Shown one piece after another: positions 1-64,000 of a DNA stretch of 64,000 nt; within the stretch, counting starts at the first letter, position 1; each line of letters opens with the position of its first letter. The notes beneath the pieces are model-generated. The model had not been told where the DNA came from, did no database searches, and saw nothing but the letters and a program-made list of their open reading frames with translations. Origin of the DNA: Solitalea lacus. GTDB lineage: Bacteria > Bacteroidota > Bacteroidia > Sphingobacteriales > Sphingobacteriaceae. The DNA is taken from positions 2,654,200-2,718,199 of the forward strand of contig NZ_CP091740.1 in NCBI RefSeq assembly GCF_022014595.1, given 5' to 3'. The translations under genes were made by a program, and so were the position numbers.

Positions 1-1260
1 TCACAAGCGGGCGTTTTTAAGCTGGACAAAGAGTTTTATGCTGATACAGCCTCATTTTTGGAAAATTTCACCAATGCTCGTTTTAGTAATGAAACCATTT
101 TACTCAAAGGAGCGCGTGCATTTGAATTTGAACAAATCAGCAAGCTAATCGAACAAAAGGTTCATGAAACGGTATTTGAAATCAACCTTAATGGATTAAT
201 TCAAAATCTTAATTACTATAAATCGAAGTTAGAACCAGACACAAAACTAATGGCCATGGTAAAGGCCTTTTCCTATGGCAGTGGCAGTTTTGAAATTGCT
301 AGTGTTTTACAATACCACAAGGTTGATTATTTAGCTGTCGCTTATGTAGATGAAGGAGTAGAGTTGCGTAAGGGAGGCATTAAACTTCCAATTATGGTCA
401 TGAGCCCGGACGTTTCAGCTTTTGAAGGAATGGTAAAAGCCAACCTTGAGCCTGAAATATATAATTTCAGAATTTTAAATGAGCTTATCAGCTTTTTATT
501 AACCCGAAATACAAAGGAATATCGGATCCATCTAAAAATTGATACCGGAATGCATCGTTTGGGTTTTTTAGAAGAGAACATCGATAAGCTTATTACTATA
601 CTGAATGAAAACAGGCATATCAGGGTTGCTTCAGTATTTTCACATTTAGCTGCCAGCGAAGACGCTGCAGAGGATGGCTTCACGCAAAAACAATTAGATA
701 CATTATTGCGGGTAACTCAGAAACTTGAATTGGGGTTAGGCTATTCATTTATAAAGCATATATGTAATACAGCGGGTATAAGCAGGCACCCTGAAGCGCA
801 TTTGGATATGGTCCGTTTAGGATTAGGACTTTATGGAATTGATAGCGCTGTTAAAAACAATCGACAACTACAGCCAATTGGAACGCTTAAGACAACCATT
901 ACCCAAATAAAAGAACTGGAAGCAGGGGAGACCGTTAGCTACAACCGACGAGGAATAATTACGCAACACTCCAGGATAGCTACCGTAAAGTTAGGCTATG
1001 CAGACGGATACAGCAGGAAACTTGGATATGGAAATGGAGAGATGCTTGTAAATGGACATCGGGTGCCGGTTATAGGAACTGTTTGTATGGATATGCTCAT
1101 GCTTGATGTGACAGGAGTTGAATGCAAAGAAACAGACGAGGTCATAGTTTTTAACGATGAGTTGCGGGTAGAAGAGTTGGCTGATAAAATAGGAACGATT
1201 CCGTATGAAGTACTAACTGGTATTTCGCAACGGGTAAAACGCATCTATGTTTATGAATAA
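1..1260 (+). CDS. alr: Bifunctional MurF/alanine racemase, 3' part (alanine racemase domain)
   Basis: The frame is open from base 1, so the gene begins outside the window. The first 40 or so visible residues resemble the end of a Mur ligase C-terminal domain, and the rest is a whole alanine racemase (PLP enzyme, L-Ala to D-Ala for peptidoglycan). The PLP lysine sits in the motif AMVKAFSYGSG (codon at 262-264) and the catalytic tyrosine in ETVSYNRRG (codon at 940-942). The fusion of UDP-MurNAc-tripeptide D-Ala-D-Ala ligase with racemase is typical of Bacteroidetes. The TTG at 58 is only an internal codon and not a convincing start. That the MurF half lies upstream is inferred from the family. 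Confidence 0.9.
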   Translation, partial: SQAGVFKLDKEFYADTASFLENFTNARFSNETILLKGARAFEFEQISKLIEQKVHETVFEINLNGLIQNLNYYKSKLEPDTKLMAMVKAFSYGSGSFEIASVLQYHKVDYLAVAYVDEGVELRKGGIKLPIMVMSPDVSAFEGMVKANLEPEIYNFRILNELISFLLTRNTKEYRIHLKIDTGMHRLGFLEENIDKLITILNENRHIRVASVFSHLAASEDAAEDGFTQKQLDTLLRVTQKLELGLGYSFIKHICNTAGISRHPEAHLDMVRLGLGLYGIDSAVKNNRQLQPIGTLKTTITQIKELEAGETVSYNRRGIITQHSRIATVKLGYADGYSRKLGYGNGEMLVNGHRVPVIGTVCMDMLMLDVTGVECKETDEVIVFNDELRVEELADKIGTIPYEVLTGISQRVKRIYVYE

Positions 1261-1341
1261 ATAACAAAACTTACATTAAAGTAATATAAAGCAAACTATT
1301 TTGCACTTATTTTTGGTACAGAATTTTTAAAGATCCACTTC

Positions 1342-1932
1342 ATGGAAGAAATAGGAAAACTCCGTCGCAAAGCCAAGGTTAGAAGCGTATGGAAAGTAAT
1401 TTTTGGTTTTTTTGCCAAAGGATTACTTTTTGTGTTACCGTTAGGATTAACATTTTACATTATTGCCAGTGGTATCAGATTTGTAGATAATTTGATTGAC
1501 CTTGGCATTCCGGGTTTAGGACTGATTATTGTACTTACATCAATAACATTCATTGGTGTTCTGGTAACGTATTTAATTACCGAACCGATAGCCAATTACT
1601 TTGAAAAGTTGGTAAACAGGATACCCTTGTTTAAACTAATTTACACGTCGATAAAGGATTTTATGGCAGCTTTTTTCGGCGAAGATAAGAAGTTTAACGA
1701 GCCAGTACTGGTACAAATAAATGAATTTGGGCTAAAGAAGGTAGGATTTATCACACAGAAAGACCTTTCAATATTAGGTGTAACGGATGAGGTTGGAGTT
1801 TACTTTCCTCATTCGTACAATTTTTCGGGTGAGTTTTTTGTCGTTCCGGTAAAACACGTAAAACCTTTGAGTTTAAACTCCGGAGAGATAATGAAATTCA
1901 CGGTTTCAGGGGGTGTAAGTGATTTGAAATAG
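1342..1932 (+). CDS. DUF502 family membrane protein
   Basis: A 196-residue protein with two predicted membrane helices (about residues 20-45 and 55-80) followed by a soluble domain of about 100 residues containing GEDKKFNEPVLVQ and the GVYFPHSYNFSGEFFVV block. This layout matches the DUF502 family, whose role is poorly known. It follows the racemase by 81 bases and precedes the patatin gene by 18 bases, so the two are probably cotranscribed. No catalytic motif is visible. Confidence 0.8.
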   Translation: MEEIGKLRRKAKVRSVWKVIFGFFAKGLLFVLPLGLTFYIIASGIRFVDNLIDLGIPGLGLIIVLTSITFIGVLVTYLITEPIANYFEKLVNRIPLFKLIYTSIKDFMAAFFGEDKKFNEPVLVQINEFGLKKVGFITQKDLSILGVTDEVGVYFPHSYNFSGEFFVVPVKHVKPLSLNSGEIMKFTVSGGVSDLK

Positions 1933-1950
1933 GCAAGGAGAGGTGTACTT

Positions 1951-2850
1951 ATGAAAAAACAAAAAGTGTGTTTGGTATTGGGAAGTGGTGGAGCCAGAGG
2001 CATGGCCCAAATAGGCGTAATTGAGGAACTGGAGCGAAACGGGTTTGAGATTTCGCAAATTGCCGGTTGTTCAATGGGTGCATTAATAGGAGGGATTTAC
2101 TGTTCAGGACATCTACAAACTTATAAAAACTGGTTGCTAAATCTTGAAAAGATGGATGTCTTCCGCTTACTAGATTTTACGCTTTCGGGTGGTGGTTTTG
2201 TTCGTGGCGACAGAGTACTAAATGCAATTGAAGAATTGATCGGTACTCATCATATTGAAAACTTTGATATTCCATTTACTGCCGTTGCCACTGATGTGAG
2301 TGCTCAACGGGAAATTTATTTTACCACTGGTAATTTATTTAAGGCAATTAGGGCTTCTATTGCAATACCAACAGTATTTACTCCTGTTGTGGAAAATGGA
2401 AAAGTTCTCCTTGATGGCGGGCTACTAAATCCATTGCCAATTGGAGTAGTTAATCGTCAACCGGATGAGTTATTGTTCGTCGTTAATGTTAATGCCGGAA
2501 TTCCACCGCTTAAAACAAACCTTGAATCCAACGGTGAATTACAGACCAAAGGAAAAGGGTTGTGGGATAATTGGATCTCATCCTTTTTACGGGCTGATAC
2601 AAAAACCACCGAATCAATTGAACGCATGGGAATGTTTGGGCTACTAAACCGTTCTTTTGATTTGATTCAAGATAGACTTACACAGCTAATGCTTGAAACA
2701 TACAAGCCTGATTTACTTGTAAATATATCAAGAAACTCATGCGGGAGCTTTGAATTTTACAGGGCTGCAGAGCTGATAGAAATTGGTAAAGTTAGTTGTG
2801 ATTTGACTTTACAATCTTATCTGCAAAAAGTAATGATAAATGGTTCATAG
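1951..2850 (+). CDS. Patatin-like phospholipase (RssA-type)
   Basis: A 299-residue patatin domain hydrolase. It has the oxyanion-hole motif GSGGARG (residues 11-17), the nucleophile elbow GCSMG with Ser41, and the DGG motif with catalytic Asp155, so the Ser-Asp dyad is complete. No signal peptide is seen, which suggests a cytoplasmic lipid acyl hydrolase. The family ranges from phospholipases to esterases, so the substrate is unknown. The stop codon lies inside the 5' arm of a terminator hairpin. Confidence 0.88.
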   Translation: MKKQKVCLVLGSGGARGMAQIGVIEELERNGFEISQIAGCSMGALIGGIYCSGHLQTYKNWLLNLEKMDVFRLLDFTLSGGGFVRGDRVLNAIEELIGTHHIENFDIPFTAVATDVSAQREIYFTTGNLFKAIRASIAIPTVFTPVVENGKVLLDGGLLNPLPIGVVNRQPDELLFVVNVNAGIPPLKTNLESNGELQTKGKGLWDNWISSFLRADTKTTESIERMGMFGLLNRSFDLIQDRLTQLMLETYKPDLLVNISRNSCGSFEFYRAAELIEIGKVSCDLTLQSYLQKVMINGS

Positions 2851-2880
2851 TCATAATTGGGTGGCTATGAACCATTTTTA
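2839..2880 (+). terminator. Intrinsic terminator overlapping the patatin stop codon
   Basis: ATGGTTCATAG (2840-2850) pairs perfectly with CTATGAACCAT (2865-2875) across a 14-base loop and is followed by a T run. The stem includes the stop codon of the upstream gene. Confidence 0.75.
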
Positions 2881-2882
2881 AC

Positions 2883-3605
2883 CTAAAAGTTAGGTTTAAT
2901 AACGTATTTATTGTAAAAGCGAACAATGTGCTCTACAGCTTCTTCGGCTGTATCAACTAAACGGAATAAATTCTGATCTTCAGAAGAAATGTAACCACCG
3001 TCTTCCATCTCTCGCTTGATCCAATCTAACAATCCGCTCCAATATTCAATCCCGACCAAAACTATTGGGAATCTTGCCACCTTTCCTGTTTGAATAAGCG
3101 TTAAGGCCTCAAACAATTCATCCATAGTGCCGAAACCTCCGGGAAGCACCACAAATCCTTGTGAATATTTTACAAACATTACCTTACGAACAAAGAAGTA
3201 GTCATAAGTCATCAATTTATCTTTATCAATAAATGCATTATGAAACTGTTCATGAGGTAGATCAATATTTAACCCCACTGATTTTCCGCCGGTTAAATGA
3301 GCTCCTTTATTAGCAGCTTCCATTACACCAGGTCCTCCACCAGATATAATCCCATATCCGTTTTGAGTAAGCTTTTTGGCAATTTCAACGGCAACTTCAT
3401 AGTATTTAGAACCTGGTTTTACCCTTGCCGAACCAAAAATAGAAACGCAGGGCCCAATACGTGCCATTGTTTCAAAACCTTTTATAAATTCGGCCATGAT
3501 CTTAAAAATTTGCCATGAATCAGTAACTTTTACCTCCGGCCAATCTTTATTAGCAAACCCCTCACGTATTCTTTCATCATTAATTAAATCATCATTCATG
3601 TTCAT
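2883..3605 (-). CDS. LOG family protein (TIGR00730-type nucleotide phosphoribohydrolase)
   Basis: A 240-residue Rossmann-like protein with both hallmark motifs of the LOG/lysine-decarboxylase-like family: GGGPGVME (residues 89-96) and PGGFGTMDE (residues 155-163). Characterised members cleave cytokinin riboside monophosphates or other nucleoside 5'-monophosphates to the free base and ribose 5-phosphate. The older name lysine decarboxylase is wrong for this family. A second in-frame ATG two codons downstream is an equally possible start. It is convergent with the patatin gene. Confidence 0.88.
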   Translation of the reverse strand: MNMNDDLINDERIREGFANKDWPEVKVTDSWQIFKIMAEFIKGFETMARIGPCVSIFGSARVKPGSKYYEVAVEIAKKLTQNGYGIISGGGPGVMEAANKGAHLTGGKSVGLNIDLPHEQFHNAFIDKDKLMTYDYFFVRKVMFVKYSQGFVVLPGGFGTMDELFEALTLIQTGKVARFPIVLVGIEYWSGLLDWIKREMEDGGYISSEDQNLFRLVDTAEEAVEHIVRFYNKYVIKPNF

Positions 3606-3656
3606 GGTACATAGAATTAAGACAGATTAGTTAAGCAACCAATCCGTTTTTGTAAA

Positions 3657-5153
3657 TTATTTTGTTTTTAAAGCAGATTCATCATTAATGCCTGTATTTA
3701 TTGCTTGATCAGTTGCATTCGAAGAAAAGATATATAGGCCAATAAATGTCAATAAGCCGTTAATAATCAATAGTTCAAGTCCGATTTGAAAATTTCCGAA
3801 TATGTTTTGTTGGTTTTTATCAAGCACAAAACAAATTGCCGGTGCAGCCAAACAAATGAATGGTACATACTTTCCATGGAGTATGCGCTTTGTTAGAATG
3901 CCGAACGAGAATAACCCCAATAACGGACCGTATGTATAACCTGCAAGCTTTAAAATCAAACCTATCATGCTCGGATTGTTTATCCACTTAAACATCATTA
4001 CCAACAATAAAAACAAAAACGCAAAGCTTAAGTGTACACGCTGGCGAATTTTCTTTTTCTGAACATCGCTCCAGGTTGCACTACGCTGCATCCCCAAAAT
4101 ATCGATGCAAAATGATGAAGTCAAGGCTGTAATAGCACCATCGGCACTTGGGAAAAGAGCAGAAATTAATGCGATAATGAAAATAACCGATATCATTGTA
4201 GGCATGTGCTTTAATGCTATTTCAGGAAAAAGCTTATCGCCTGAGGCCGCAACGCCGATCTTACTACCGTACAGATGTAGAAGCCCCCCTAAAACCAAAA
4301 ACAAACCAATAACCAGCAACATTATAAACGCTAGGGTCACCATATTTTTTTGGGCATCCTTCAATGTTTTTACCGAAATATTCTTCTGCATCATTTCCTG
4401 ATCCATGCCTGTCATGGTAATTGTAATGAAAGCGCCTGCAAGTATTTGTTTAACAAAAAACAATTTATCATTAGCATCCGTAAAGAATATTTTTGAATAG
4501 CCCGAAGAATTTAATGCTTCAAAGCCTCCAGCCATAGTCATGTCCAACTGCTTCAGAATATAAACTACGCAAATAACTAAACCCGCTAGCATACAGGTAG
4601 TTTGCAGTGTATCGGTCCAAACAATGGTTTTCACACCACCTTCATAGGTGTACAACAAGATCATTAACAGAATGATAAGAGTGGTAAGCCAAAAAGGCAC
4701 ATGAAACTGTGAAAGTATGGCTTCTTGCAAAATGTTAACCACTAAATACAAACGGGCTGTGGCGCCCAATGTTCTTGAAACGATAAAAAAAGAAGCTCCC
4801 GTTTTATAAGAACTGAATCCCAAACGAGTATTCAAATAGGTATAAATTGATGTTAGATTAAGTCTATAATACAACGGCAGCAAAACAAATGCAATTGCAA
4901 GATAACCTATAAAATATCCTATAGTTATTTGAAAATAGGAAAATGCCTCTTTTCCTACAGACCCTGGAACGCTCACAAAAGTTACCCCAGATAAGGAGGT
5001 TCCAATCATACCAAATGCAACTAGCATCCAGTTCGAACTTTTATTACCGATAAAAAAAGTTTCGTTTCCGGCATTTCGTGAGGTAAAATACGCTACTACC
5101 AGTAATACGATAAAGTATAATGCAACAAATGAAAATAGTAATGATGCCGACAT
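3657..5153 (-). CDS. Sodium:solute symporter (SSS family)
   Basis: A 498-residue polytopic membrane protein with about 13 hydrophobic segments. The early GTSLSGVTFVSVPG block in TM2 and the IALISALFPSADGAITALTSSF block are typical of the SSS (SLC5-like) family of Na+-coupled symporters. The substrate cannot be read from sequence. It lies 51 bases downstream of the LOG gene's start on the same strand, but the two face away from each other in order (symporter first, LOG second), so they may share a transcript. Confidence 0.88.
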   Translation of the reverse strand: MSASLLFSFVALYFIVLLVVAYFTSRNAGNETFFIGNKSSNWMLVAFGMIGTSLSGVTFVSVPGSVGKEAFSYFQITIGYFIGYLAIAFVLLPLYYRLNLTSIYTYLNTRLGFSSYKTGASFFIVSRTLGATARLYLVVNILQEAILSQFHVPFWLTTLIILLMILLYTYEGGVKTIVWTDTLQTTCMLAGLVICVVYILKQLDMTMAGGFEALNSSGYSKIFFTDANDKLFFVKQILAGAFITITMTGMDQEMMQKNISVKTLKDAQKNMVTLAFIMLLVIGLFLVLGGLLHLYGSKIGVAASGDKLFPEIALKHMPTMISVIFIIALISALFPSADGAITALTSSFCIDILGMQRSATWSDVQKKKIRQRVHLSFAFLFLLLVMMFKWINNPSMIGLILKLAGYTYGPLLGLFSFGILTKRILHGKYVPFICLAAPAICFVLDKNQQNIFGNFQIGLELLIINGLLTFIGLYIFSSNATDQAINTGINDESALKTK

Positions 5154-5300
5154 AATGTTTAGTTAGTTTACAATTGAGTCTCTTTCCAATCTGTTAAATA
5201 TGAAAAAAAATCCAAAATACTTTTCATTTAATTTTTGATACAAACCCAATAGTACTGGTTAATAACTACTAACAATTGCAATAATAATGCTAATAAATAA

Positions 5301-5331
5301 TTGATTGAACGATTTAGCCTGCGCATATTTG
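5301..5331 (+). promoter_or_regulatory. Predicted Bacteroidetes promoter of recR
   Basis: TTG at 5301-5303 and CATATTTG at 5324-5331 are separated by exactly 20 bases. This matches the Bacteroidetes -33/-7 pattern (TTTG and TAnnTTTG) with one mismatch. Transcription would start near 5337, about 17 bases before the recR ATG. Confidence 0.45.
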
Positions 5332-5353
5332 TAGTTTATAGTTATTATTGCAG

Positions 5354-5971
5354 ATGCAGTTTTCATCGAAATTACTAGAAGAAGCCGTTAATGAGTTTGC
5401 AAAGCTCCCTGGAATAGGTTCAAAAACAGCTTTGCGATTAGTGTTGCACCTTTTAAACCAATCTTCAGATGAAGTGGAACGCTTTGGAACTACCATGATA
5501 AAACTGCGTCAGAATATACGGTTTTGCTCTAACTGCGGTAATATTTCTGACACTCCACAATGTGAAATATGCACTCATCCTAAACGAGACCGCTCAATTA
5601 TTTGCGTGGTTGAAGATAGTAGAGATGTTATGGCCGTTGAGAATACGCAGCAATTTAATGGCTTGTATCATGTACTAAACGGTTTAATTTCTCCAATGGA
5701 GGGTATAGGACCTTCTGACTTAAATATTAGCAAATTGCTTGAACGAGCAGCTTCTGGAGAGCCAAAAGAGGTAATTTTAGCGCTTAATCCCACAATGGAA
5801 GGTGACACGACTATTTTCTACCTTTATAAAAAACTAAAAGACTTTAATATAAAAATCACTACTATTGCCAGAGGGATTTCATTTGGCGGCGAAATAGAAT
5901 ATGCGGATGAGCTTACACTTGGTAGGTCAATTACCACCCGAGTTACCTATGAAAACACCTTACTGAAATGA
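5354..5971 (+). CDS. recR: Recombination mediator RecR
   Basis: A 205-residue RecR, the RecFOR-pathway protein that helps load RecA onto gapped DNA. It has the N-terminal helix-hairpin-helix (KLPGIGSKTALRL), a four-cysteine zinc finger (Cys58, 61, 70, 73) and a TOPRIM domain (IICVVEDSRDVMAVE and NPTMEGDTT). The ATG at 5354 is preferred over a TTG two codons upstream because it gives the usual family length. Confidence 0.95.
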   Translation: MQFSSKLLEEAVNEFAKLPGIGSKTALRLVLHLLNQSSDEVERFGTTMIKLRQNIRFCSNCGNISDTPQCEICTHPKRDRSIICVVEDSRDVMAVENTQQFNGLYHVLNGLISPMEGIGPSDLNISKLLERAASGEPKEVILALNPTMEGDTTIFYLYKKLKDFNIKITTIARGISFGGEIEYADELTLGRSITTRVTYENTLLK

Positions 5972-6104
5972 TGATTAAGGTTTCACCTGGAAATAGTTTT
6001 AGAAGATAACGGAATAAATCAAACCATAAAAAGATTAAGAGACCCGGTAGAGATTTTAGTATTCTCATGAATCGTTAGTCTTTTCGTCTTGTATCTAAAC
6101 AAAC

Positions 6105-6920
6105 ATGTCTTTAAAAGGAAAAACTGTTATTATTACCGGTGCTTCATCGGGCATCGGAAAAGCCTGCGCTGAAGAATTCGCTAAACAAGGGGCAAACTTG
6201 GTATTAGGAGCCCGTCAGTACGTTGCGCTGTGTGAAATTGGACAACAATTAGAACAACAGTATGGAATCAGGGCTGTTGCCGTTGGTTGCGATGTAACCC
6301 ATGAAGATGACTGCAGAACTTTAATTGGCCAAGCTAAATTAACTTTTGGCAAAATTGACGTATTGGTTAACAATGCGGGCATTTCAATGCGTGCGTTATT
6401 TAAAGACCTTGATTTAAATGTGTTACGCCAGGTTATGGATATTAACTTTTGGGGTACAGTTTACTGCACAAAATATGCACTTCCCGAAATTATAAAATCG
6501 CAGGGATCAATTATTGGAGTTTCGTCAATTGCCGGATACAAAGGTTTGCCTGGCCGTACTGGATATTCTGCTTCTAAATTTGCAATGCAAGGATTTTTAG
6601 AATCGCTAAGAATTGAAAACCTGAAAAACAATGTGCATGTAATGCTGGCCTGTCCAGGTTTTACGGCATCAAACATTAGAAATGTAGCATTGAACAAGAA
6701 TAATGAACAGCAAGGCGAATCTTCAATGGATGAGGGAAAAATGATGACGGCCGAAGAGGTAGCGAAAATCATTGTTAAAGGTGTTGAAAAGCGCAAACGG
6801 GACTTAATTATTACTGGCCAAGGAAAGCTAACTGTATTTTTAAGTCGTTGGTTCCCATCTTTAACCGATAAATTAGTTTACAATCACTTTACAAAAGAGA
6901 AAGACCCTCTTTTGAGATAA
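6105..6920 (+). CDS. SDR family NAD(P)-dependent oxidoreductase
   Basis: A 271-residue classical short-chain dehydrogenase. It has the cofactor motif TGASSGIG (residues 11-18), NNAG (89-92) and a complete catalytic set Ser140, Tyr154 and Lys158 (YSASK). The substrate is unknown. The last 40 residues (RKRDLIITGQGKLTVFLSRWFPSLTDKLV) are hydrophobic and could bind membrane or lipid, as in SDRs of the DHRS7 group. A strong palindrome follows the stop codon. Confidence 0.9.
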   Translation: MSLKGKTVIITGASSGIGKACAEEFAKQGANLVLGARQYVALCEIGQQLEQQYGIRAVAVGCDVTHEDDCRTLIGQAKLTFGKIDVLVNNAGISMRALFKDLDLNVLRQVMDINFWGTVYCTKYALPEIIKSQGSIIGVSSIAGYKGLPGRTGYSASKFAMQGFLESLRIENLKNNVHVMLACPGFTASNIRNVALNKNNEQQGESSMDEGKMMTAEEVAKIIVKGVEKRKRDLIITGQGKLTVFLSRWFPSLTDKLVYNHFTKEKDPLLR

Positions 6921-6929
6921 TCCTTAATT

Positions 6930-6972
6930 AATAGTCTATAGTTATTTATCAGTTAACTAACTATAGACTATT
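6930..6972. repeat. 15-bp perfect palindrome between SDR and hydrolase genes
   Basis: AATAGTCTATAGTTA at 6930-6944 is exactly complementary to 6958-6972, with a 13-base loop. The 3' arm is followed by TCTTT rather than a clean T run, so it could be a factor-independent terminator of the SDR gene or an mRNA 3'-end stabiliser. Similar TAGTC/GACTA hairpins occur at 21107-21153 and 29927-29963. Confidence 0.6.
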
Positions 6973-6988
6973 CTTTGAATCCCATCGT

Positions 6989-7813
6989 ATGCTTTCCTAC
7001 TTTACCGGTATTTTTACAGCACATCCCTCTGTCCTGAGAAAAACAGATATTTCTTATGTCGATACTGACTCTCCCGATTATGATAATCAACGACACCGTT
7101 TAAACGTATACACCCCTGTAAACGCACAAAATTGTGATGTTTTGATTTTTGTACATGGAGGTGAGTGGGATAGTGGCGATAAAAATTTATACGGTAGAAT
7201 CGGATCTCACTTTGCCAATAAAGAAGTGGCATGGGTTTCTATCAATTATCGCTTAGCGCCTAAGTTCAATTACAAGGATATGGCCTTTGATGTAGCAAGG
7301 GCAGTTAAATGGGTTTATGAAAGCATTTCGGATTTTGGTGGAAATCCATCTCGCATATTTCTCTCAGGTCATTCAGCCGGCGGATATTTAAGTGCATTAA
7401 CAGGATTGGACAATCAGTATTTTAAGCAAGCTGAAATATCAAACCCATTAAAAGGATTAATATTAATTGACAGTTTTCTACTTGATTTATATGAGTTCTT
7501 TACCATTACAGATCCTGATTGGGCCAGGAAATACTATGACTTATTTGGAAGCAAGGAGCAAGAGTGGAGAACGGCAACACCGATGTTTTACTTGAACGGA
7601 TCCCAACTCCCCATCCGTGCATTCTTGGGTTCAAAAACATACCCGGGGATATTACTTGGCAATGATAGGTTCAGAAAACAGTGCGAATTAGCAGGAAAAG
7701 ATTACCAACTGCACATTATTAGAGGAAAAGCCCATCGAGCCATGATTACTCAACTATTTTTCTCAAAAAACAATATGTACCATCACATAATCGATTTTAT
7801 GAAAAACAATTGA
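6989..7813 (+). CDS. Alpha/beta hydrolase (carboxylesterase/BD-FAE-like)
   Basis: A 274-residue alpha/beta hydrolase fold protein of the carboxylesterase/kynurenine-formamidase-like group. It has the oxyanion motif HGGEW (residues 56-60), the nucleophile elbow GHSAG with Ser129 and a C-terminal His249 in GKAHRAM. No signal peptide is seen. The substrate is unknown. It ends 12 bases from the convergent YitT-family gene. Confidence 0.85.
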   Translation: MLSYFTGIFTAHPSVLRKTDISYVDTDSPDYDNQRHRLNVYTPVNAQNCDVLIFVHGGEWDSGDKNLYGRIGSHFANKEVAWVSINYRLAPKFNYKDMAFDVARAVKWVYESISDFGGNPSRIFLSGHSAGGYLSALTGLDNQYFKQAEISNPLKGLILIDSFLLDLYEFFTITDPDWARKYYDLFGSKEQEWRTATPMFYLNGSQLPIRAFLGSKTYPGILLGNDRFRKQCELAGKDYQLHIIRGKAHRAMITQLFFSKNNMYHHIIDFMKNN

Positions 7814-7825
7814 GGGTTAAACGAT

Positions 7826-8713
7826 CTAATGCAATGGCCGGCGTTTAATCATACCTCCCTTGGTTTCATTAATGCTTTGCATAACCACAAATGCTCTTGG
7901 ATCAATCTTTTCAATTTCTGACTTTAATTTAGAAAGCTCCAGTCGGGTAACTACTGTAAATACAATATCAATTTCCCGATTTTGATAGACTCCCGAGCCA
8001 AATCCTCGCTCACCTTTGTAAATGGTTACCCCTCGACCCAGGTTCTTAATGATAGCTTCTTTAATTTCTGTGCTTCTAATTGAAATAATAGTTACTCCAG
8101 TATATTCATCGATACCTTGGATAATAAAATCAACAGTTTTAGAGGCTGACAGATAAGTTAAAATAGAATACATTGCAGCTTCAATACCCAGCAAAAATGC
8201 GGCAGCTCCGAAAATCACAATGTTTATTATAAGTATAATATCACCAATGGTTAAAGAGGATTTGCGGGTAACATAAACAGCAAGAATCTCAGTACCATCA
8301 ATAACCGATCCGCCTCGCATGGCTAAGCCTATACCTCCACCCAAAAAAAAGCCCCCGAAGATGGAAATCAGTAATTTGTCGGATGTTACTACTTCAAAAC
8401 TAATAGTTGACACTACGATTGCTAAACCTGAAATGGCCAAAAGTGTAAGCAGAGCAAATTTTTTTCCAATTTGCTTGTACCCAAGTACAATGAATGGAAT
8501 ATTCAAAAGCAAAATCAACAATGAAAAAGGAATTTGAGTGACATTATTGAGTAAAAGCGAAATACCTGTTACCCCGCCATCAATAAATCCATTAGGAATC
8601 AAAAAACTCTTTAGCCCAAATGCAGCAGAAAGTATCCCTAAAATTATTAGAATTGCTCCATTTATATTGGAAACCAAATTAAGACGACGAACCGTTTTAC
8701 TTTTGCTAGACAT
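7826..8713 (-). CDS. YitT family membrane protein (DUF161/DUF2179)
   Basis: A 295-residue protein with five or six hydrophobic segments in the first 200 residues, including GLKSFLIPNGFIDGGVTGISLLL, then a C-terminal soluble DUF2179 domain (YTGVTIISIRSTEIKEAI... DIVFTVVTRLELSKL). This is the standard YitT architecture. The function is not established for the family. It is convergent with the hydrolase and has its own upstream region at 8714-8900. Confidence 0.88.
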   Translation of the reverse strand: MSSKSKTVRRLNLVSNINGAILIILGILSAAFGLKSFLIPNGFIDGGVTGISLLLNNVTQIPFSLLILLLNIPFIVLGYKQIGKKFALLTLLAISGLAIVVSTISFEVVTSDKLLISIFGGFFLGGGIGLAMRGGSVIDGTEILAVYVTRKSSLTIGDIILIINIVIFGAAAFLLGIEAAMYSILTYLSASKTVDFIIQGIDEYTGVTIISIRSTEIKEAIIKNLGRGVTIYKGERGFGSGVYQNREIDIVFTVVTRLELSKLKSEIEKIDPRAFVVMQSINETKGGMIKRRPLH

Positions 8714-8907
8714 GTAACAAATGTATTTGATTGAATTTTCACTTCATAATTAAAGACCATTTTACTACTAAAACATCAAAACCCTTATTGCCTCTCATTT
8801 TTTTTCAGATGTATTCTTCTTTTTTAAGCAACAGAAATTTAGTTGTAACATTGAAAAAATGAGCTATAATTCATTTTTTAAACTTTAATGCATTTTTATT
8901 TAAAAAT
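8714..8907. other. AT-rich intergenic region between YitT gene and trp leader
   Basis: About 190 bases of very AT-rich DNA separating a leftward gene from the rightward trp transcription unit. A perfect 9-bp inverted repeat AAAAAATGA (8854-8862) and TCATTTTTT (8871-8879) could be a weak hairpin. I see no coding sequence here. Confidence 0.4.
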
Positions 8908-8939
8908 TTTGCATTTAAAAAATAGAATATTCATATTTG
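8908..8939 (+). promoter_or_regulatory. Predicted promoter of the trp leader
   Basis: TTTG at 8908-8911 and CATATTTG at 8932-8939 have a 20-base spacing and match the Bacteroidetes TTTG/TAnnTTTG promoter with one mismatch. Transcription would begin near 8945, leaving only about 8 bases before the leader-peptide ATG. Confidence 0.55.
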
Positions 8940-8952
8940 GGCCAATCGAAAA

Positions 8953-9012
8953 ATGAAACAAAACGTATTAAATAACAATTGGTGGTGGCGCTGCATAAAC
9001 TGCGGACGGTAA
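8953..9012 (+). CDS. trpL: trp operon leader peptide (19 residues, Trp-Trp-Trp)
   Basis: A short frame ATG to TAA encodes MKQNVLNNNWWWRCINCGR. Three consecutive TGG codons at 8980-8988 sit 21 bases before the stop codon. It lies between a predicted promoter and a rho-independent terminator and directly precedes trpD. This is the textbook arrangement of a ribosome-mediated attenuator that senses charged tRNA-Trp. The peptide itself probably has no other job. Confidence 0.88.
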   Translation: MKQNVLNNNWWWRCINCGR

Positions 9013-9085
9013 CCTCATTGTTTTTAATAACAACACTATATCAAGATACTTTTATGAAGGGTTGCCGTTAAGGCAACCCTTTTTT
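9008..9085 (+). promoter_or_regulatory. trp attenuator: antiterminator and terminator
   Basis: The terminator stem is 9057-9066 with 9072-9081 (10 bp, 5-base loop), followed by a T run to 9085. The 5' arm GGGTTGCC (9059-9066) can instead pair along 8 bases with GGTAACCT (9008-9015), which overlaps the leader stop codon at 9010-9012. A ribosome stalled on the Trp codons leaves 9008-9015 free, so the antiterminator forms. A ribosome that reaches the stop codon covers it, so the terminator forms. The pairing is read from sequence and the mechanism is inferred. Confidence 0.82.
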
Positions 9086-9120
9086 GTTATATGTACTTAT
9101 CAACCCGAATATTTTAACGT

Positions 9121-10125
9121 ATGAAAAAAATATTAACACATTTATTTAAAGGACAAATCCTATCAAAAGAAGAATCAAAACAAATTTTGATAGAGCTCGC
9201 TAGTGGAAATTACAACGTTTCACAAATGGCCGCTTTTATGACTGTATATTGCATGAGAAGTATCACAGTTGATGAATTGGAAGGTTTCAGGGATGGTATG
9301 CTTGAGCTTTGTCTTTCGGTCAATTTACCCTCTGATCAACTTATCGACCTTTGTGGTACAGGAGGAGATGGCAAGGATACATTCAATATTTCTACACTTT
9401 CCTCATTTGTTGTTGCTGGTGCAGGATATAAAGTCGCCAAGCATGGCAATTACGGAGTTTCCTCTTCTTGTGGTTCATCAAACGTGATGGAATACCTTGG
9501 ATATCAATTCACCAATAATGAAGACACTTTGAAGAAAACTCTGGATGAAGCCAATATCTGTTTCTTACATGCGCCACTATTTCATCCGGCCATGAAAACT
9601 GTTGCGCCTATTCGTAAAGAATTGGGCGTAAAAACTTTCTTTAATATGCTAGGGCCAATGGTAAATCCAGCTAAACCTAAACACCAAATGGTAGGTGTAT
9701 TTAGTTTGGAACTGGCTCGTTTATATGCTTATCTCTACCAAAAAACAGATAAAAAATACATGATTATCCATACGCTTTCTGGTTATGATGAAGTATCACT
9801 GACTGATCCATTTAAACTATTTTCAACAACTGGGGAAGCTCTTTATACCCCCGAACACCTTGGAGGCCTGCTAAATGCAGTGGATTTGGCTGGAGGAGAC
9901 ACTGTAGAAGACTCAGCTAAAATATTTATGAATGTATTAAAAGGAGAGGGAACACAGTCTCAACAAATGGCTGTTTTAGCTAATTCAGCCTTGGCAATTC
10001 ATTGCTTAGAAGATAGGAAGTCATTAGAAGATTGCTACGAAATAGCCAAGGAATCCTTAATAAGCGGTAAAGCTTTATCGAGTTTTAATAAATTGATTGG
10101 AAATAAAGTAAGCATACCAGTATAG
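9121..10125 (+). CDS. trpD: Anthranilate phosphoribosyltransferase
   Basis: A 334-residue TrpD that joins anthranilate to PRPP in tryptophan synthesis. It shows the PRPP-binding CGTGGDG (residues 78-84), the KHGN motif (107-110) and the NMLGPMVNPA block. Length is normal for the family. It is the first structural gene after the attenuator, and trpE and trpG are not upstream. trpF starts one base after its stop codon, indicating tight coupling. Confidence 0.95.
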   Translation: MKKILTHLFKGQILSKEESKQILIELASGNYNVSQMAAFMTVYCMRSITVDELEGFRDGMLELCLSVNLPSDQLIDLCGTGGDGKDTFNISTLSSFVVAGAGYKVAKHGNYGVSSSCGSSNVMEYLGYQFTNNEDTLKKTLDEANICFLHAPLFHPAMKTVAPIRKELGVKTFFNMLGPMVNPAKPKHQMVGVFSLELARLYAYLYQKTDKKYMIIHTLSGYDEVSLTDPFKLFSTTGEALYTPEHLGGLLNAVDLAGGDTVEDSAKIFMNVLKGEGTQSQQMAVLANSALAIHCLEDRKSLEDCYEIAKESLISGKALSSFNKLIGNKVSIPV

Positions 10126-10126
10126 C

Positions 10127-10756
10127 ATGAAAATAAAAATATGCGGCATGAAATACCGCGACAACATTGAAGCCGTTGCTGCTTTACAACCCGATTATCT
10201 TGGTTTTATTTTTTACCCACAATCCCCAAGGTATGTTGATGATCTTTCGGTATTGAAAACCGTGCCTCCATCAATTAAAAAAGTAGCTGTTTTTGTTGAT
10301 GCTAACTTAGATGATGCATTGCAAATAGTGGCTGACTATGATTTTGATGCTGTTCAATTGCATGGTAACGAAAAGCCGAATTATTGTTCACAATTTAAAA
10401 CTGCAACAATTGAAGTCATTAAGGCTTTCGGGATTGATGAAAAGTTTGACTTTGGGACTTTAAAACGTTATAGAGACGCTTGCGATTCTTTTTTATTCGA
10501 CACCAAATCTCCAATGCATGGCGGTACAGGCAAATCGTTTGATTGGTCAATTTTAACTCAATATAAAGAGACTAAACCCTACTTTTTAAGCGGAGGAATA
10601 GGGGTAGACAATTTATTGGAGCTAAAACCTTTACTGGACTATGAACAAGTGCCTTACTGTATCGACTTTAACAGCAAACTTGAAACAAGCCCCGGAGTAA
10701 AAGATGTTCAAAAAGTCCAAACTATCATAACTCAATTAAAAGAATTAACAAACTAG
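10127..10756 (+). CDS. trpF: Phosphoribosylanthranilate isomerase
   Basis: A 209-residue TIM-barrel TrpF that performs the Amadori rearrangement of phosphoribosylanthranilate. The catalytic Cys6 is in KICGM and the catalytic Asp125 in FDTKSPMHGGTG. Phosphate-binding loops are present. It starts one base after trpD. The trpC gene that sits between trpD and trpF in many Bacteroidetes is absent, and TrpF is not fused to TrpC. Confidence 0.94.
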   Translation: MKIKICGMKYRDNIEAVAALQPDYLGFIFYPQSPRYVDDLSVLKTVPPSIKKVAVFVDANLDDALQIVADYDFDAVQLHGNEKPNYCSQFKTATIEVIKAFGIDEKFDFGTLKRYRDACDSFLFDTKSPMHGGTGKSFDWSILTQYKETKPYFLSGGIGVDNLLELKPLLDYEQVPYCIDFNSKLETSPGVKDVQKVQTIITQLKELTN

Positions 10757-10790
10757 AATCAAAACACTAGAATAGCTTGAAAGAAACAAT

Positions 10791-11981
10791 ATGAGTACTA
10801 TAAACTATTACGTTGATGAACGAGGATATTTTGGAGATTTTGGGGGAGCATATATACCCGAAATGCTATATCCCAATGTTGAGGAACTGCGTCAAAACTA
10901 CCTTTCTATTATAAACAGCGCTGATTTTCAGCAAGAGTTTAAAAGTTTGCTGAAGGATTACGTTGGGCGGGAAACACCTCTTTTTCACGCAAAACGATTA
11001 TCCGCCCGTTATGGAACCACTATTTATCTAAAACGCGAAGATTTAAATCATACGGGAGCGCATAAGGTAAATAACACCATTGGCCAAATTCTATTGGCGG
11101 AGAAATTAGGCAAAAAACGCATTATTGCCGAAACCGGTGCCGGACAGCACGGTGTAGCCACTGCAACGGTTTGTGCCTTGCGTGGTCTTGAATGTGTAGT
11201 TTACATGGGTGAAGTGGATATAAAGCGCCAGGCTCCCAATGTAGCACGGATGAAAATGTTAGGAGCAACGGTAAAAGCAGCTACTTCGGGAAGCAAAACC
11301 TTGAAAGATGCAACGAACGAGGCAATGCGAGATTGGATTAACAACCCGGTAGACACACATTATATCATCGGTTCAGTTGTGGGTCCACATCCATACCCTG
11401 ACATGGTTGCTCGCTTTCAATCGGTTATCAGTGCTGAAATAAAAACACAACTTAAAGAAAAAACAGGCACAGAATTACCTGATTATGTTCTGGCTTGTGT
11501 GGGAGGCGGAAGTAATGCAATGGGAACGTTTTATCATTTCCTGAATGATGAATCAGTACAGTTAATTGCTGTTGAAGCGGCTGGTTTAGGAGTTAATACA
11601 GGCAAGTCGGCGGCAACCACTATTTTAGGTAAAGAAGGAGTATTACACGGTAGCCGTTCAATACTTATGCAAACTGAAGACGGTCAGGTTATTGAGCCAC
11701 ACTCAATTTCTGCAGGTTTGGATTACCCTGGAATAGGACCACAGCATGCTCATTTATTTAAAACAGGCCGTAGCAAATATGTAGCAATTACCGATGACGA
11801 AGCCATGCAGGCAGCTCGATTGCTAACTCAACTAGAAGGTATTATTCCAGCCATAGAATCCTCTCATGCTTTAGCATATCTGGAAAAGATGAAATTCAAT
11901 GGCAATGAGAAGGTGGTGGTATGCCTATCCGGACGTGGCGATAAAGATCTTCAAACATATATGGATTATTTTAATTTATAA
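10791..11981 (+). CDS. trpB: Tryptophan synthase beta chain
   Basis: A 396-residue PLP enzyme that condenses indole with serine. The PLP lysine is Lys92 in HTGAHKVNN, and the phosphate-cup GGGSNAMG is present. Length and motifs match the ordinary TrpB1 type that works in an alpha2-beta2 complex with TrpA. It lies 34 bases after trpF and 24 bases before trpA. Confidence 0.96.
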
Positions 11982-12005
11982 TCTCTAATTACGAGTTAAA
12001 CAACT

Positions 12006-12782
12006 ATGAACAATCGATTAATTGAACTATTCAAAAATAAAAATAAGGACCTGCTATCAGTTTATTTTACTGCCGGATACCCTCAATTAGATGATACACT
12101 AACAATTGCAAAAGCGCTGGAAAAAGCCGGAGCTGATTTTCTGGAAATAGGGTTCCCATATTCCGACCCTGTGGCCGATGGCCCAACCATTCAAAACAGT
12201 AGCCAAACTGCTTTACTAAATGGCATGAGCTTAAAAGTATTGTTTGAGCAGCTTAAAGAACTGCGTAAGCAAGTTTCTATTCCGGTCATCTTAATGGGTT
12301 ATGTTAATCCGGTTTTGCAATATGGAGTTGAGAAATTTTGTGCAGATGCGGCAAGCGTGGGTGTTGACGGAGTTATTGTTCCTGACTTACCGATGTATGA
12401 ATACGAGGAGCTATATAAAGACGTATTTGAAAAATATAATCTTAGCAACATCTTTTTGATTACCCCCCAAAGTTCTGATGAACGAATTAGAAAAATTGAT
12501 CATTTAACAGAAGGATTTATTTATGCTTTATCTTCTTCATCCACAACCGGTAAGCAGTTAGCCCTTGAAGATGCACAAACAGATGCGTATTTTAAACGTT
12601 TAAAAGAATTGAAGCTTAAAAATCCATTAATGATTGGTTTTGGTATTAATGACAAGCATAGTTTTCAAAAAGCATGCTCTGCCGCCAGTGGAGCCATTAT
12701 TGGTAGTGCTTTTGTGAAAACACTCGACAAAGTTGTTAATGCAACGCAGATCGACAGTTTTATTGCATCAATCAAACAATAA
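12006..12782 (+). CDS. trpA: Tryptophan synthase alpha chain
   Basis: A 258-residue TIM barrel that cleaves indole-3-glycerol phosphate to indole, which is passed to TrpB. The catalytic pair is intact: Glu47 in FLEIGFPYSDP and Asp58 in VADGP, equivalent to Glu49 and Asp60 of the enteric enzyme. It is the last biosynthetic gene of the block. nhaA follows after 8 bases. Confidence 0.95.
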   Translation: MNNRLIELFKNKNKDLLSVYFTAGYPQLDDTLTIAKALEKAGADFLEIGFPYSDPVADGPTIQNSSQTALLNGMSLKVLFEQLKELRKQVSIPVILMGYVNPVLQYGVEKFCADAASVGVDGVIVPDLPMYEYEELYKDVFEKYNLSNIFLITPQSSDERIRKIDHLTEGFIYALSSSSTTGKQLALEDAQTDAYFKRLKELKLKNPLMIGFGINDKHSFQKACSAASGAIIGSAFVKTLDKVVNATQIDSFIASIKQ

Positions 12783-12790
12783 CCCTAAAA

Positions 12791-14008
12791 ATGAACATGT
12801 TACACCGAAAAATAGGAAAACGTATATTCAGGCCCTTTAGTGCGTTTTTAAAAACAGAGCAAGCTTCAGGGATTATCCTTATCGTGTGTACACTAGTTTC
12901 ATTAGTTATTAGTAATAGTCAATTGGGTGAACAATATATTCACTTTTGGCATGAAAAAATTGGCCTAATTGGCTTTGGTTCAGAGTTTAAGCTAAGCATA
13001 GAACACTGGATTAACGATGGCTTAATGGTGATTTTCTTTTTGGTGGTAGGATTAGAGATAAAACGGGAGCTAATAAAGGGAGAACTGTCCTCTATAAGAA
13101 AAGCAACCCTTCCTATGGTAGCGGCTTTAGGCGGTATGTTAGTTCCAGCGGCCATTTACTTTATTATTAATAAGTCAACACCAACTGAACAAGGATGGGG
13201 TATACCCATGGCAACCGATATTGCATTTGCTTTAGGCATTCTTTCCCTACTTGGTAAACGAGTTCCAATAAGTATGAAGGTGTTTTTAACCGCACTGGCT
13301 GTTGTTGACGACTTAGGAGCAATAGTGGTTATTGCAATTGCTTACACAGAAAAAGTGGTTACCCAAAAGTTATTTATAGCCTTAGGAATTTTTACTTTCC
13401 TATTAATTTGCAATCGTCTTAAGGTAAAAAACATAATTGTTTATTTGATCGCGGGAGGGGTAATGTGGTACAATATGCTGCAATCAGGCATACATGCTAC
13501 AATAGCGGGTGTTTTATTGGCAGCAACCATTCCAATGGAATCAGAGTTTGGCAATCAGTCGCCAGCCGAATTGCTAGAGCATCAGCTGCATCAGTTTTCT
13601 TCATTTATAATTATGCCCTTGTTCGCACTTGCTAATACATGCATAGTGTTCAATATTAACCTTGCAGATATCTACACTTCAAACTTAGGAGTAGGAATCA
13701 TAGCCGGATTATTATTGGGTAAACCATTGGGAATTGCAGGTTTTTCCTTTCTAGCAATAAAACTGAAGTTGGCTTCATTGCCTTCTAAAGCTTCTCTGCA
13801 AAAAATAATTGGGATTGGTTTTCTGGGCGGAATTGGATTCACAATGTCTATATTCATTTCCATTCTCGCCTTTAAAACTCCTGAATATCAAAACTATGCT
13901 AAAATAGCTGTACTTACCGGCTCATTGCTTTCAGGCATGGCAGGTTATCTGCTTATCTACAGAAGCTCAAAGAAAACAGAGATAACCATGATTCCCACTG
14001 AAAATTGA
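12791..14008 (+). CDS. nhaA: Na+/H+ antiporter NhaA
   Basis: A 405-residue NhaA-type antiporter with about 12 membrane helices. The ion-binding aspartates Asp173-Asp174 are in AVVDDLGAIVV, and the TDIAFALG motif (Asp143) of the unwound helix is present. It exchanges cytoplasmic Na+ for external protons. The ATG lies 8 bases after trpA and no terminator is visible between them, so it appears to be cotranscribed with the trp genes and would fall under the attenuator unless an internal promoter exists. Confidence 0.92.
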   Translation: MNMLHRKIGKRIFRPFSAFLKTEQASGIILIVCTLVSLVISNSQLGEQYIHFWHEKIGLIGFGSEFKLSIEHWINDGLMVIFFLVVGLEIKRELIKGELSSIRKATLPMVAALGGMLVPAAIYFIINKSTPTEQGWGIPMATDIAFALGILSLLGKRVPISMKVFLTALAVVDDLGAIVVIAIAYTEKVVTQKLFIALGIFTFLLICNRLKVKNIIVYLIAGGVMWYNMLQSGIHATIAGVLLAATIPMESEFGNQSPAELLEHQLHQFSSFIIMPLFALANTCIVFNINLADIYTSNLGVGIIAGLLLGKPLGIAGFSFLAIKLKLASLPSKASLQKIIGIGFLGGIGFTMSIFISILAFKTPEYQNYAKIAVLTGSLLSGMAGYLLIYRSSKKTEITMIPTEN

Positions 14009-14029
14009 GTCAAATTTATTTTATAACAA

Positions 14030-14061
14030 GGCCAATCTGCCTCATTAAAGGTAGATTGGCC
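14030..14061 (+). terminator. Hairpin at the end of the trp-nhaA unit
   Basis: GGCCAATCTGCC (14030-14041) pairs with GGTAGATTGGCC (14050-14061), 12 bp with one G-U pair and an 8-base loop. It lacks a T run on the + strand, so it may be a weak or processing-type 3' end. Confidence 0.6.
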
Positions 14062-14117
14062 CTAAAAATAAAACTCAAAGAAAGGGGGGAGGGTACATGT
14101 ACGGTTATTAAGAAGTT

Positions 14118-14626
14118 TTAAATCCCTCTCCAATAAGCAATTCTGTTTTCACATTCGGTTTTAGGTAAGCCCAAACGTGGGTTTATTTTTTCCCTTAATT
14201 CGGCAAGTTTCTCTATTGCTGTTAAACCATCAATTGTGTGTTGCTCCACCATGAGGTCAAAAATCCACAAATGTCCTCTTACCGTCAATTTTTTGAACTG
14301 GCAAACTTTCTCAAATTATTATCGGAGGTAAGCAAATTTCCATCAACTTTTCTTGCACATACCATAGCGGAACAATCCTGTTCTGACAATTGTGGTTTTT
14401 CCATCTGAAAAAGTGAAATAGATATTAGTTCTTCTTCGGTAAATTCAACGATTTTCAATGATCCTGAATCAATAAATACTTTTAATTGTTCCAGCTGTTC
14501 TTCATGGAGTTCATCTAATATCAAATCGGTTGTATGAAATTCTACATTTAATGCAAAAAAGGACGGCAGTAATTGTAGCTTCACCAAATCTATTAACACA
14601 TTAGCATCATTAACAACTACAATCAT
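14118..14626 (-). pseudogene. PIN-domain nuclease (toxin-like), split by a frameshift
   Basis: The first frame (14285-14626) encodes 113 residues of a PIN domain with the acidic set Asp7, Glu39, Asp84 and Asp102 (VVNDANVLIDL, LDELHEEQ, LSEQDCSAM, LLTSDNNLRKFA), then stops at 14285-14287. The next frame continues without interruption for 56 codons to a TAA at 14118-14120. It begins LTVRGHLWIFDLMVE and carries the INPRLGL motif normal for the C-terminus of this PIN group. The break is at an A6 run (14289-14294). A one-base loss is the simplest cause. The string A-AAA-AAT directly before the stop could also allow -1 slippage, giving 169 residues. It overlaps the upstream gene by ATGA. Confidence 0.8.
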
Positions 14627-15678
14627 ATTTCAATAAACTCGTCTCTAAAAGTTGCTAATTTTTGATTTGCCAGATTGGCGGCTTTGCTCATTGAAATAAT
14701 TTCTTCGGCAGTTGCTCTATACAATAGTTGCTTAAAACGGGACGATTTTTCTTTACCTACATACTGACCAAAACCAATTTCTTTTTTTAAATTCTCGTTT
14801 CTATTTACCGATATACAAAATTGTATGTATCGGTCGTTTCCTATAATCTTTAAATCTCTCGCTCTTGCCATTGTTGCCTGAATTGAAATGCCGTAAGTTT
14901 CTTTTATGGCAATTAATTCTGACAAACTTATCTTTTTACGTGATTCACCTAATTCATGAAAAACAGTTTCTTTAGGAATCAACATCGCACCTGCAAATCT
15001 ATGACATAGTTTTTCAATCAGTTTTTGGTCTAAATCCGATTGGAATGATAGTAATAAGTGTCCTAACTCATGCAAAGCTGTAAACCTCTTACGTTCAATA
15101 GAGAAGTTTGTATTAATTACAATAACTGGAACCGAATCATTTGCCCAACCCGAAAGACCATCAAAATTTTCGTCAGCATCTAACTCAATTACCTTAATTT
15201 CTTTATCTTCTAAAAGTTCTATAACATTAGGTAAAGCATTAAATCCAATTTTCCAATGTGTTAACAGTGAATCAACTGCTTTTTCTACATCATCACCGTC
15301 TTTTATAATGATATTTTTGATTGGATTGATAAAATTGGAGGATATATTGAGAAATTGTTCTAGCTCGATGTACTTAGCTATACTATCAGTAACTTTTTCC
15401 TTAATAGCACTAACTTCTTTTTTAGGAAGTTTGCTTTTCTTTCTAAATTCAATGTTTTCGATATTAACGGTATAAGGTCTAAAGAAATAGTCGGGTTTAA
15501 CACTTAATGCATGCGCCAAAGCCAAAAGTACTTTGCTATCAGGCATCATTAAGCCTTGTTCATACTTAGTAATAGCATTATGGCTTACAACACCATGCAT
15601 TTTTTCAGAGAGTTCACGTAAAGATAAACCAGACAAAGTTCTTGCAGACTTTATCCTTTTTGCAATTATATCTTTCAT
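14623..15678 (-). CDS. XRE repressor fused to ImmA/IrrE metallopeptidase
   Basis: A 351-residue protein with an N-terminal XRE helix-turn-helix (about residues 5-62) and a COG2856 ImmA/IrrE peptidase domain. The zinc motif HELGH is at residues 203-207, with the downstream EKLCHRFAGAMLIP block that supplies the third ligand. Its stop overlaps the PIN gene start (ATGA), so the pair is translationally coupled. XRE-COG2856 proteins next to PIN domains are a known toxin-antitoxin arrangement in which the XRE protein is antitoxin and autorepressor. A 13-bp inverted repeat lies just upstream of the start. Confidence 0.88.
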   Translation of the reverse strand: MKDIIAKRIKSARTLSGLSLRELSEKMHGVVSHNAITKYEQGLMMPDSKVLLALAHALSVKPDYFFRPYTVNIENIEFRKKSKLPKKEVSAIKEKVTDSIAKYIELEQFLNISSNFINPIKNIIIKDGDDVEKAVDSLLTHWKIGFNALPNVIELLEDKEIKVIELDADENFDGLSGWANDSVPVIVINTNFSIERKRFTALHELGHLLLSFQSDLDQKLIEKLCHRFAGAMLIPKETVFHELGESRKKISLSELIAIKETYGISIQATMARARDLKIIGNDRYIQFCISVNRNENLKKEIGFGQYVGKEKSSRFKQLLYRATAEEIISMSKAANLANQKLATFRDEFIEI

Positions 15679-15686
15679 GTTAATTG

Positions 15687-15734
15687 AAATTGGTTTACAA
15701 AACTAAAATAAATATACAAAATGTAAACCAATTT
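15687..15734 (-). promoter_or_regulatory. Inverted-repeat operator and promoter of the XRE-PIN pair
   Basis: AAATTGGTTTACA (15687-15699) and its exact complement at 15722-15734 are separated by 22 bases. The start-proximal arm overlaps a perfect -7 element TAGTTTTG, read on the minus strand at 15698-15705. It is placed as expected for an operator bound by the XRE protein to shut off its own operon. Confidence 0.65.
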
Positions 15735-15840
15735 TTATTAAATCTAGCTTCTAATCCACGATAATTATTTTTTAGATTCTGATGAATTTAGGTTTTGTGT
15801 ATTTAATTTGGGATATTTTAACAACCACAAAAACACGCCG

Positions 15841-16464
15841 TTAAGCTCCCAAAACTCCTTTTCCCTGTCTTATCACCTCAATTTCACCACCGGTACAATC
15901 TACAACCGTTGAAGCCTCATTATCCCCGTAACCACCATCAATAACAATATCAACTAAATGCTCATATTTTTCATAAATCAGTTCCGGATCAGTAGTGTAT
16001 TCCAGAATTTCATCCTCATCATGTATAGACGTTGATACGATAGGGTTACCGAGTTGGTTTACAATTTCGCGGGCAATATTATTATCCGGAACACGAATCC
16101 CTACTGTTTTCTTCTTACTGTTCAACAGCTTTGGAACTTGTCCACTGGCATTAAAAATAAATGTAAAAGGACCTGGCAAATGTTGCTTCAACATCCTGAA
16201 AATACTGGTATCAATAGGTTTAGTATAGTTGCTCAAATGACTTAAATCATAGCAAATAAATGACAAATTAGCTTTCTCTGGTTTTATTCCTCTTATTTGA
16301 CAAACACGTTCAATTGCTTTTTGATTGGTAATATCACATCCTAAACCGTAAACGGTATCTGTTGGATAAATAATTACACCACCTTTTTTTAAACATTCAA
16401 CAATTTGATCAATTGCTTTAGGACTCGGGTTTTCAGGATAGATTTTCAGTAACATGGTAAACAA
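15841..16464 (-). CDS. L-threonylcarbamoyladenylate synthase (Sua5/YciO/YrdC family)
   Basis: A 207-residue YrdC-domain protein that makes threonylcarbamoyl-AMP from threonine, bicarbonate and ATP, the first step to t6A37 in tRNAs. Diagnostic pieces are GGVIIYPTDTVYGLGCDI near the N-terminus, LPGPFTFIF, the KKTVGIRVPD strand, and GNPIVSTSIH. It lacks the extra C-terminal domain of Sua5. YciO paralogues are similar, so assignment to the t6A enzyme is likely but not certain. Confidence 0.87.
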   Translation of the reverse strand: MFTMLLKIYPENPSPKAIDQIVECLKKGGVIIYPTDTVYGLGCDITNQKAIERVCQIRGIKPEKANLSFICYDLSHLSNYTKPIDTSIFRMLKQHLPGPFTFIFNASGQVPKLLNSKKKTVGIRVPDNNIAREIVNQLGNPIVSTSIHDEDEILEYTTDPELIYEKYEHLVDIVIDGGYGDNEASTVVDCTGGEIEVIRQGKGVLGA

Positions 16465-16541
16465 AGATAGGTAGATAAATGAAAAGAGGAAGAATGTAGT
16501 AAACTACTCATTCTTCCTCTTTTCTATAATTGAACGATAAC

Positions 16542-17066
16542 CTAAGCAAAAAACTTGTCTTTAGAAATGGCATATTGAAGTGTTGGGCCAATATCATATT
16601 CCATAGCCTTTTCGAACCACATTCCAGTTTTTGCAAAAACTTTTATAGAAGCTAAGTTTTCGGCATGGGCACGACCTACAATTTTATCCATCATTAACTT
16701 CTTGAATCCATATTCCAAGCATCCTTTGCTTGCCTCAGTAGCAATTCCCTGTCCCCAAAATTTACTTAAAATACGATACCCTAAATCAATATCATTGTAC
16801 TCAGGAATATACTTAAGTCCACACCAACCCATAAATTCATTGGTATCTTTTGACAGAATCGCCCAACGCCCAAAACCATATTCTTGATAATGGGTATAAT
16901 CATTGATAAATGACCGGGCTTCATCAACCGAATTAAAGGGTGCATCACCGGTAAATTTCATTACCTCAGGAGCAAGATTTAACTGAAACATGCCTTCAGC
17001 ATCTTCCGGCAAAAACTCACGTAACACAAGCCTATTGGTTTCGAAAAGGAAAGGAGCGTTATTCAT
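16542..17066 (-). CDS. GNAT family N-acetyltransferase (RimJ/RimL type)
   Basis: A 174-residue GNAT protein that begins with the RimJ/RimL-like strand FETNRLVLREFLPEDAEGMFQL. The acetyl-CoA loop region is LGYRILSKFWGQGIATEASKGCLEYGF. Its acceptor is unknown: ribosomal protein N-termini, small molecules and antibiotics are all seen in the family. It is a single gene with its own AT-rich upstream region at 17067-17264. Confidence 0.85.
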   Translation of the reverse strand: MNNAPFLFETNRLVLREFLPEDAEGMFQLNLAPEVMKFTGDAPFNSVDEARSFINDYTHYQEYGFGRWAILSKDTNEFMGWCGLKYIPEYNDIDLGYRILSKFWGQGIATEASKGCLEYGFKKLMMDKIVGRAHAENLASIKVFAKTGMWFEKAMEYDIGPTLQYAISKDKFFA

Positions 17067-17264
17067 ACTTTTTCAGTTTACAGTGTGATTAAATAACTTA
17101 TATTGAATTATTAACCAAAATAAAAAAATGTTTTATATAATTAAAATAAAATTTAAAATTAAATATTAACAAATTAACAATCTTATATTTTGATAATTAA
17201 TAATTTCTCAATATAAAATTTACATAGCATTAACAAATAGTTATATAACACTTTTTAGTACTTT

Positions 17265-17996
17265 ATGTGCATGATTAGCTATGAACAGCAAATATTAAAT
17301 GAACTGGAGGTTTGGAAATTATCAATGCAAAGGAACCCTTCACTTTCTGATAAGTTCTCTAAATCCGTTCAAACCCGAATAAACAGATTGATTCCGGAAA
17401 AAGTTCATCAAGTGTTAACATCAGCCATAAAGCAGATGATTAGAGGTGTTCTGGCAGGGGCTGAATTCATCAATCCTGTCCCGCACAAGTTTACCAATCT
17501 TGAAGAAACAGAAATTGAGGTAAAAGCACGCATCGATTTTTACAGTAAAACAGCAACCGCAGAAGGAGCCCTTACCGGAGCCGGTGGTATATTATGGAGC
17601 TTTGCTGACTTCCCTTTATGGCTCAGCATAAAAATTAAAATGTTATTTGAGATAGCATCAATATATGGTTTTGATACTAGTGATTACAAGGAGCGCATTT
17701 ACATTTTGCATATTTTCATGCTTACATTCTCAAGTAGACAACATCGAAAAGAAGTGTATCAATCCATGGCCAATTGGACTGATTATAGCCAACATTTACC
17801 AAATGACATTCATCAATTTGACTGGCGTAGTTTTCAACAGGAGTATCGTGATTATATTGATTTGGCTAAGCTTATCCAATTGATTCCGGGCATTGGAGCT
17901 GTAACAGGAGCATACATAAACCATAAACTAACCAACAAATTGGGTATTATGGCAATGAATACTTATCGAATGAGAATGAATATATCTAAATCTTAA
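17265..17996 (+). CDS. EcsC family protein
   Basis: A 243-residue protein with the EcsC signature region: TATAEGALTGAGGILWSFADFPLWLSIKIKMLFEIASIYGFD (about residues 93-134), and a second small-residue stretch LIQLIPGIGAVTGAYINHKL near the C-terminus. EcsC-family proteins are membrane-associated, and their biochemical role is unclear. ATG codons at 17265 and 17271 are both possible starts. Confidence 0.75.
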   Translation: MCMISYEQQILNELEVWKLSMQRNPSLSDKFSKSVQTRINRLIPEKVHQVLTSAIKQMIRGVLAGAEFINPVPHKFTNLEETEIEVKARIDFYSKTATAEGALTGAGGILWSFADFPLWLSIKIKMLFEIASIYGFDTSDYKERIYILHIFMLTFSSRQHRKEVYQSMANWTDYSQHLPNDIHQFDWRSFQQEYRDYIDLAKLIQLIPGIGAVTGAYINHKLTNKLGIMAMNTYRMRMNISKS

Positions 17997-18020
17997 ACTA
18001 GAATAGCAAGGTATATAAAA

Positions 18021-18056
18021 GATAAAAGCTGTTTCAAGTCTGAAACAGCTTTTATC
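18021..18056. terminator. Bidirectional terminator
   Basis: A perfect 16-bp stem (18021-18036 with 18041-18056) and a 4-base loop. The stem ends in A/T runs, so it can stop transcription from both the EcsC gene and the convergent esterase gene. Confidence 0.85.
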
Positions 18057-18074
18057 TTATTTATTTCTTGAATT

Positions 18075-19292
18075 TTAATCCCAAGCGCGCCTTGTTTTAT
18101 CAAAAAACACTATTAAATCAAAATTTTTAGAGATTGACAGCTTTTTTTTCTCCGGAATACTTAATGCACCAATCAATCTCATATCAAGGGGTTCCGTTAA
18201 AAAGGAATTCAAGATAGAAACTTTGCTAGCGGAATCAACATCAAGAATAAAATTTTTAAACTTACACTGTTTAAAATAATATTCGTACCCTTTACTCGTG
18301 TTAACTTCCGGGTAATAAAGCGGTTGAAAATTTGAAACGGGTTTATTTTTTGCAATAAATTTTCTTACGTTTACCTCCCCATGGTTAAAATCTGTAGCAA
18401 TAACAAAATATTTTGAACCATATTTTTCATTAAGATACGTTCCCATAATTGGGTAGTTTAAATAGCCTTTCTTTGCAACGTGACCATTGTGTGCCCAGGT
18501 AATTAACTTATTGTTTGGGGTTCTTTCTATTATCCAAATTGCATTATAAGCCATAGTTTGGTCTCTAAAACCATTATCCTCATAACCATCAGGATTGCCT
18601 ATTTGGCTAAGTAAAGTTATATAATGTTTAATAAGCTCATTATTACATGCTTTTTGTAGATTCTTAATGGTTCCTTTAAGTTCATTTAAATCTTTCCTTT
18701 TTACCATAGCATAACCAGAGTTTTTAACTTTCTCTAATAATAACTTATCCGCTGTTTCTATTTCCGGAAACACCTTTAATATTTTATTTATGATATTGTC
18801 GAAGTTTCTAACTTCTAAACCATAAACATGTACTTTTTCTGCAATAGCCTTAGTCTGATTGTATTTTTTTAACCATTCAATCATTGGATGATTCGTATAT
18901 AGTAATGCCGAACCAGGTAATGATATTAAACTATCGGTTTTGCTATTAATGTAATCATCAATCTTTTCAATTGCGATATAATCGCTTTCAAAACTTATCG
19001 CTTTATAATGCATATTGGTTACTAAAAAGCGGATCAATCTATCTTTATAATCATAAAATTCACGAGTGCCGTGGGTAGCTTCTCCCAAAGAAATTATTTC
19101 TTTGTCTTTTAAAGTCTCTTTCAAAAAATCAATATCCTCAAAGCTGCTATCAGCCTTAATAGTGTTTATCGGCTTAATAATAGCATTTAGGTTGCTTATA
19201 ATTTCTGCTGTTTTGTCTTGGGCAATAGATTGGGCAGGATAAATACAAACAAAGAATGTTAGGATTGAAATAGATGTTTTTAAATAATTCAT
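18075..19292 (-). CDS. Erythromycin esterase family protein, secreted
   Basis: A 405-residue protein of the erythromycin esterase-like family. It has an N-terminal signal peptide (hydrophobic stretch ISILTFFVCIYPAQSIA, cleavage likely near AQSIAQ), the conserved LGEATHGTREFY motif (Glu71, His74) and the WAHNGHVAKKG motif. True Ere enzymes open macrolide rings, but most homologues, including chromosomal Bacteroidetes ones, have unknown substrates. The export signal argues for a periplasmic enzyme. I would not call resistance from sequence alone. Confidence 0.82.
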   Translation of the reverse strand: MNYLKTSISILTFFVCIYPAQSIAQDKTAEIISNLNAIIKPINTIKADSSFEDIDFLKETLKDKEIISLGEATHGTREFYDYKDRLIRFLVTNMHYKAISFESDYIAIEKIDDYINSKTDSLISLPGSALLYTNHPMIEWLKKYNQTKAIAEKVHVYGLEVRNFDNIINKILKVFPEIETADKLLLEKVKNSGYAMVKRKDLNELKGTIKNLQKACNNELIKHYITLLSQIGNPDGYEDNGFRDQTMAYNAIWIIERTPNNKLITWAHNGHVAKKGYLNYPIMGTYLNEKYGSKYFVIATDFNHGEVNVRKFIAKNKPVSNFQPLYYPEVNTSKGYEYYFKQCKFKNFILDVDSASKVSILNSFLTEPLDMRLIGALSIPEKKKLSISKNFDLIVFFDKTRRAWD

Positions 19293-19586
19293 TTTATAAG
19301 AATTTAATATTCCTTTAAATATTTAATTAAAACACATAACGATATTTTTTTAACTTTTATTTTGCATTAAACATGCGATAAACCTTTGCCATAACGGCAA
19401 TACGATTGAAGTTAAAAAGCTGATAGGATACTTATCTTCCTTCGAAATTGTAAAACAGGTAGCTAAAAATCCTAAAAAACTGACCAGCCACAAGAGGATA
19501 AGGCATTAAATGCTGCGATGGCAATGGGACTAAAAGGAGGATTCTAACAAAGAAGAAACAAGATTTTTGGCAAAAGCCTCATAAAC
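19293..19586. other. Intergenic region with traces of a decayed coding sequence
   Basis: No intact gene is seen. On the + strand around 19405-19545, a frame reading EVKKLIGYLSSFEIVKQVAKNP is followed by a stop. A neighbouring frame then reads ALNAAMAMGLKGGF and ends at a TAA near 19545. The composition looks protein-coding, but the family is not recognised, so I treat it as a possible gene remnant. Confidence 0.3.
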
Positions 19587-19618
19587 AAAAAGCTGCTCCT
19601 AATCGGAACAGCTTTTCT
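19587..19618. terminator. Intrinsic terminator downstream of asnS
   Basis: AAAAGCTG and CAGCTTTT arms flank a short imperfect inner stem. T-rich tracts lie on both sides, so it could serve the leftward asnS gene as well as rightward transcription. Confidence 0.6.
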
Positions 19619-19644
19619 TTTATCTAAATTTTTAGGCATTAAAC

Positions 19645-21081
19645 CTAAAACTCTGCATTTTTAGGAGTACGAGGAAATGCAATCACATCACGGATATTGG
19701 TCATTCCGGTTGTGAACAACACCAAACGTTCAAATCCTAAACCAAAACCGGCATGCTCGCATGCTCCAAAACGACGGGTATCTAAGTACCACCATAATTC
19801 TTCGGTTGGAATACCCATTTCATTCATGCGTTGTGTTAGTTTATCCAAACGTTCTTCACGTTGCGATCCTCCCACTAATTCACCAATACCTGGCACCAAA
19901 ATATCCATGGCTCTAACAGTTTTACCATCCTCGTTCTGACGCATATAAAATGCTTTAATATCCTTAGGATAATCTGTTAAAATTACCGGCTTCTTAAAGT
20001 GCTTTTCTACTAAATAACGCTCGTGCTCTGATTGTAAATCAGCGCCCCAATCTTCAATCAGATACTGGAACTTCTTGTTTTTATTTTGTTTTGAGTTCTT
20101 CAAAATATCAATAGCCTCGGTGTATGTAACACGCTCAAAGGCATTGTTAGTTACAAACTCAAGCTTTTCAATCAACCCCAATTCAATACGCTCATTTTGA
20201 GGTTTTTGCTTTTCTTCATCTGCTAAGCGTTGAGCTAAAAACTCTAAATCCTCACGGTTATTCTTAAGAACATAACCAATAACATATTTAATGAATTCTT
20301 CGGCAAGGTTCATATTATCAACCAAGTCGTAGAAAGCCATTTCCGGCTCGATCATCCAAAACTCCGCCAAGTGACGCGTTGTGTTTGAGTTTTCAGCACG
20401 GAACGTAGGACCAAAGGTATAAATCTCCCCAAATGCCATGGCTGCAAGCTCACCTTCAAGCTGCCCCGATACGGTTAGATTCGTCGCTTTTCCAAAGAAA
20501 TCTTGCTTATAATCAATTTCGCCTTCTTCATTACGCGGAGGGTTACCCAGCTCCAATGTAGTTACCTTAAACATCTCGCCGGCACCTTCAGCGTCAGAAG
20601 CGGTAACGATTGGTGTATGCATATACACAAACCCTTTTTGGTTAAAGAATTCATGAACAGCAAATGCCAAAGCATGACGAACGCGGAATACTGCGCCAAA
20701 AGTGTTGGTACGGAAACGCAAATGAGCGTTTTCACGTAAGAATTCCAGGCTATGCTTTTTAGGCTGAATAGGGTAGGATTCAGGATCGCAATCACCCAAG
20801 ATCTCTACACTCGTTGCTTTTATTTCTACCTTTTGACCTTTACCAACCGATTCAACTAGTTCACCGGTAACAGAAACTGCCGCACCGGTAGTAATACGCT
20901 TCAATAATGACTCATCAGTATTATTGAAATCAACAACCGCTTGTATATTATTAATAGTTGATCCGTCGTTTAGAGCGATGAATTGGTTGTTGCGGAAAGT
21001 GCGCACCCAACCTTTGATAGTTACCTCTGAACCATAAGCAGTTGATTCAAGGACCTCTTTGATGCGTGTTCTTTTTACCAT
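19645..21081 (-). CDS. asnS: Asparagine--tRNA ligase
   Basis: A 478-residue class IIb aminoacyl-tRNA synthetase. The N-terminal OB-fold anticodon-binding domain begins [22 protein letters not shown]. The catalytic core contains motif 2 ([25 protein letters not shown]) and motif 3 ([12 protein letters not shown]). The AsnRS-type length and the internal insertion separate it from AspRS. A palindrome lies between it and sucC upstream. Confidence 0.95.
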
Positions 21082-21106
21082 CTTATAATTGAATTTGTAT
21101 CTAAAA

Positions 21107-21153
21107 AGTCCATGATTTATAGTCCAAAAAATTAAGACTATAAACCATGGACT
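21107..21153. repeat. 18-bp inverted repeat between sucC and asnS
   Basis: Arms 21107-21124 and 21136-21153 are complementary at 17 of 18 positions with an 11-base loop. A partial third copy of the AGTCCAT/ATGGACT word follows to about 21168. It likely ends the leftward sucC transcript. It shares the AGTC/GACT style with the palindromes at 6930 and 29927. Confidence 0.6.
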
Positions 21154-21182
21154 ATGGTCTATGGACTGTATGTCCGATTAAA

Positions 21183-22373
21183 CTATGCTAAAACTTTGGC
21201 TACCAAATCAGCAGCTTCTTTTAACTGAACAGCTGAATAAACTTTTAATCCCGACTCATCAATTAATTTTTTGGCTTCAACGGCGTTAGTTCCTTGTAAA
21301 CGAACGATGATAGGAACAGGAATATTACCAATGTTTTTATAGGCGTCAATTACACCTTGAGCAACCCTGTCGCCGCGAACAATACCACCGAAAATATTGA
21401 TCAAAATAGCTTTAACATTAGGATCTTTTAAGATAATATTGAAACCGGCTTCAACAGTTTTAGCAGAAGCAGTACCACCTACGTCTAAGAAGTTAGCTGG
21501 CTCACCACCTGCTAATTTAATGATGTCCATGGTAGCCATTGCTAAACCTGCACCATTTACCATACAACCTACGTTACCATCTAATTTAACGTAGTTTAAG
21601 TTAGATTTACCTGCCTCAACTTCTGTAGGATCTTCTTCTGATTCATCGCGCATGGCAGCAAGGTCAGGATGACGATATAAGGCATTCTCATCAAGATTTA
21701 CCTTAGCGTCAACCGCTAAAATTTTATTATCAGAAGTTTTTAATACAGGATTGATCTCAAACATTGATGAATCAGTTGCTTCGTATGCTTTGTATAAAGC
21801 CACAACAAATTTCACCATGTCTTTATGCGCTTCTCCTGTTAAACCTAAATTAAAGGCAATTTTACGAGCTTGGAATCCTTGTAAACCTACTTTAGGGTCA
21901 ATTTCTTCTTTAAAGATTTTTTCCGGAGTGTGTTCAGCAACTTCTTCAATATCCATCCCACCTTCGGTAGAATACATAATGATGTTGCGTCCTTTTGCAC
22001 GATCTAACAAAACGCTCATATAAAACTCAGCAGTTTTGCTGTCGCCAGGGTAGTAAACATCTTGTGCAATTAATACTTTGTTTACTTTTTTACCTTGAGG
22101 TCCTGTTTGAGGAGTAACCAGTTGCATGCCAATAATTTGGCTTGATAATGCTTTTACATCATCCAATGATTTTGCAAGCTTAACACCTCCGCCTTTACCG
22201 CGGCCACCGGCATGAATTTGAGCTTTAACAACCCACCAGCCTGTTCCTGTTTCGGCTTGTAACTGTTTGGCTGCTTCAACTGCTTGTTCAGGAGTTTCGG
22301 CTACTATGCCTTCCTGAATACGAACTCCAAAACTCTTCAGAATGGATTTCCCCTGGTATTCGTGAATGTTCAT
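21183..22373 (-). CDS. sucC: Succinate--CoA ligase (ADP-forming), beta subunit
   Basis: A 396-residue SucC. The N-terminal ATP-grasp domain starts MNIHEYQGKSILKSFGV and has the glycine-rich AGGRGKGGGVKLAKS loop. The C-terminal CoA-ligase-like domain contains NIFGGIVRGDRVAQGV. It acts with SucD in the TCA cycle. sucD is not adjacent in this window, which is common in Bacteroidetes. Confidence 0.95.
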   Translation of the reverse strand: MNIHEYQGKSILKSFGVRIQEGIVAETPEQAVEAAKQLQAETGTGWWVVKAQIHAGGRGKGGGVKLAKSLDDVKALSSQIIGMQLVTPQTGPQGKKVNKVLIAQDVYYPGDSKTAEFYMSVLLDRAKGRNIIMYSTEGGMDIEEVAEHTPEKIFKEEIDPKVGLQGFQARKIAFNLGLTGEAHKDMVKFVVALYKAYEATDSSMFEINPVLKTSDNKILAVDAKVNLDENALYRHPDLAAMRDESEEDPTEVEAGKSNLNYVKLDGNVGCMVNGAGLAMATMDIIKLAGGEPANFLDVGGTASAKTVEAGFNIILKDPNVKAILINIFGGIVRGDRVAQGVIDAYKNIGNIPVPIIVRLQGTNAVEAKKLIDESGLKVYSAVQLKEAADLVAKVLA

Positions 22374-22559
22374 CTACGGATAAAATTTACTTTTTAGGTA
22401 AAATAGACGGCTGTTTACCGCCTATTCTAATTGCGCCGTAAAAGTAGTATTTATCACTTATTTTTAAAACCTGCAGGCAATTTTTTACTATTCTAATTAT
22501 GCTTTTTTTATTAAAGGTGTTCTTGATTCAATTTTGCCTGTTACGGCATTCAAAATCCT

Positions 22560-23375
22560 TTAGTTTAATTGACTCTCGTTGGGGAGTTTACCATTCTTAT
22601 ACACTAACCTTTCATAGCCTTTTATATTTTCATACTCCCATTCAACATCTAATCTTTTCCCTTTAAACTGGGATTGATTCATCTTTAGTCTTTTAATCAC
22701 TGAATCCTCTTTAACTATTTGCAAGTTTACCCAGTAGCTTCCTTCTTCATTTTTTCCCAGCACCAGATACTCAATATTTTTATCCTGCTTAATTTCATAA
22801 AAAGGCAAATCAAATTCACCAGAACGGTCAAGTGCTCTTTTTAAGAAGGCAGCTTTAAAGGCAAACCCCGAAGTATCAGGTGTAAAGGACGAAAAAGGGA
22901 GATTTGCAAGTTTATTTTCTTCATCACTTTTACGTTCCACTGCTTTCAAAACTTTTAGGCCGCTATCCAAATAAATCTTAACTTCAACAAATTGATTATT
23001 ACTTCCCATACTTGTTTTTTCATTTAACTCAGCAAAAACTGGTTTATCACCCTTTAAGTAAATATTCAATCTGCGGTAGCTAAATTCACCTCTGTGCCCA
23101 TCTTCAATCAGGGCGACTTCTTTATTATTCTTATAATATACACTAACGTCAAACGAGAAATCTCCTAGGTTGTAGCGTAAACTGCGTTTGTACTCCAACT
23201 TAGGAAGTTCACCCTTAATTGCATTTACATACTTATCTATTTCCAATTGTTGATTTCCCAAAGTATTTTCGACAGATAAAGAGTCTGGCTTACTTGTTTC
23301 ACTTGGTTTATGTCCGCTGGTACAAGCAGCCAAATACCAACTCGCACTAAGCAGAAACACTATATGTAATTTCAT
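22560..23375 (-). CDS. Hypothetical lipoprotein
   Basis: A 271-residue protein with a lipoprotein signal: hydrophobic stretch then LAAC with the lipidated Cys18. The mature part is mostly beta-strand-like with alternating charged residues and no motif I recognise. It is flanked by unrelated genes and has its own upstream region. The function is unknown. Confidence 0.7.
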   Translation of the reverse strand: MKLHIVFLLSASWYLAACTSGHKPSETSKPDSLSVENTLGNQQLEIDKYVNAIKGELPKLEYKRSLRYNLGDFSFDVSVYYKNNKEVALIEDGHRGEFSYRRLNIYLKGDKPVFAELNEKTSMGSNNQFVEVKIYLDSGLKVLKAVERKSDEENKLANLPFSSFTPDTSGFAFKAAFLKRALDRSGEFDLPFYEIKQDKNIEYLVLGKNEEGSYWVNLQIVKEDSVIKRLKMNQSQFKGKRLDVEWEYENIKGYERLVYKNGKLPNESQLN

Positions 23376-23529
23376 AATAGGGAGTTATTAATCCATTTAA
23401 ATTTAGCTAAATTCTTACAAATGGGTCAGCGCCATTTATATAGGCGCGTTGCTTTTAATTTCATTGTCAAAATTTTATTTCCATTGCTCAAGTTTTAATC
23501 ATAGTACCTATTGCGCAAACTTTAAAGTA

Positions 23530-23862
23530 ATGCTTAAAAAATACGGACAAAGCTTAGTCGGCCGTTTCAGAGCCATAGCCTTTTTAGAAGGCGTTTCGTT
23601 TGTTTTACTGATGTTTGTGGCCATGCCCATCAAATACGTGCTTGGTTATCCTGAGGTAGTAAAAATATGTGGCTGGTTTCATGGCTCGCTGTTCGTGGCT
23701 TATGTATTATTACTTATACAAGTTGTAATTGAATACCAATGGAAATTTTCCCGTTCATTATTGGCCTTTATAGCTTCACTATTACCTTTTGGAACCTTTA
23801 TTTTGGACGATAAAGTATTAAAATCGATTCATGAGGCTGAACTAGCAGTAAAAAGCAAGTAA
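23530..23862 (+). CDS. DUF3817 family small membrane protein
   Basis: A 110-residue protein with three hydrophobic segments and the family pattern RFRAIAFLEGVSFVLLMFVAMPIKY... GWFHGSLFVAYVLLL... FIASLLPFGTFILD. The ATG at 23530 is chosen because it gives the normal DUF3817 length. An upstream in-frame start at 23449 would add a 27-residue extension without family similarity. The function of DUF3817 is unknown. Confidence 0.82.
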   Translation: MLKKYGQSLVGRFRAIAFLEGVSFVLLMFVAMPIKYVLGYPEVVKICGWFHGSLFVAYVLLLIQVVIEYQWKFSRSLLAFIASLLPFGTFILDDKVLKSIHEAELAVKSK

Positions 23863-23908
23863 TTGATATTACGGGTCAACTGTTCATCAATTTTCCTATT
23901 TTTGAGCT

Positions 23909-24583
23909 ATGCTAAAAGCCCATAACCTTCATAAATCATACGGGAAACTTGAAATTTTAAAAGGCGTTGACCTTCATGTCGAAAAGGGTGAGGTGGTCTC
24001 CATAGTTGGAGCTTCAGGTGCCGGCAAAAGTACCTTTTTGCATATTGCAGGGACTTTAGATAATGCCGACAGTGGGTCATTGATATTGGATGGGGTAGAT
24101 GTATCTAAATTAAGCCCGAAAAAATTAAGTGAGTTCAGGAATCATAAAATTGGCTTTATTTTTCAATTCCATCATTTATTGCCTGAGTTTACAGCCCTTG
24201 AAAATGTTTGCATACCAGCATTTATAGCAAAAAGAACTAAGGCTGAAGCTGAAAGAAAAGCAACTGAGCTTTTAGAACTTTTAGGATTGAGCAGCCGCTT
24301 AAGCCACAAGCCATCTGAACTTTCAGGAGGTGAACAGCAACGTGTTGCTGTGGCCCGGGCATTAATTAATCAACCTTCCATTTTGTTGGCCGACGAGCCC
24401 TCTGGCAACCTTGATTCTACAAACGCTAAAGAACTTCATCAATTATTTTTTGATTTACGTGAGCGGTTTAATCAAACTATTGTTGTAGTAACCCATAATG
24501 AAGAATTAGCCGGCATGGCTGATCGTGAATTATTGATGAAAGACGGAAGAATTGTTTACGCTCAGCAATCTGCTATTCTTTAA
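23909..24583 (+). CDS. lolD: ABC transporter ATP-binding protein, LolD type
   Basis: A 224-residue ABC ATPase with Walker A GASGAGKS (residues 34-41), signature LSGGEQQR (138-145) and Walker B ILLADEP (158-164), followed by SGNLDS. This fits the LolD/MacB/FtsE group, whose LolCDE complex releases lipoproteins from the inner membrane. No membrane partner is adjacent, as is common in Bacteroidetes. The next two genes follow after 18 and 1 bases. Confidence 0.88.
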
Positions 24584-24601
24584 ATTAAAACAAAACATTG
24601 C

Positions 24602-25471
24602 ATGTCGCAAACTAAAGTACTGCTCACCGGAGCCCAATTGCCCCAAACCGAGCAGATTTATAATGCATTAAGCTCAGGTCAGTATACAGTTTTTTTAGCT
24701 GATACGAGTGATCTAACAGGAGATTTTTTTGTTCAAATCCCTCTATACTCAGATAGTGCTTTTGCACATAAAATATTAAAATTGTGTCTCGACAATGAGT
24801 TCAAGGTTGTCATTCCACAAATACCTGCTGAAATAAAGGCCTTGGCACCTGCAAAAACACTATTTGCCGAATACGGAATTGCTCTAATTTGCCCTGACAA
24901 GCGAATTAATGATCTGCTTTCAGATCTTAGCCTTTTATATACAACACTGCAAGAAGAAAAAGTTTCCGTTCCAGCCTTTAGGAAAGTGGAAAATGTCGAA
25001 AACTTTGCTCCGGCGATGTTGCAATTAGGTTATCCTTCAAAAAAAATAAAAGTAGAACCTGTTAATGCTGCAAAACCAACGGATTTTCGAATTGTAGACG
25101 ATACTGTTAATACATATGGTCTATTATTTCCCGATCCTGAACTTCCTTTAATTAGCTACACTCATCTTTCCAAATTGATTGCTGCTGATAATTTTCCACC
25201 ACTTGTGTTTTCTGAATTTGAGAATGGAGTTGAATTAACTTATTCTGCAGATTTCTCGAACGGTGTATTACAAACTAAATCAACAGAAGAGGTTGATTTG
25301 ATTAAGTCGTTAGCAGTGGGCATTGCTTCAATATTAAAACTAAACGGAAATTTCAGATTTAGCTTTGTTCAAGCTGCAAAGGGGTTTAATTTGATCAAAT
25401 TAAATTGGAACCTTCCTGAAACCGATAAACTATTAACTTTTATAAATAACGAACTACAGAAACTGGATTAA
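24602..25471 (+). CDS. Degenerate ATP-grasp/PylC-like protein
   Basis: A 289-residue protein. Residues 1-105 resemble the N-terminal domain of ATP-grasp ligases of the PylC/carbamoyl-phosphate-synthase-like group: KVLLTGAQLPQTEQIYNAL, then VVIPQIPAEIKALAPAKTLFAEYGIALICP. The following region is shorter than a normal ATP-grasp core, and I see no clear ATP-binding lysine loop or terminal Mg-binding D/E-x-N motif. It is likely a non-catalytic or divergent member. It is translationally close to the next HAD-like gene (1 base apart), so the two probably work together. Confidence 0.6.
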   Translation: MSQTKVLLTGAQLPQTEQIYNALSSGQYTVFLADTSDLTGDFFVQIPLYSDSAFAHKILKLCLDNEFKVVIPQIPAEIKALAPAKTLFAEYGIALICPDKRINDLLSDLSLLYTTLQEEKVSVPAFRKVENVENFAPAMLQLGYPSKKIKVEPVNAAKPTDFRIVDDTVNTYGLLFPDPELPLISYTHLSKLIAADNFPPLVFSEFENGVELTYSADFSNGVLQTKSTEEVDLIKSLAVGIASILKLNGNFRFSFVQAAKGFNLIKLNWNLPETDKLLTFINNELQKLD

Positions 25472-25472
25472 G

Positions 25473-26081
25473 ATGCAGGAGTTGATTGATAAATACCCGA
25501 CTAAAACCACCTTTATTTTTGAATTAGACAATGTAATTTTTCCGGCAAAGGATTATGACTTACAGGTTTACTACCTTTTTGGTCAGTTTATGGAATTTAC
25601 CTTACCGGGAATTCATGAAAGTAAACGGATTTTAGATTTTCTGGTATTAAAACATGGAACTATGCCTCGTGCTGAACTGATAGATACTACAATTGAACAT
25701 TTTGCCATACCACCTGATCTTAAAGAGAATTTCGAACGTTTATTCAAAATTGCACGTTTGCCATTAAAGTTATTGATGTTCAAGCAAACACTTGAGTTTA
25801 TGCAAACGCTGGTAACCGACCGTAAGCGATTGTTTATTTTAGCTGAAGGAGAAGTAGAGGAGGAGTTGAACAAAATAAAGCAAATTGAATGGAACGGACT
25901 GGAAAATTACCTGAAAGTTTATTTTATTGAAGAATCAGAAGGCAAAAACTTTCACTCCACCTTTGATAGGCTAGTGAACGAAAACCAATTGTCAACAGAA
26001 GAACTTCTTTGGGTATCAAATCAAAAGATTGAAGTCCCAGGCATAACTGTATTACCGGTATCAGATCTGGTTAAAGTTTAA
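25473..26081 (+). CDS. HAD-like protein with altered nucleophile motif
   Basis: A 202-residue HAD-superfamily protein. Motif I reads FELDNVIFP, so the position of the nucleophilic aspartate is Glu17 while the acid/base Asp19 is kept. A motif II-like stretch KRLFILAEGEVEEELNKI lacks the usual Ser/Thr followed by Gly. Both changes suggest loss of phosphatase activity. It begins one base after the ATP-grasp-like gene and may have a binding or scaffold role with it. Confidence 0.65.
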   Translation: MQELIDKYPTKTTFIFELDNVIFPAKDYDLQVYYLFGQFMEFTLPGIHESKRILDFLVLKHGTMPRAELIDTTIEHFAIPPDLKENFERLFKIARLPLKLLMFKQTLEFMQTLVTDRKRLFILAEGEVEEELNKIKQIEWNGLENYLKVYFIEESEGKNFHSTFDRLVNENQLSTEELLWVSNQKIEVPGITVLPVSDLVKV

Positions 26082-26149
26082 TTTAATATTCGTTAAAGAA
26101 AGCAGAAACAAGAAAATTGTACTTGATTTCTTCTTTTTTTAAAATTCTA

Positions 26150-26181
26150 TTTGCATGGCATTTGTAAAACCCTTTACTTTG
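26150..26181 (+). promoter_or_regulatory. Predicted promoter of the SAM riboswitch-hom unit
   Basis: TTTG at 26150-26153 and TTACTTTG at 26174-26181 with a 20-base spacing fit the Bacteroidetes promoter pattern with one mismatch. The start would fall near 26188, just before the riboswitch. Confidence 0.5.
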
Positions 26182-26203
26182 CGGCAGTAAAAGTTCTTTA
26201 AAA

Positions 26204-26319
26204 TTCTTATCCAGAAAGACGGAGGGACAGGCCCTGTGAAGTCTTAGCAACCTTAATGATCTTGCATTAAAAGGTGCTAATTCCTGTGACACAATTAGTT
26301 GATGTCATGAAGATAAGCT
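26204..26319 (+). ncRNA. SAM-I (S-box) riboswitch
   Basis: The closing P1 stem is CTTATC (26206-26211) with GATAAG (26312-26317). Inside are the conserved S-box words CAGAAAGACGGAGGGAC, GGCCCTGTGAAG, CTTAGCAACC and AAGGTGCTAATTCCTG in the right order. S-box RNAs bind S-adenosylmethionine and lower methionine-pathway expression. The next gene is homoserine dehydrogenase. I see no strong terminator between 26320 and 26476, so control could be translational or through a weak AT hairpin at 26320-26346. Confidence 0.92.
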
Positions 26320-26476
26320 AGTAGAATATTCCTATTCAATATTTTTCCTCCCTTGCCTTCTTGTACAAACTTAACCTGTCATAGATAATATTGACTTTTT
26401 GCGTATTTGCCTCATAATCCTTTTTCGGCATCAGAATTAAAACCTTTTACAGCTAACTTTTTGCTGACAAACAATT

Positions 26477-27718
26477 ATGAGTACAAAAATTAAATTAGGT
26501 TTATTTGGATTTGGCTGTGTGGGCCAGGGTTTATACAATGTTTTAAACCAAACAGAAGGGATTAAAGCAGAGATTGTTAAAATTTGTGTTAAAAACCCAA
26601 ACAAAAAAAGAAGCTTACCTGCTGAATATTTCTCTTTTGACAAAAATGATATTCTTTTTAACGAGGATATTAACGTTGTTGTTGAGATGATTGATGATCC
26701 AGAAGCTGCATTTGAAATTGTTAAAACAGCTTTGAAAAGCGGTAAAGCAGTTGTTTCAGCCAACAAAAAAATGATTGCTGACAATTTTGATGAGCTATAT
26801 GAATTACAAAAACAATACAACGCACCATTGTTGTATGAAGCTTCTGCTTGTGCGAGTATTCCAATCATAAGAAATCTTGAAGAATACTATGACAATGACC
26901 TTTTAGGCGCTGTGGAAGGTATTTTTAACGGATCAACCAATTATATTTTAACCAAGATTTTTAAAGATAATATTGATTTCTCAACTGCTTTAAAACAGGC
27001 TCAGGAAATCGGTTTTGCGGAAACAGACCCAACCCTTGACGTTGAAGCCTATGATCCTAAATACAAGTTATGTATTATTTTGGCTCACACATTCGGTTTG
27101 TTTGTAAAACCTGAAGAAGTGTTCAACTACGGAATTCAAAATTTGTCAACCTTCGACATTCAGTACGCCAATGAAAAAGGCTATAAAATTAAATTGGTTG
27201 CTTTTTGCCGTAAGGTGGAAAACAAAATTGTAGCAGGCGTTCTTCCTCGTTTTATTAAGCCGGATAACAAGCTTTTCAATATTGAAAATGAATATAACGG
27301 CATTTTGGTAGAAAGTGCTTTCACCGAATCTCAGTTTTTTGCCGGAAAAGGCGCAGGAAGTAATCCAACTGGTTCAGCAGTATTATCAGACATTTCGGCC
27401 TTAACTTATAACTATAAATACGAGTACAAGAAGCACAACAGATCTGCTAAAGTTGAATTAACAAATGACTTTACAATAGATCTGTACGTTAGATATTCAA
27501 CGGCTAATCCTATCGATATTAGTTTATTTTCCAACATTAAAGAGTCATACTCTAATCATGAGTCGGCTTACATAGTGGGAACTATTAATTTTGCAGAGTT
27601 ACGCCGCTCAGATTTATTGAAACGCAAGGACATTAACCTTATTGTTGCTTCAGATGCCAAATTTGAAGTCATTCAAAATAGTATACAAAGCAAAAGTCAA
27701 GAGCTTGTATCGGCCTAA
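26477..27718 (+). CDS. hom: Homoserine dehydrogenase
   Basis: A 413-residue monofunctional homoserine dehydrogenase (aspartate semialdehyde to homoserine, toward Met and Thr). It has the Rossmann motif GLFGFGCVGQGLY (residues 8-20), the ANKKMIAD strand, and the catalytic-domain block GIFNGSTNYILT... EIGFAETDPTLDVEAYDPKYKL. There is no aspartokinase fusion and no clear ACT domain at the C-terminus. The SAM riboswitch upstream places it in the methionine branch. metX is not adjacent. Confidence 0.92.
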   Translation: MSTKIKLGLFGFGCVGQGLYNVLNQTEGIKAEIVKICVKNPNKKRSLPAEYFSFDKNDILFNEDINVVVEMIDDPEAAFEIVKTALKSGKAVVSANKKMIADNFDELYELQKQYNAPLLYEASACASIPIIRNLEEYYDNDLLGAVEGIFNGSTNYILTKIFKDNIDFSTALKQAQEIGFAETDPTLDVEAYDPKYKLCIILAHTFGLFVKPEEVFNYGIQNLSTFDIQYANEKGYKIKLVAFCRKVENKIVAGVLPRFIKPDNKLFNIENEYNGILVESAFTESQFFAGKGAGSNPTGSAVLSDISALTYNYKYEYKKHNRSAKVELTNDFTIDLYVRYSTANPIDISLFSNIKESYSNHESAYIVGTINFAELRRSDLLKRKDINLIVASDAKFEVIQNSIQSKSQELVSA

Positions 27719-27739
27719 TTTAGAAAGTTTTATAAATAA

Positions 27740-27780
27740 AAAAATGCCCGTCCAACAGTTTTGTTGAGCGGGCATTTTTA
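27740..27780 (+). terminator. Intrinsic terminator of hom
   Basis: AAAATGCCCG (27741-27750) pairs with CGGGCATTTT (27769-27778), with further inner CAACA/TGTTG pairing and a T run. Confidence 0.85.
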
Positions 27781-27835
27781 TTTATATTCAATTCTCTAAC
27801 ACTAGCTTACACTAACTTAAAAACACCCACATGCA

Positions 27836-28486
27836 ATGGAAGCAACAGCCGAATTAATCAAAGCCATCGAATCTAATGAAAAATCAACAGTTGAACGTTT
27901 AATTAACTCTGAACCTGAACTGGCAAGCTCAACACTTTCGTCGGGTTTATCTGCCTTGCTATTAGCATCCTATTATAGGCATAAGGAGTTAATTGATATA
28001 CTATTGAGCAATAGGGTTCAAATTGATTTACATGAGGCATCGGCAATTGGTCGGGCTAGTTTAGCTGATGAATTGTTGGAGTGCGATCCGTTTTCTGTTA
28101 ATTCATTCTCTGTAGATGGTTTTACACCATTAGGTTATGCTTGCTATTTTGATCATTATGAAACAGCCAAACTGCTGATTGAATGCGGGGCCAATGTAAA
28201 CTTAGCTTCAAACAACGAATTTAAAGTAGCGCCAATTCATTCGGCCGTTGCCTGTCAAAGTATAGAAATTACTCAACTACTGATAGAGCACCGAGCCAAT
28301 GTAAATGTTGCACAAATACGGGGAGTAACACCACTGCACACGGCAGCGCACTCAGGAAACCAAAAACTTGTTGAAATTTTAATAGAAGCCGGCGCCGATA
28401 AAGAGGCCCAAACCGATGATGGCCGAACACCTTTTGAAATGGCCGTTGAGAAAAAGCATAAAACTCTCAAACGCTACTTAGTGTAG
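27836..28486 (+). CDS. Ankyrin repeat protein
   Basis: A 216-residue protein with about five ankyrin repeats. The clearest are DGFTPLGYACYFDHYETAKLLIECGANVN, APIHSAVACQSIEITQLLIEHRANVN and GVTPLHTAAHSGNQKLVEILIEAGADKE. No signal peptide is seen, so it is likely a cytoplasmic protein-binding module. The partner is unknown. It is convergent with the PspC gene, and the two stops are one base apart. Confidence 0.85.
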   Translation: MEATAELIKAIESNEKSTVERLINSEPELASSTLSSGLSALLLASYYRHKELIDILLSNRVQIDLHEASAIGRASLADELLECDPFSVNSFSVDGFTPLGYACYFDHYETAKLLIECGANVNLASNNEFKVAPIHSAVACQSIEITQLLIEHRANVNVAQIRGVTPLHTAAHSGNQKLVEILIEAGADKEAQTDDGRTPFEMAVEKKHKTLKRYLV

Positions 28487-28487
28487 C

Positions 28488-28712
28488 CTACATTTCCCAG
28501 ATATTACTTCTCCTACGTTGTTTAAGGTATATACGTACGTCTAAAACCAAAGCTGCAAAAAGGTAAAAAATGATTGGAAAACCTACGGCAATAAATGAGG
28601 AGTAAATAAAAAACAAACGAAGTTTTGAGGTTGAAATATTAAATTTTTCAGCAATGTAGCTGCAAACGCCAAAAGAACGACGTTCAAAAAAGCAGATTAT
28701 TCGTTGTAGCAT
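28488..28712 (-). CDS. PspC domain membrane protein
   Basis: A 74-residue PspC-domain protein. The N-terminal part RSFGVCSYIAEKFNISTSKLRLFFIYSSF resembles the PspC core, followed by a membrane helix (about residues 41-62) and a basic tail RIYLKQRRRSN. Small PspC proteins are often linked to envelope stress. The partner is unknown here. Confidence 0.78.
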   Translation of the reverse strand: MLQRIICFFERRSFGVCSYIAEKFNISTSKLRLFFIYSSFIAVGFPIIFYLFAALVLDVRIYLKQRRRSNIWEM

Positions 28713-28958
28713 TTCATTAAAATATTTACACCATTAGCGCAATTTAAGCATTTTTTCTTATCGCAATAAATGGTTTTGAAATGTAATAACGCTTTAGTTT
28801 GCCCTCCATTATGTGGAGGTAAATTAAAAGTTTGAAAAAAGCCATGTAATCGTGTCGTTTTCCAAATAATAAGTTTCCATAGGGGCAATGTAATAAAGAT
28901 GTTATTATACAACCATTGGTGTTGTTTTTGGCATCTATCAGGTATAAAAGTATTCATT

Positions 28959-29420
28959 ATGAAAAGAATTATAATCCTGGTAATTGCTCTCATTGCGTTT
29001 GGAGGTATTCATGCAAAAGCCCAAGTATCTGTAAATGTGAACATTGGAACTCCGCCTATGTGGGCTCCATACGGATATAGCGAAGTTCGTTACTATTATT
29101 TGCCTGATGTTGCTTGTTATTATGATGTATATGATGCCCGATTTATCTACAACAACGGCCACACATGGGTAAGAGTTTCCTCATTACCAAGTCGCTATCG
29201 TGATTATGATTTATATTCCGGATATAAAGTTGTATTAGATTATCGTGGTCGTGCACCTTATGAATATTATCACTCTCACCGGTCAAGATACCCAAGAGGA
29301 TATTGCGGGCCAAGGCAAATAACTTACAGAGAATATCATTCACATTATGATGATCATGGCTATAAACACAAACATGGAAAGGGACACAAAGGTCATGGCC
29401 ACGGTCATCATGACGATTAA
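28959..29420 (+). CDS. Small secreted protein with His/Lys/Gly-rich tail
   Basis: A 153-residue protein with a signal peptide (MKRIIILVIALIAFGGIHAKAQ). The mature domain is rich in Tyr and Arg, and the tail after residue 130 alternates His, Lys, Gly and Asp (HKHGKGHKGHGHGHHDD), which could bind metal. The ATG at 28959 is preferred because the signal peptide begins there. It resembles a group of Bacteroidetes hypothetical secreted proteins containing a YYLPDVACYYD-like repeat. The function is unknown. Confidence 0.7.
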   Translation: MKRIIILVIALIAFGGIHAKAQVSVNVNIGTPPMWAPYGYSEVRYYYLPDVACYYDVYDARFIYNNGHTWVRVSSLPSRYRDYDLYSGYKVVLDYRGRAPYEYYHSHRSRYPRGYCGPRQITYREYHSHYDDHGYKHKHGKGHKGHGHGHHDD

Positions 29421-29503
29421 AACAAGTTTTACATCATTTTGCAGAAAGCCGGATTCACACTCCGGCTTTTCGTTTAATTTTACGTTCTCAAATTTTAAAG
29501 TAT

Positions 29504-29923
29504 ATGAGCGAAAAGACTTATTCGGTTTTTGAAAGCGAGTTACAAGTACGCCCTGATGATATTGACATGAATAATCATGTTCATAACAGTAAATATTTTG
29601 ATTATGTACTGGCTGCCCGTTATGATCAGATGGAACGGTTTTATAAAATGCCGATGGAAGAGTTTTTGGCTCTTAACTATGGCTGGGTAATCAATACGGC
29701 ATTTGTCGAGTATAAACGTCCGTTATTACTTGGCGACCGGTTTACTGTTAAAACCTGGATTATAAGTATTGCCAAAAAGGATTTGAAAGTAGGTTTTGAA
29801 ATCTATCGGAATAAAACCGGGAAGTTATGCAGCAATGGTTGGTTTGATTACACTATGGTAAATACGAAAACCGGTAGGAGTGAGGTTATTCCTGAGTGGA
29901 TTATTGAGCGGTATGCAATTTAA
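29504..29923 (+). CDS. Acyl-CoA thioesterase, hotdog fold (4HBT type)
   Basis: A 139-residue single hotdog domain. The motif VRPDDIDMNNHVHNSKYFDYV carries the catalytic-type Asp of the 4-hydroxybenzoyl-CoA thioesterase/YbgC group. It probably hydrolyses acyl-CoA thioesters. The chain-length preference is not readable. A palindrome begins 4 bases after the stop. Confidence 0.85.
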   Translation: MSEKTYSVFESELQVRPDDIDMNNHVHNSKYFDYVLAARYDQMERFYKMPMEEFLALNYGWVINTAFVEYKRPLLLGDRFTVKTWIISIAKKDLKVGFEIYRNKTGKLCSNGWFDYTMVNTKTGRSEVIPEWIIERYAI

Positions 29924-29926
29924 TGA

Positions 29927-29963
29927 TATATAGTCCGCTTGAGTTACCAAAGCGGACTATATA
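29927..29963. terminator. 14-bp perfect palindrome between convergent genes
   Basis: TATATAGTCCGCTT (29927-29940) is exactly complementary to 29950-29963 with a 9-base loop. It sits between the stops of two convergent genes and probably terminates both, although no long T run follows. Confidence 0.65.
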
Positions 29964-29972
29964 AACAACTGC

Positions 29973-30494
29973 TTATTCTTCATTTGATGCACTTGAGTCT
30001 TTTATTGTAATATTAGTAAGACGTTCAATTTCATTCATTGATCCGTCTTCCAGTCTAACAGAAATTAAATATTGGCTGTCTTCCAAACCTACCAACCAAA
30101 TACTTCGTCCTTCCTGACTTACATGTATTGCTGAAGTGATCGAATAATCAAAGTATTTACTTTTTACTTGTGCTCTTATTTCTTTTGGCAAATTCTTCTC
30201 AAATCCATATGTGAGGTGATACACAAGTTCTCCATTTTTGGTAAATACAGCCTGATTTTTCTGGTCATCCATGATAAACTTTGCTACGAATCTTTGATCA
30301 ATTTCTACCCATTTAACATTTGTGGCACTTTTGAATAAGTCATGAAATGATTTTGAAACCTTTTGGTTGATTATTGTTGAACTGCTTGAACTGGAAACCA
30401 CCACATCAGGAAGATTAACCTGGGCAAGCGTGCTGTTTACATGTATTATTGAAAACAGAATCCCCACAAAAAGGGAACTAATTAGCTTTTTCAT
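29973..30494 (-). CDS. Hypothetical secreted PepSY-like protein
   Basis: A 173-residue protein with a signal peptide (LISSLFVGILFSIIHVNSTLAQ), then a Ser-rich stretch. A repeated beta-rich unit resembles PepSY-like/BLIP-fold proteins of Bacteroidetes: HDLFKSATNVKWVEIDQRFVAKFIMDDQKNQAVFTKNGELVYHLTYGFEKNLPKEIRAQVK. It may be periplasmic. The fold is inferred from pattern only. Confidence 0.6.
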   Translation of the reverse strand: MKKLISSLFVGILFSIIHVNSTLAQVNLPDVVVSSSSSSTIINQKVSKSFHDLFKSATNVKWVEIDQRFVAKFIMDDQKNQAVFTKNGELVYHLTYGFEKNLPKEIRAQVKSKYFDYSITSAIHVSQEGRSIWLVGLEDSQYLISVRLEDGSMNEIERLTNITIKDSSASNEE

Positions 30495-30746
30495 GGCATT
30501 TAGTTTTAGGGTTATACAACACTTTTAATAACTCATTATAAAAGTATTGTAATAATTAATCCCATATTTTTTATTTAGCCTAACATCTATTGCAAGTATA
30601 TACTCGCCTGATTTTAAGTAACCACTTCCGTTAGTCATCGAAGTGAGCCATTCGTCCTCTAAAAAGTGCTATTGGTCGAATTAATGTTTCAAAAAGAGGG
30701 TTTGATAAAATCAATCATTAAATTTATATCCCCATAGTCATAGAAA

Positions 30747-31883
30747 ATGAAAAACTATGATTTTATATTTTCAAACAAGTTTCCCTACCGGATCTTACGG
30801 CATGCGACATTTTGGGTAATTTGGTATTTGTATATACTTGTGATTTATCTACTAACTCCATTTTATAACTCGCATAAAGAATCATTCTTTGATGAGAATT
30901 ACAAGAACCTGTTAATTATTGTTTTCTTTATAACTGTAAGGCACGCATTTGTTTTTTATATCTTTTATAGTTTTTTAACTCTGGAAGGAAGTGCAAGAAA
31001 AAAAATCACCCTGGCAATTACAGGCTTTTTAATTGCTATTGCAGCTAATAGCCTCATGTGGTTTATGAGATTGGACATTTACTACTCAATTTCAAAATCC
31101 TGGCAAATAATTAGGGTAGAAATTATACGAGATATAACCTATAATATTTATACGCTTTTTGTATTGGCTGCTTCAATTAAATTGGGCAAACATCTGGCTA
31201 AAAAGCAAAAAGAAAACACATTATTGCTCCGGGAAAAATTAAACGCTGAACTTCAATTGCTGAAAGCACAGGTCCACCCTCATTTCTTGTTTAACACTTT
31301 AAACAATATTTATTCGTTTATACTTACTTCCAATCCAATTGCCCCTGATTTGATATTGAAATTATCAAACCTCATGCATTATATCATTACCGAATGCAAT
31401 CATCCTAAAGTTCAGTTAACAAAAGAAATAGAGATGATTGAAAGTTATATAGAACTTGAAAAAATTCGTTATGGTAAAAGACTGGATCTTGATATTTCAA
31501 TCATAGGCAATCTCGAACATAAATCAATAGCGCCGCTTTTGTTATTACCCTTCATTGAAAACAGTTTCAAGCACGGCGCCAGTACCCAGTTAGAAAATTC
31601 ATGGATAAAGGTTGAATTGTTAATCTCTGAACGAAATTTAACAATGAAGCTAATCAATAGTAAACCATTAGATTCAGATCAACACGTTACCAAAAACGGA
31701 GGAATTGGTTTAGTAAATGTTCAAAAACGATTGCAGTTGCTTTATCCTAATCAGCATACATTACGCATTAACTCTGATCGGGAAGTTTTCAGTATTTATT
31801 TAGAAGTAGCTTTAGAGGAAGAATTTAGCAGTGAGCCTGACGCTTTAAAAGAACCTTATTTTCCACTGACCCAAACAGCCTGA
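30747..31883 (+). CDS. LytS-type sensor histidine kinase, intact
   Basis: A 378-residue sensor kinase with four predicted membrane helices in the first 145 residues, a short coiled linker and a His_kinase (PF06580-type) domain. The phosphoacceptor motif VHPHFLFNTLNN is complete (His179). The ATP-binding N box LLLLPFIENSFKHG and the G box NGGIGLVNVQKRL are present. It is the first gene of a kinase-kinase-regulator operon. The signal is unknown. Confidence 0.9.
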   Translation: MKNYDFIFSNKFPYRILRHATFWVIWYLYILVIYLLTPFYNSHKESFFDENYKNLLIIVFFITVRHAFVFYIFYSFLTLEGSARKKITLAITGFLIAIAANSLMWFMRLDIYYSISKSWQIIRVEIIRDITYNIYTLFVLAASIKLGKHLAKKQKENTLLLREKLNAELQLLKAQVHPHFLFNTLNNIYSFILTSNPIAPDLILKLSNLMHYIITECNHPKVQLTKEIEMIESYIELEKIRYGKRLDLDISIIGNLEHKSIAPLLLLPFIENSFKHGASTQLENSWIKVELLISERNLTMKLINSKPLDSDQHVTKNGGIGLVNVQKRLQLLYPNQHTLRINSDREVFSIYLEVALEEEFSSEPDALKEPYFPLTQTA

Positions 31884-31914
31884 TTTATTTAAGAATAACA
31901 AAATTGTGCTTTTT

Positions 31915-33120
31915 ATGACACTTCATGAATTTATATTTTCAGAGAAACTAACCGTTCGTTTGCTTCGTCATATCATTTTCTGGCTTACATGGGGTGTATT
32001 TTTTTTAGTCACAATGGGGTCCACTCTTATGCAAGAAATGATCAACAATACCTTGGGTGAACATCCAATAGAGTTTTATTGTTTAGATACTTTGTTCTGG
32101 ATAATAACCATACATATACCCGGCTGTTATGCATTCGTTTATTTCTTGTTACCCAAATACATCCTTAAAAAAAAACTCATAGGTTCTATACTGGGAATCA
32201 TTTTGCTTTTGAGTTTTTTTGCTTTCGTTGATTATTTGATTTGGCTACCCCCTGATCAAAAATACTCTATATTCAATTTTGGTAAGGATGTACCTAATAA
32301 AGGTTATACCTTACGAACAGTTTGGCGATATGGTCTTTTTGTTCCGCCTGAAGGAAGCGACGGGCAATTGATGTACCATCTTCAAGGAGGCTTATTTTCT
32401 TCACTAAAAATCATAGGTGCGGCAACGGCAATTACACTGTTTAAACGATGGTACCTTAAACAACAAGAAAACGAACGGATTGAAAGAGAAAAAGTTAAAA
32501 CTGAATTAGCATTATTAAAAACGCAAATGCATCCGCGGTTTCTGTTCAATGCACTAAATACCATTTATACTTATTCTTTAACCGCAACGGATAAAGCAGC
32601 GAATATGGTTTTGAAACTCTCTGATGTACTGAGTTACATGCTTTATGATTGCGACCAATCTCAAGTGCCTTTAAAAAAAGAAATACACATGTTGAAAGAT
32701 TATGTGGCAGTAGAAAAACTAAGGTATGATGATCGTTTAGATATACATTTACAAGTAAATGGGAATGCCAGTAGTAAATTAATTGCACCCTTAATCTTAC
32801 TACCATTCGTAGAAAATGGTATACGCAATTGTGCTGACTCTTCAATTGAACAGCCATGGATTAATATTATTATCAACATAACTGAATCGGAATTACATTT
32901 TAAACTGACAGGCAGTAATTCAGGGAAATCACAATCTATTGATGAATCAGAAAGTCTGCTAGATTTAAGAAAACGTTTAGATTCGGTGTACTCACAAAAA
33001 CACAAATTCAGTGTTTTAGCCCAGGAGGATGCCTACATACTCTCTCTTAAACTGGATTTGGAAAACGTTGGTGATACTGCTATGGGTGAATTAATTGCCG
33101 AAAACCCAGCTCTAACCTAA
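31915..33120 (+). CDS. LytS-type sensor kinase homologue, degenerate (pseudokinase)
   Basis: A 401-residue paralogue of the preceding gene with the same layout (four N-terminal helices, linker, PF06580-type domain). Key residues are changed. The phosphoacceptor motif reads MHPRFLFNALN, so the conserved His is Arg208 (codon CGG). The N box reads ILLPFVENGIRNCADSS without Lys-His-Gly. The glycine-rich G box is replaced by ESESLLDLRKRL. It probably cannot autophosphorylate and may pair with or tune the intact kinase. ATG at 31915 is preferred over a GTG three codons upstream. Confidence 0.82.
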   Translation: MTLHEFIFSEKLTVRLLRHIIFWLTWGVFFLVTMGSTLMQEMINNTLGEHPIEFYCLDTLFWIITIHIPGCYAFVYFLLPKYILKKKLIGSILGIILLLSFFAFVDYLIWLPPDQKYSIFNFGKDVPNKGYTLRTVWRYGLFVPPEGSDGQLMYHLQGGLFSSLKIIGAATAITLFKRWYLKQQENERIEREKVKTELALLKTQMHPRFLFNALNTIYTYSLTATDKAANMVLKLSDVLSYMLYDCDQSQVPLKKEIHMLKDYVAVEKLRYDDRLDIHLQVNGNASSKLIAPLILLPFVENGIRNCADSSIEQPWINIIINITESELHFKLTGSNSGKSQSIDESESLLDLRKRLDSVYSQKHKFSVLAQEDAYILSLKLDLENVGDTAMGELIAENPALT

Positions 33121-33131
33121 TTTGATCTATC

Positions 33132-33869
33132 ATGTTAACCGAAGGCAAAATACAATGTTTGATAGTGGACGATGAACCACCGGCCCTTGATGTTTTGCAA
33201 AAATACATTGAAGCAGTTCCCAGCCTGGAGCATGTAGGCAGCTGCTTAAACTGCGTTGAGGCACTTGGTTATTTACAGAACAAAAAAATAGACCTTCTAT
33301 TTTTGGATATAAAAATGCCGCAACTTCTGGGAACGGATTTCGTGAGAACATTAAAAAATCCGCCGAAAATAATTTTCACCACTGCCTTTAGAAAATATGC
33401 GATTGAAGGGTTTGAGTTAGATGCTGTAGATTATTTACTGAAACCTATTTCATTTGATCGCTTCATTAAAGCGGTGAATAAAGTGCTGGAAACCCAATTA
33501 TTGTCAAATGCAGGCAACTCAGAAATCAGCAGTGGTTCAAATTCTAAAAACGAAGCATTTATTTATTTCAGAGCCGATCGTAAGATGATTAAAGTATTCT
33601 TGAAGGATATTCTTTATGTTGAAAGTCTGAAGGATTACATCAAAGTCATCACCCCCACCAAACAAATTATTACTAAACAATCTATTTCATCGCTCGAATC
33701 CATGCTACCTGAAGATCAGTTCATTAGAATTCATCGCTCTTATTTAGTTGCAATTGATAAAATTGATTCGTTTACAGCTGATGATATTGAAATTGAAAAG
33801 AAAGAATTGCCGATTGGTCGCATGTACCAGCATGAAATAAGTAAGCTTCTAAAAGCGATGAACAGGTAA
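33132..33869 (+). CDS. LytTR family response regulator
   Basis: A 245-residue regulator with a receiver domain (acidic VDDE 12-15, phosphoacceptor Asp59 in LFLDIKMP, Lys in LLKPIS) and a C-terminal LytTR DNA-binding domain (IKVFLKDILYVESLKDYIKV... SLESMLPEDQFIRIHRSYLVAIDKI). It is the output of the two upstream kinases, 11 bases after the second one. The target genes are unknown. Confidence 0.92.
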   Translation: MLTEGKIQCLIVDDEPPALDVLQKYIEAVPSLEHVGSCLNCVEALGYLQNKKIDLLFLDIKMPQLLGTDFVRTLKNPPKIIFTTAFRKYAIEGFELDAVDYLLKPISFDRFIKAVNKVLETQLLSNAGNSEISSGSNSKNEAFIYFRADRKMIKVFLKDILYVESLKDYIKVITPTKQIITKQSISSLESMLPEDQFIRIHRSYLVAIDKIDSFTADDIEIEKKELPIGRMYQHEISKLLKAMNR

Positions 33870-33894
33870 AAGACTGATTTTAGAGTTAGGTTAA

Positions 33895-33953
33895 TTTTAG
33901 AAGTACGAATTTTCATCGATTCTAAAATCGGCTTGACAATCGTACTTCTAAAA
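33895..33953. terminator. Long perfect inverted repeat between convergent genes
   Basis: TTTTAGAAGTACGA (33895-33908) is exactly complementary to 33940-33953. A smaller CGATT/AATCG hairpin lies inside the loop. It sits between the regulator and the convergent ddl gene and probably ends both transcripts. Confidence 0.65.
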
Positions 33954-33967
33954 TCGTATTTCTGCAA

Positions 33968-34951
33968 TTATCTCATTGCTTCTTCAATTAACGAAGAGTA
34001 AAACTCGCTGATATTCCAACCCATTGCAGCTACCTGTTGAGGAATTAAACTGGTTTCAGTTTGGCCCGGCACAGTGTTGACTTCCAGGAAATAAAACGCA
34101 TTAGAACCTTCTTCCAAGAAGAAATCAATACGCACCACACCACGGCAGTTTAAACGAGCATAAGAACGTTTAAGATTTTGGTGAACAACTTTTAATGTTT
34201 CCGGATCTATGTCAGCCGGAGTTATTTCTTCAGTCATTCCAGGGGTATACTTGGCTTCAAAATCAAAAAATTCTTTCGAACTTTTAATTTCAGTTACAGG
34301 CAATACTGTTATTTCGCCATTACGTTTAACCACTCCGCAAGTAAATTCCCGGCCTTTAATGAACTCCTCTACTAAAACTTGATCGTCTTCTTTAAAAGCT
34401 TTCACAATTGCCTCATCAAGTTCCTCGGCGAGCTTCACTTTTGAAGTTCCTAAGCTTGAGCCACCATTATTGGGTTTAACAAAAACCGGAAGTTTTAATT
34501 TAGAAAGAATCTCTTGGGAACTAACTTTTTGATCATGATACAATTGTAGTGATTTGGCAACATTTACACCAGCAGAAGCCACAACACAATTGGTATAGCT
34601 TTTATTGAAGGTTAGTGCCGAACTGAAACTATCACAAGTAGTATACGGAATTTCAAGCATTTCAAAATACCCTTGTAACATTCCATCTTCGCCAGGGGTG
34701 CCATGAATGGCGATAAACACACAATCGAACTTTATTTTTTCTTTGCTAATGTTTAATGAAAAATCATTTTTATCAATCTCATAAGCCGCGCCACTGGCAT
34801 CAGTATAAGTCCAGCCGTTACGGGTAATTATAATTTTGTAAACAGTGTATTTATCTGAAGGGATACTTTTTTCAATTTGAGCAGCAGATTTTAATGACAC
34901 CACATATTCACCTGAGTAACCTCCGGCAAGCAAGGCAATTGTTTTTTTCAT
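33968..34951 (-). CDS. ddl: D-alanine--D-alanine ligase
   Basis: A 327-residue ATP-grasp ligase that makes the D-Ala-D-Ala dipeptide for peptidoglycan. Diagnostic pieces are GGYSGEYVVSLKSA, CVFIAIHGTPGEDGMLQGYFEMLEIPYTTC, FVKPNNGGSSLGTSKV, and the C-terminal FFLEEGSNAFYFLEVNTVPGQTETS with the Mg-binding Glu and Asn. Length is normal. It complements the MurF-Alr fusion at the left end of the window. Confidence 0.94.
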   Translation of the reverse strand: MKKTIALLAGGYSGEYVVSLKSAAQIEKSIPSDKYTVYKIIITRNGWTYTDASGAAYEIDKNDFSLNISKEKIKFDCVFIAIHGTPGEDGMLQGYFEMLEIPYTTCDSFSSALTFNKSYTNCVVASAGVNVAKSLQLYHDQKVSSQEILSKLKLPVFVKPNNGGSSLGTSKVKLAEELDEAIVKAFKEDDQVLVEEFIKGREFTCGVVKRNGEITVLPVTEIKSSKEFFDFEAKYTPGMTEEITPADIDPETLKVVHQNLKRSYARLNCRGVVRIDFFLEEGSNAFYFLEVNTVPGQTETSLIPQQVAAMGWNISEFYSSLIEEAMR

Positions 34952-35160
34952 CTATAGCAATATAAAATTATCTGAACGTTGTTGTTTTATGATCAAGACA
35001 AATATAAACCAATTAACTATTTATGCAGTTCTAAGAAAAAAACAATATTTGAAGGTTTAATAAATCAATTTATTGTTTTGATATAAAGCAGCTTATTATT
35101 AATCGGCTATTTTTTATTAAAACTTTAATTAAGTTTGGATTCAATTAGATTATACCTTTC

Positions 35161-35931
35161 ATGTTTAAGAAACTGGTTGCATTTATAGTTACACCCGAAT
35201 TTCGTAAAAATCTTCTGATAGCCATTGTAATGGTGTTTTTCCTTATTCTCATCGCTATTTTTTCTTTAAGGATATTTACCAAGCATGGCGAAAGCCTGAC
35301 CTTACCTGATCTTTCCGGCTTAACAATTGAACAGGCCAAAGAATTGGTTGCTTCAGGAAGTATCGAGTTTAAAGTAGATACTGTTTACATACAAGGAAAA
35401 CAGGCTGGAACTATTGTTCAACAAGATCCCGACCCGAAAACAGAAGTAAAAGAAGGTCGTACGGTTTATCTACTTATACAATCTTTGGTACCTCCACAAG
35501 TTAAATTACCAGATCTCGAAGGGAAAACCCTTGCAGAAGCCCGTGCTATCATTGAAGGATATGGTTTAAAAGTGGGGGAGATGACCTATAAATCAGATAT
35601 AGCCAAAGATGTGGTTTTGGGTATAACTTATAAAGGAATGAGTATAAGTGCAGGTGCTGGCCTTGCCAAGGGAGCTACGGTAGGTTTAGTATTGGGCAAT
35701 GGTTTTGGAGCAGCCGCAATTTCAATCCCTGACCTTACTGGTTTGACCTTACAAGAAGCAATCTTTACTATCAGAGGTAATTCACTATTGTTAGGTAAAG
35801 TAACTTTCGAAGGACCAATAACTGATTCTGCCAGTGCTAAAGTTTTTAAACAAGAACCTCCTGCAGTTTTAGGCGATACAACAACCATTCAGCAAGGTTC
35901 TATGATCAATATTTATTTACGGCAAGAATAA
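35161..35931 (+). CDS. PASTA domain membrane protein without a kinase domain
   Basis: A 256-residue protein with a short cytoplasmic N-terminus, one membrane helix (about residues 20-40) and three PASTA repeats. The repeats begin at LTLPDLSGLTIEQAKEL, VKLPDLEGKTLAEARAI and ISIPDLTGLTLQEAIFT. PASTA domains bind peptidoglycan stem peptides or lipid II-like ligands. Unlike PknB-type proteins it has no kinase. The stop overlaps the next ATG (TAATG). Confidence 0.87.
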   Translation: MFKKLVAFIVTPEFRKNLLIAIVMVFFLILIAIFSLRIFTKHGESLTLPDLSGLTIEQAKELVASGSIEFKVDTVYIQGKQAGTIVQQDPDPKTEVKEGRTVYLLIQSLVPPQVKLPDLEGKTLAEARAIIEGYGLKVGEMTYKSDIAKDVVLGITYKGMSISAGAGLAKGATVGLVLGNGFGAAAISIPDLTGLTLQEAIFTIRGNSLLLGKVTFEGPITDSASAKVFKQEPPAVLGDTTTIQQGSMINIYLRQE

Positions 35932-36233
35932 TGGATATAAGTGCAAGAGAACTGAAAGATAGGCTGGAACAAAAAGAAGCACTAAATATAATTGATGTTA
36001 GAGATTTGATGGAATTTCAAACTTATAACATCGGAGGTCGGCACATCCCATTAGGCAAGCTGGCACAAGAAATAGAAGAGTTTGATTTTGAGAAAGATGA
36101 TGAATTAATTCTAATTTGCGCTCACGGAGTAAGAAGCCGTACTGCGGTTAATTTATTAGAACAATCAGGCTTTTCAAATGTTCGTAACCTGAAAGGTGGG
36201 ATTTTATCACTGAGAAAGTTAAATGAATTATAA
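35931..36233 (+). CDS. Single-domain rhodanese-like protein
   Basis: A 100-residue rhodanese domain with the active-site loop CAHGVRSR (Cys63), which can carry a persulfide. It overlaps the PASTA gene by one base (TAATG), so translation is coupled. mltG follows after 24 bases. The role in a wall-synthesis operon is unclear. Confidence 0.87.
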   Translation: MDISARELKDRLEQKEALNIIDVRDLMEFQTYNIGGRHIPLGKLAQEIEEFDFEKDDELILICAHGVRSRTAVNLLEQSGFSNVRNLKGGILSLRKLNEL

Positions 36234-36257
36234 CCAACCAACTAATTAATAGGCACA

Positions 36258-37286
36258 TTGAAAAAGATTATTTTAACGGTAATTGTAGCAATAGCGATCG
36301 GCGCTTTATCGGTTGCCGGTTACTTTTACTTTAAACTTTTAAAGCCTAACACAGGCGATTTTGAACAGAAAGCATATTTATTCATTCCAACGGGAGGAAC
36401 ATTTAAAAATGTAATCGACAGTTTAGAGAAAAATCACTTGTTGAAAAACATTAACACCTTTAAATGGAGTGCTGACTTTATGAAATATAACGACAGCAAT
36501 ATTAAAGCCGGACGCTATAGAATAAATAAAGGAATGAACAACAGAGCTATTATAAATATGCTCAAGGCCGGCAATCAGGAACCTGTTCGATTAACATTTA
36601 ACAACATCCGTATAAAATCTCAATTTTCGGGATACGTTGCCCGTAAACTTGAAATTGATTCGGTAAAATTCCTGGCTATGCTTAATGATGAACAGTTCGT
36701 TGGCAAGTTCGGGTTTACTCCTGAGACTGTTTTTACCATGTTCATTCCTAATACTTACGAGTTATTTTGGAACACTAATCAGCAAAAGTTTTTCAGCAGA
36801 ATGTATGATGAATATCAAAAATTCTGGACTTCTGATAGAAAGAAAAAAGCTGAAACTTTGGGTTTAACGCCTGAAAAGGTTTGCATTTTAGCATCAATTG
36901 TTTACTGGGAAACCAAAAGGACCGATGAAATGCCTATGGTAGCCGGCGTTTATTTGAACAGATTGCATAAAGGAATGAAATTGGAAGCAGATCCTACGGT
37001 TATTTTTGCCGAAGGTGATTTTTCTATCTCAAGGGTACGTGGTAAAATGATGTCTAACCAATCTCCGTATAACACCTACGTTCATACAGGATTGCCTCCT
37101 GGGCCAATATCCATGCCTTCTGTTACAGCAATTGATGCCGTATTAAATCCCAAAAAGCATAACTACATTTATTTTTGTGCTAAAGATGATTTTTCGGGGT
37201 ATCATGCTTTTGCCGAAACCATGGAACAACATATGGTGAATGCCCGTAAATTCCAGAAGGCACTTAATGACCGTGGAATCAACTAA
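36258..37286 (+). CDS. mltG: Endolytic transglycosylase MltG (YceG-like)
   Basis: A 342-residue protein with an N-terminal membrane anchor (IILTVIVAIAIGALSVAGYFYF), a LysM-like region and the YceG catalytic domain. The core LASIVYWETKR carries the invariant Glu218 of the xxET motif, followed by VAGVYLNRLHKGMKLEADPTVIF. The family cuts nascent glycan strands to end synthesis. The start codon is TTG because no ATG or GTG is in range and the anchor begins there. Confidence 0.92.
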   Translation: MKKIILTVIVAIAIGALSVAGYFYFKLLKPNTGDFEQKAYLFIPTGGTFKNVIDSLEKNHLLKNINTFKWSADFMKYNDSNIKAGRYRINKGMNNRAIINMLKAGNQEPVRLTFNNIRIKSQFSGYVARKLEIDSVKFLAMLNDEQFVGKFGFTPETVFTMFIPNTYELFWNTNQQKFFSRMYDEYQKFWTSDRKKKAETLGLTPEKVCILASIVYWETKRTDEMPMVAGVYLNRLHKGMKLEADPTVIFAEGDFSISRVRGKMMSNQSPYNTYVHTGLPPGPISMPSVTAIDAVLNPKKHNYIYFCAKDDFSGYHAFAETMEQHMVNARKFQKALNDRGIN

Positions 37287-37304
37287 GAGAACGATATCTA
37301 TATT

Positions 37305-37340
37305 AAAATGCAGCGTTTATGATCATTGGCGCTGCATTTT
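37305..37340 (+). terminator. Intrinsic terminator of the PASTA-rhodanese-mltG operon
   Basis: AAAATGCAGCG (37305-37315) pairs with CGCTGCATTTT (37330-37340) and is followed by T-rich sequence. Confidence 0.8.
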
Positions 37341-37376
37341 TCATTTTCAGCTTAAACAAACACACCTAATAATAAA

Positions 37377-39650
37377 ATGAATCAATTAAAATTAATCCGG
37401 ATCTGTGCTTTAATGGCAATAACAGCCATTCAGATTCCATTAAATGCGCAACCGCTGCCTGAACACCTTAAAATTCAAAAGCCTTTTTTCAGCATGAAAA
37501 AAGTTGATGAAAACGCTATGAATTTTAGCCAGTTACAATGGAACAAAGACGGGCATTTGTTTACACTACTTAACGAACTTTCTAACGGTTTTGAAATTGC
37601 TGAATACAATCCGGTACAAAATTTTGAAAAAAAAATACTGGTAACATCTGCAGATTTAATCCAAAAAGAAACAGCTAAACCATTACCCGTTGAATCATAT
37701 ACTTGGGACCCTGCCAAACAAGTATTATTGTTATTTAGTAATTCAAAACGTGTATGGCGTGAAAATACCAGAGGCGATTTTTGGATTTACGATGTTAAAA
37801 CAAAGGCTTTACGTCAAATTGGCAAAGGATTACCAGCCTCGTCATTACAATTTGCAAAACTTTCACCTGATGGCTTAAAAGCAGCCTATGTGAGTAAGCA
37901 TAATATTTATGTTGAAGACTTACAAAGCGGAAAAATTACACAGCTTACCTTTGATGGAACTGACAGGGTAATAAACGGAACTTTTGACTGGGCCTACGAA
38001 GAAGAATTGTTTTGTCGTGATGGTTTCCGGTGGAGTCCCGATAGCAGAGCAATAGCATACTGGCAAATTGATGCATCAAAAATCGGCAATTTTCTGATGA
38101 TTAATAATACCGATTCTATCTATTCGTTTACAATCCCTGTTGAGTATCCGAAAGTAGGCTTCAATCCTTCAAAAGCTAAAATTGGTGTTATCAATATTGA
38201 AGCAACATCTACCAAATGGATGAATATTCCGGGTGATGCTGAAAAGAATTACCTCCCACGCATGGATTGGGCCGGCAATAGTAATGAGTTAATGGTACAA
38301 CAGTTGAATCGTAAACAAGACTCCTGTAAACTATACCTTATCAATGCTCAATCAGGTTCAGCCAAGAATGTTTACAAAGAAAGCGATGCTGCCTGGATTG
38401 ACCTAAACTATTTTTGGCAATATGACCGAACAGGATGGGATTTCATAAATGGTGGTAAAGAGTTTTTATGGACTTCGGAGAAAGACGGCTGGAGACACGT
38501 TTATCGTCTCAATCGCGATGGTTCCAATGAACGTTTAATTTCAAAAGGAAACTATGACGTTATGGACATTAAAGGCATTGATCCGGCTAAAGGTATTTTA
38601 TATTTCTATGGTTCCACCAAAAATGCAACACAACAATATCTCTATAGCTTAAAAATTGATGGTAAAGGAGCATTAACAATGGTATCTCCGGCAAATCAAA
38701 CAGGAACGCACACTTACAATGCTTCTCCTGATGGTCAATTTGCCGTACACTCATTCTCAAACCATACTACCGCCCCTCAGGAACAGTTTATCAAATTAAA
38801 CGGGCATGAAAAATTAAAAGATGGGGAAAGTTACCGTTTAACTGCAGAGCAGATAAAGCAATACATGCCAAACCCTAAAAGCTTTTTTCAGGTTACCACA
38901 GCTGACGGCATAACTATGGACGGCTGGATGATTAAACCTGCTAATTTTGATGAAAGTAAAAAATATCCTCTACTATTCGATATTTATGGTGAGCCGGCTG
39001 CTGCGACTGTGAAAGATGTGTTCAGCCCTAACAATTGGCATCAACAACTGGCTAATAAAGGATATGTTATAATTTCATTAGACAACCGTGGAGCTCCTGT
39101 TGCCAAGGGAAGAGAGTGGAGAAAAGCGATATTCAAAAATATTGGTGTCTTAAACGTTCGCGATCAAGCTATGGCAACCAAAGAAATTCTGAAATGGAAA
39201 TGGGTTGATAGCAGTCGTGTTGCCGTATGGGGTTGGAGTGGAGGTGGCTCATCTACCCAAAACCTTATGTTTAAATACCCTGAAATTTATAAAACAGGTA
39301 TGGCTGTTGCAGGTGTAGCTAATATGTTAACTTATGACAATATTTACCAGGAACGCTATATGGGCTTATTGCCACAATCTTTAAATTCATATAAAGAAGG
39401 CTCATCAATAAATCATGTAAAAGGATTACAAGGAAATTTATTGTTAATTCATGGAAGCGGAGATGACAACGTTCATTACCAAAACCACGAAATGCTTGTA
39501 AACGCCCTTGTTGCTGCCGGTAAAAGCTTTGAAATGATGGTTTACCCTAACCGCTCACATTCAATAAATGAAGGAGAGGGGACAAGTAAACACCTTTTCC
39601 AACTTTTAACTAAGTATTTGGAAGAACATTGCCCTGCAGGTGCTCGATAA
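37377..39650 (+). CDS. S9 family peptidase, DPP IV type
   Basis: A 757-residue protein with a signal peptide (cleavage near LNAQP), an N-terminal eight-bladed propeller domain of the DPPIV_N type and a C-terminal prolyl oligopeptidase domain. The EELFCRDGFRWSPDS region matches the Glu-bearing loop that binds the substrate N-terminus. The catalytic Ser621 is in GWSGGGS (GWSYGG in mammalian DPP IV), with Asp in GSGDDNVH and His in NRSHSI. It removes X-Pro type dipeptides in the periplasm. Confidence 0.9.
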   Translation: MNQLKLIRICALMAITAIQIPLNAQPLPEHLKIQKPFFSMKKVDENAMNFSQLQWNKDGHLFTLLNELSNGFEIAEYNPVQNFEKKILVTSADLIQKETAKPLPVESYTWDPAKQVLLLFSNSKRVWRENTRGDFWIYDVKTKALRQIGKGLPASSLQFAKLSPDGLKAAYVSKHNIYVEDLQSGKITQLTFDGTDRVINGTFDWAYEEELFCRDGFRWSPDSRAIAYWQIDASKIGNFLMINNTDSIYSFTIPVEYPKVGFNPSKAKIGVINIEATSTKWMNIPGDAEKNYLPRMDWAGNSNELMVQQLNRKQDSCKLYLINAQSGSAKNVYKESDAAWIDLNYFWQYDRTGWDFINGGKEFLWTSEKDGWRHVYRLNRDGSNERLISKGNYDVMDIKGIDPAKGILYFYGSTKNATQQYLYSLKIDGKGALTMVSPANQTGTHTYNASPDGQFAVHSFSNHTTAPQEQFIKLNGHEKLKDGESYRLTAEQIKQYMPNPKSFFQVTTADGITMDGWMIKPANFDESKKYPLLFDIYGEPAAATVKDVFSPNNWHQQLANKGYVIISLDNRGAPVAKGREWRKAIFKNIGVLNVRDQAMATKEILKWKWVDSSRVAVWGWSGGGSSTQNLMFKYPEIYKTGMAVAGVANMLTYDNIYQERYMGLLPQSLNSYKEGSSINHVKGLQGNLLLIHGSGDDNVHYQNHEMLVNALVAAGKSFEMMVYPNRSHSINEGEGTSKHLFQLLTKYLEEHCPAGAR

Positions 39651-39660
39651 ATTAATGCTG

Positions 39661-39709
39661 AATTATGGATGATAGGTTATAACTTATCATCCATAATTTA
39701 TAACCTATC
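39661..39709. repeat. Overlapping alternative hairpins after the S9 peptidase
   Basis: AATTATGGATGATA (39661-39674) pairs perfectly with 39685-39698. GATAGGTTATAA (39671-39682) pairs perfectly with 39698-39709. The two stems share bases and cannot form together. The element lies between the peptidase stop and the next thioesterase start. Confidence 0.6.
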
Positions 39710-39722
39710 ATTCAACATAAAA

Positions 39723-40133
39723 ATGTATATACACGAAACCAAACTACGCGTACGTTACGGAGAAACAGATCAAATGGGTTACATGTATTATGGAAACTAC
39801 GCTGAATTTTTGGAAGTAGCACGGGTAGAAATGCTCCGCAACCTTGGACTAACCTATAAAAGCTTCGAAGAGTCAGGTATTATGATGCCTGTATTGGAAT
39901 TAAACATCAAATACATTAAACCTGCCAGGTATGATGATGAAATTACCATAAAAACGATTATGAAGCATTTGCCGGCTATTCGCATTCATTTTGACTATGA
40001 GTTATACAACGAGGCAGGAGAATTGCTAACAATAGCTCATACCAAGCTGGTTTTTGTTGACATGGCAACAAATAAACCATGTCATGCTCCTCAAAGCTTT
40101 ATGGAAAAATTGAAAGGATATTTTGCAAACTAA
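39723..40133 (+). CDS. Acyl-CoA thioesterase (YbgC/FadM type)
   Basis: A 136-residue hotdog protein with the motif VRYGETDQMGYMYYGNYAEFLEVARVEML, whose Asp and Tyr/Asn residues mark the YbgC/FadM 4HBT-like group. The ATG at 39723 is chosen because upstream in-frame codons run through the palindrome. It probably hydrolyses short or medium acyl-CoA and is a second hotdog protein in the window, not closely similar to the one at 29504. Confidence 0.87.
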   Translation: MYIHETKLRVRYGETDQMGYMYYGNYAEFLEVARVEMLRNLGLTYKSFEESGIMMPVLELNIKYIKPARYDDEITIKTIMKHLPAIRIHFDYELYNEAGELLTIAHTKLVFVDMATNKPCHAPQSFMEKLKGYFAN

Positions 40134-40206
40134 TTAAGCTGTGCGTTTTGCCAGGTTTCCCAATCAATTCAAATAACTAATTTTAATCATAAACCAACTT
40201 ATTCAA

Positions 40207-41202
40207 ATGATGAAGGTAGAGCGGTTACTCAATAAAAGTGGTTTGTACCTTGGGTTCATTTCATGGACTAAGCGAACTGCTTTACCCGGTTTCCAACAAC
40301 TGCCCATTTATACTGTAGCTGTTTTCTTTTTTAATGAATTGAAAAAAGAATCATTGGTTACAAAATCATCTTCGTTAGCTTATAGCTTTTTACTTGCAAT
40401 TTTTCCTGCAATCATCTTTTTATTCACATTAATACCTTATATACCAATTGAAGGCTTTCAGGATCACCTGTTAACTCTTTTAATGCAAATATTACCTTAT
40501 AACGCTTATAAAGCCGCAGAAGACACCCTTTTCGACATTATCAAAAATCAAAACGTAAGCTTATTGTCTTTCGGTTTTATTGCAGCTGCATTTTTCTCCA
40601 CAAATGGAGTAAACTCGTTAATGCGCGCATTTAACAAGGCTTCATTAGTTGCTGAAAGAAGAAGCTTTATAAAAAAAAGAACCATTGCCTTATTACTTAC
40701 CATCTACATTGCTCTTTCAATAGTTGTGGGTATAACAGCTTTAATAGTAGGGGAGTTCACCATGAATTTTCTTGAATCTGAGGGACTCATCAGGGCTTGG
40801 CTTTTAGTATTTGCAGTACAAGCATTCAGATGGCTGGTAATAGCCTTTTTATTCCTGTTTGCCACCTCTCTTTTATATTACTACGGACCATCAACCACCC
40901 GCTCCAAGAAATTTATTACCCCAGGATCGGTATTAGCAACATTTCTGGCCATTATCGTATTTATAGGCTTTGCCTATTACATAAATAATTTTGGCGCCTA
41001 CAATAAGTTATATGGTTCAATCGGCACTCTAATCGTAATTATGATTTGGCTTTATATTAATTCAATGATTATACTCATTGGATATGAGCTAAATGCAAGT
41101 ATTGTGTTATCAAAACGGAGCTTAATTATAACCTCGGAAGCACCCGATTGGCGAAGAAGCAGAAATTCAGCCGGACAAAAAAACAGGCTTAAAACCAGCT
41201 AA
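40207..41202 (+). CDS. YihY/BrkB family membrane protein
   Basis: A 331-residue polytopic protein of the YihY/virulence factor BrkB family: ESLVTKSSSLAYSFLLAIFPAIIFLFTLIPYIP near residue 60, GFIAAAFFSTNGVNSLMRAFNKAS, then YGPSTTRSKKFITPGSVLATFLAIIVFIGFAYYINNFGAYNKLYGSIGTLIVIMIWLYINSMIILIGYELNA. About six helices. Older names such as ribonuclease BN are wrong. Transport of small molecules is suspected for the family. Confidence 0.88.
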   Translation: MMKVERLLNKSGLYLGFISWTKRTALPGFQQLPIYTVAVFFFNELKKESLVTKSSSLAYSFLLAIFPAIIFLFTLIPYIPIEGFQDHLLTLLMQILPYNAYKAAEDTLFDIIKNQNVSLLSFGFIAAAFFSTNGVNSLMRAFNKASLVAERRSFIKKRTIALLLTIYIALSIVVGITALIVGEFTMNFLESEGLIRAWLLVFAVQAFRWLVIAFLFLFATSLLYYYGPSTTRSKKFITPGSVLATFLAIIVFIGFAYYINNFGAYNKLYGSIGTLIVIMIWLYINSMIILIGYELNASIVLSKRSLIITSEAPDWRRSRNSAGQKNRLKTS

Positions 41203-41225
41203 TTAAAGATTTTTTTAAAATTTTA

Positions 41226-41256
41226 TTTGGTAGTAATCCCTGAATTTGTACTTTTG
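41226..41256 (+). promoter_or_regulatory. Promoter of tRNA-Ser
   Basis: TTTG (41226-41229) and a perfect TAnnTTTG element TACTTTTG (41249-41256) are 19 bases apart. The tRNA begins six bases later. Confidence 0.65.
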
Positions 41257-41261
41257 CCTCC

Positions 41262-41346
41262 GGAAAGTTGGCAGAGTGGTCGAATGCGGCGGTCTTGAAA
41301 ACCGTTGACTGTAACAGGTCCGGGGGTTCGAATCCCTCACTTTCCG
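41262..41346 (+). tRNA. tRNA-Ser (anticodon TGA)
   Basis: An 85-base class II tRNA. The acceptor stem GGAAAGT pairs with ACTTTCC (41339-41345) with discriminator G. The anticodon stem GCGGT/ACCGT holds loop CTTGAAA with anticodon TGA at 41296-41298. A long variable arm and the T arm GGGGGTTCGAATCCC follow. CCA is not encoded. Confidence 0.95.
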
Positions 41347-41370
41347 CTCCCTACTTAATCAAAAAGTAAC

Positions 41371-41406
41371 AAACGCTGTAAATTGAATGGTTTACAGCGT
41401 TTTTGT
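41371..41406 (+). terminator. Terminator of tRNA-Ser
   Basis: AAACGCTGTAAA (41371-41382) pairs perfectly with 41391-41402 and runs into a T tract. Confidence 0.85.
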
Positions 41407-41442
41407 TTTGGTACCTGTCTCAAAAAGTTCATTAATTCTTAT

Positions 41443-41606
41443 GGATCAAGTGCAAAAGTTGTGGAGTAGGGAATAAAAGTTCATTTTTGTGCATCCTAAA
41501 AAACACCATGCACGAGTCCTATAAAGCCCTGATCCCACTGATCCTTCCTGAATCCATTGAGGAATATTTTGAATTAACCAGTGCCATTTTATGTTTCGCT
41601 AAATGA
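41443..41606 (+). pseudogene. ISAon1-like transposase, 5' fragment (left copy)
   Basis: From GGATCAAGT at 41443 to about 41579 this is nearly the same as the reverse strand of 50846-50982. It encodes the transposase start MHESYKALIPLILPESIEEYFELT from ATG at 41508. After that the similarity stops and the frame ends at 41606. It is a truncated insertion-sequence end. Confidence 0.75.
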
Positions 41607-42210
41607 ATTCAAACTTATGGAAACAGTTGAAAGATATTTAATTGCTAGGGTTTTTAAAGAACAGAACGTTTAAAAGAGCATTAGCCTAACAGGACAAAAG
41701 CACTTTTAGCCATACATCTTGATTAAAGCCCGATTGTAGCTTAATTTAATTTTATCTGCTGAAGAATTGGGAGATAAATCTCGTGAAATTGCTTTGGCTC
41801 TTTCAGTTTTGCTTATGGAAACGGAGGTGCATCATGGCTAAACAAAACAAACACGTGGCCTGGGATTTCGACCTGACCCAGTTTACCGTCAGGATAATCG
41901 CCGCTATGTTTCGGTGGAGACCGAGGTGTTGACCTATACGGATGGTATATTAAAGCTACTAGTCAGTATTCGTGATGAAACGGAAGAACTGCTGTGTTTA
42001 AAAGTGACTCCGGCTGCTTTACTGGTTTGGTGTAGCAAGATGGAGGATGGTAGCAGTTTAAGCCGCCATGCGTACTTTGGCTTGTACCGGTTCGTGTTCT
42101 TGAGTGGCTATAAGAGTTTTCAAGGGTATTATTGGCCGGATTTCTTTAAGGAGAAGAATAAATTCTTGCAAGTTACAAAAGGAGCATTCCAGCTTTTTAA
42201 TTCAGGCTAA
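41607..42210 (+). pseudogene. Decayed coding region of unknown family
   Basis: Several frames read like protein but are broken. ILSAEELGDKSREIALALSVLLMETEVHHG ends in a stop at 41838-41840. MAKQNKHVAWDFDLTQF starts at 41834. An unbroken piece at 41914-42210 begins with GTG and reads ETEVLTYTDGILKLL and KVTPAALLVWCSKMEDG, with upstream residues QDNRRYVSV in the same frame. I do not recognise the family. The region looks like one or two genes with frameshifts rather than functional genes. Confidence 0.45.
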
Positions 42211-42818
42211 GTCGCAATATGGAGCATTTTTCCGTCCGGGGGGGCCCTTGCTTTCTTGTGATTCGGAAGCTTTTTGTGAACTTCGCCTTCCCTCCGTAAC
42301 CAGACAATCCCACCCTATGAGAGGGTAAGGTGGAAAATGGTACAATGAACAGAAGATAGCAGTAGTTGCTGCAGAATGCATCCCAGAACTTTTAAACAAA
42401 CATCAACGTTTAAACCGGCTACTTAATCAGGCTGTTTTGAACGAAAATGTAAAGTGAAACAGCGAAGGCATCAGCTTTATACCCATAGGGTACCTGAGTA
42501 GCCGAACAGGTTAAGGATTTTATTAAATTTTAAATTTGTTCGTCAATTTCTTGTCCGAATTTTCTAGATAAGCATTTAATTAATAGCAGGTATGGCTGTT
42601 TACACATTTTTGTTGTAAAAGTATGCTTTGAGAAACAACTGGGGAGTTTGCACATTATAAGGAATTACTTTGTCCCCACTATTCTTCCAACTACTATATA
42701 AACTAATGTCTAGTGACGAAATAGCATTTTTAATTAGAGCCTTAAATACTTATTTGTTAAAAATATTAAATAAAAGGAATTTTTTATATATTTAATATAC
42801 CCTTCAAATTTTACCACT
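42211..42818. other. Long non-coding or decayed stretch of the island
   Basis: No intact gene is seen in these 608 bases. Around 42353-42456 the + strand reads KIAVVAAECIPELLNKHQRLNRLLNQAVLNENVK before a stop, which looks like the end of a lost gene. A G-rich patch (about 42237-42247) and a GC-rich patch follow the previous remnant, unlike the AT-rich surroundings. The last 250 bases are AT-rich and probably carry the promoter of the next gene. Confidence 0.4.
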
Positions 42819-43160
42819 ATGAAAAAAATCTTACCGACTATTCCAGTTTTAATCTTATTCCTAAATGTTGGTTATGCTAAAGCTCAACAGCAACCCGACA
42901 GTTTAAAAACTATTCAATCAAATTATTATGCACAACAATTTGGTTTAAATAATGCAGCCGCACTAAAAACTTTTCAGATCATTAATTTATACAAGGAAAG
43001 TGTAAAAATACTTTTAAGCAAAGGCCTCAGTGAAGTCGAATTAAGAGCTAAAATTGACTTATTGATTGATGAGAAAAATGAAAAGCTAAAAAAAATATTA
43101 ACTACTGAACAGTTAGAAAAAATTGTGCCTAAAACAGAATTACAAAAAAAAAATAAGTAA
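42819..43160 (+). CDS. Small secreted helical protein
   Basis: A 113-residue protein with a signal peptide (ILPTIPVLILFLNVGYAKAQ) and a helical mature part rich in Lys, Leu and Glu (FGLNNAAALKTFQIINLYKESVKILLSKGLSEVELRAKIDLLIDEKNEKLKKILTTEQLEKI). This resembles periplasmic Spy/CpxP-like helical proteins in style only. The next lipoprotein gene starts 5 bases later, so they form an operon. Confidence 0.68.
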   Translation: MKKILPTIPVLILFLNVGYAKAQQQPDSLKTIQSNYYAQQFGLNNAAALKTFQIINLYKESVKILLSKGLSEVELRAKIDLLIDEKNEKLKKILTTEQLEKIVPKTELQKKNK

Positions 43161-43165
43161 TTCAT

Positions 43166-43726
43166 ATGATACTTCCTTTCAGAATATTTCTACTATTTAT
43201 CAGTATTGGACTTATATCTTCTTCTTGCCAAAAAGATAAAGAAAAAGAAAAAGTTGGCATTGACCTCTTACCACCTGAGTCTCATGAGGGAAAAAATACT
43301 TTCGGTTGCTTGGTAAATGGTGAATCATACTTGCCCAAAGGAACAGGTGGGCCAATACTAACTTGCACGTATCAATACATAGATGGTTTCCAGTTACATG
43401 GGTATTATTTTAATTTAGGTTGTGGTAGCGAAAAAAACGGCAAGAATTTAGGTATCGGGATTGGAACTAATAATTTGGAAATTCAGGAAGGTGGAATATA
43501 TCAATTAAAAACTAATGTCTCAGAAGAATCTGCCTATGCGTCTTATGGAATATTCACAATAGGAAACAATCAAATATTTAATCCCTTAAATGGCGAATTA
43601 AAAATAACCAAGTTCGATTATAAAAAACAAATAGTATCAGGAACTTTTTGGTTCGATGCTGCAAATGATCAAGGTGAAAGAGTGGAAGTCAGAGAGGGCA
43701 GATTTGATATGATTTTTACCAAATAG
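43166..43726 (+). CDS. Lipoprotein, DUF6252-like
   Basis: A 186-residue protein with a lipoprotein signal ending ISSSC. The mature domain has [15 protein letters not shown] near the start and [25 protein letters not shown] at the end, a pattern I associate with DUF6252 family lipoproteins of Bacteroidetes. It lies 5 bases after the helical secreted protein. The function is unknown. Confidence 0.7.
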
Positions 43727-43746
43727 CCAGTTTAAGCCTAACTTTT

Positions 43747-43817
43747 ATGAAAAAACTCTATTTCAAAGCAATAGTATTGCTAGTATCTTTAACATTCCAA
43801 AAACAAGTGCACATGAC
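43747..43817 (+). other. Signal-peptide start in a different frame from the RHS tip
   Basis: An ATG at 43747 encodes [18 protein letters not shown], a good export signal. A single base added in the A5 run near 43799 would join it to the RHS frame as [17 protein letters not shown]. As written, the signal frame runs on into another reading frame and is lost. A homopolymer indel in the genome or in the read is the simplest explanation. Confidence 0.55.
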
Positions 43818-44020
43818 TCTGAATGGCAGTATGATTTTAGTGGATTGCCGGAATTGTACAATACTTTCTACCGTAATTATGACCCTGCGCTTGGCCGTTT
43901 TGTAGCTGTAGACCCTAAAGCGGAAGCTACCGATGCATTGTCACCATATCATTATGCAGGAAATAATCCTATTTTGTTTAATGATCCGTTGGGTGATCGT
44001 TTTGAACGTGAGAACCCTAT
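43818..44020 (+). repeat. RHS core repeat, copy 1
   Basis: This 203-base stretch matches 45600-45802 in the same orientation. Proteins are about 85% alike from SEWQ to GDRFERE-PI. Such shared cores are where tips recombine onto full-length RHS genes. Confidence 0.8.
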
Positions 44021-44891
44021 TCGTCTTAGACCAAATTATAGCGAGTGGGGTTTTGATTTTGGCAATAGTACTGGAGGAGGAAGAATCCCAGGAGGTATTA
44101 GTCATATTAGTCAATCTAATCCAATTAATTATGGCTTTGGAGTAAATTCAGCGTTTAGTATATGGAGTAATTCTACATATGGAGGCAGCTGGTCAAGTAC
44201 GGATGGGATTCATATATTTAGATCTGCTGAAGAAGCTTTTAATGCTGGAGCCAACTATTTAGATCTTCACAATGCCTGGGGAGTTGGAGGCGCTGCTTCT
44301 TCTCGTCAAGCTGCCCGATATCAATTTAATAATATCAGAGAAGACAGAGGACTTTTAAGGTACAACCCTTCTGGAATGTATTATCAACAAGATAGAAACG
44401 GTGTATTTTATATACCAGGCACGGATAATATTGTTAATCCTTTTACTGGCGAGGTACAAGCTTCGGTGGGAGAAAGTCTTGATGCTGGATTTAAAATGGC
44501 AAATGCAATGCTGGGTACAGCTGGCTTAATAGCAAGTGGGACACAAGCTGCGGTGTATAATGAAATTTCTCAAGCAGCAAGAAGATCCGGCAACATTGTA
44601 AATGCTGTTCTTGAAAAGCGTAGTTTTGATAAAAGTTTTGGTACATTCTCCCAAAAGCTAGGTTATGTTGGTGTTGCAGTAAGTACATTAAGTTTAGGAA
44701 ATAAGTACTTTACAGGTCAAGAAATTAAAACGAGCGATTTAGTGGATTTCGGAATTGGGATAGTTTTATCTGCAGCTACGATTTCTAATCCAGTATTTAT
44801 AGTTGGCTTAGGTATTTATTCAGTAGCAGATATGTCTGGAGCTTTAGATGGGATAAAAAAAGAATATCTTAATCAAACAATTGTAAATTAA
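43845..44891 (+). CDS. Orphan RHS C-terminal tip 1 (putative pore-forming toxin)
   Basis: The frame is open upstream to about 43749. From 43818 it carries the end of an RHS core: [33 protein letters not shown] and [19 protein letters not shown]. The variable tip of about 280 residues ends in Gly/Ala-rich hydrophobic helices ([48 protein letters not shown]), as in membrane-acting toxins. It lacks the large upstream RHS shell, so it is a displaced tip or silent cassette. The next gene begins two bases later and encodes a membrane protein that fits a cognate immunity protein. Toxin action is inferred. Confidence 0.72.
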
Positions 44892-44893
44892 TT

Positions 44894-45298
44894 ATGGATT
44901 TTATTAAACTAAGCTGTTTTCAATTATTTAATATTTACCTTAAAAAAGGAAAGTCATATGAAACTGCTAAAACAGCAGCTGTTTTAATGGTAGCGGCTTC
45001 ATTATATTCTTACTTTTTCAGCCCATTAATTTTTTTGCGACAGATTGAATTTCATAAACTTGTTTCAAAAAACACATTAAATGTATTAAGTTTTACAATG
45101 TTAATGATGGCGGGAGTAATCTATGCAGTGATTTATTTTAAAATTGAAAAAGAAAGTAAGTTCATTGGAGTTATCGAAAAATTTAATATGATGACTATTC
45201 ACCCTCTTAAAAGTACTGCAGCAATTTTATTTGGTTTTGGAGGAATTCCATTTTTTGTTCTTACTTTAATAATTCAATATTTTATGGCTAATAAATAA
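44894..45298 (+). CDS. Multi-spanning membrane protein, candidate immunity protein
   Basis: A 134-residue protein with about four hydrophobic segments (AAVLMVAASLYSYFFSPLIFL, VLSFTMLMMAGVIYAVIYF, STAAILFGFGGIPFFVLTLIIQYF, plus a weaker N-terminal one). It begins two bases after the RHS tip 1 stop and is followed directly by a strong terminator. Small inner-membrane proteins right after pore-forming tips are typical immunity proteins. No sequence family is recognised, so the role rests on position and topology. Confidence 0.65.
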   Translation: MDFIKLSCFQLFNIYLKKGKSYETAKTAAVLMVAASLYSYFFSPLIFLRQIEFHKLVSKNTLNVLSFTMLMMAGVIYAVIYFKIEKESKFIGVIEKFNMMTIHPLKSTAAILFGFGGIPFFVLTLIIQYFMANK

Positions 45299-45320
45299 TA
45301 AAATTAGTAGTTTTTATAAA

Positions 45321-45358
45321 AGTTAAACGCCCTGAAATTCGGGGCGTTTAACTTTTTT
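45321..45358 (+). terminator. Terminator closing the tip 1/immunity cassette
   Basis: AGTTAAACGCCC (45321-45332) pairs with GGGCGTTTAACT (45342-45353) and is followed by a T6 run. Confidence 0.85.
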
Positions 45359-46535
45359 GTTTGATGAAAACAGAACTTTAGCCTACTTCCCAATTGTTGA
45401 AGGACGTGTTCGTAACGAAGGAGGGCTGAAATACGAATACATGATTGCCGATAACATGGGCAACGTACGGATAAGCGTGGAAGATGTAGGGGGTATCGCC
45501 ACAGTGAAACAAGAGAATAGCTACTATCCGTTTGGTTTGACTATGCCGGGAAACTATGTTTCAACAAATCCGGTTAATAATAAGCTATACAACGGTGGCT
45601 CTGAGTGGCAAAATGATTTTAGTGGTTTACCTGAATTGTATAATACATTTTATCGTAATTATGATCCGGCAATTGGGCGTTTTATTGCTGTGGATCCTAA
45701 AGCGGAAATTACGGATGAATTGTCGACATATCACTATGCAGGTAATAACCCAATCTTATATAATGATCCAATGGGAGACAGGTTTGAAAGAGAGAAGCCT
45801 ATAGGCCGAAGCTTAGCCTCTAGGCTCCAAGAGAGTAATTATACAGGAGGAAGTATTCGCTTACCATTTGGTCCAGGAACTTATATTAGTACAGGTTGGG
45901 CTGCAAATGGAGATTTTGGTAATATGTATGATGCTAACCAAGCTGAAATTTATAGACAAAGTTTAGAGAATGTAAGTAAAAGTTATGCTGATAACTACAC
46001 TAAAGAGTCATTAGCTAGCATTGTGAAACAAGTACCAGGTTTAACTGATGGAAGTCATACGGCTTACGGCAATGGTTTAATAGGTAGATCTCTTCCTCAG
46101 GTAGAATATGCAAGTATTAAAGAAGGTGAAATTCCTTCTTGGTGGGGGAATTCTCAGCTGTTTATTGATAGGAAGCCTGTTATTGGAGATGTTAATCATC
46201 TTGGGTTAAGGGATGGATTCAGTCATGCAGATAAGAGTAATTTTGGGTCTACTTCTTCATTTCTAGGTTATGCAGGAATCTCATTAACGAAAACAGAGTC
46301 ATTATTAAAATATACTGCGAAAACTGCAACTTCATGGGGAGATAAAGCAACCGCATTGAGAGCGGCAAAAGGGTTTGTTGCTGCTGGAAAAATCGTAGGG
46401 GTAGCCGGCGCTGCTTTGACATTATATGAAGGGCTAACAGATGGTAATGGCCTTACAATTGGAGATGGACTCGTCAGCATACAGTTCTTGTTGCAAAGAG
46501 TTTTCATCATTTGGGTTAGAAGTATTGCCACTTAA
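45357..46535 (+). CDS. Orphan RHS C-terminal tip 2, 3' end replaced
   Basis: The frame opens at the terminator with no convincing start codon. It carries a longer RHS core than tip 1: LAYFPIVEGRVRNEGGLKYEYMIADNMGNVRISV, then YYPFGLTMPG, then the shared block [22 protein letters not shown]. The tip of about 220 residues has no family I recognise. It ends in a Gly/Ala-rich helix (AAKGFVAAGKIVGVAGAALTLYEGLTDGNGLTIGDG). From about 46471 the frame reads the antisense of a metallopeptidase gene, so its last 20 residues are foreign. No immunity gene follows. It is likely a silent or broken cassette. Confidence 0.7.
   Translation: MFDENRTLAYFPIVEGRVRNEGGLKYEYMIADNMGNVRISVEDVGGIATVKQENSYYPFGLTMPGNYVSTNPVNNKLYNGGSEWQNDFSGLPELYNTFYRNYDPAIGRFIAVDPKAEITDELSTYHYAGNNPILYNDPMGDRFEREKPIGRSLASRLQESNYTGGSIRLPFGPGTYISTGWAANGDFGNMYDANQAEIYRQSLENVSKSYADNYTKESLASIVKQVPGLTDGSHTAYGNGLIGRSLPQVEYASIKEGEIPSWWGNSQLFIDRKPVIGDVNHLGLRDGFSHADKSNFGSTSSFLGYAGISLTKTESLLKYTAKTATSWGDKATALRAAKGFVAAGKIVGVAGAALTLYEGLTDGNGLTIGDGLVSIQFLLQRVFIIWVRSIAT
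45600..45802 (+). repeat. RHS core repeat, copy 2
   Basis: Direct repeat of 43818-44020, same strand and same length. Confidence 0.8.
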
Positions 46536-46907
46536 ATGATGAGACAGCTCATGAAGGTATATTGCTATTATATCCCAATTGCGATTGAGTGGGTCGACTA
46601 TTGAATCAATCACTGCTTTATTATAAAGGATGTACCTGATTTGGTTTTTTTCAGAGATCAGCGCAGCAAAATTTTGAATTTCTGTGCATTCCCTCATAAT
46701 ATACTGAGCATGTAATCCAATTGGTTTTAATAGCGTGTTTAAAGTAGCTTCGGCTACACTATCTTCTTTTGTAGGCTTTTGCTCAATGCACGGCCAGTCA
46801 TGTAACTTCGCATCCTTACCCAAAAAACATACTCTACCAATATTCTTTTGTGAAAATGAGTAGTGCACTAAAAACAAGGTAATAAGTAATAACGTACTGT
46901 GTTTCAT
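46434..46907 (-). pseudogene. Secreted HExxH metallopeptidase-like protein, 3' truncated
   Basis: A 157-residue frame with a signal peptide (TLLLITLFLVHYSFSQ) and a zinc motif HELSH (His119, Glu120, His123) followed by QQELYADE, where Glu141 is a likely third ligand. In intact members of such families a helical segment follows the ExxAD motif. Here the frame ends 11 codons later in sequence that is the antisense of RHS tip 2, so the junction lies near 46470. It follows the secreted papain-like gene on the same strand by 27 bases. Without its end it is probably inactive. Confidence 0.65.
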
Positions 46908-46934
46908 TATTTTGATAAAATAAAAATAGTGCTG

Positions 46935-47798
46935 CTAATCATCAATTGTATTCTGGATTTGATACTTGGCATTGACCTTGTTTTCAGATAAAGAATGTAC
47001 TTTTTTCGCCTCTGCTATCATTAAATCCCTTTTTTGCTTATTCCAATATTTTGGAAGTAACATAAACCCGCAGTTTAACAGGGATTGTTTATCAGAAAGA
47101 ATGATTCCACAATCACGCTTTTTGCCAGCAGCTATTAGAGGGCATAAATTTCCAAAAAAAGCGTAGCGAAACCCAAATCCACCATATCCTGGTCCTTTTC
47201 CCTGAGATGAAAAATATTTGAAGCCCCTTACTTTGCTTGAGTAGTGACTCATTTCATTTCCGGCGCTATCTATGTATGATATAAAGAGTACTGCATGCCC
47301 GGTACCATTATTTCTATTTATGTTGACAAATGACCCCGGTAAAAGTTCTTTATAATGGCACATCGTACCCATACCATAAGAATTAAGTGCATACGCAGTA
47401 CCTTTAGACCCAGAATTAACCCAAACCAAGTCTTTAAAAGTTTTTGATTGAGTTGAAACCCAGTGCTTAAAAGGCAAATAATCGTATATTGTAGAATCTT
47501 TCGTTTCATCAACGTAAATATTTAACGCCGTAACTATTAATTCCAATTGAGCTGCTACACACATAGTAACAGATGGACGAGATGCTTTTAAAGTTTTTTT
47601 TCCAAAATTTAAATCATGGGTAAAAACCCCTTTAACATCGTAACCGCGTAAAGCCCACTTTTTTTCAATTATATCCACGGCTTTTAAAAGATAACCATTA
47701 AATGTCCTATTCTGTGATTTTAAGGAATTAGTGGTTAGAACAAAAAGAAATGATAGGAAAATTAGAAACTTTAACCTCGAAGGTTTTAGATTTTTCAT
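46935..47798 (-). CDS. Secreted papain/NlpC-P60-like cysteine protein
   Basis: A 287-residue protein with a signal peptide (FLIFLSFLFVLTTNSLKSQ). Cys80 lies at the start of a helix (SVTMCVAAQLELIVTAL) and His168 in the strand TGHAVLFISYIDSAG, an order and spacing that suggests a papain-like or amidase fold. Gly-rich KGPGYGGFGFRYAFFG follows. It could cut peptidoglycan peptides or proteins. The neighbours are toxin tips and a metallopeptidase, which favours a conflict role. The fold assignment is an inference from motif order only. Confidence 0.55.
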   Translation of the reverse strand: MKNLKPSRLKFLIFLSFLFVLTTNSLKSQNRTFNGYLLKAVDIIEKKWALRGYDVKGVFTHDLNFGKKTLKASRPSVTMCVAAQLELIVTALNIYVDETKDSTIYDYLPFKHWVSTQSKTFKDLVWVNSGSKGTAYALNSYGMGTMCHYKELLPGSFVNINRNNGTGHAVLFISYIDSAGNEMSHYSSKVRGFKYFSSQGKGPGYGGFGFRYAFFGNLCPLIAAGKKRDCGIILSDKQSLLNCGFMLLPKYWNKQKRDLMIAEAKKVHSLSENKVNAKYQIQNTIDD

Positions 47799-48176
47799 AA
47801 AATTTATTGTTTTAATTTAAAAGTTGACAGTAAATGTTCTTGTAGCTTATCAATAAGAATTTTTCATAGAAAATGCATAAATATTTGGTAGCTATTTCTT
47901 AACGGAAGGATAGAAGTAATTTCGAAAAACGCTGACTAAATTTAATAAAAATAGATTTGATACTAAATACTTTCAAGAATTTTAAAATCAAAAAGGGTCA
48001 TTAGAAATACGATTTCTAATAACCCTTTTGAAGAATTTTAGACATTAGATAACTTTATGCATTCTTGTTAAAAGCAATCAGAATCAGATGAAATTCTCTT
48101 CATTTTATTTTTTCTCAAATCATAATTAGGCAACCTGACTTGTTGTTAAATACTGATTTTTAATGATTTAATATCA
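47799..48176. other. Intergenic region with a terminator-like hairpin
   Basis: AT-rich DNA upstream of the papain-like gene. A long hairpin (arms in 47991-48009 and 48012-48029; AAAAGGGT with ACCCTTTT at its base) lies near the middle. No coding sequence is seen. Confidence 0.5.
47991..48029. terminator. Hairpin terminator
   Basis: AAAAGGGT-ATTAGAAAT pairs with ATTTCTAAT-ACCCTTTT with one bulge each side. A/T tracts on both ends allow either direction. Confidence 0.65.
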
Positions 48177-48981
48177 TTATATGAACTATAATTAAGAACA
48201 TTAACCCATAGGTAAAAACATGTAGGGAAATGAAAATTCCGTTACCTCCTAATGGTCATTGGATGAAATTAAAACATGGTAAAGTATCACCCAAAGCTGA
48301 AATTCCAAATGATTATGAAGGAGAGGACACCATCAACCTGCAGACCACTGATATTGATCCACTTGTTAAAGACATTCTTGAAACACAAGGTTTCACATTA
48401 AAAGTACCCAACAAATTAATCAATCTAGATCAGCTAATTTTGGAGGCCCAACATTCATTTTCAGAAAAACCATCCAACTATCTATCGGGTCCAAATCGAG
48501 GTACAAGCCCACACTGTATAGATATTCGAGCAACCCCTAAAAATGCTAATAGAGCCTTAAGAATCATGAATACGCTAATAGGCAACTTTAAAGCAAGAGG
48601 ATTTACAATATAGTCCGAAATGGATTTACTTATGTAACTAAAAGAAATGTCAGTCAAAAAATTCACCTCCGTGAGACCAACAAAAAAGTACCAACAAACG
48701 ACAAATGGAACCCTTACCGCTTGGAGCCTACTGGAATTTTAGCGTTTAGTATCGATGAATATAGAGGCGGCATGTGGCAGGACGGACAAACCTTACTAGA
48801 AGATAAGTTACTCAAAATTATGGTTCGGGTAGAAGAAGCAGTTATTGAACGAAATGAAACTTGGAGAATAAACAGAGAGTATTTCGCAGCCTTGGAAGAA
48901 ATAAAACGATTAGAACAGGAACAATTAAGACTAAAACAAAAAGAACTCAGTGATTTTAAGGATAAAAACCTCGCCTGCTAA
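48177..48981 (+). pseudogene. Decayed helix-turn-helix protein of the PPxGxW type
   Basis: An open piece at 48230-48613 begins MKIPLPPNGHWMKLKHGK, and the codons before it read TCRE, as at the end of a helix-turn-helix in proteins with a PPPRGYWAKLRAGK-like motif. Upstream the frame is broken, although LYEL at 48177 and traces to 48220 fit the lost HTH start. Downstream, after the stop at 48611-48613, a neighbouring frame continues VRNGFTYVTKRNVSQKIHLRE and joins a piece to 48981 containing EPTGILAFSIDEYRGGMWQDG and a charged coiled coil. So one gene is split by at least two frameshifts. Confidence 0.6.
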
Positions 48982-49067
48982 GTCGGTCAGGCTGCCCTTG
49001 TGTAGTGCAGGCCGCCAGGCTCTTGACTACCCTCAAATCCATGCTTCCAAAAGCCGCGTCCTTTCTA

Positions 49068-49168
49068 CATAGGTCGCAAACCGCCCTCGTACCTCTGGCT
49101 GCTGTTTGCTCCCACCATTCCCTCCACTCGCAAGGCGGCTCGCGGCACAAGGCCAACACACTCTCAGG
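49068..49168. repeat. GC-rich inverted repeat, left arm
   Basis: This GC-rich patch is about 80% alike to the reverse strand of 52186-52281. A 24-base core at 49105-49128 is exactly complementary to 52219-52242. It lies between the decayed HTH gene and the secreted lysozyme-like gene. It is not convincingly coding on either strand. Confidence 0.7.
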
Positions 49169-49620
49169 ATTGTTTTACCTTCTTGTTCTATCCATTGCGT
49201 AAATAAATATAAATGAGAAACTTGTGTATAAAACCTCCGGATGTTGATGTAGGAAAAAATTAGGTAATTTAGTGTAACTGAAACGCTATATTGTGGATCG
49301 GCGCAATGAAGATTCGTCTTTTTAATTGTTATTAGCCATCCTCCTTATTTCAAAGGAATTGACTCCTTTGGCTAACGTTAAGGTTCAACCTACTTAGGTA
49401 AAGTATACTAGTTTTTGGATCAGAAAAGAAAATTAAGGAAACAAATCGATAAATTCGGCTTGAAAATGAAGAATTTGGCATTTAGGTCCTTTAAAGCACT
49501 TTTATGAAAAACGTTAGTCAGAACCCTAAATTCAAAAAAACTTCTAGTCACAGGAATTGACATTTCGCTGAATTCGGAATACTTGAACAAACTTCCTGAG
49601 CAACTGATTATTATAGAAAA
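49169..49620. other. Non-coding stretch upstream of the lysozyme-like gene
   Basis: About 450 bases with no open frame that looks like a protein. Composition changes from GC-rich to AT-rich. It probably holds the promoter of the next gene. Confidence 0.4.
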
Positions 49621-50340
49621 ATGGACATATTAAAAAAACAGTTAAAGCCAAACTGGAGTTTTTCTTTATCTATTTTGCTTTTATTATTCCTGCTATCACT
49701 ATGTTCTAACGCACAAACTAATGATAGCACAAACTTGACCCCAAAGAAGAAAATAGACGGCTACCAAGATGCAGTTGCAACTGGATTGGTAGGTGATATT
49801 CTATACAAGGTCATAAGCCGTGAGGGAAAATCAAAAACTTATACTGATTTAATCCCTTTGGATGGTGGAACAGTAGGTATCGCACATTTCGCAGTAGGAG
49901 GCCTTGCAGACCTTTATAGGCAGATGGACACAGAGAAGTATTTCGGTAAATCACAACAGGAGATGATAGCCAATTATTCTAGTAAATGTAGACCGTCCGG
50001 AAAATCAGGTAACGATAATGGTTGGGGGTGTTATTCTCAAACTTGGTGGAGAGAGGGATTTAAGAAATTCTTAGCAAGTGAAGAATCGAAAAGAATTCAA
50101 GATAAAGTATGGGCAATGAAAATGAAGGAAGTTATTGATATAGCAATTTCAAAAGGGTGGAATTCACAAAGACAAATAGCTATTGCACTTGGAATTGCCA
50201 ACTCCAGAGGAACATCCGGTTTTATAAAAATGGCTGATAACAACAGTTGGGATGCAGAGAAGACACTAAGCACATATGCAAAAAAAAGCGACCACACGAA
50301 AAGGCGTAAGGAGGCTATTGATAAATTTTTCCCGAAATAG
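49621..50340 (+). CDS. Secreted lysozyme/chitosanase-like protein
   Basis: A 239-residue protein with an N-terminal export signal (SFSLSILLLLFLLSLCSNAQ). The mature part is helical and rich in Trp and Lys. VISREGKSKTYTDLIPLDGGTVGIAHFAVGGLADLYRQMD resembles the active-site Glu followed by a beta-hairpin of lysozyme-superfamily hydrolases such as GH46. CYSQTWWREGFKKFL and IAIALGIANSRGTSGFIKMAD fit the helical lobe. It would act on cell-wall glycans in the periplasm or outside. The fold is inferred from pattern, and the substrate is unknown. It lies in the toxin island. Confidence 0.55.
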   Translation: MDILKKQLKPNWSFSLSILLLLFLLSLCSNAQTNDSTNLTPKKKIDGYQDAVATGLVGDILYKVISREGKSKTYTDLIPLDGGTVGIAHFAVGGLADLYRQMDTEKYFGKSQQEMIANYSSKCRPSGKSGNDNGWGCYSQTWWREGFKKFLASEESKRIQDKVWAMKMKEVIDIAISKGWNSQRQIAIALGIANSRGTSGFIKMADNNSWDAEKTLSTYAKKSDHTKRRKEAIDKFFPK

Positions 50341-50695
50341 TAGATATAGGATTGCAATTTAATGGTTAGCCAAAATCAACAGATAACAAGATCCTATTTG
50401 GTGAAATCATGTCTTACGCGAACGCGAATAACAATGGTATTGGTAAAATAGCAGCCCGACTAGGCGCAGTTTGCAACTACGCCTTCCTATACATTCGAAT
50501 TTGAAATTCGCTGGAAAACATCAAGCAAAGAATGCCCTCCAATTTAAAATTGAAAGGAATAGTTGGAAATAGTTGCACTTCCTTAGACCTAATCCTCACT
50601 ACCCTTGCCCGGTGAATGTTCCCACCCACGAGCTGCTGAATTTTTAAAAGCGAGTGATGCCACTCGCTAACCGACAGGGCGGCGGGTAATGTGGA
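50341..50695. other. Intergenic and decayed DNA
   Basis: No intact gene. The right part (about 50580-50695) is GC-richer and may belong to the same kind of repeat-flank DNA as 49068-49168. The ISAon1 similarity on the minus strand ends near 50695. Confidence 0.35.
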
Positions 50696-50982
50696 GGTAC
50701 ACCTGAAAACCACGAATGGGAAAATCCTTCGGGGTGATGGGCTCAAAAAAGCCTTTGGAGTGCAATTTGTTTCCGGAATACTCTTCAGTGGTCTTGTTGA
50801 CTTCCTTTAAATAGATATGAATTGAAGGTCTTTTTTCTCCACTTCGGTTAATTCAAAATATTCCTCAATGGACTCAGAAAGGATCAGTGGGATCAGGGCT
50901 TTATAGGACTCGTGCATGGTGTTTTTTAGGATGCACAAAAATGAACTTTTATTTCCTATTCCACAACTTTTGTACTTGATCC
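50696..50982 (-). pseudogene. ISAon1-like transposase, 5' fragment (right copy)
   Basis: On the minus strand from GGATCAAGT at 50982, the transposase starts at ATG 50917 with MHESYKALIPLILSESIEEYFELTEVEKKDLQFISI and stops at 50807. One base further the next frame goes on YLKEVNKTTEEYSGNKLHSKGFFEPITPKDFPIRG... LHITRR, the known N-terminal region of ISAon1-type transposases, and ends near 50695. So it is frameshifted and truncated. It is an inverted copy of 41443-41579. Confidence 0.75.
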
Positions 50983-51006
50983 CAACCTGTTTAAAAACTA
51001 GCACAA

Positions 51007-51129
51007 TTATTTGGCACTACCTTGATAAAAACTACTAATTATTGAAAAGTCGTTTGTTTTTTGAGAATAACACTTAGTCAATATTAAAACATTGACTAAA
51101 AGAATTGTTGTAAAAAATATCTTTTTCAT
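51007..51129 (-). pseudogene. Small secreted protein cut off by an IS end
   Basis: MKKIFFTTILLVNVLILTKCYSQ is a clear signal peptide or lipoprotein-like leader. Only 17 more residues follow before a stop at 51007, next to the ISAon1 end at about 50982-51005. It starts 8 bases after the barrel-like gene on the same strand. Probably a longer gene was truncated by the insertion. Confidence 0.55.
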
Positions 51130-51136
51130 AAAATAA

Positions 51137-51940
51137 TTATTGAATGTCTTGAGATGATTTAGTCTTAAACAATGAATATCCGATTGCAATTCCAACCCAA
51201 GGCTGGTCCTTATAAATCCATTGTTTACCTACTCCACCAGTTAAGTAATCAATTCCTGTAAATAGGCCAAATTGAAAATTATTGTTTTCTAATAAAATAC
51301 CAAAGTGACCAGTAACTCCTGAGGCGTTTGAAGCAGATTTATAGTAGCCTTTTGTGGTGGAACTATCAACTTGAATTGATGTTACACTAAAACCACCCAA
51401 AATATCTAAGCCCCATTCTTGGCTCCATTTTCGTTTATACCCAATTGAAAAGCCAAGTGAAACATCGTTTGTTAATAGAAAATCTTTATTGTAAATGTTT
51501 TCTACCTTACTTGAACTCCCAAACCGCATTTTTATTGGCAAAAGCACCGTTCCAATTGTAAAGCTATTTTTGGTAAGTCTTGGTTTACATTTTGTATTAA
51601 ATGTCTGTAGTGGTAGTAAGAAAAAACGGTCAGGTAAACTATTTTTTAGTGTTGCTGCACTAAATGATGATAAATACAATCTCGTATTAAAGGCGACATC
51701 ACTACCTTTCTGTAGTATGTGTATAACGTAACCTCCTGTAGCTGTACCATCAATCTTAAATTGTACTCCTGCATTAATTATTTCGCTTCCTGCAATAGTA
51801 TTACCTATTCCATCGCATTTCTCAAGGCTCACATTTTCATTAAACTCAAAATATTTTCCTACATTTTTGTCTACTTGGCAAAAAGCAAAAAAAGTAAAAC
51901 AAACAAATAATAACGACAAATAAATCTTCTTCATGTTCAT
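51137..51940 (-). CDS. Secreted beta-rich (outer-membrane-like) protein
   Basis: A 267-residue protein with a signal peptide (IYLSLLFVCFTFFAFCQ) and a beta-rich mature part with many aromatic and Gly residues at alternating positions (DVSLGFSIGYKRKWSQEWGLDILGGFSVTSIQVD... GHFGILLENNNFQFGLFTGIDYLTGG... VGIAIGYSLF). This suggests an outer-membrane barrel of about eight strands. The start may be ATG at 51940 or 51934. The role is unknown. Confidence 0.65.
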   Translation of the reverse strand: MNMKKIYLSLLFVCFTFFAFCQVDKNVGKYFEFNENVSLEKCDGIGNTIAGSEIINAGVQFKIDGTATGGYVIHILQKGSDVAFNTRLYLSSFSAATLKNSLPDRFFLLPLQTFNTKCKPRLTKNSFTIGTVLLPIKMRFGSSSKVENIYNKDFLLTNDVSLGFSIGYKRKWSQEWGLDILGGFSVTSIQVDSSTTKGYYKSASNASGVTGHFGILLENNNFQFGLFTGIDYLTGGVGKQWIYKDQPWVGIAIGYSLFKTKSSQDIQ

Positions 51941-52185
51941 TAGTTTTGATTATAATATAAGTGGTATCGTTAATTTGGGCCTGAAACGCAGCATGACGCA
52001 CAACAATTGAATAAACGCAACTGGTTTCGTTTATACTAAAATTACGGGAGCAAACGCGTAGAACTGTCGCTTGAACGATGATAAATTACTGTATATAAAT
52101 AGTTGTATTATAAATTTATTTAATTAAACTTAAAATAAAAAATTGCAAGACATGTATTTTACTGGCATGGTAAAACAGCCTTGAG
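51941..52185. other. Intergenic region
   Basis: AT-rich upstream region of the barrel-like gene, with no gene seen. Confidence 0.4.
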
Positions 52186-52281
52186 CGTGCGTGGAGCTTG
52201 TGGTTCGAGCCGCTTGCAAGTGGAGGGAATGGTGGGAGCAAAGGGAAGGCTGAGGTAAGAAGCCGGTTTGCGACCTACCAT
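52186..52281. repeat. GC-rich inverted repeat, right arm
   Basis: Diverged reverse complement of 49068-49168, with a 24-base exact core at 52219-52242. Together the arms bracket about 3.2 kb that contains the lysozyme-like gene, the IS fragment and the barrel-like gene. Confidence 0.7.
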
Positions 52282-52411
52282 ATCTACCTATGAAACAGAC
52301 CGGCGGGGTGCCGGATGTGATCAATGTAAGTGGCATGCAGCAGAATGAACCCATAGCTAACCTGCAACTGATCCTTAAGACAACAACTCTATTCCTCACT
52401 TCTTTCAGAAA

Positions 52412-52445
52412 ATGAAAAGCACCTCAAAAAAGGTGCATTTGTTTT
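52412..52445 (-). terminator. Terminator of the lysine-catabolism operon
   Basis: Read leftward, AAATGCACCT pairs with AGGTGCTTTT around a short loop, and a T-rich tract follows. It lies 22 bases after the last gene of the operon and marks the right border of the accessory island. Confidence 0.75.
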
Positions 52446-52466
52446 AATATTTATACTTCTTTTATT

Positions 52467-55385
52467 TTACACCACCGCATTTAACAAGATTTCCACAGGA
52501 TGACTAGCATTTTTTCCGGTGCCATCGTAAATCTGATGGCGGCAGCTGGTTCCAGTCGCAGCAATTAGTACATCATCAGCCTGAGCCCTAACGGTTGGAA
52601 ATAATACCAATTCTCCAATTTGCATGGATAAATCATAATGCTCTCTCTCATAGCCGAACGACCCTGCCATCCCACAGCAGCCAGAAGCAATGGTTTCAAC
52701 CTGGAAATTCTCCGGAATGGATAAAAGTTGTTCAGAAGCTTTTTGCGCTAACCAGGCTTTTTGCTGGCAATGCCCATGCAATTTGATAACTTTTCGTTCC
52801 TTGGTAAACTGCTCCTTACCGATATTTCCTTTTTTAAGTTCTTGGACTAAAAACTCATCAATTAAAAAGGTATTGGAAGATAATTCTTTAGCTTCTGGAA
52901 GCAATTGGTCACTTACCAGGTCAGGGTATTCATCTCTGAAAGTAAGAATAGCTGAAGGTTCTATGCCCACAAGAGGTGTTTCTTCAGTAATAACCTTGCT
53001 GAGTAGACTAACATTTTGCTCGGCAATTCTCTTTACCCTTCTAATCAAACCTTTGGATAACAAAGCCCTGCCACTTTCCATATGCTTGGGGATTGTTACC
53101 CCATAACCCAATTTGTTTAATAACAGAATAGCCTTAATACCGATTTCAGTATCGTTGTAATTAGTAAATTCATCACAAAACAGGTAAACTTTTTTGGTAA
53201 ATTTTTCCTGCGGATGTTGCCTTTTATATGATTGAAACCAGTTTTTTAACGTTACAGAATGGATTGTAGGCAAACTGCGCTTGATGCTAAAACCAATCAA
53301 CTTTTTAAGTGCATTACTGATAAGTTTATTGGTCATCATATAATTATAGAGACCAGGCACCAAGGTTCCAAGCTTGGCTATAACTGAGGAATGACCTATT
53401 AACCATAAACGTAACGGTACGCCGTTGGAATCATAATATTGCTGTAGGAATTCTGCTTTTAACTTTGCCATATCGACATTGGATGGGCATTCCGATTTAC
53501 ATCCTTTGCAACTCAGACAAAGATCCATGACCTCTTTTATTTCTTCATGATCAAATCGGTTTACCTTTTCAGATGAGGTCAAAAAAGTCCTTAGAATATT
53601 CGCTCTTGCTCGTGTTGAATCTTTCTCATTCCGGGTAGCCATGTACGAAGGACACATGGTGCCACCCATGAGATGGGTCTTACGGCATTCGCCAGCGCCA
53701 TTACATTGTTCGGCGTGCTGTAAAACATCCTGGTTGTAATAGCGGAATACTGTATTGAAAGCCGGAGTTTGTTGTCCTGGTTTATAGCGCAGCATCTCGT
53801 TCATCGGAGGGGTGTCCACAATCTTATTAGGATTGAAAATATGCTTGGGATCCCATGTATTTTTAATTTCTTTTAACAGCTGATAGTTCTTTTTACCTAC
53901 CATTTGTTCAATGAATTCACCTCGTAGTCTTCCGTCACCATGTTCACCACTTAGGGATCCATTATATTTTTTAACAAGAGTGGCAATCTCTTCGGCAATT
54001 ACCCTAAATAAGCGATTGCCTTCTTCCGTTTTTAAATTAATAATAGGGCGGAGGTGAAGCTCGCCGGAACCGGCATGCGCATAATGGACAGAATATAGAT
54101 TATATTTTTCTAAAATCTGGTTAAAATCCGCGATATATGCCGGAAGATCATGAACATCAACCGCAGTATCTTCAATTACCGGCACTGCTTTTTCATCTCC
54201 AGGAAGATTACTTAACAAACCCAGTCCGGCTTTTCTCAGCGACCATATTTTGGATATATCCTTTCCAAAAAGCGCAGGAAAATGATAACCTAACCCAGCA
54301 AGCCTCATTTCTATCTCTACTCTACGGCATATACTCTTGATTTCCTCCAGGCTAGTTCCTGCGAATTCGACCACCAAAATGGCTTGAGGGTCACCCTTTA
54401 CAAAAAAACGGTTGTGTCGTTGTTCCAGGTTCTCTTTCGTACACTCCAATATATAATGGTCAATGAGTTCACTGGCTCGAGGAGCATATTTTAATGCAAT
54501 AATATTTGCCCGCAGAGCTTCATCAATGCTTTCAAAGTGCGCACACAACAAACCTGTTTCTCGTGGATGAATGGGTACAAGGTTTAATTTGATCTCTGTG
54601 ATAAACGCTAAAGTTCCTTCCGAACCAGCAATCATTGCACAGAAATTAAAATCGGGTGTACCGGCAGAAAAGGGAGAGGTTTCTAAAAGAAGATCGATGG
54701 CATAGCCTGTGTTTCGTCTTTCGATGCTCTTTTTGGGGAATTCCTTCCGAATTTCACACTGGTTTTCATAATTACCTAGCATGCTTCGAATGGACTTGTA
54801 AACTGTAGCCTCTAAGGTATCGCCGGAACATTTATCGATAAATTCATCAAAACTCAAGGCTTTAAATTCAACTTCCGATCCATCACTCAGAAAAGCTTTA
54901 ACTTCAAGTGTATGCTCACGGGTGCTCTGGTAAACAACAGAGTTGGAGCCGCATGAATTATTGCCAACCATGCCTCCAATCATTGCCCTGTTGGCTGTAG
55001 AGGTTTCCGGGCCAAAGTAAAGCCCATAGGGTTTCAAAAACAAGTTCAACTCATCACGTACAACACCTGGCTCAACAAGTACCCAGTGTTCTTGGGCATT
55101 AACTTCCAGAATCTTATTCAAATGTTTGGAAACATCTACCACAATTCCATTACCCACCACTTGCCCAGCAAGAGAGGTCCCCGCTGTTCTTGGAATCAGC
55201 GAGGTACCTTCTTCGTTGGCAAAATTGATTAGTGTTTTAATGTCATCTTTAGACTTAGGGATGGCTACTGCCAAAGGCATTTCTGCATAAGCTGATGCAT
55301 CGGTAGCATACAAGGTCCGCATCATCTTATCGGTGTACAATTCCCCATTTAGCTGCCCGGCAAGCTGCTTAAGTTTATGCTTCAT
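52467..55385 (-). CDS. FAD-linked/Fe-S 2-hydroxyacid dehydrogenase (YdiJ/GlcD-GlcF type)
   Basis: A 972-residue fusion. The N-terminal half (to about 470) is a GlcD-like FAD oxidase: LIPRTAGTSLAGQVVGNGIVVDVS, then YGLYFGPETSTANRAMIGGMVGNNSCGSNS, HYAHAGSGELHLRP and SGEHGDGRLRGEF. The C-terminal half has two ferredoxin-like Cys clusters (from CNGAGECRKTH and CLSCKGCKSECPSNVDM) and CCG-type motifs (GHCQQKAW, SGCCGMAGSFGYE). The family oxidises D-2-hydroxyacids. Next to DUF1338, D-2-hydroxyglutarate is the likely substrate, giving 2-oxoglutarate. It is the last gene of the operon. Confidence 0.85.
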   Translation of the reverse strand: MKHKLKQLAGQLNGELYTDKMMRTLYATDASAYAEMPLAVAIPKSKDDIKTLINFANEEGTSLIPRTAGTSLAGQVVGNGIVVDVSKHLNKILEVNAQEHWVLVEPGVVRDELNLFLKPYGLYFGPETSTANRAMIGGMVGNNSCGSNSVVYQSTREHTLEVKAFLSDGSEVEFKALSFDEFIDKCSGDTLEATVYKSIRSMLGNYENQCEIRKEFPKKSIERRNTGYAIDLLLETSPFSAGTPDFNFCAMIAGSEGTLAFITEIKLNLVPIHPRETGLLCAHFESIDEALRANIIALKYAPRASELIDHYILECTKENLEQRHNRFFVKGDPQAILVVEFAGTSLEEIKSICRRVEIEMRLAGLGYHFPALFGKDISKIWSLRKAGLGLLSNLPGDEKAVPVIEDTAVDVHDLPAYIADFNQILEKYNLYSVHYAHAGSGELHLRPIINLKTEEGNRLFRVIAEEIATLVKKYNGSLSGEHGDGRLRGEFIEQMVGKKNYQLLKEIKNTWDPKHIFNPNKIVDTPPMNEMLRYKPGQQTPAFNTVFRYYNQDVLQHAEQCNGAGECRKTHLMGGTMCPSYMATRNEKDSTRARANILRTFLTSSEKVNRFDHEEIKEVMDLCLSCKGCKSECPSNVDMAKLKAEFLQQYYDSNGVPLRLWLIGHSSVIAKLGTLVPGLYNYMMTNKLISNALKKLIGFSIKRSLPTIHSVTLKNWFQSYKRQHPQEKFTKKVYLFCDEFTNYNDTEIGIKAILLLNKLGYGVTIPKHMESGRALLSKGLIRRVKRIAEQNVSLLSKVITEETPLVGIEPSAILTFRDEYPDLVSDQLLPEAKELSSNTFLIDEFLVQELKKGNIGKEQFTKERKVIKLHGHCQQKAWLAQKASEQLLSIPENFQVETIASGCCGMAGSFGYEREHYDLSMQIGELVLFPTVRAQADDVLIAATGTSCRHQIYDGTGKNASHPVEILLNAVV

Positions 55386-55388
55386 TCG

Positions 55389-56918
55389 TTAATTAAGATC
55401 GAATTTTATTCCCTGTGCCAGTGGCAATGTTTTCGAGTAATTGATGGTGTTTGTTTGTCGGCGCATATAACCTTTCCATGCATCAGATCCGCTTTCGCGT
55501 CCACCGCCGGTTTCTTTCTCTCCACCGAAAGCACCACCAATTTCAGCACCTGAAGTACCAATATTTACATTGGCTATTCCACAATCAGATCCGTTGGCAG
55601 ATAAAAATTGCTCTGCCTCACGCATACTTAATGTCATGATGGCCGAAGAAAGACCTTGAGGCACCCCATTCTGCAGTTGAATGGCCTCGTCTAAGGTTTT
55701 ATACTTAATGAGGTATAGGATAGGGGCAAAGGTCTCTTCCTGTACAATTTCAAAATGATTTTCTACCTCGGCAATGCAAGGCTTAACATAACAACCCGAA
55801 GCATAAGCATCGCCATCTAAAACACCTCCTTCTACAATGAATTTAGCACCTTCTGCTTTTCCTTTCTCAATGGCTTTTAAATACATATCGGCGGCGGCGG
55901 TGTCAATCAGCGGACCTACGTGATTATTTTGATCCAATGGACTACCAACTCTAAGTTGGGCATAAGCCTTTACCAATTTGTCTTTAAACGTATCATAAAC
56001 ATCTTCGTGGATGATTAGACGACGGGTAGAGGTACAACGTTGTCCAGCAGTACCCACGGCACCAAATACTGCACCAATAATGGACATCTCCAAATCCGCA
56101 TCTTTTGAAATAATGATGGCATTATTACCTCCCAATTCGAGGATAGTTTTCCCGAAACGTCCTGCAACAGTTGAAGAAACCAATCTGCCAATGCGGGTAG
56201 AGCCGGTGAATGATACCATTGGAATTCTTGGGTCATTGTTGATAAGGTCTCCAACCGGATTTCCGGTAATTAAACAACTGATACCTTCGGGCAAATCATT
56301 CGCTTTTAACACCTCTGCAATAATGCGCTGACAGGCAACTGCGCATAAAGGTGTTTTGGATGATGGCTTCCATACGCATACGTTTCCGCACACAAGAGCC
56401 AAGGCCGCATTCCAGCTCCATACGGCTACCGGAAAATTGAAAGCGGAAATAATACCCACAATTCCAAGGGGGTGCCATTGTTCATACATGCGATGGCCTG
56501 GCCTTTCAGAATGCATGGTCAATCCATACAATTGTCTCGACAGACCCACTGCAAAATCACAGATATCGATCATTTCCTGAACTTCACCCAAACCTTCCTG
56601 CAGACTTTTACCCATTTCATAAGAAACCAAAGCGCCCAAGCTTTCTTTCTTCACTCTTAAAGCATCGCCTAGCTGGCGCACGATTTCACCTCTTTTGGGT
56701 GCAGGTACATTGCGCCAAAACTGGAATGCCTTTTCGGCTGTTTGCATTACTTTTTCATACTCTTCGGTTGAAGTTGTTTGTACCGAAGCGATGTGTTTAC
56801 CGTCCACCGGGGAAGAAGAGCAAATAGTAGCTCCGGTCCCAAACCATTGCGAGCCTGTAGAGGTCCCACAGTTATTTTCGGCAACCCCCAATTGGGTTAA
56901 TATATTATTAATGTTCAT
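55389..56918 (-). CDS. ALDH7-type aldehyde dehydrogenase (2-aminoadipate semialdehyde dehydrogenase)
   Basis: A 509-residue aldehyde dehydrogenase. It has the catalytic Cys in GTAGQRCTSTRRL, the Glu motif LELGGNNAI, the cofactor strand GNVCVWKPSSKTPL and the C-terminal GAEIGGAFGGEKETGGGRESGSDAWK typical of the ALDH7/AmaB group. That group oxidises 2-aminoadipate semialdehyde or piperideine-6-carboxylate in lysine breakdown. The ATG at 56918 is used because longer starts would overlap the upstream gene. It lies 3 bases before the FAD/Fe-S gene. Confidence 0.87.
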   Translation of the reverse strand: MNINNILTQLGVAENNCGTSTGSQWFGTGATICSSSPVDGKHIASVQTTSTEEYEKVMQTAEKAFQFWRNVPAPKRGEIVRQLGDALRVKKESLGALVSYEMGKSLQEGLGEVQEMIDICDFAVGLSRQLYGLTMHSERPGHRMYEQWHPLGIVGIISAFNFPVAVWSWNAALALVCGNVCVWKPSSKTPLCAVACQRIIAEVLKANDLPEGISCLITGNPVGDLINNDPRIPMVSFTGSTRIGRLVSSTVAGRFGKTILELGGNNAIIISKDADLEMSIIGAVFGAVGTAGQRCTSTRRLIIHEDVYDTFKDKLVKAYAQLRVGSPLDQNNHVGPLIDTAAADMYLKAIEKGKAEGAKFIVEGGVLDGDAYASGCYVKPCIAEVENHFEIVQEETFAPILYLIKYKTLDEAIQLQNGVPQGLSSAIMTLSMREAEQFLSANGSDCGIANVNIGTSGAEIGGAFGGEKETGGGRESGSDAWKGYMRRQTNTINYSKTLPLAQGIKFDLN

Positions 56919-56928
56919 TTTACTAAAT

Positions 56929-57834
56929 TCAGAACTGAGTTTGTTCAGTGTAAGTACTTTCAAAAATTTTATCTGCATTGCTGGTCTCAAAACCTTCACG
57001 TCTATGCACTGGTTTTATTTCGTCTGGCGAAAGATGTCGGTACTCTGGCATTATCGCTCGTTCAGCAAATTCAACATAACTGCCTGCAATTTTCATTTTT
57101 CCACCATCAGCAAAGGCCACTTCATGCATTTCGGCAACAGTACTGCTTTGACTTAATAATCCATCGGGACTGGTTTTAATAATCCCATCAGCATTATTCA
57201 ACCTGATATCTAATTGCTCTACAAATTTGTTAAAATCACTTAGGGTATTATAACCTTCTTTTAAGGCATGTACACTAATCGTGTAATGGTTAAGGTAATA
57301 TCGATTGTAGATTACCCATGCAGCATACTCACTTTCGGCAAGCAAGGCCATATAGTCGGCTTTTGTTGGAAGTTCCCAAAGTGGTTTATGGAAGAATGCC
57401 GCCACCTGTACTGCATCATCCAAATCCAGGTTATCTACCGGATCCGAAGTAATTGGGTCGGTATATTTTCTAATGATCTGTTGAGTTTCTTCAGAAAGCT
57501 CATTCACCATGAGCTCACTCATGAAAACTCTAGGATATTCTTCTGATGGTGGTGCGTACCAGTAGGCATTCAGCTTTTTCTCTTCGAAATAATATTGATC
57601 CCTCTTCTGGTAACCATGTTTAAGAAAAATTTTTTCAAATGATTGGATCCCAAGATGGGGAACACCTAGGGTTCGAAACGCCACATGATCATTAACGATC
57701 TCGTCCTGAGCATTGATTACTCCCCGGTTGATCAATGCATCAGTAATTATTTTTACAGCCGGGACATTTTCCTTATAACGATCGAACAGATCGTTTAAGA
57801 AATAATCCAAGGCTTTATGATTGGTGAATTTCAT
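56929..57834 (-). CDS. DUF1338 protein, 2-oxoadipate dioxygenase/decarboxylase (HglS-like)
   Basis: A 301-residue DUF1338 protein. The metal-ligand region VNDHVAFRTLG (His50, with Arg54 for the substrate) is present, as are the later HYTISVHAL and EFAERAIMPEYRHLSPDE segments that supply the other His and Glu. Characterised HglS-type members convert 2-oxoadipate to D-2-hydroxyglutarate with Fe(II) and O2. It sits between saccharopine dehydrogenase and ALDH7, which matches lysine catabolism. It is separated by 10 and 8 bases from its neighbours. Confidence 0.86.
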   Translation of the reverse strand: MKFTNHKALDYFLNDLFDRYKENVPAVKIITDALINRGVINAQDEIVNDHVAFRTLGVPHLGIQSFEKIFLKHGYQKRDQYYFEEKKLNAYWYAPPSEEYPRVFMSELMVNELSEETQQIIRKYTDPITSDPVDNLDLDDAVQVAAFFHKPLWELPTKADYMALLAESEYAAWVIYNRYYLNHYTISVHALKEGYNTLSDFNKFVEQLDIRLNNADGIIKTSPDGLLSQSSTVAEMHEVAFADGGKMKIAGSYVEFAERAIMPEYRHLSPDEIKPVHRREGFETSNADKIFESTYTEQTQF

Positions 57835-57842
57835 TTTCTTAA

Positions 57843-58904
57843 TTAATTAAAAAATTGACCGGTATGTGATTTCAAAAATTCACTGAAAGAGATTTCTTCC
57901 TGCTTAATAAAGCCTTTCGAATCCAAAGCTCCCATAGCAACCATTTCTACTACTGCAACAATACTCGCCGCTGTTGTCCAAGAGATAGCTCTCCACGAGT
58001 TTCCGTTGATGTTAATTGGTGTATAAGCTCTTACAAACTCTTTACGATCTATTGCACCGTTTTTCCATCCTTCGGCCGCAGCATATACCAATACCACGTC
58101 TTCGTCAACAGGTGGTTTTGCATTTTTTAAGATATCCTCCAATTGCTGCTTATCGTTTTTCATGTGCAATTCATGAATCAGAAAATTCATGCGTTCGCAA
58201 TGCCCAGGATAACGGATTGTTTTATAATCAAGTCGATCAACTTTACCTTCGTAAGTTTCGCACATGGTTCCTAAACCACCCGAAGTATAGAAGGCTTCGT
58301 AAATACCCCCATTGATATTAATGGTTTCTTTGCCTTGTAATGATCTCACCAGCTTACGTTGACCATCATGGATAGCTTCTGCATCGTTGATGTATTCATT
58401 TACCACTCCAGCAGCCGACCAGGTGAAAGCATAGCCTAAATCACCATTTGGGTATTTAGGCAATGCCCCTACACGCATTTCAATAGAACGAAGGGTATCA
58501 AAATCCTTAGCCAAATCAGCACCAATGATACCTATAATGCCTGGAGCAAGACCACATTGAGGGGCAAGTACTGCCGTTGCAGTTTCACTTAAGCTTCTGA
58601 TGTAGTTCGTGGTTTCCACATCTTCAGTTAAGTCGAAATAGTGCTTTCCTTTATCATGTGCAATTTTAGCAATTGGTTTGTTTAAGAAATAGGGTAGGGC
58701 TGATACCACAGCATCATGTTCTTCAATGATTTTACTTAAAAATGCACTATCAGCAACATCACCTGATAAGATCTTAAACGGTAATTCATAGTCGTAATGT
58801 GGGGCCTGTTTATCTATTCCTGTAACTTCAAATTTTTCACTTAACAGGGTAGCTACAAGCGTTCCAACTTTCCCAAGGCCAAGCGTAAGGACTTTATTAA
58901 TCAT
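57843..58904 (-). CDS. Saccharopine dehydrogenase (glutamate-forming, LYS9-like)
   Basis: A 353-residue protein with the N-terminal Rossmann motif LGLGKVGTLVATLL and the saccharopine dehydrogenase catalytic part (VVSALPYFLNKPIAKIAHDKGKHYFDLTEDVE, then APQCGLAPGIIGIIGADLA, KTIRYPGHCERMNFLI). Such enzymes cut saccharopine to glutamate and 2-aminoadipate 6-semialdehyde. It is the first gene of the operon, divergent from the LysR gene. The lysine-ketoglutarate reductase that makes saccharopine is not in the window. Confidence 0.87.
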   Translation of the reverse strand: MINKVLTLGLGKVGTLVATLLSEKFEVTGIDKQAPHYDYELPFKILSGDVADSAFLSKIIEEHDAVVSALPYFLNKPIAKIAHDKGKHYFDLTEDVETTNYIRSLSETATAVLAPQCGLAPGIIGIIGADLAKDFDTLRSIEMRVGALPKYPNGDLGYAFTWSAAGVVNEYINDAEAIHDGQRKLVRSLQGKETININGGIYEAFYTSGGLGTMCETYEGKVDRLDYKTIRYPGHCERMNFLIHELHMKNDKQQLEDILKNAKPPVDEDVVLVYAAAEGWKNGAIDRKEFVRAYTPININGNSWRAISWTTAASIVAVVEMVAMGALDSKGFIKQEEISFSEFLKSHTGQFFN

Positions 58905-58953
58905 ATTAATTTTAGGTTGTTTTTAGTCATTCGAACAAATATCCATAACTTAG

Positions 58954-58966
58954 TCATTAGTAATGA
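58954..58966. promoter_or_regulatory. LysR-type operator (T-N11-A palindrome)
   Basis: TCATTAGTAATGA is a perfect 13-base dyad with the T-N11-A form bound by LysR proteins. It lies in the 79-base region between the divergent saccharopine dehydrogenase and LysR genes, 18 bases before the LysR start. Confidence 0.6.
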
Positions 58967-58983
58967 TTCATATTAATTAAATA

Positions 58984-59880
58984 ATGATAAGTGCAACTAA
59001 TCAAATAGAATTAAGACATCTTAATTATTTCCGAATGCTTGCTGAAGAACTTCACTACCGGAAGGCTTCAGAAAAGTTGTTTATTTCTCAGTCTGCTTTA
59101 AGTCAGCAAATCAGACAGCTGGAACAATTGCTTGAAGTGCTATTATTTGATCGTACTAATAAGAAGGTAGCATTGACTGATGCAGGAAAGTTGTTTTACA
59201 ACGATACGGTTGAGGTGTTGAATAAGGTAGAATCTGCGTTGATCAACCTGGAACTATTAAAGAAAGGTAACACAGGGCAAATCAAGATTGGCTTTGTGGC
59301 TTCGGCGATCGAATCTATTCTCCCAAATCTACTTAAGAAATTTAACACGGAGTGTCCGAATATTAAACTGCAATTGGATGAGCTTAGTAACCGAGAGCAA
59401 TTGCATGCCTTAAAAAATGATAGTTTAGACCTAGGCTTTATGCGGTCTAATTTGGTTGAGTCAGACTATAAGATAAAAAGTGTTTTTAAAGAAACGTTTT
59501 CTTTGGTGCTTCCCAATGATCACTCTTTAACTGAGAAAACATTTATTAATGTAGGGCAGCTGAGAGATGAATCTTTCATACTTTTTCCCAATGATCAGAG
59601 TCAGCTTTATTATCAGCAAATCATCAATCTATTTGCCGATCAAGGCTTTAGCCCGAAAATCGCCCACCATTCAATCCATGCTCCTACCATATTTAAACTG
59701 GTTGAAAATGGAATGGGCCTTTCCATTCTACCTACATCACTAGCTACCAGTGAAAACAAGGGAATTCGATTTATCGAATTAAAAAATATTCCTCAACGGA
59801 CAGTACTGTTTGCAGTATGGAAGAAAAACAATAAAAATCCGGCGCTTAGCTATTTATTGGAGATGTTGCAGGAAGTTTAA
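58984..59880 (+). CDS. LysR family transcriptional regulator
   Basis: A 298-residue LysR protein. The winged helix-turn-helix at residues 8-65 reads ELRHLNYFRMLAEELHYRKASEKLFISQSALSQQIRQLEQLLEVLLFDRTNKKVALTDAG. The effector-binding domain follows (GQIKIGFVASAIESILPNLLKKF). It is divergent from the lysine-degradation operon, so it probably regulates it in response to a pathway intermediate. Confidence 0.93.
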   Translation: MISATNQIELRHLNYFRMLAEELHYRKASEKLFISQSALSQQIRQLEQLLEVLLFDRTNKKVALTDAGKLFYNDTVEVLNKVESALINLELLKKGNTGQIKIGFVASAIESILPNLLKKFNTECPNIKLQLDELSNREQLHALKNDSLDLGFMRSNLVESDYKIKSVFKETFSLVLPNDHSLTEKTFINVGQLRDESFILFPNDQSQLYYQQIINLFADQGFSPKIAHHSIHAPTIFKLVENGMGLSILPTSLATSENKGIRFIELKNIPQRTVLFAVWKKNNKNPALSYLLEMLQEV

Positions 59881-59933
59881 AGACTAGAACCTCCCGATGA
59901 ATTAGCGCTGCCGGCGAGCAGAAAAAGCAGCGC

Positions 59934-60041
59934 CTAAATACTTGGCCCGCCGCCAACTTTAAAATTCATCCCTCTTTGTAATGAAAATCCTTCTGTCATG
60001 CACATTTCATTAGAAGAAATTATGTCCCCTGGTTGAATCAT
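59934..60041 (-). pseudogene. Short N-terminal remnant with QRGMNF motif
   Basis: A 35-codon frame begins MIQPGDIISSNEMCMTEGF and contains SLQRGMNFKVGGG, then stops. It resembles the beginning of Bacteroidetes proteins with an N-terminal QRGMN(Y/F)-type domain and a later HNH nuclease, but it is cut off. The match is by memory of pattern and is uncertain. Confidence 0.35.
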
Positions 60042-60503
60042 AGTTTTAATTTAAATTAAGGTATAGTGCAATTTAGCATTGTCGGTAACTCTAAAGTATA
60101 CGGAAGTTACCATAAAAAGAAACCAGACAACTACTTTTAGAAAAATCGCTATTCAACGGTTTAATTCAGAGGATTTTTAAATAAAATAGGCATAATAACC
60201 GCGATTATTTTCCCGCTTCTACCAATGTTACTTTGTAAACAGCCAGTTTTTCATTTCTCAAGAAAGGAAACCATGATGTCAGAAGTGCTGGCCTAAACTC
60301 ATTTTTCAATCGAATTACCACAATTAACACATTGATATTTAGTGCATTATTTGTAACTTAATAGTTATAACATTCTCCTATATTATATAATGTAAGACCC
60401 ATCATATTTTAAGACTTCCATTTAAAATATCATTAGAAAATATCACTAACCTAGATCCAATATTTACTCATAACTACTTTAAAAACAAAATTACATCTAC
60501 GTC
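60042..60503. other. Non-coding region before the metallopeptidase-MBL unit
   Basis: AT-rich DNA of about 460 bases with no protein-like frame. It should contain the promoter of the next operon, but I see no clean TTTG/TAnnTTTG pair. Confidence 0.4.
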
Positions 60504-62483
60504 ATGTTATCAAAAGAATACAGTAATGTTGCAAAGCTTAAGGAAATCTTTGAAACTGAAACGCCGAAACCAAATTATAGAAAACTTCGTGGTTTTGCTT
60601 TTGACCCAAGTCTCTCTATACAACTTGAAACGTCAGCCATTAATATGGCAACTTTCAAAATCAAGTGGGAAGATTTAGAGCCTGGCCCAATCGGGGAGTA
60701 TCTTGAAGTAATTGATATAGACCCAGCTAGTAACTTATACTATGATGGTGTAAATTTAAATGACCCCAATATTTTAGGTCAGGATGGTTTACCTCCTAGT
60801 GAAGGCAATCCTAAATTTCATCAGCAGATGGTTTATGCTGTTGCTATGAGAACTATTGAGAATTTTGAAAAGGCGCTTGGCAGAAGAGCCCTGTGGTCCG
60901 GGAGATATGATGCGAATACAACAGAGGGCGATAAAGAAAAATTTGTTGCTAAACTTCGCATTTATCCACATGCACTTCGAGAAGCAAATGCCTTTTATAG
61001 TCCTCAAAAGAAAGCCTTATTGTTTGGATATTTCCCAGCCTCTACAAGGGATGTCACCCAACATATGCCTGATGGAATAGTATTTACATGCCTATCTCAG
61101 GATATTATTGCTCATGAAACCACACATGCATTATTGGATGGAATGCATAGAAGATTCATCGAGGCTACACACCCTGATACATTAGGTTTCCATGAGGCTT
61201 TTGCAGATATCGTGGCCCTATTTCAACATTTCAGTATGCCAGAAGTATTAAATCATCAGATTGCTAAAACCAAAGGTGATTTAACCAGTCAAAGTTTACT
61301 CGGTGAACTAGCACAACAGTTTGGGAAGGCAATAGGACATTATGGGGCACTTAGGAGTGCTATTGGAAAAGAAAACCCTGAAACAAAAAAGTGGGAATTA
61401 TCTCCTCCAAACCCCAATGACTATATCGATATTTTAGAGCCACATGCCAGGGGGGCAATATTAGTTTCAGCTGTTTTTGAAGCCTTTATTTCAATTTACA
61501 ATATAAGGGTTAAAGATTTATTCAGAATCGCATCAGGAGGATCAGGTCTCCTTCCTGAAGGGGAATTGCACCCCACTCTTGTAAAGCTATTAGCCTTAGA
61601 AGCATCAAAGGCCGCTAACCATGTACTAAACATGTGCATTCGTGCTTTAGATTATTGTCCTCCTGTCGATATTAATTTCGGTGATTATTTGAGAGCATTG
61701 ATTACTGCTGATGCAGAGCTAGTTCCAGATGATGATTTAGATTACCGTATTGCATTTATTGACGCCTTTAAACGCAGAGGAATCATCCCTAAAGGAATTA
61801 AAACATTATCTGTAGAGAGTTTAGTTTTTCCACTTGTTAAGGTTGGTGAGCTTCGAAATAAATTAAATCAGATTTCGGAGTTCCTTATAAACTTTCAGGA
61901 TGAAATAAGCCGATATCAATACACTCGTGAAGACATTTACAATATAACCAAGAAACATAAAGGACAACTTCATGATCTCCTTGCTGATAAATTAGAAAAC
62001 TCTTCGGAATTTTCAGATTTAACAGGTTTGCTATTTAAAGAAGAACATTTAGAAAAGTATTTAATAAGCATTGGAGACTATGGTGTACCTAAATTTGAGG
62101 TTCACTCCTTACGAAGAGCCAGAAGAGTCGGTCCAGATGGGGACGCTTTAAACCAGGTAATTATATCCATTACTCAGAAACTAAATATCAAAAAAAAAGA
62201 ATGGATGCCTCTTCTTAATTCAAATGAATCAATGCAAAACAATGTAATTGAAAATAGTGTTGAAGATGACATTATTTTCAGGGGAGGAAGCACGTTGATT
62301 TTTGATCTGGATAAACACTCATTAAAGTATTGTATTAATAAACCAATGGTTGACCCTGAAAGACTAAGGGCTCAGGTAAAATATCAGAAAGAATCGACTT
62401 TAGGTTCTCTTTATTCCACATACTTCACCAACTCTCTTGCTGAAAACAACCCTGAACCGTTGGCTTTACTACATAGAATTTAA
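60504..62483 (+). CDS. Large HExxH metallopeptidase-like protein
   Basis: A 659-residue protein with no signal peptide. The zinc motif is AHETTHALLDGMHRRF (HETTH at residues 204-208), followed by HPDTLGFHEAFADIVALFQHF, where Glu231 is a likely third ligand, as in gluzincin peptidases. The N-terminal 190 residues and the last 250 residues contain no domain I recognise. An MBL-fold gene follows after 18 bases, so both belong to one unit. It could be an effector peptidase of a conflict system or a processing enzyme. Confidence 0.75.
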   Translation: MLSKEYSNVAKLKEIFETETPKPNYRKLRGFAFDPSLSIQLETSAINMATFKIKWEDLEPGPIGEYLEVIDIDPASNLYYDGVNLNDPNILGQDGLPPSEGNPKFHQQMVYAVAMRTIENFEKALGRRALWSGRYDANTTEGDKEKFVAKLRIYPHALREANAFYSPQKKALLFGYFPASTRDVTQHMPDGIVFTCLSQDIIAHETTHALLDGMHRRFIEATHPDTLGFHEAFADIVALFQHFSMPEVLNHQIAKTKGDLTSQSLLGELAQQFGKAIGHYGALRSAIGKENPETKKWELSPPNPNDYIDILEPHARGAILVSAVFEAFISIYNIRVKDLFRIASGGSGLLPEGELHPTLVKLLALEASKAANHVLNMCIRALDYCPPVDINFGDYLRALITADAELVPDDDLDYRIAFIDAFKRRGIIPKGIKTLSVESLVFPLVKVGELRNKLNQISEFLINFQDEISRYQYTREDIYNITKKHKGQLHDLLADKLENSSEFSDLTGLLFKEEHLEKYLISIGDYGVPKFEVHSLRRARRVGPDGDALNQVIISITQKLNIKKKEWMPLLNSNESMQNNVIENSVEDDIIFRGGSTLIFDLDKHSLKYCINKPMVDPERLRAQVKYQKESTLGSLYSTYFTNSLAENNPEPLALLHRI

Positions 62484-62501
62484 ACAACAGCTTCTTCTAA
62501 A

Positions 62502-63926
62502 ATGAAACTAAATAAAATACGCATTCGCATGTATAGACAAGGTCTAGGCGATTGTTTCCTTCTTACACTTAGTTACGGAGCTAATAAAAAGTACCATATT
62601 CTCATAGATTGTGGAGTAATTTTAGGTACTGCAAACCCCGAAAAGAAAATGGGTGAAGTAGCTCAAAATATAAAAGATGAAACGAATGGCAAAATTGATT
62701 TAGTTGTAATAACTCATGAACACTGGGATCATCTTTCGGGTTTTAAACAAGCACAAAAAATATTTGATGAAATCAATTTTGATGAGGTTTGGATGGCTTG
62801 GACTGAGGATCCTAAAAATGATTTAGCCAACAAACTAAGGAAAACACGCGAAGAAAGAAAAATGGGTCTGGCGACAGCATTGGACAGATTGAAATTGGAA
62901 TTAATCAGCAATCAATTTCTATCACCTAAACAATTTAACGCCCGAAAAGCTTATTTAGGTGCTGTGGAAGAAATTACTTCGTTCAATGGAGGATTAGGTG
63001 CAAACGGAAGTTCGTCCACTTCAGAAGCTTTAGATTACGTAAAGAAAAAAGCCAAAGGCAATCTTTCTTATTGTAAACCAGGTAAAGATCCTTTACAATT
63101 AAAAGATATCGAAGGAATAAGGCTGTTTGTGCTGGGTCCTCCAGAAGATGAAAAATTACTTAAAAAAGATTTAGCGAATAAAGAGGTATATCATGAGTTT
63201 TTCAAGTCTGATTTTGGAAATAGCTTTATGAGTGCCCTGAATTTCAATGGGGATCAAAACTCTATAGATAAATACCGCCCTTTTGAAAGTAGTGGGATTG
63301 AAATTGAAAAGGTGAAGCAAAATAATAGTTTAAGTGAAAGCTATTATAATGCGGAGAATGAATGGAGGCAAATTAATAATGATTGGATGGATTTTTCCGG
63401 CCAATTAGCACTTGCATTGGACAGTGATACCAATAATACAAGTTTAGTACTGGCAATTGAATTAACTGAAAGCGGAAAATTTCTGCTTTTTCCTGGTGAT
63501 GCTCAGGTTGGCAACTGGCTTTCATGGCATAATTACAAATGGACAGTAAAGAATAATAAAGGGGAGAATGAAGAAATTGATATAAAAAAAATATTTGAAA
63601 GAACCACCTTTTATAAGGTTGGTCATCACGGAAGTCATAATGCAACTTTAAGCACAAATGGACTCGAATTAATGACGAATAACGAGTTAACTGTTATGAT
63701 ACCTGTTAATAAGGAAATGGCAAAAAAGAAAAAATGGAATATGCCATTTCCTCCTTTATTGGATAAATTATTGGGTAGAACTTCAGGTAAAATTTTAATG
63801 GCTGATGAAGATTTAGCCAATTCAAAAAAGCCTACCGAGATTTCTTCGCAAGAATGGGAAAAGTTTAAACAGTCTGTCAATCAAGATAGCGGGAAATTGT
63901 TTTTTGATTATGAGATAAATTGCTAA
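62502..63926 (+). CDS. Metallo-beta-lactamase-fold hydrolase (ComEC/Rec2-like)
   Basis: A 474-residue MBL-fold protein with the start RIRMYRQGLGDCFLLTLSYG... HILIDCGV seen in the ComEC/Rec2-like group. The metal motif THEHWDHLSG has His72, His74, Asp76 and His77. Later ligands appear in LFPGDAQVGNW and YKVGHHGSHNATL. It has no signal peptide or membrane helix, so it is a soluble hydrolase, probably of a phosphodiester or cyclic nucleotide. It is encoded directly after the metallopeptidase. Confidence 0.82.
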   Translation: MKLNKIRIRMYRQGLGDCFLLTLSYGANKKYHILIDCGVILGTANPEKKMGEVAQNIKDETNGKIDLVVITHEHWDHLSGFKQAQKIFDEINFDEVWMAWTEDPKNDLANKLRKTREERKMGLATALDRLKLELISNQFLSPKQFNARKAYLGAVEEITSFNGGLGANGSSSTSEALDYVKKKAKGNLSYCKPGKDPLQLKDIEGIRLFVLGPPEDEKLLKKDLANKEVYHEFFKSDFGNSFMSALNFNGDQNSIDKYRPFESSGIEIEKVKQNNSLSESYYNAENEWRQINNDWMDFSGQLALALDSDTNNTSLVLAIELTESGKFLLFPGDAQVGNWLSWHNYKWTVKNNKGENEEIDIKKIFERTTFYKVGHHGSHNATLSTNGLELMTNNELTVMIPVNKEMAKKKKWNMPFPPLLDKLLGRTSGKILMADEDLANSKKPTEISSQEWEKFKQSVNQDSGKLFFDYEINC

Positions 63927-63930
63927 CAGT

Positions 63931-64000
63931 TTGAATGCACCGGGATCTTCCTCAGATAGCGAGTTTATTAATACTTTGCAAATTTGGTTAACCCAGGGTG
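63931..64000 (+). CDS. Possible start of a third gene in the unit (partial)
   Basis: From a TTG at 63931, 4 bases after the MBL stop, the frame is open to the window edge and reads NAPGSSSDSEFINTLQIWLTQG. It could be the start of an EACC1-like or other adaptor domain, but 22 residues are too few to decide. Confidence 0.3.
   Translation, partial: MNAPGSSSDSEFINTLQIWLTQG

Follow-up and report, generated by a model that had tools for sequence, protein, structure and literature searches.

A predicted ribosome-mediated attenuator of trpDFBA in Solitalea lacus, with a second candidate attenuator before trpEGC

The trp leader of Escherichia coli and other enteric bacteria carries two Trp codons and follows a logic of alternative RNA pairings designated 1:2, 2:3 and 3:4, with the stop codon of the leader placed near region 2. 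Within the Bacteroidetes, the Bacteroid-trp RNA (RF01692) was reported in 2010 as a probable cis-regulatory motif (Weinberg et al., PMC2864571), is labelled by Rfam as a tryptophan peptide leader, and was described in 2019 upstream of the trp operon of Flavobacterium psychrophilum, with the same logic as in E. coli (PMC6414381). Indications that amino-acid operons of this species are attenuated through leader peptides have also been published (PMC9723704). In Sinorhizobium meliloti the trpL (rnTrpL) transcript is leaderless and starts with the ATG of the leader peptide (PMC7298713). The available portions of PMC2965389 and PMC4833913 contain nothing on trp leaders of Bacteroidota, and within the open-licence literature no publication was found on leader-peptide attenuation by tryptophan in Pedobacter. 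Because RF01692, the F. psychrophilum attenuators and a leaderless trpL have already been published, the attenuator described here belongs to a known kind.

The locus lies in a stretch of 64,000 nucleotides of Solitalea lacus (contig NZ_CP091740.1, assembly GCF_022014595.1), referred to here as the window, with the attenuator and the trp genes on its forward (+) strand. Translation of the leader ORF at 8953..9012 yields a peptide of 19 sense codons, MKQNVLNNNWWWRCINCGR, in which codons 10-12 (8980..8988) are the three Trp codons and would serve as the sensor of charged tRNA-Trp. The leader stop codon (9010-9012) falls inside region 2, the 5′ arm of the antiterminator (9005..9015), which in the fold pairs with region 3, the 3′ arm (9059..9069). 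A long 1:2, or protector, hairpin spanning the Trp codons appears in the window fold at 8966..9029, its apical part (8989-8995/9001-9008, with A9006 bulged) lying directly 3′ of these codons, and the intrinsic terminator (3:4) occupies 9056..9085, where a stem of 11 pairs (9056-9066/9072-9082) is followed by six T (T run 9080-9085). An earlier note on this DNA had described a 19-codon leader with three TGG codons, which the translation bears out, and a terminator with a T run, which is likewise present with 11 pairs rather than 10 bp; the 8-bp pairing that it had drawn between 9008-9015 and 9059-9066, overlapping the stop codon, extends to 11 bp (9005-9015/9059-9069, three pairs being G-U), and the 1:2 hairpin at 8966-9029 had been overlooked. 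The leader stretch 8945-9095 folds at -40.9 kcal/mol, compared with -27.6 in shuffled sequences (z -3.8; none of 200 as stable).

The operon that follows the leader is trpDFBA. It consists of trpD, for anthranilate phosphoribosyltransferase (9121..10125; TIGR01245, 307.9 bits, cut-off 199), trpF, for phosphoribosylanthranilate isomerase (10127..10756; best match 174.6 bits, under the model cut-off of 215), trpB, for tryptophan synthase beta (10791..11981; TIGR00263, 593.1 bits, cut-off 392), and trpA, for tryptophan synthase alpha (12006..12782; TIGR00262, 234.2 bits, cut-off 102). When the window was scanned for other amino-acid leaders, counting only codon runs within ATG-initiated ORFs of 8-40 codons that have a terminator, the trp leader was the sole match. 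The window also holds a SAM riboswitch at 26204-26319 (81.2 bits, cmscan).

With the E. coli leader the locus shares the Trp codons, the 1:2, 2:3 and 3:4 logic and a stop codon near region 2; it differs in having three Trp codons and a predicted stretch of about 9 nt ahead of the AUG, in lacking a Shine-Dalgarno sequence, in its sequence as a whole, and in its position upstream of trpD of a split pathway. S. meliloti resembles it in carrying a leader peptide on a transcript that starts with the ATG and in the separation of trpE(G) from trpDC, but belongs to another phylum and has another sequence, and its terminated RNA acts in trans on the trpDC mRNA, whereas trpD of the window has its own attenuator. 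F. psychrophilum, with its attenuation clues and a Bacteroid-trp RNA before the trp operon, is also a species of Bacteroidota, though of another family than that of the window.

By covariance-model comparison, the closest catalogued family is RF01692. The window aligns to it end to end, with the ATG and TGG codons in register and with the same Trp-codon hairpin, but reaches only 29.8 bits against a gathering cut-off of 49 (E 0.16 in 351 bases), and a search of its own genome with RF01692 gave no match. A model termed R1, constructed from 30 trpD-type leaders of the same bacterial family (alignment A3, described below) none of which is from this genus, gives the window 78.7 bits, with a rough E of 5e-13 in 156,691 bases. 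R1 also finds all four RF01692 loci tested (L113, L114, L118 and L120, of eight fetched) at 34.5-64.7 bits, and on this evidence the window attenuator appears homologous to the catalogued members of RF01692. At E <= 0.001, RF01692 matches 28 of 201 genomes of the family under strict filters, with 9 passing the cut-off; across 395 genomes of the phylum it matches 41, of which 34 are from one other family of the class. With R1 and the same E threshold, 199 of 201 genomes of the order give a match, counted anywhere in the genome with rough E-values; this draw of genomes differs from that of the RF01692 search, includes some that supplied R1 rows, and has listed rows only from the family that the RF01692 search covered.

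The locus is best read as a classical ribosome-mediated transcription attenuator of trpDFBA with a full 1:2, 2:3 and 3:4 set, a reading to which a probability of about 0.93 is given from the sequence and its predicted folds. Conserved Trp codons, the antiterminator pairing and the terminator all point to trp attenuation by ribosome stalling, as the earlier note had proposed. When charged tRNA-Trp is ample, the ribosome would reach the stop codon at 9010-9012 and mask region 2, so that the terminator would form and transcription would end near 9085. Uncharged tRNA-Trp would make the ribosome stall at 8980-8988 and cover the 5′ side of the 1:2 hairpin, and region 2, thereby freed, would pair with region 3 before region 4 is made, permitting read-through into trpD. 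If the leader is not translated, the 1:2 hairpin would sequester region 2 and the terminator would again form. The footprint of a ribosome stalled at 8980-8988 would extend to about 8991-8999, leaving 9005-9015 free, and this geometry would fit exposure of the arm at the Trp codons and its masking at the stop codon.

The leader is widely conserved upstream of trpD. Similarity to trpD was the sole criterion in selecting 80 named loci, the best-scoring of 589 that were confirmed, with Mucilaginibacter, Pedobacter and Dyadobacter as the main genera. Of these loci, 79 carry a Trp-codon leader, and the conservation of Trp codons that the earlier note had named as a check is thus found. This count includes L010, L028 and L054 beyond the 76 loci of the main tally; the leader of L054 begins off the contig end, and the terminators of L028 and L054 were judged by eye. 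The sole exception among the 80, L071, has no Trp-codon leader in the 1,271 nt upstream of trpD. The trpD coordinates of another entry, G008:C174:1272-2264, are nearly those of L071, and the two possibly represent the same organism. In L070 and seven Dyadobacter loci (L052, L059, L064, L065, L072, L073 and L079) the leader is located 2.2-2.6 kb upstream of trpD, and in the three other genomes of the window's genus it is nearly identical to that of the window. Runs of three Trp codons occur in 106 of the 108 leaders collected. L001, a copy of the window, was set aside; L082-L109, which were chosen by RF01692 match, do not enter the 79 of 80, and are counted in the 98-leader duplex test, the 68 hairpin segments and the 93 promoter upstreams considered below.

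Pairing and covariation were counted on three alignments: A1, the Pedobacter-type group of 19 rows chosen by eye; A2, 42 rows chosen by hand; and A3, which is A2 minus the four rows of this genus, omitted deliberately, and minus L021, L036, L040, L068, L078, L088, L092 and L102, omitted by hand. Because the A3 omissions were hand-made, the full A2 was counted afterwards; in these counts the inner pairs of the window's genus are out of register and scored as unpaired. The shuffles used for covariation do not preserve kinship.

The antiterminator pairing is retained in 87.1% of 240 cells on A3 (30 leaders; slid controls 21-56%) and in 100% of 114 cells on A1 (19 leaders), so that the conservation in relatives asked of this pairing by the earlier note is seen. 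It does not covary: A3 has one double-change cell, a number reached by 203 of 500 shuffles, and A1 has none. Of the two alternative stems for which a covariance check had been suggested, the terminator covaries in relatives (see below), and the antiterminator is conserved without covariation. As a duplex, the 2:3 pairing beats at least 57 of 60 shuffles in 59 of 98 leaders; the 39 that fail include all seven Dyadobacter rows, L084, L086, L090, the L030-like group, and L105, L107 and L110 of this genus. In the window, RNA 9000-9069, which represents the state with a stalled ribosome before region 4 is made, folds into the 11-bp 2:3 pairing (-16.1 kcal/mol). RNA 9024-9090, representing a ribosome at the stop codon, folds into the terminator, as does RNA 9000-9090, and in the absence of a ribosome 1:2 forms, followed by the terminator. 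Antiterminator and terminator, which share region 3, are mutually exclusive by their pairing, and the terminator (-19.4 kcal/mol, compared with -13.9 for 2:3) is the more stable once region 4 has been made, so the switch must be kinetic, determined by the order of synthesis.

The evidence on the 1:2 hairpin bears on an alternative that the earlier note had favored, in which the system is reduced to two stems, antiterminator and terminator, that alternate without any 1:2 hairpin, no separate hairpin of this kind being needed. A ribosome at the stop codon would mask region 2 anyway, and a crude 1:2 duplex test against shuffles gave a mean z of -0.3 over 98 leaders, with 4 of 98 passing; this null result is perhaps due to A+T-rich shuffles pairing about equally well, and hairpin folding and pair counts were used in its place. 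RNAalifold on 43 leaders (<85% identity; the seven Dyadobacter rows and L070 set aside beforehand) recovered the terminator only. Hairpin lengths differ between groups, and hence one set of columns cannot hold the pairs of every leader.

Against the two-stem alternative, 33 of 68 distinct segments have a hairpin after the Trp codons whose stability exceeds that of 95% of shuffles, where about 3 would be expected, the apical hairpin of the window alone being borderline (p = 0.05). On A2, 78.2% of its 294 cells are paired (slid controls 27-44%), and it has 37 double-change cells compared with 14.3 in shuffles (reached by 0 of 500; slid controls 0-21), the number of pairs with double changes being unremarkable (reached by 357 of 500 shuffles). 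Hairpin and terminator together on A3 are paired in 91.9% of 480 cells (slid controls 27.5-54%) and show 28 double changes, compared with 7.5 in shuffles (0 of 500) and 2-7 in slid controls; here the count of double-change pairs is reached by 17 of 500 shuffles. For the 1:2 domain and terminator on A1 the corresponding values are 92.9% of 550 cells (slid controls 37-48%) and 13 double changes versus 5.4 in shuffles (0 of 500) and none in slid controls, with the count of double-change pairs reached by 24 of 500 shuffles. In these Pedobacter-type leaders of A1 the Trp codons can pair with region 2, the antiterminator arm, in a helix (columns 29-44/50-64) that reaches 99.2% pairing; 8 of its 13 pairs are invariant and one shows a double change. 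For the lower 1:2 helix the paired share falls to 75.2% of cells, two of its pairs having double changes. The compensatory changes in the hairpin, the whole 1:2 domain found in Pedobacter-type leaders and in the window fold, and the presence of the long hairpin in the RF01692 model as well make the two-stem version highly unlikely, and, with this hairpin conserved and covarying, neither statement of the earlier note on this point is supported.

The remaining explanations were considered and rejected. One is that the product of the leader ORF is a small protein with an independent role and that the hairpin simply terminates an upstream transcript. This has a precedent in kind in peTrpL of S. 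meliloti, trans action being possible both for leader peptides and for terminated attenuator RNAs (PMC7298713). The gene upstream of the leader, however, is on the opposite strand and points away from it, and the peptide varies among relatives apart from the Trp run and frequent preceding Asn codons even as the RNA pairing is kept, so that both the independent small protein and the upstream-gene terminator are extremely improbable. A leader of the T-box or TRAP type, sensing tRNA or a protein and having no translated peptide, is barely credible here, for although both types regulate trp genes elsewhere, cmscan of the window at gathering thresholds returned the SAM riboswitch and tRNA only, with no T-box, and neither type would need Trp codons in frame with a start codon and conserved in nearly all loci.

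Attenuation by a translating ribosome raises the matter of how the leader is initiated. Absence of Shine-Dalgarno sequences is normal in the phylum Bacteroidota. The window has a putative -7 promoter box, CATATTTG, at 8932..8939, which matches TAnnTTTG with one mismatch and lies 13 nt upstream of the ATG, together with a weak sequence match to a possible -33 element, TTTG, at 8908..8911; the published consensus is TTTG/TANNTTTG (PMC6847099). Published Flavobacterium data place the G of this box at -5 (F. johnsoniae, PMC6847099; also PMC9723704), hence the predicted length of the 5′ leader equals the gap minus 4, and the transcript of the window is predicted to start near 8944, which would place the start of translation about 9 nt from its 5′ end.

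Of 93 distinct upstreams, 85 have a TAnnTTTG box, one mismatch being allowed, no more than 20 nt from the leader ATG (21 expected), the eight that lack it being the seven Dyadobacter rows and L068; exact boxes number 4 of 93 (1.2 expected). Upstreams of the trpE type have the box in 26 of 26 (11.9 expected), 15 of them exact (1.0 expected). As a control, 11 of 37 long ORFs of the window have such a box, 4 of them exact. A control over 754 long ORFs was dropped in favor of these 37 on account of one recR-like gene repeated across loci. That recR-like ORF (MNFSS...), seen in 31 of the relatives' loci (among L002-L081), has an exact TAnnTTTG box 4 nt upstream of its ATG, from which a leaderless transcript is predicted; the window ORF at 5348-5971 is RecR by TIGR00615.

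Predicted 5′ leaders, 9 nt in the window, have a median of 7 nt for trpD leaders and 2 nt for trpE leaders, and are of 10 nt or less in 73 of 93 upstreams of the trpD set and in 26 of 26 of the trpE type. These lengths are predictions from promoter position with Flavobacterium as the yardstick, in which one-mismatch boxes are loose and, where several in-frame ATGs were present, the one closest to the Trp codons was taken. For comparison, 87% of F. johnsoniae transcripts have a 5′ leader of more than 10 nt (PMC6847099), and in F. psychrophilum the median is 24 with 5.5% leaderless (PMC9723704). The earlier note had regarded initiation a few bases from the transcript start, without a Shine-Dalgarno sequence, as unusual: the short distance from box to start is conserved and is indeed unusual against published Flavobacterium, but the missing Shine-Dalgarno sequence is no peculiarity within the phylum.

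In the same genome trpE, trpG and trpC are 1.6 Mb distant from trpD (trpE scoring above the PF04715 cut-off and below that of TIGR00564), and a second leader with a terminator precedes them (L135:1856-1987, at about 4,275.4 kb of C1). Its peptide, MNKINSNKFAWWRCNN (L135:1856-1906), contains two Trp codons; a one-mismatch -7 box is located 5 nt upstream of the ATG, the predicted distance between the 5′ end of the transcript and the start codon is about 1 nt, the terminator lies downstream, and the antiterminator duplex is calculated at -17.8 kcal/mol. R1 matches this leader weakly (35.2 bits), RF01692 does not match it at E <= 5, and cmscan detected no leader family in the trpE region. We infer that this weakly similar attenuator of trpEGC answers the same signal as that of trpD.

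Across the family, among the best 30 loci per gene (own genome included), a Trp-codon leader with terminator was scored at 26 of 30 trpE and 28 of 30 trpD loci. Both loci were retrieved from 23 genomes, again including S. lacus, and 20 of these carry both leaders; the other three have the trpE leader only (G018), the trpD leader only (G012) or neither (G044), in a scoring that has misses, since R1 does match G018, the genome counted as having no trpD leader. The available portions of PMC9723704 and PMC6414381 contain nothing on paired trpE and trpD attenuators, and a search of the open-licence literature, mostly by title, found no title pointing to them. What appears to be new is the second Trp attenuator before trpEGC, together with leader starts predicted about 9 nt (window) and a median of 2 nt (trpE) from the 5′ end. 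It is somewhat more probable than the contrary that, in this order, a split pathway in two operons, each with a stalling-ribosome attenuator whose peptide starts almost at the 5′ end of the RNA, constitutes a conserved near-leaderless design that brings the first ribosome onto the RNA immediately behind RNA polymerase without Shine-Dalgarno initiation.

The results suggest that the catalogued Bacteroid-trp RNA represents only a portion of a larger set of trp attenuators, most of which escape the Rfam model in this group. Paired trpE and trpD attenuators would explain the common control of a split pathway. Conservation of such attenuators implies that transcription is closely coupled to translation in a phylum lacking Shine-Dalgarno sequences, and if the near-leaderless design is true, tight coupling of the two processes operates in the Bacteroidota and is measurable there.
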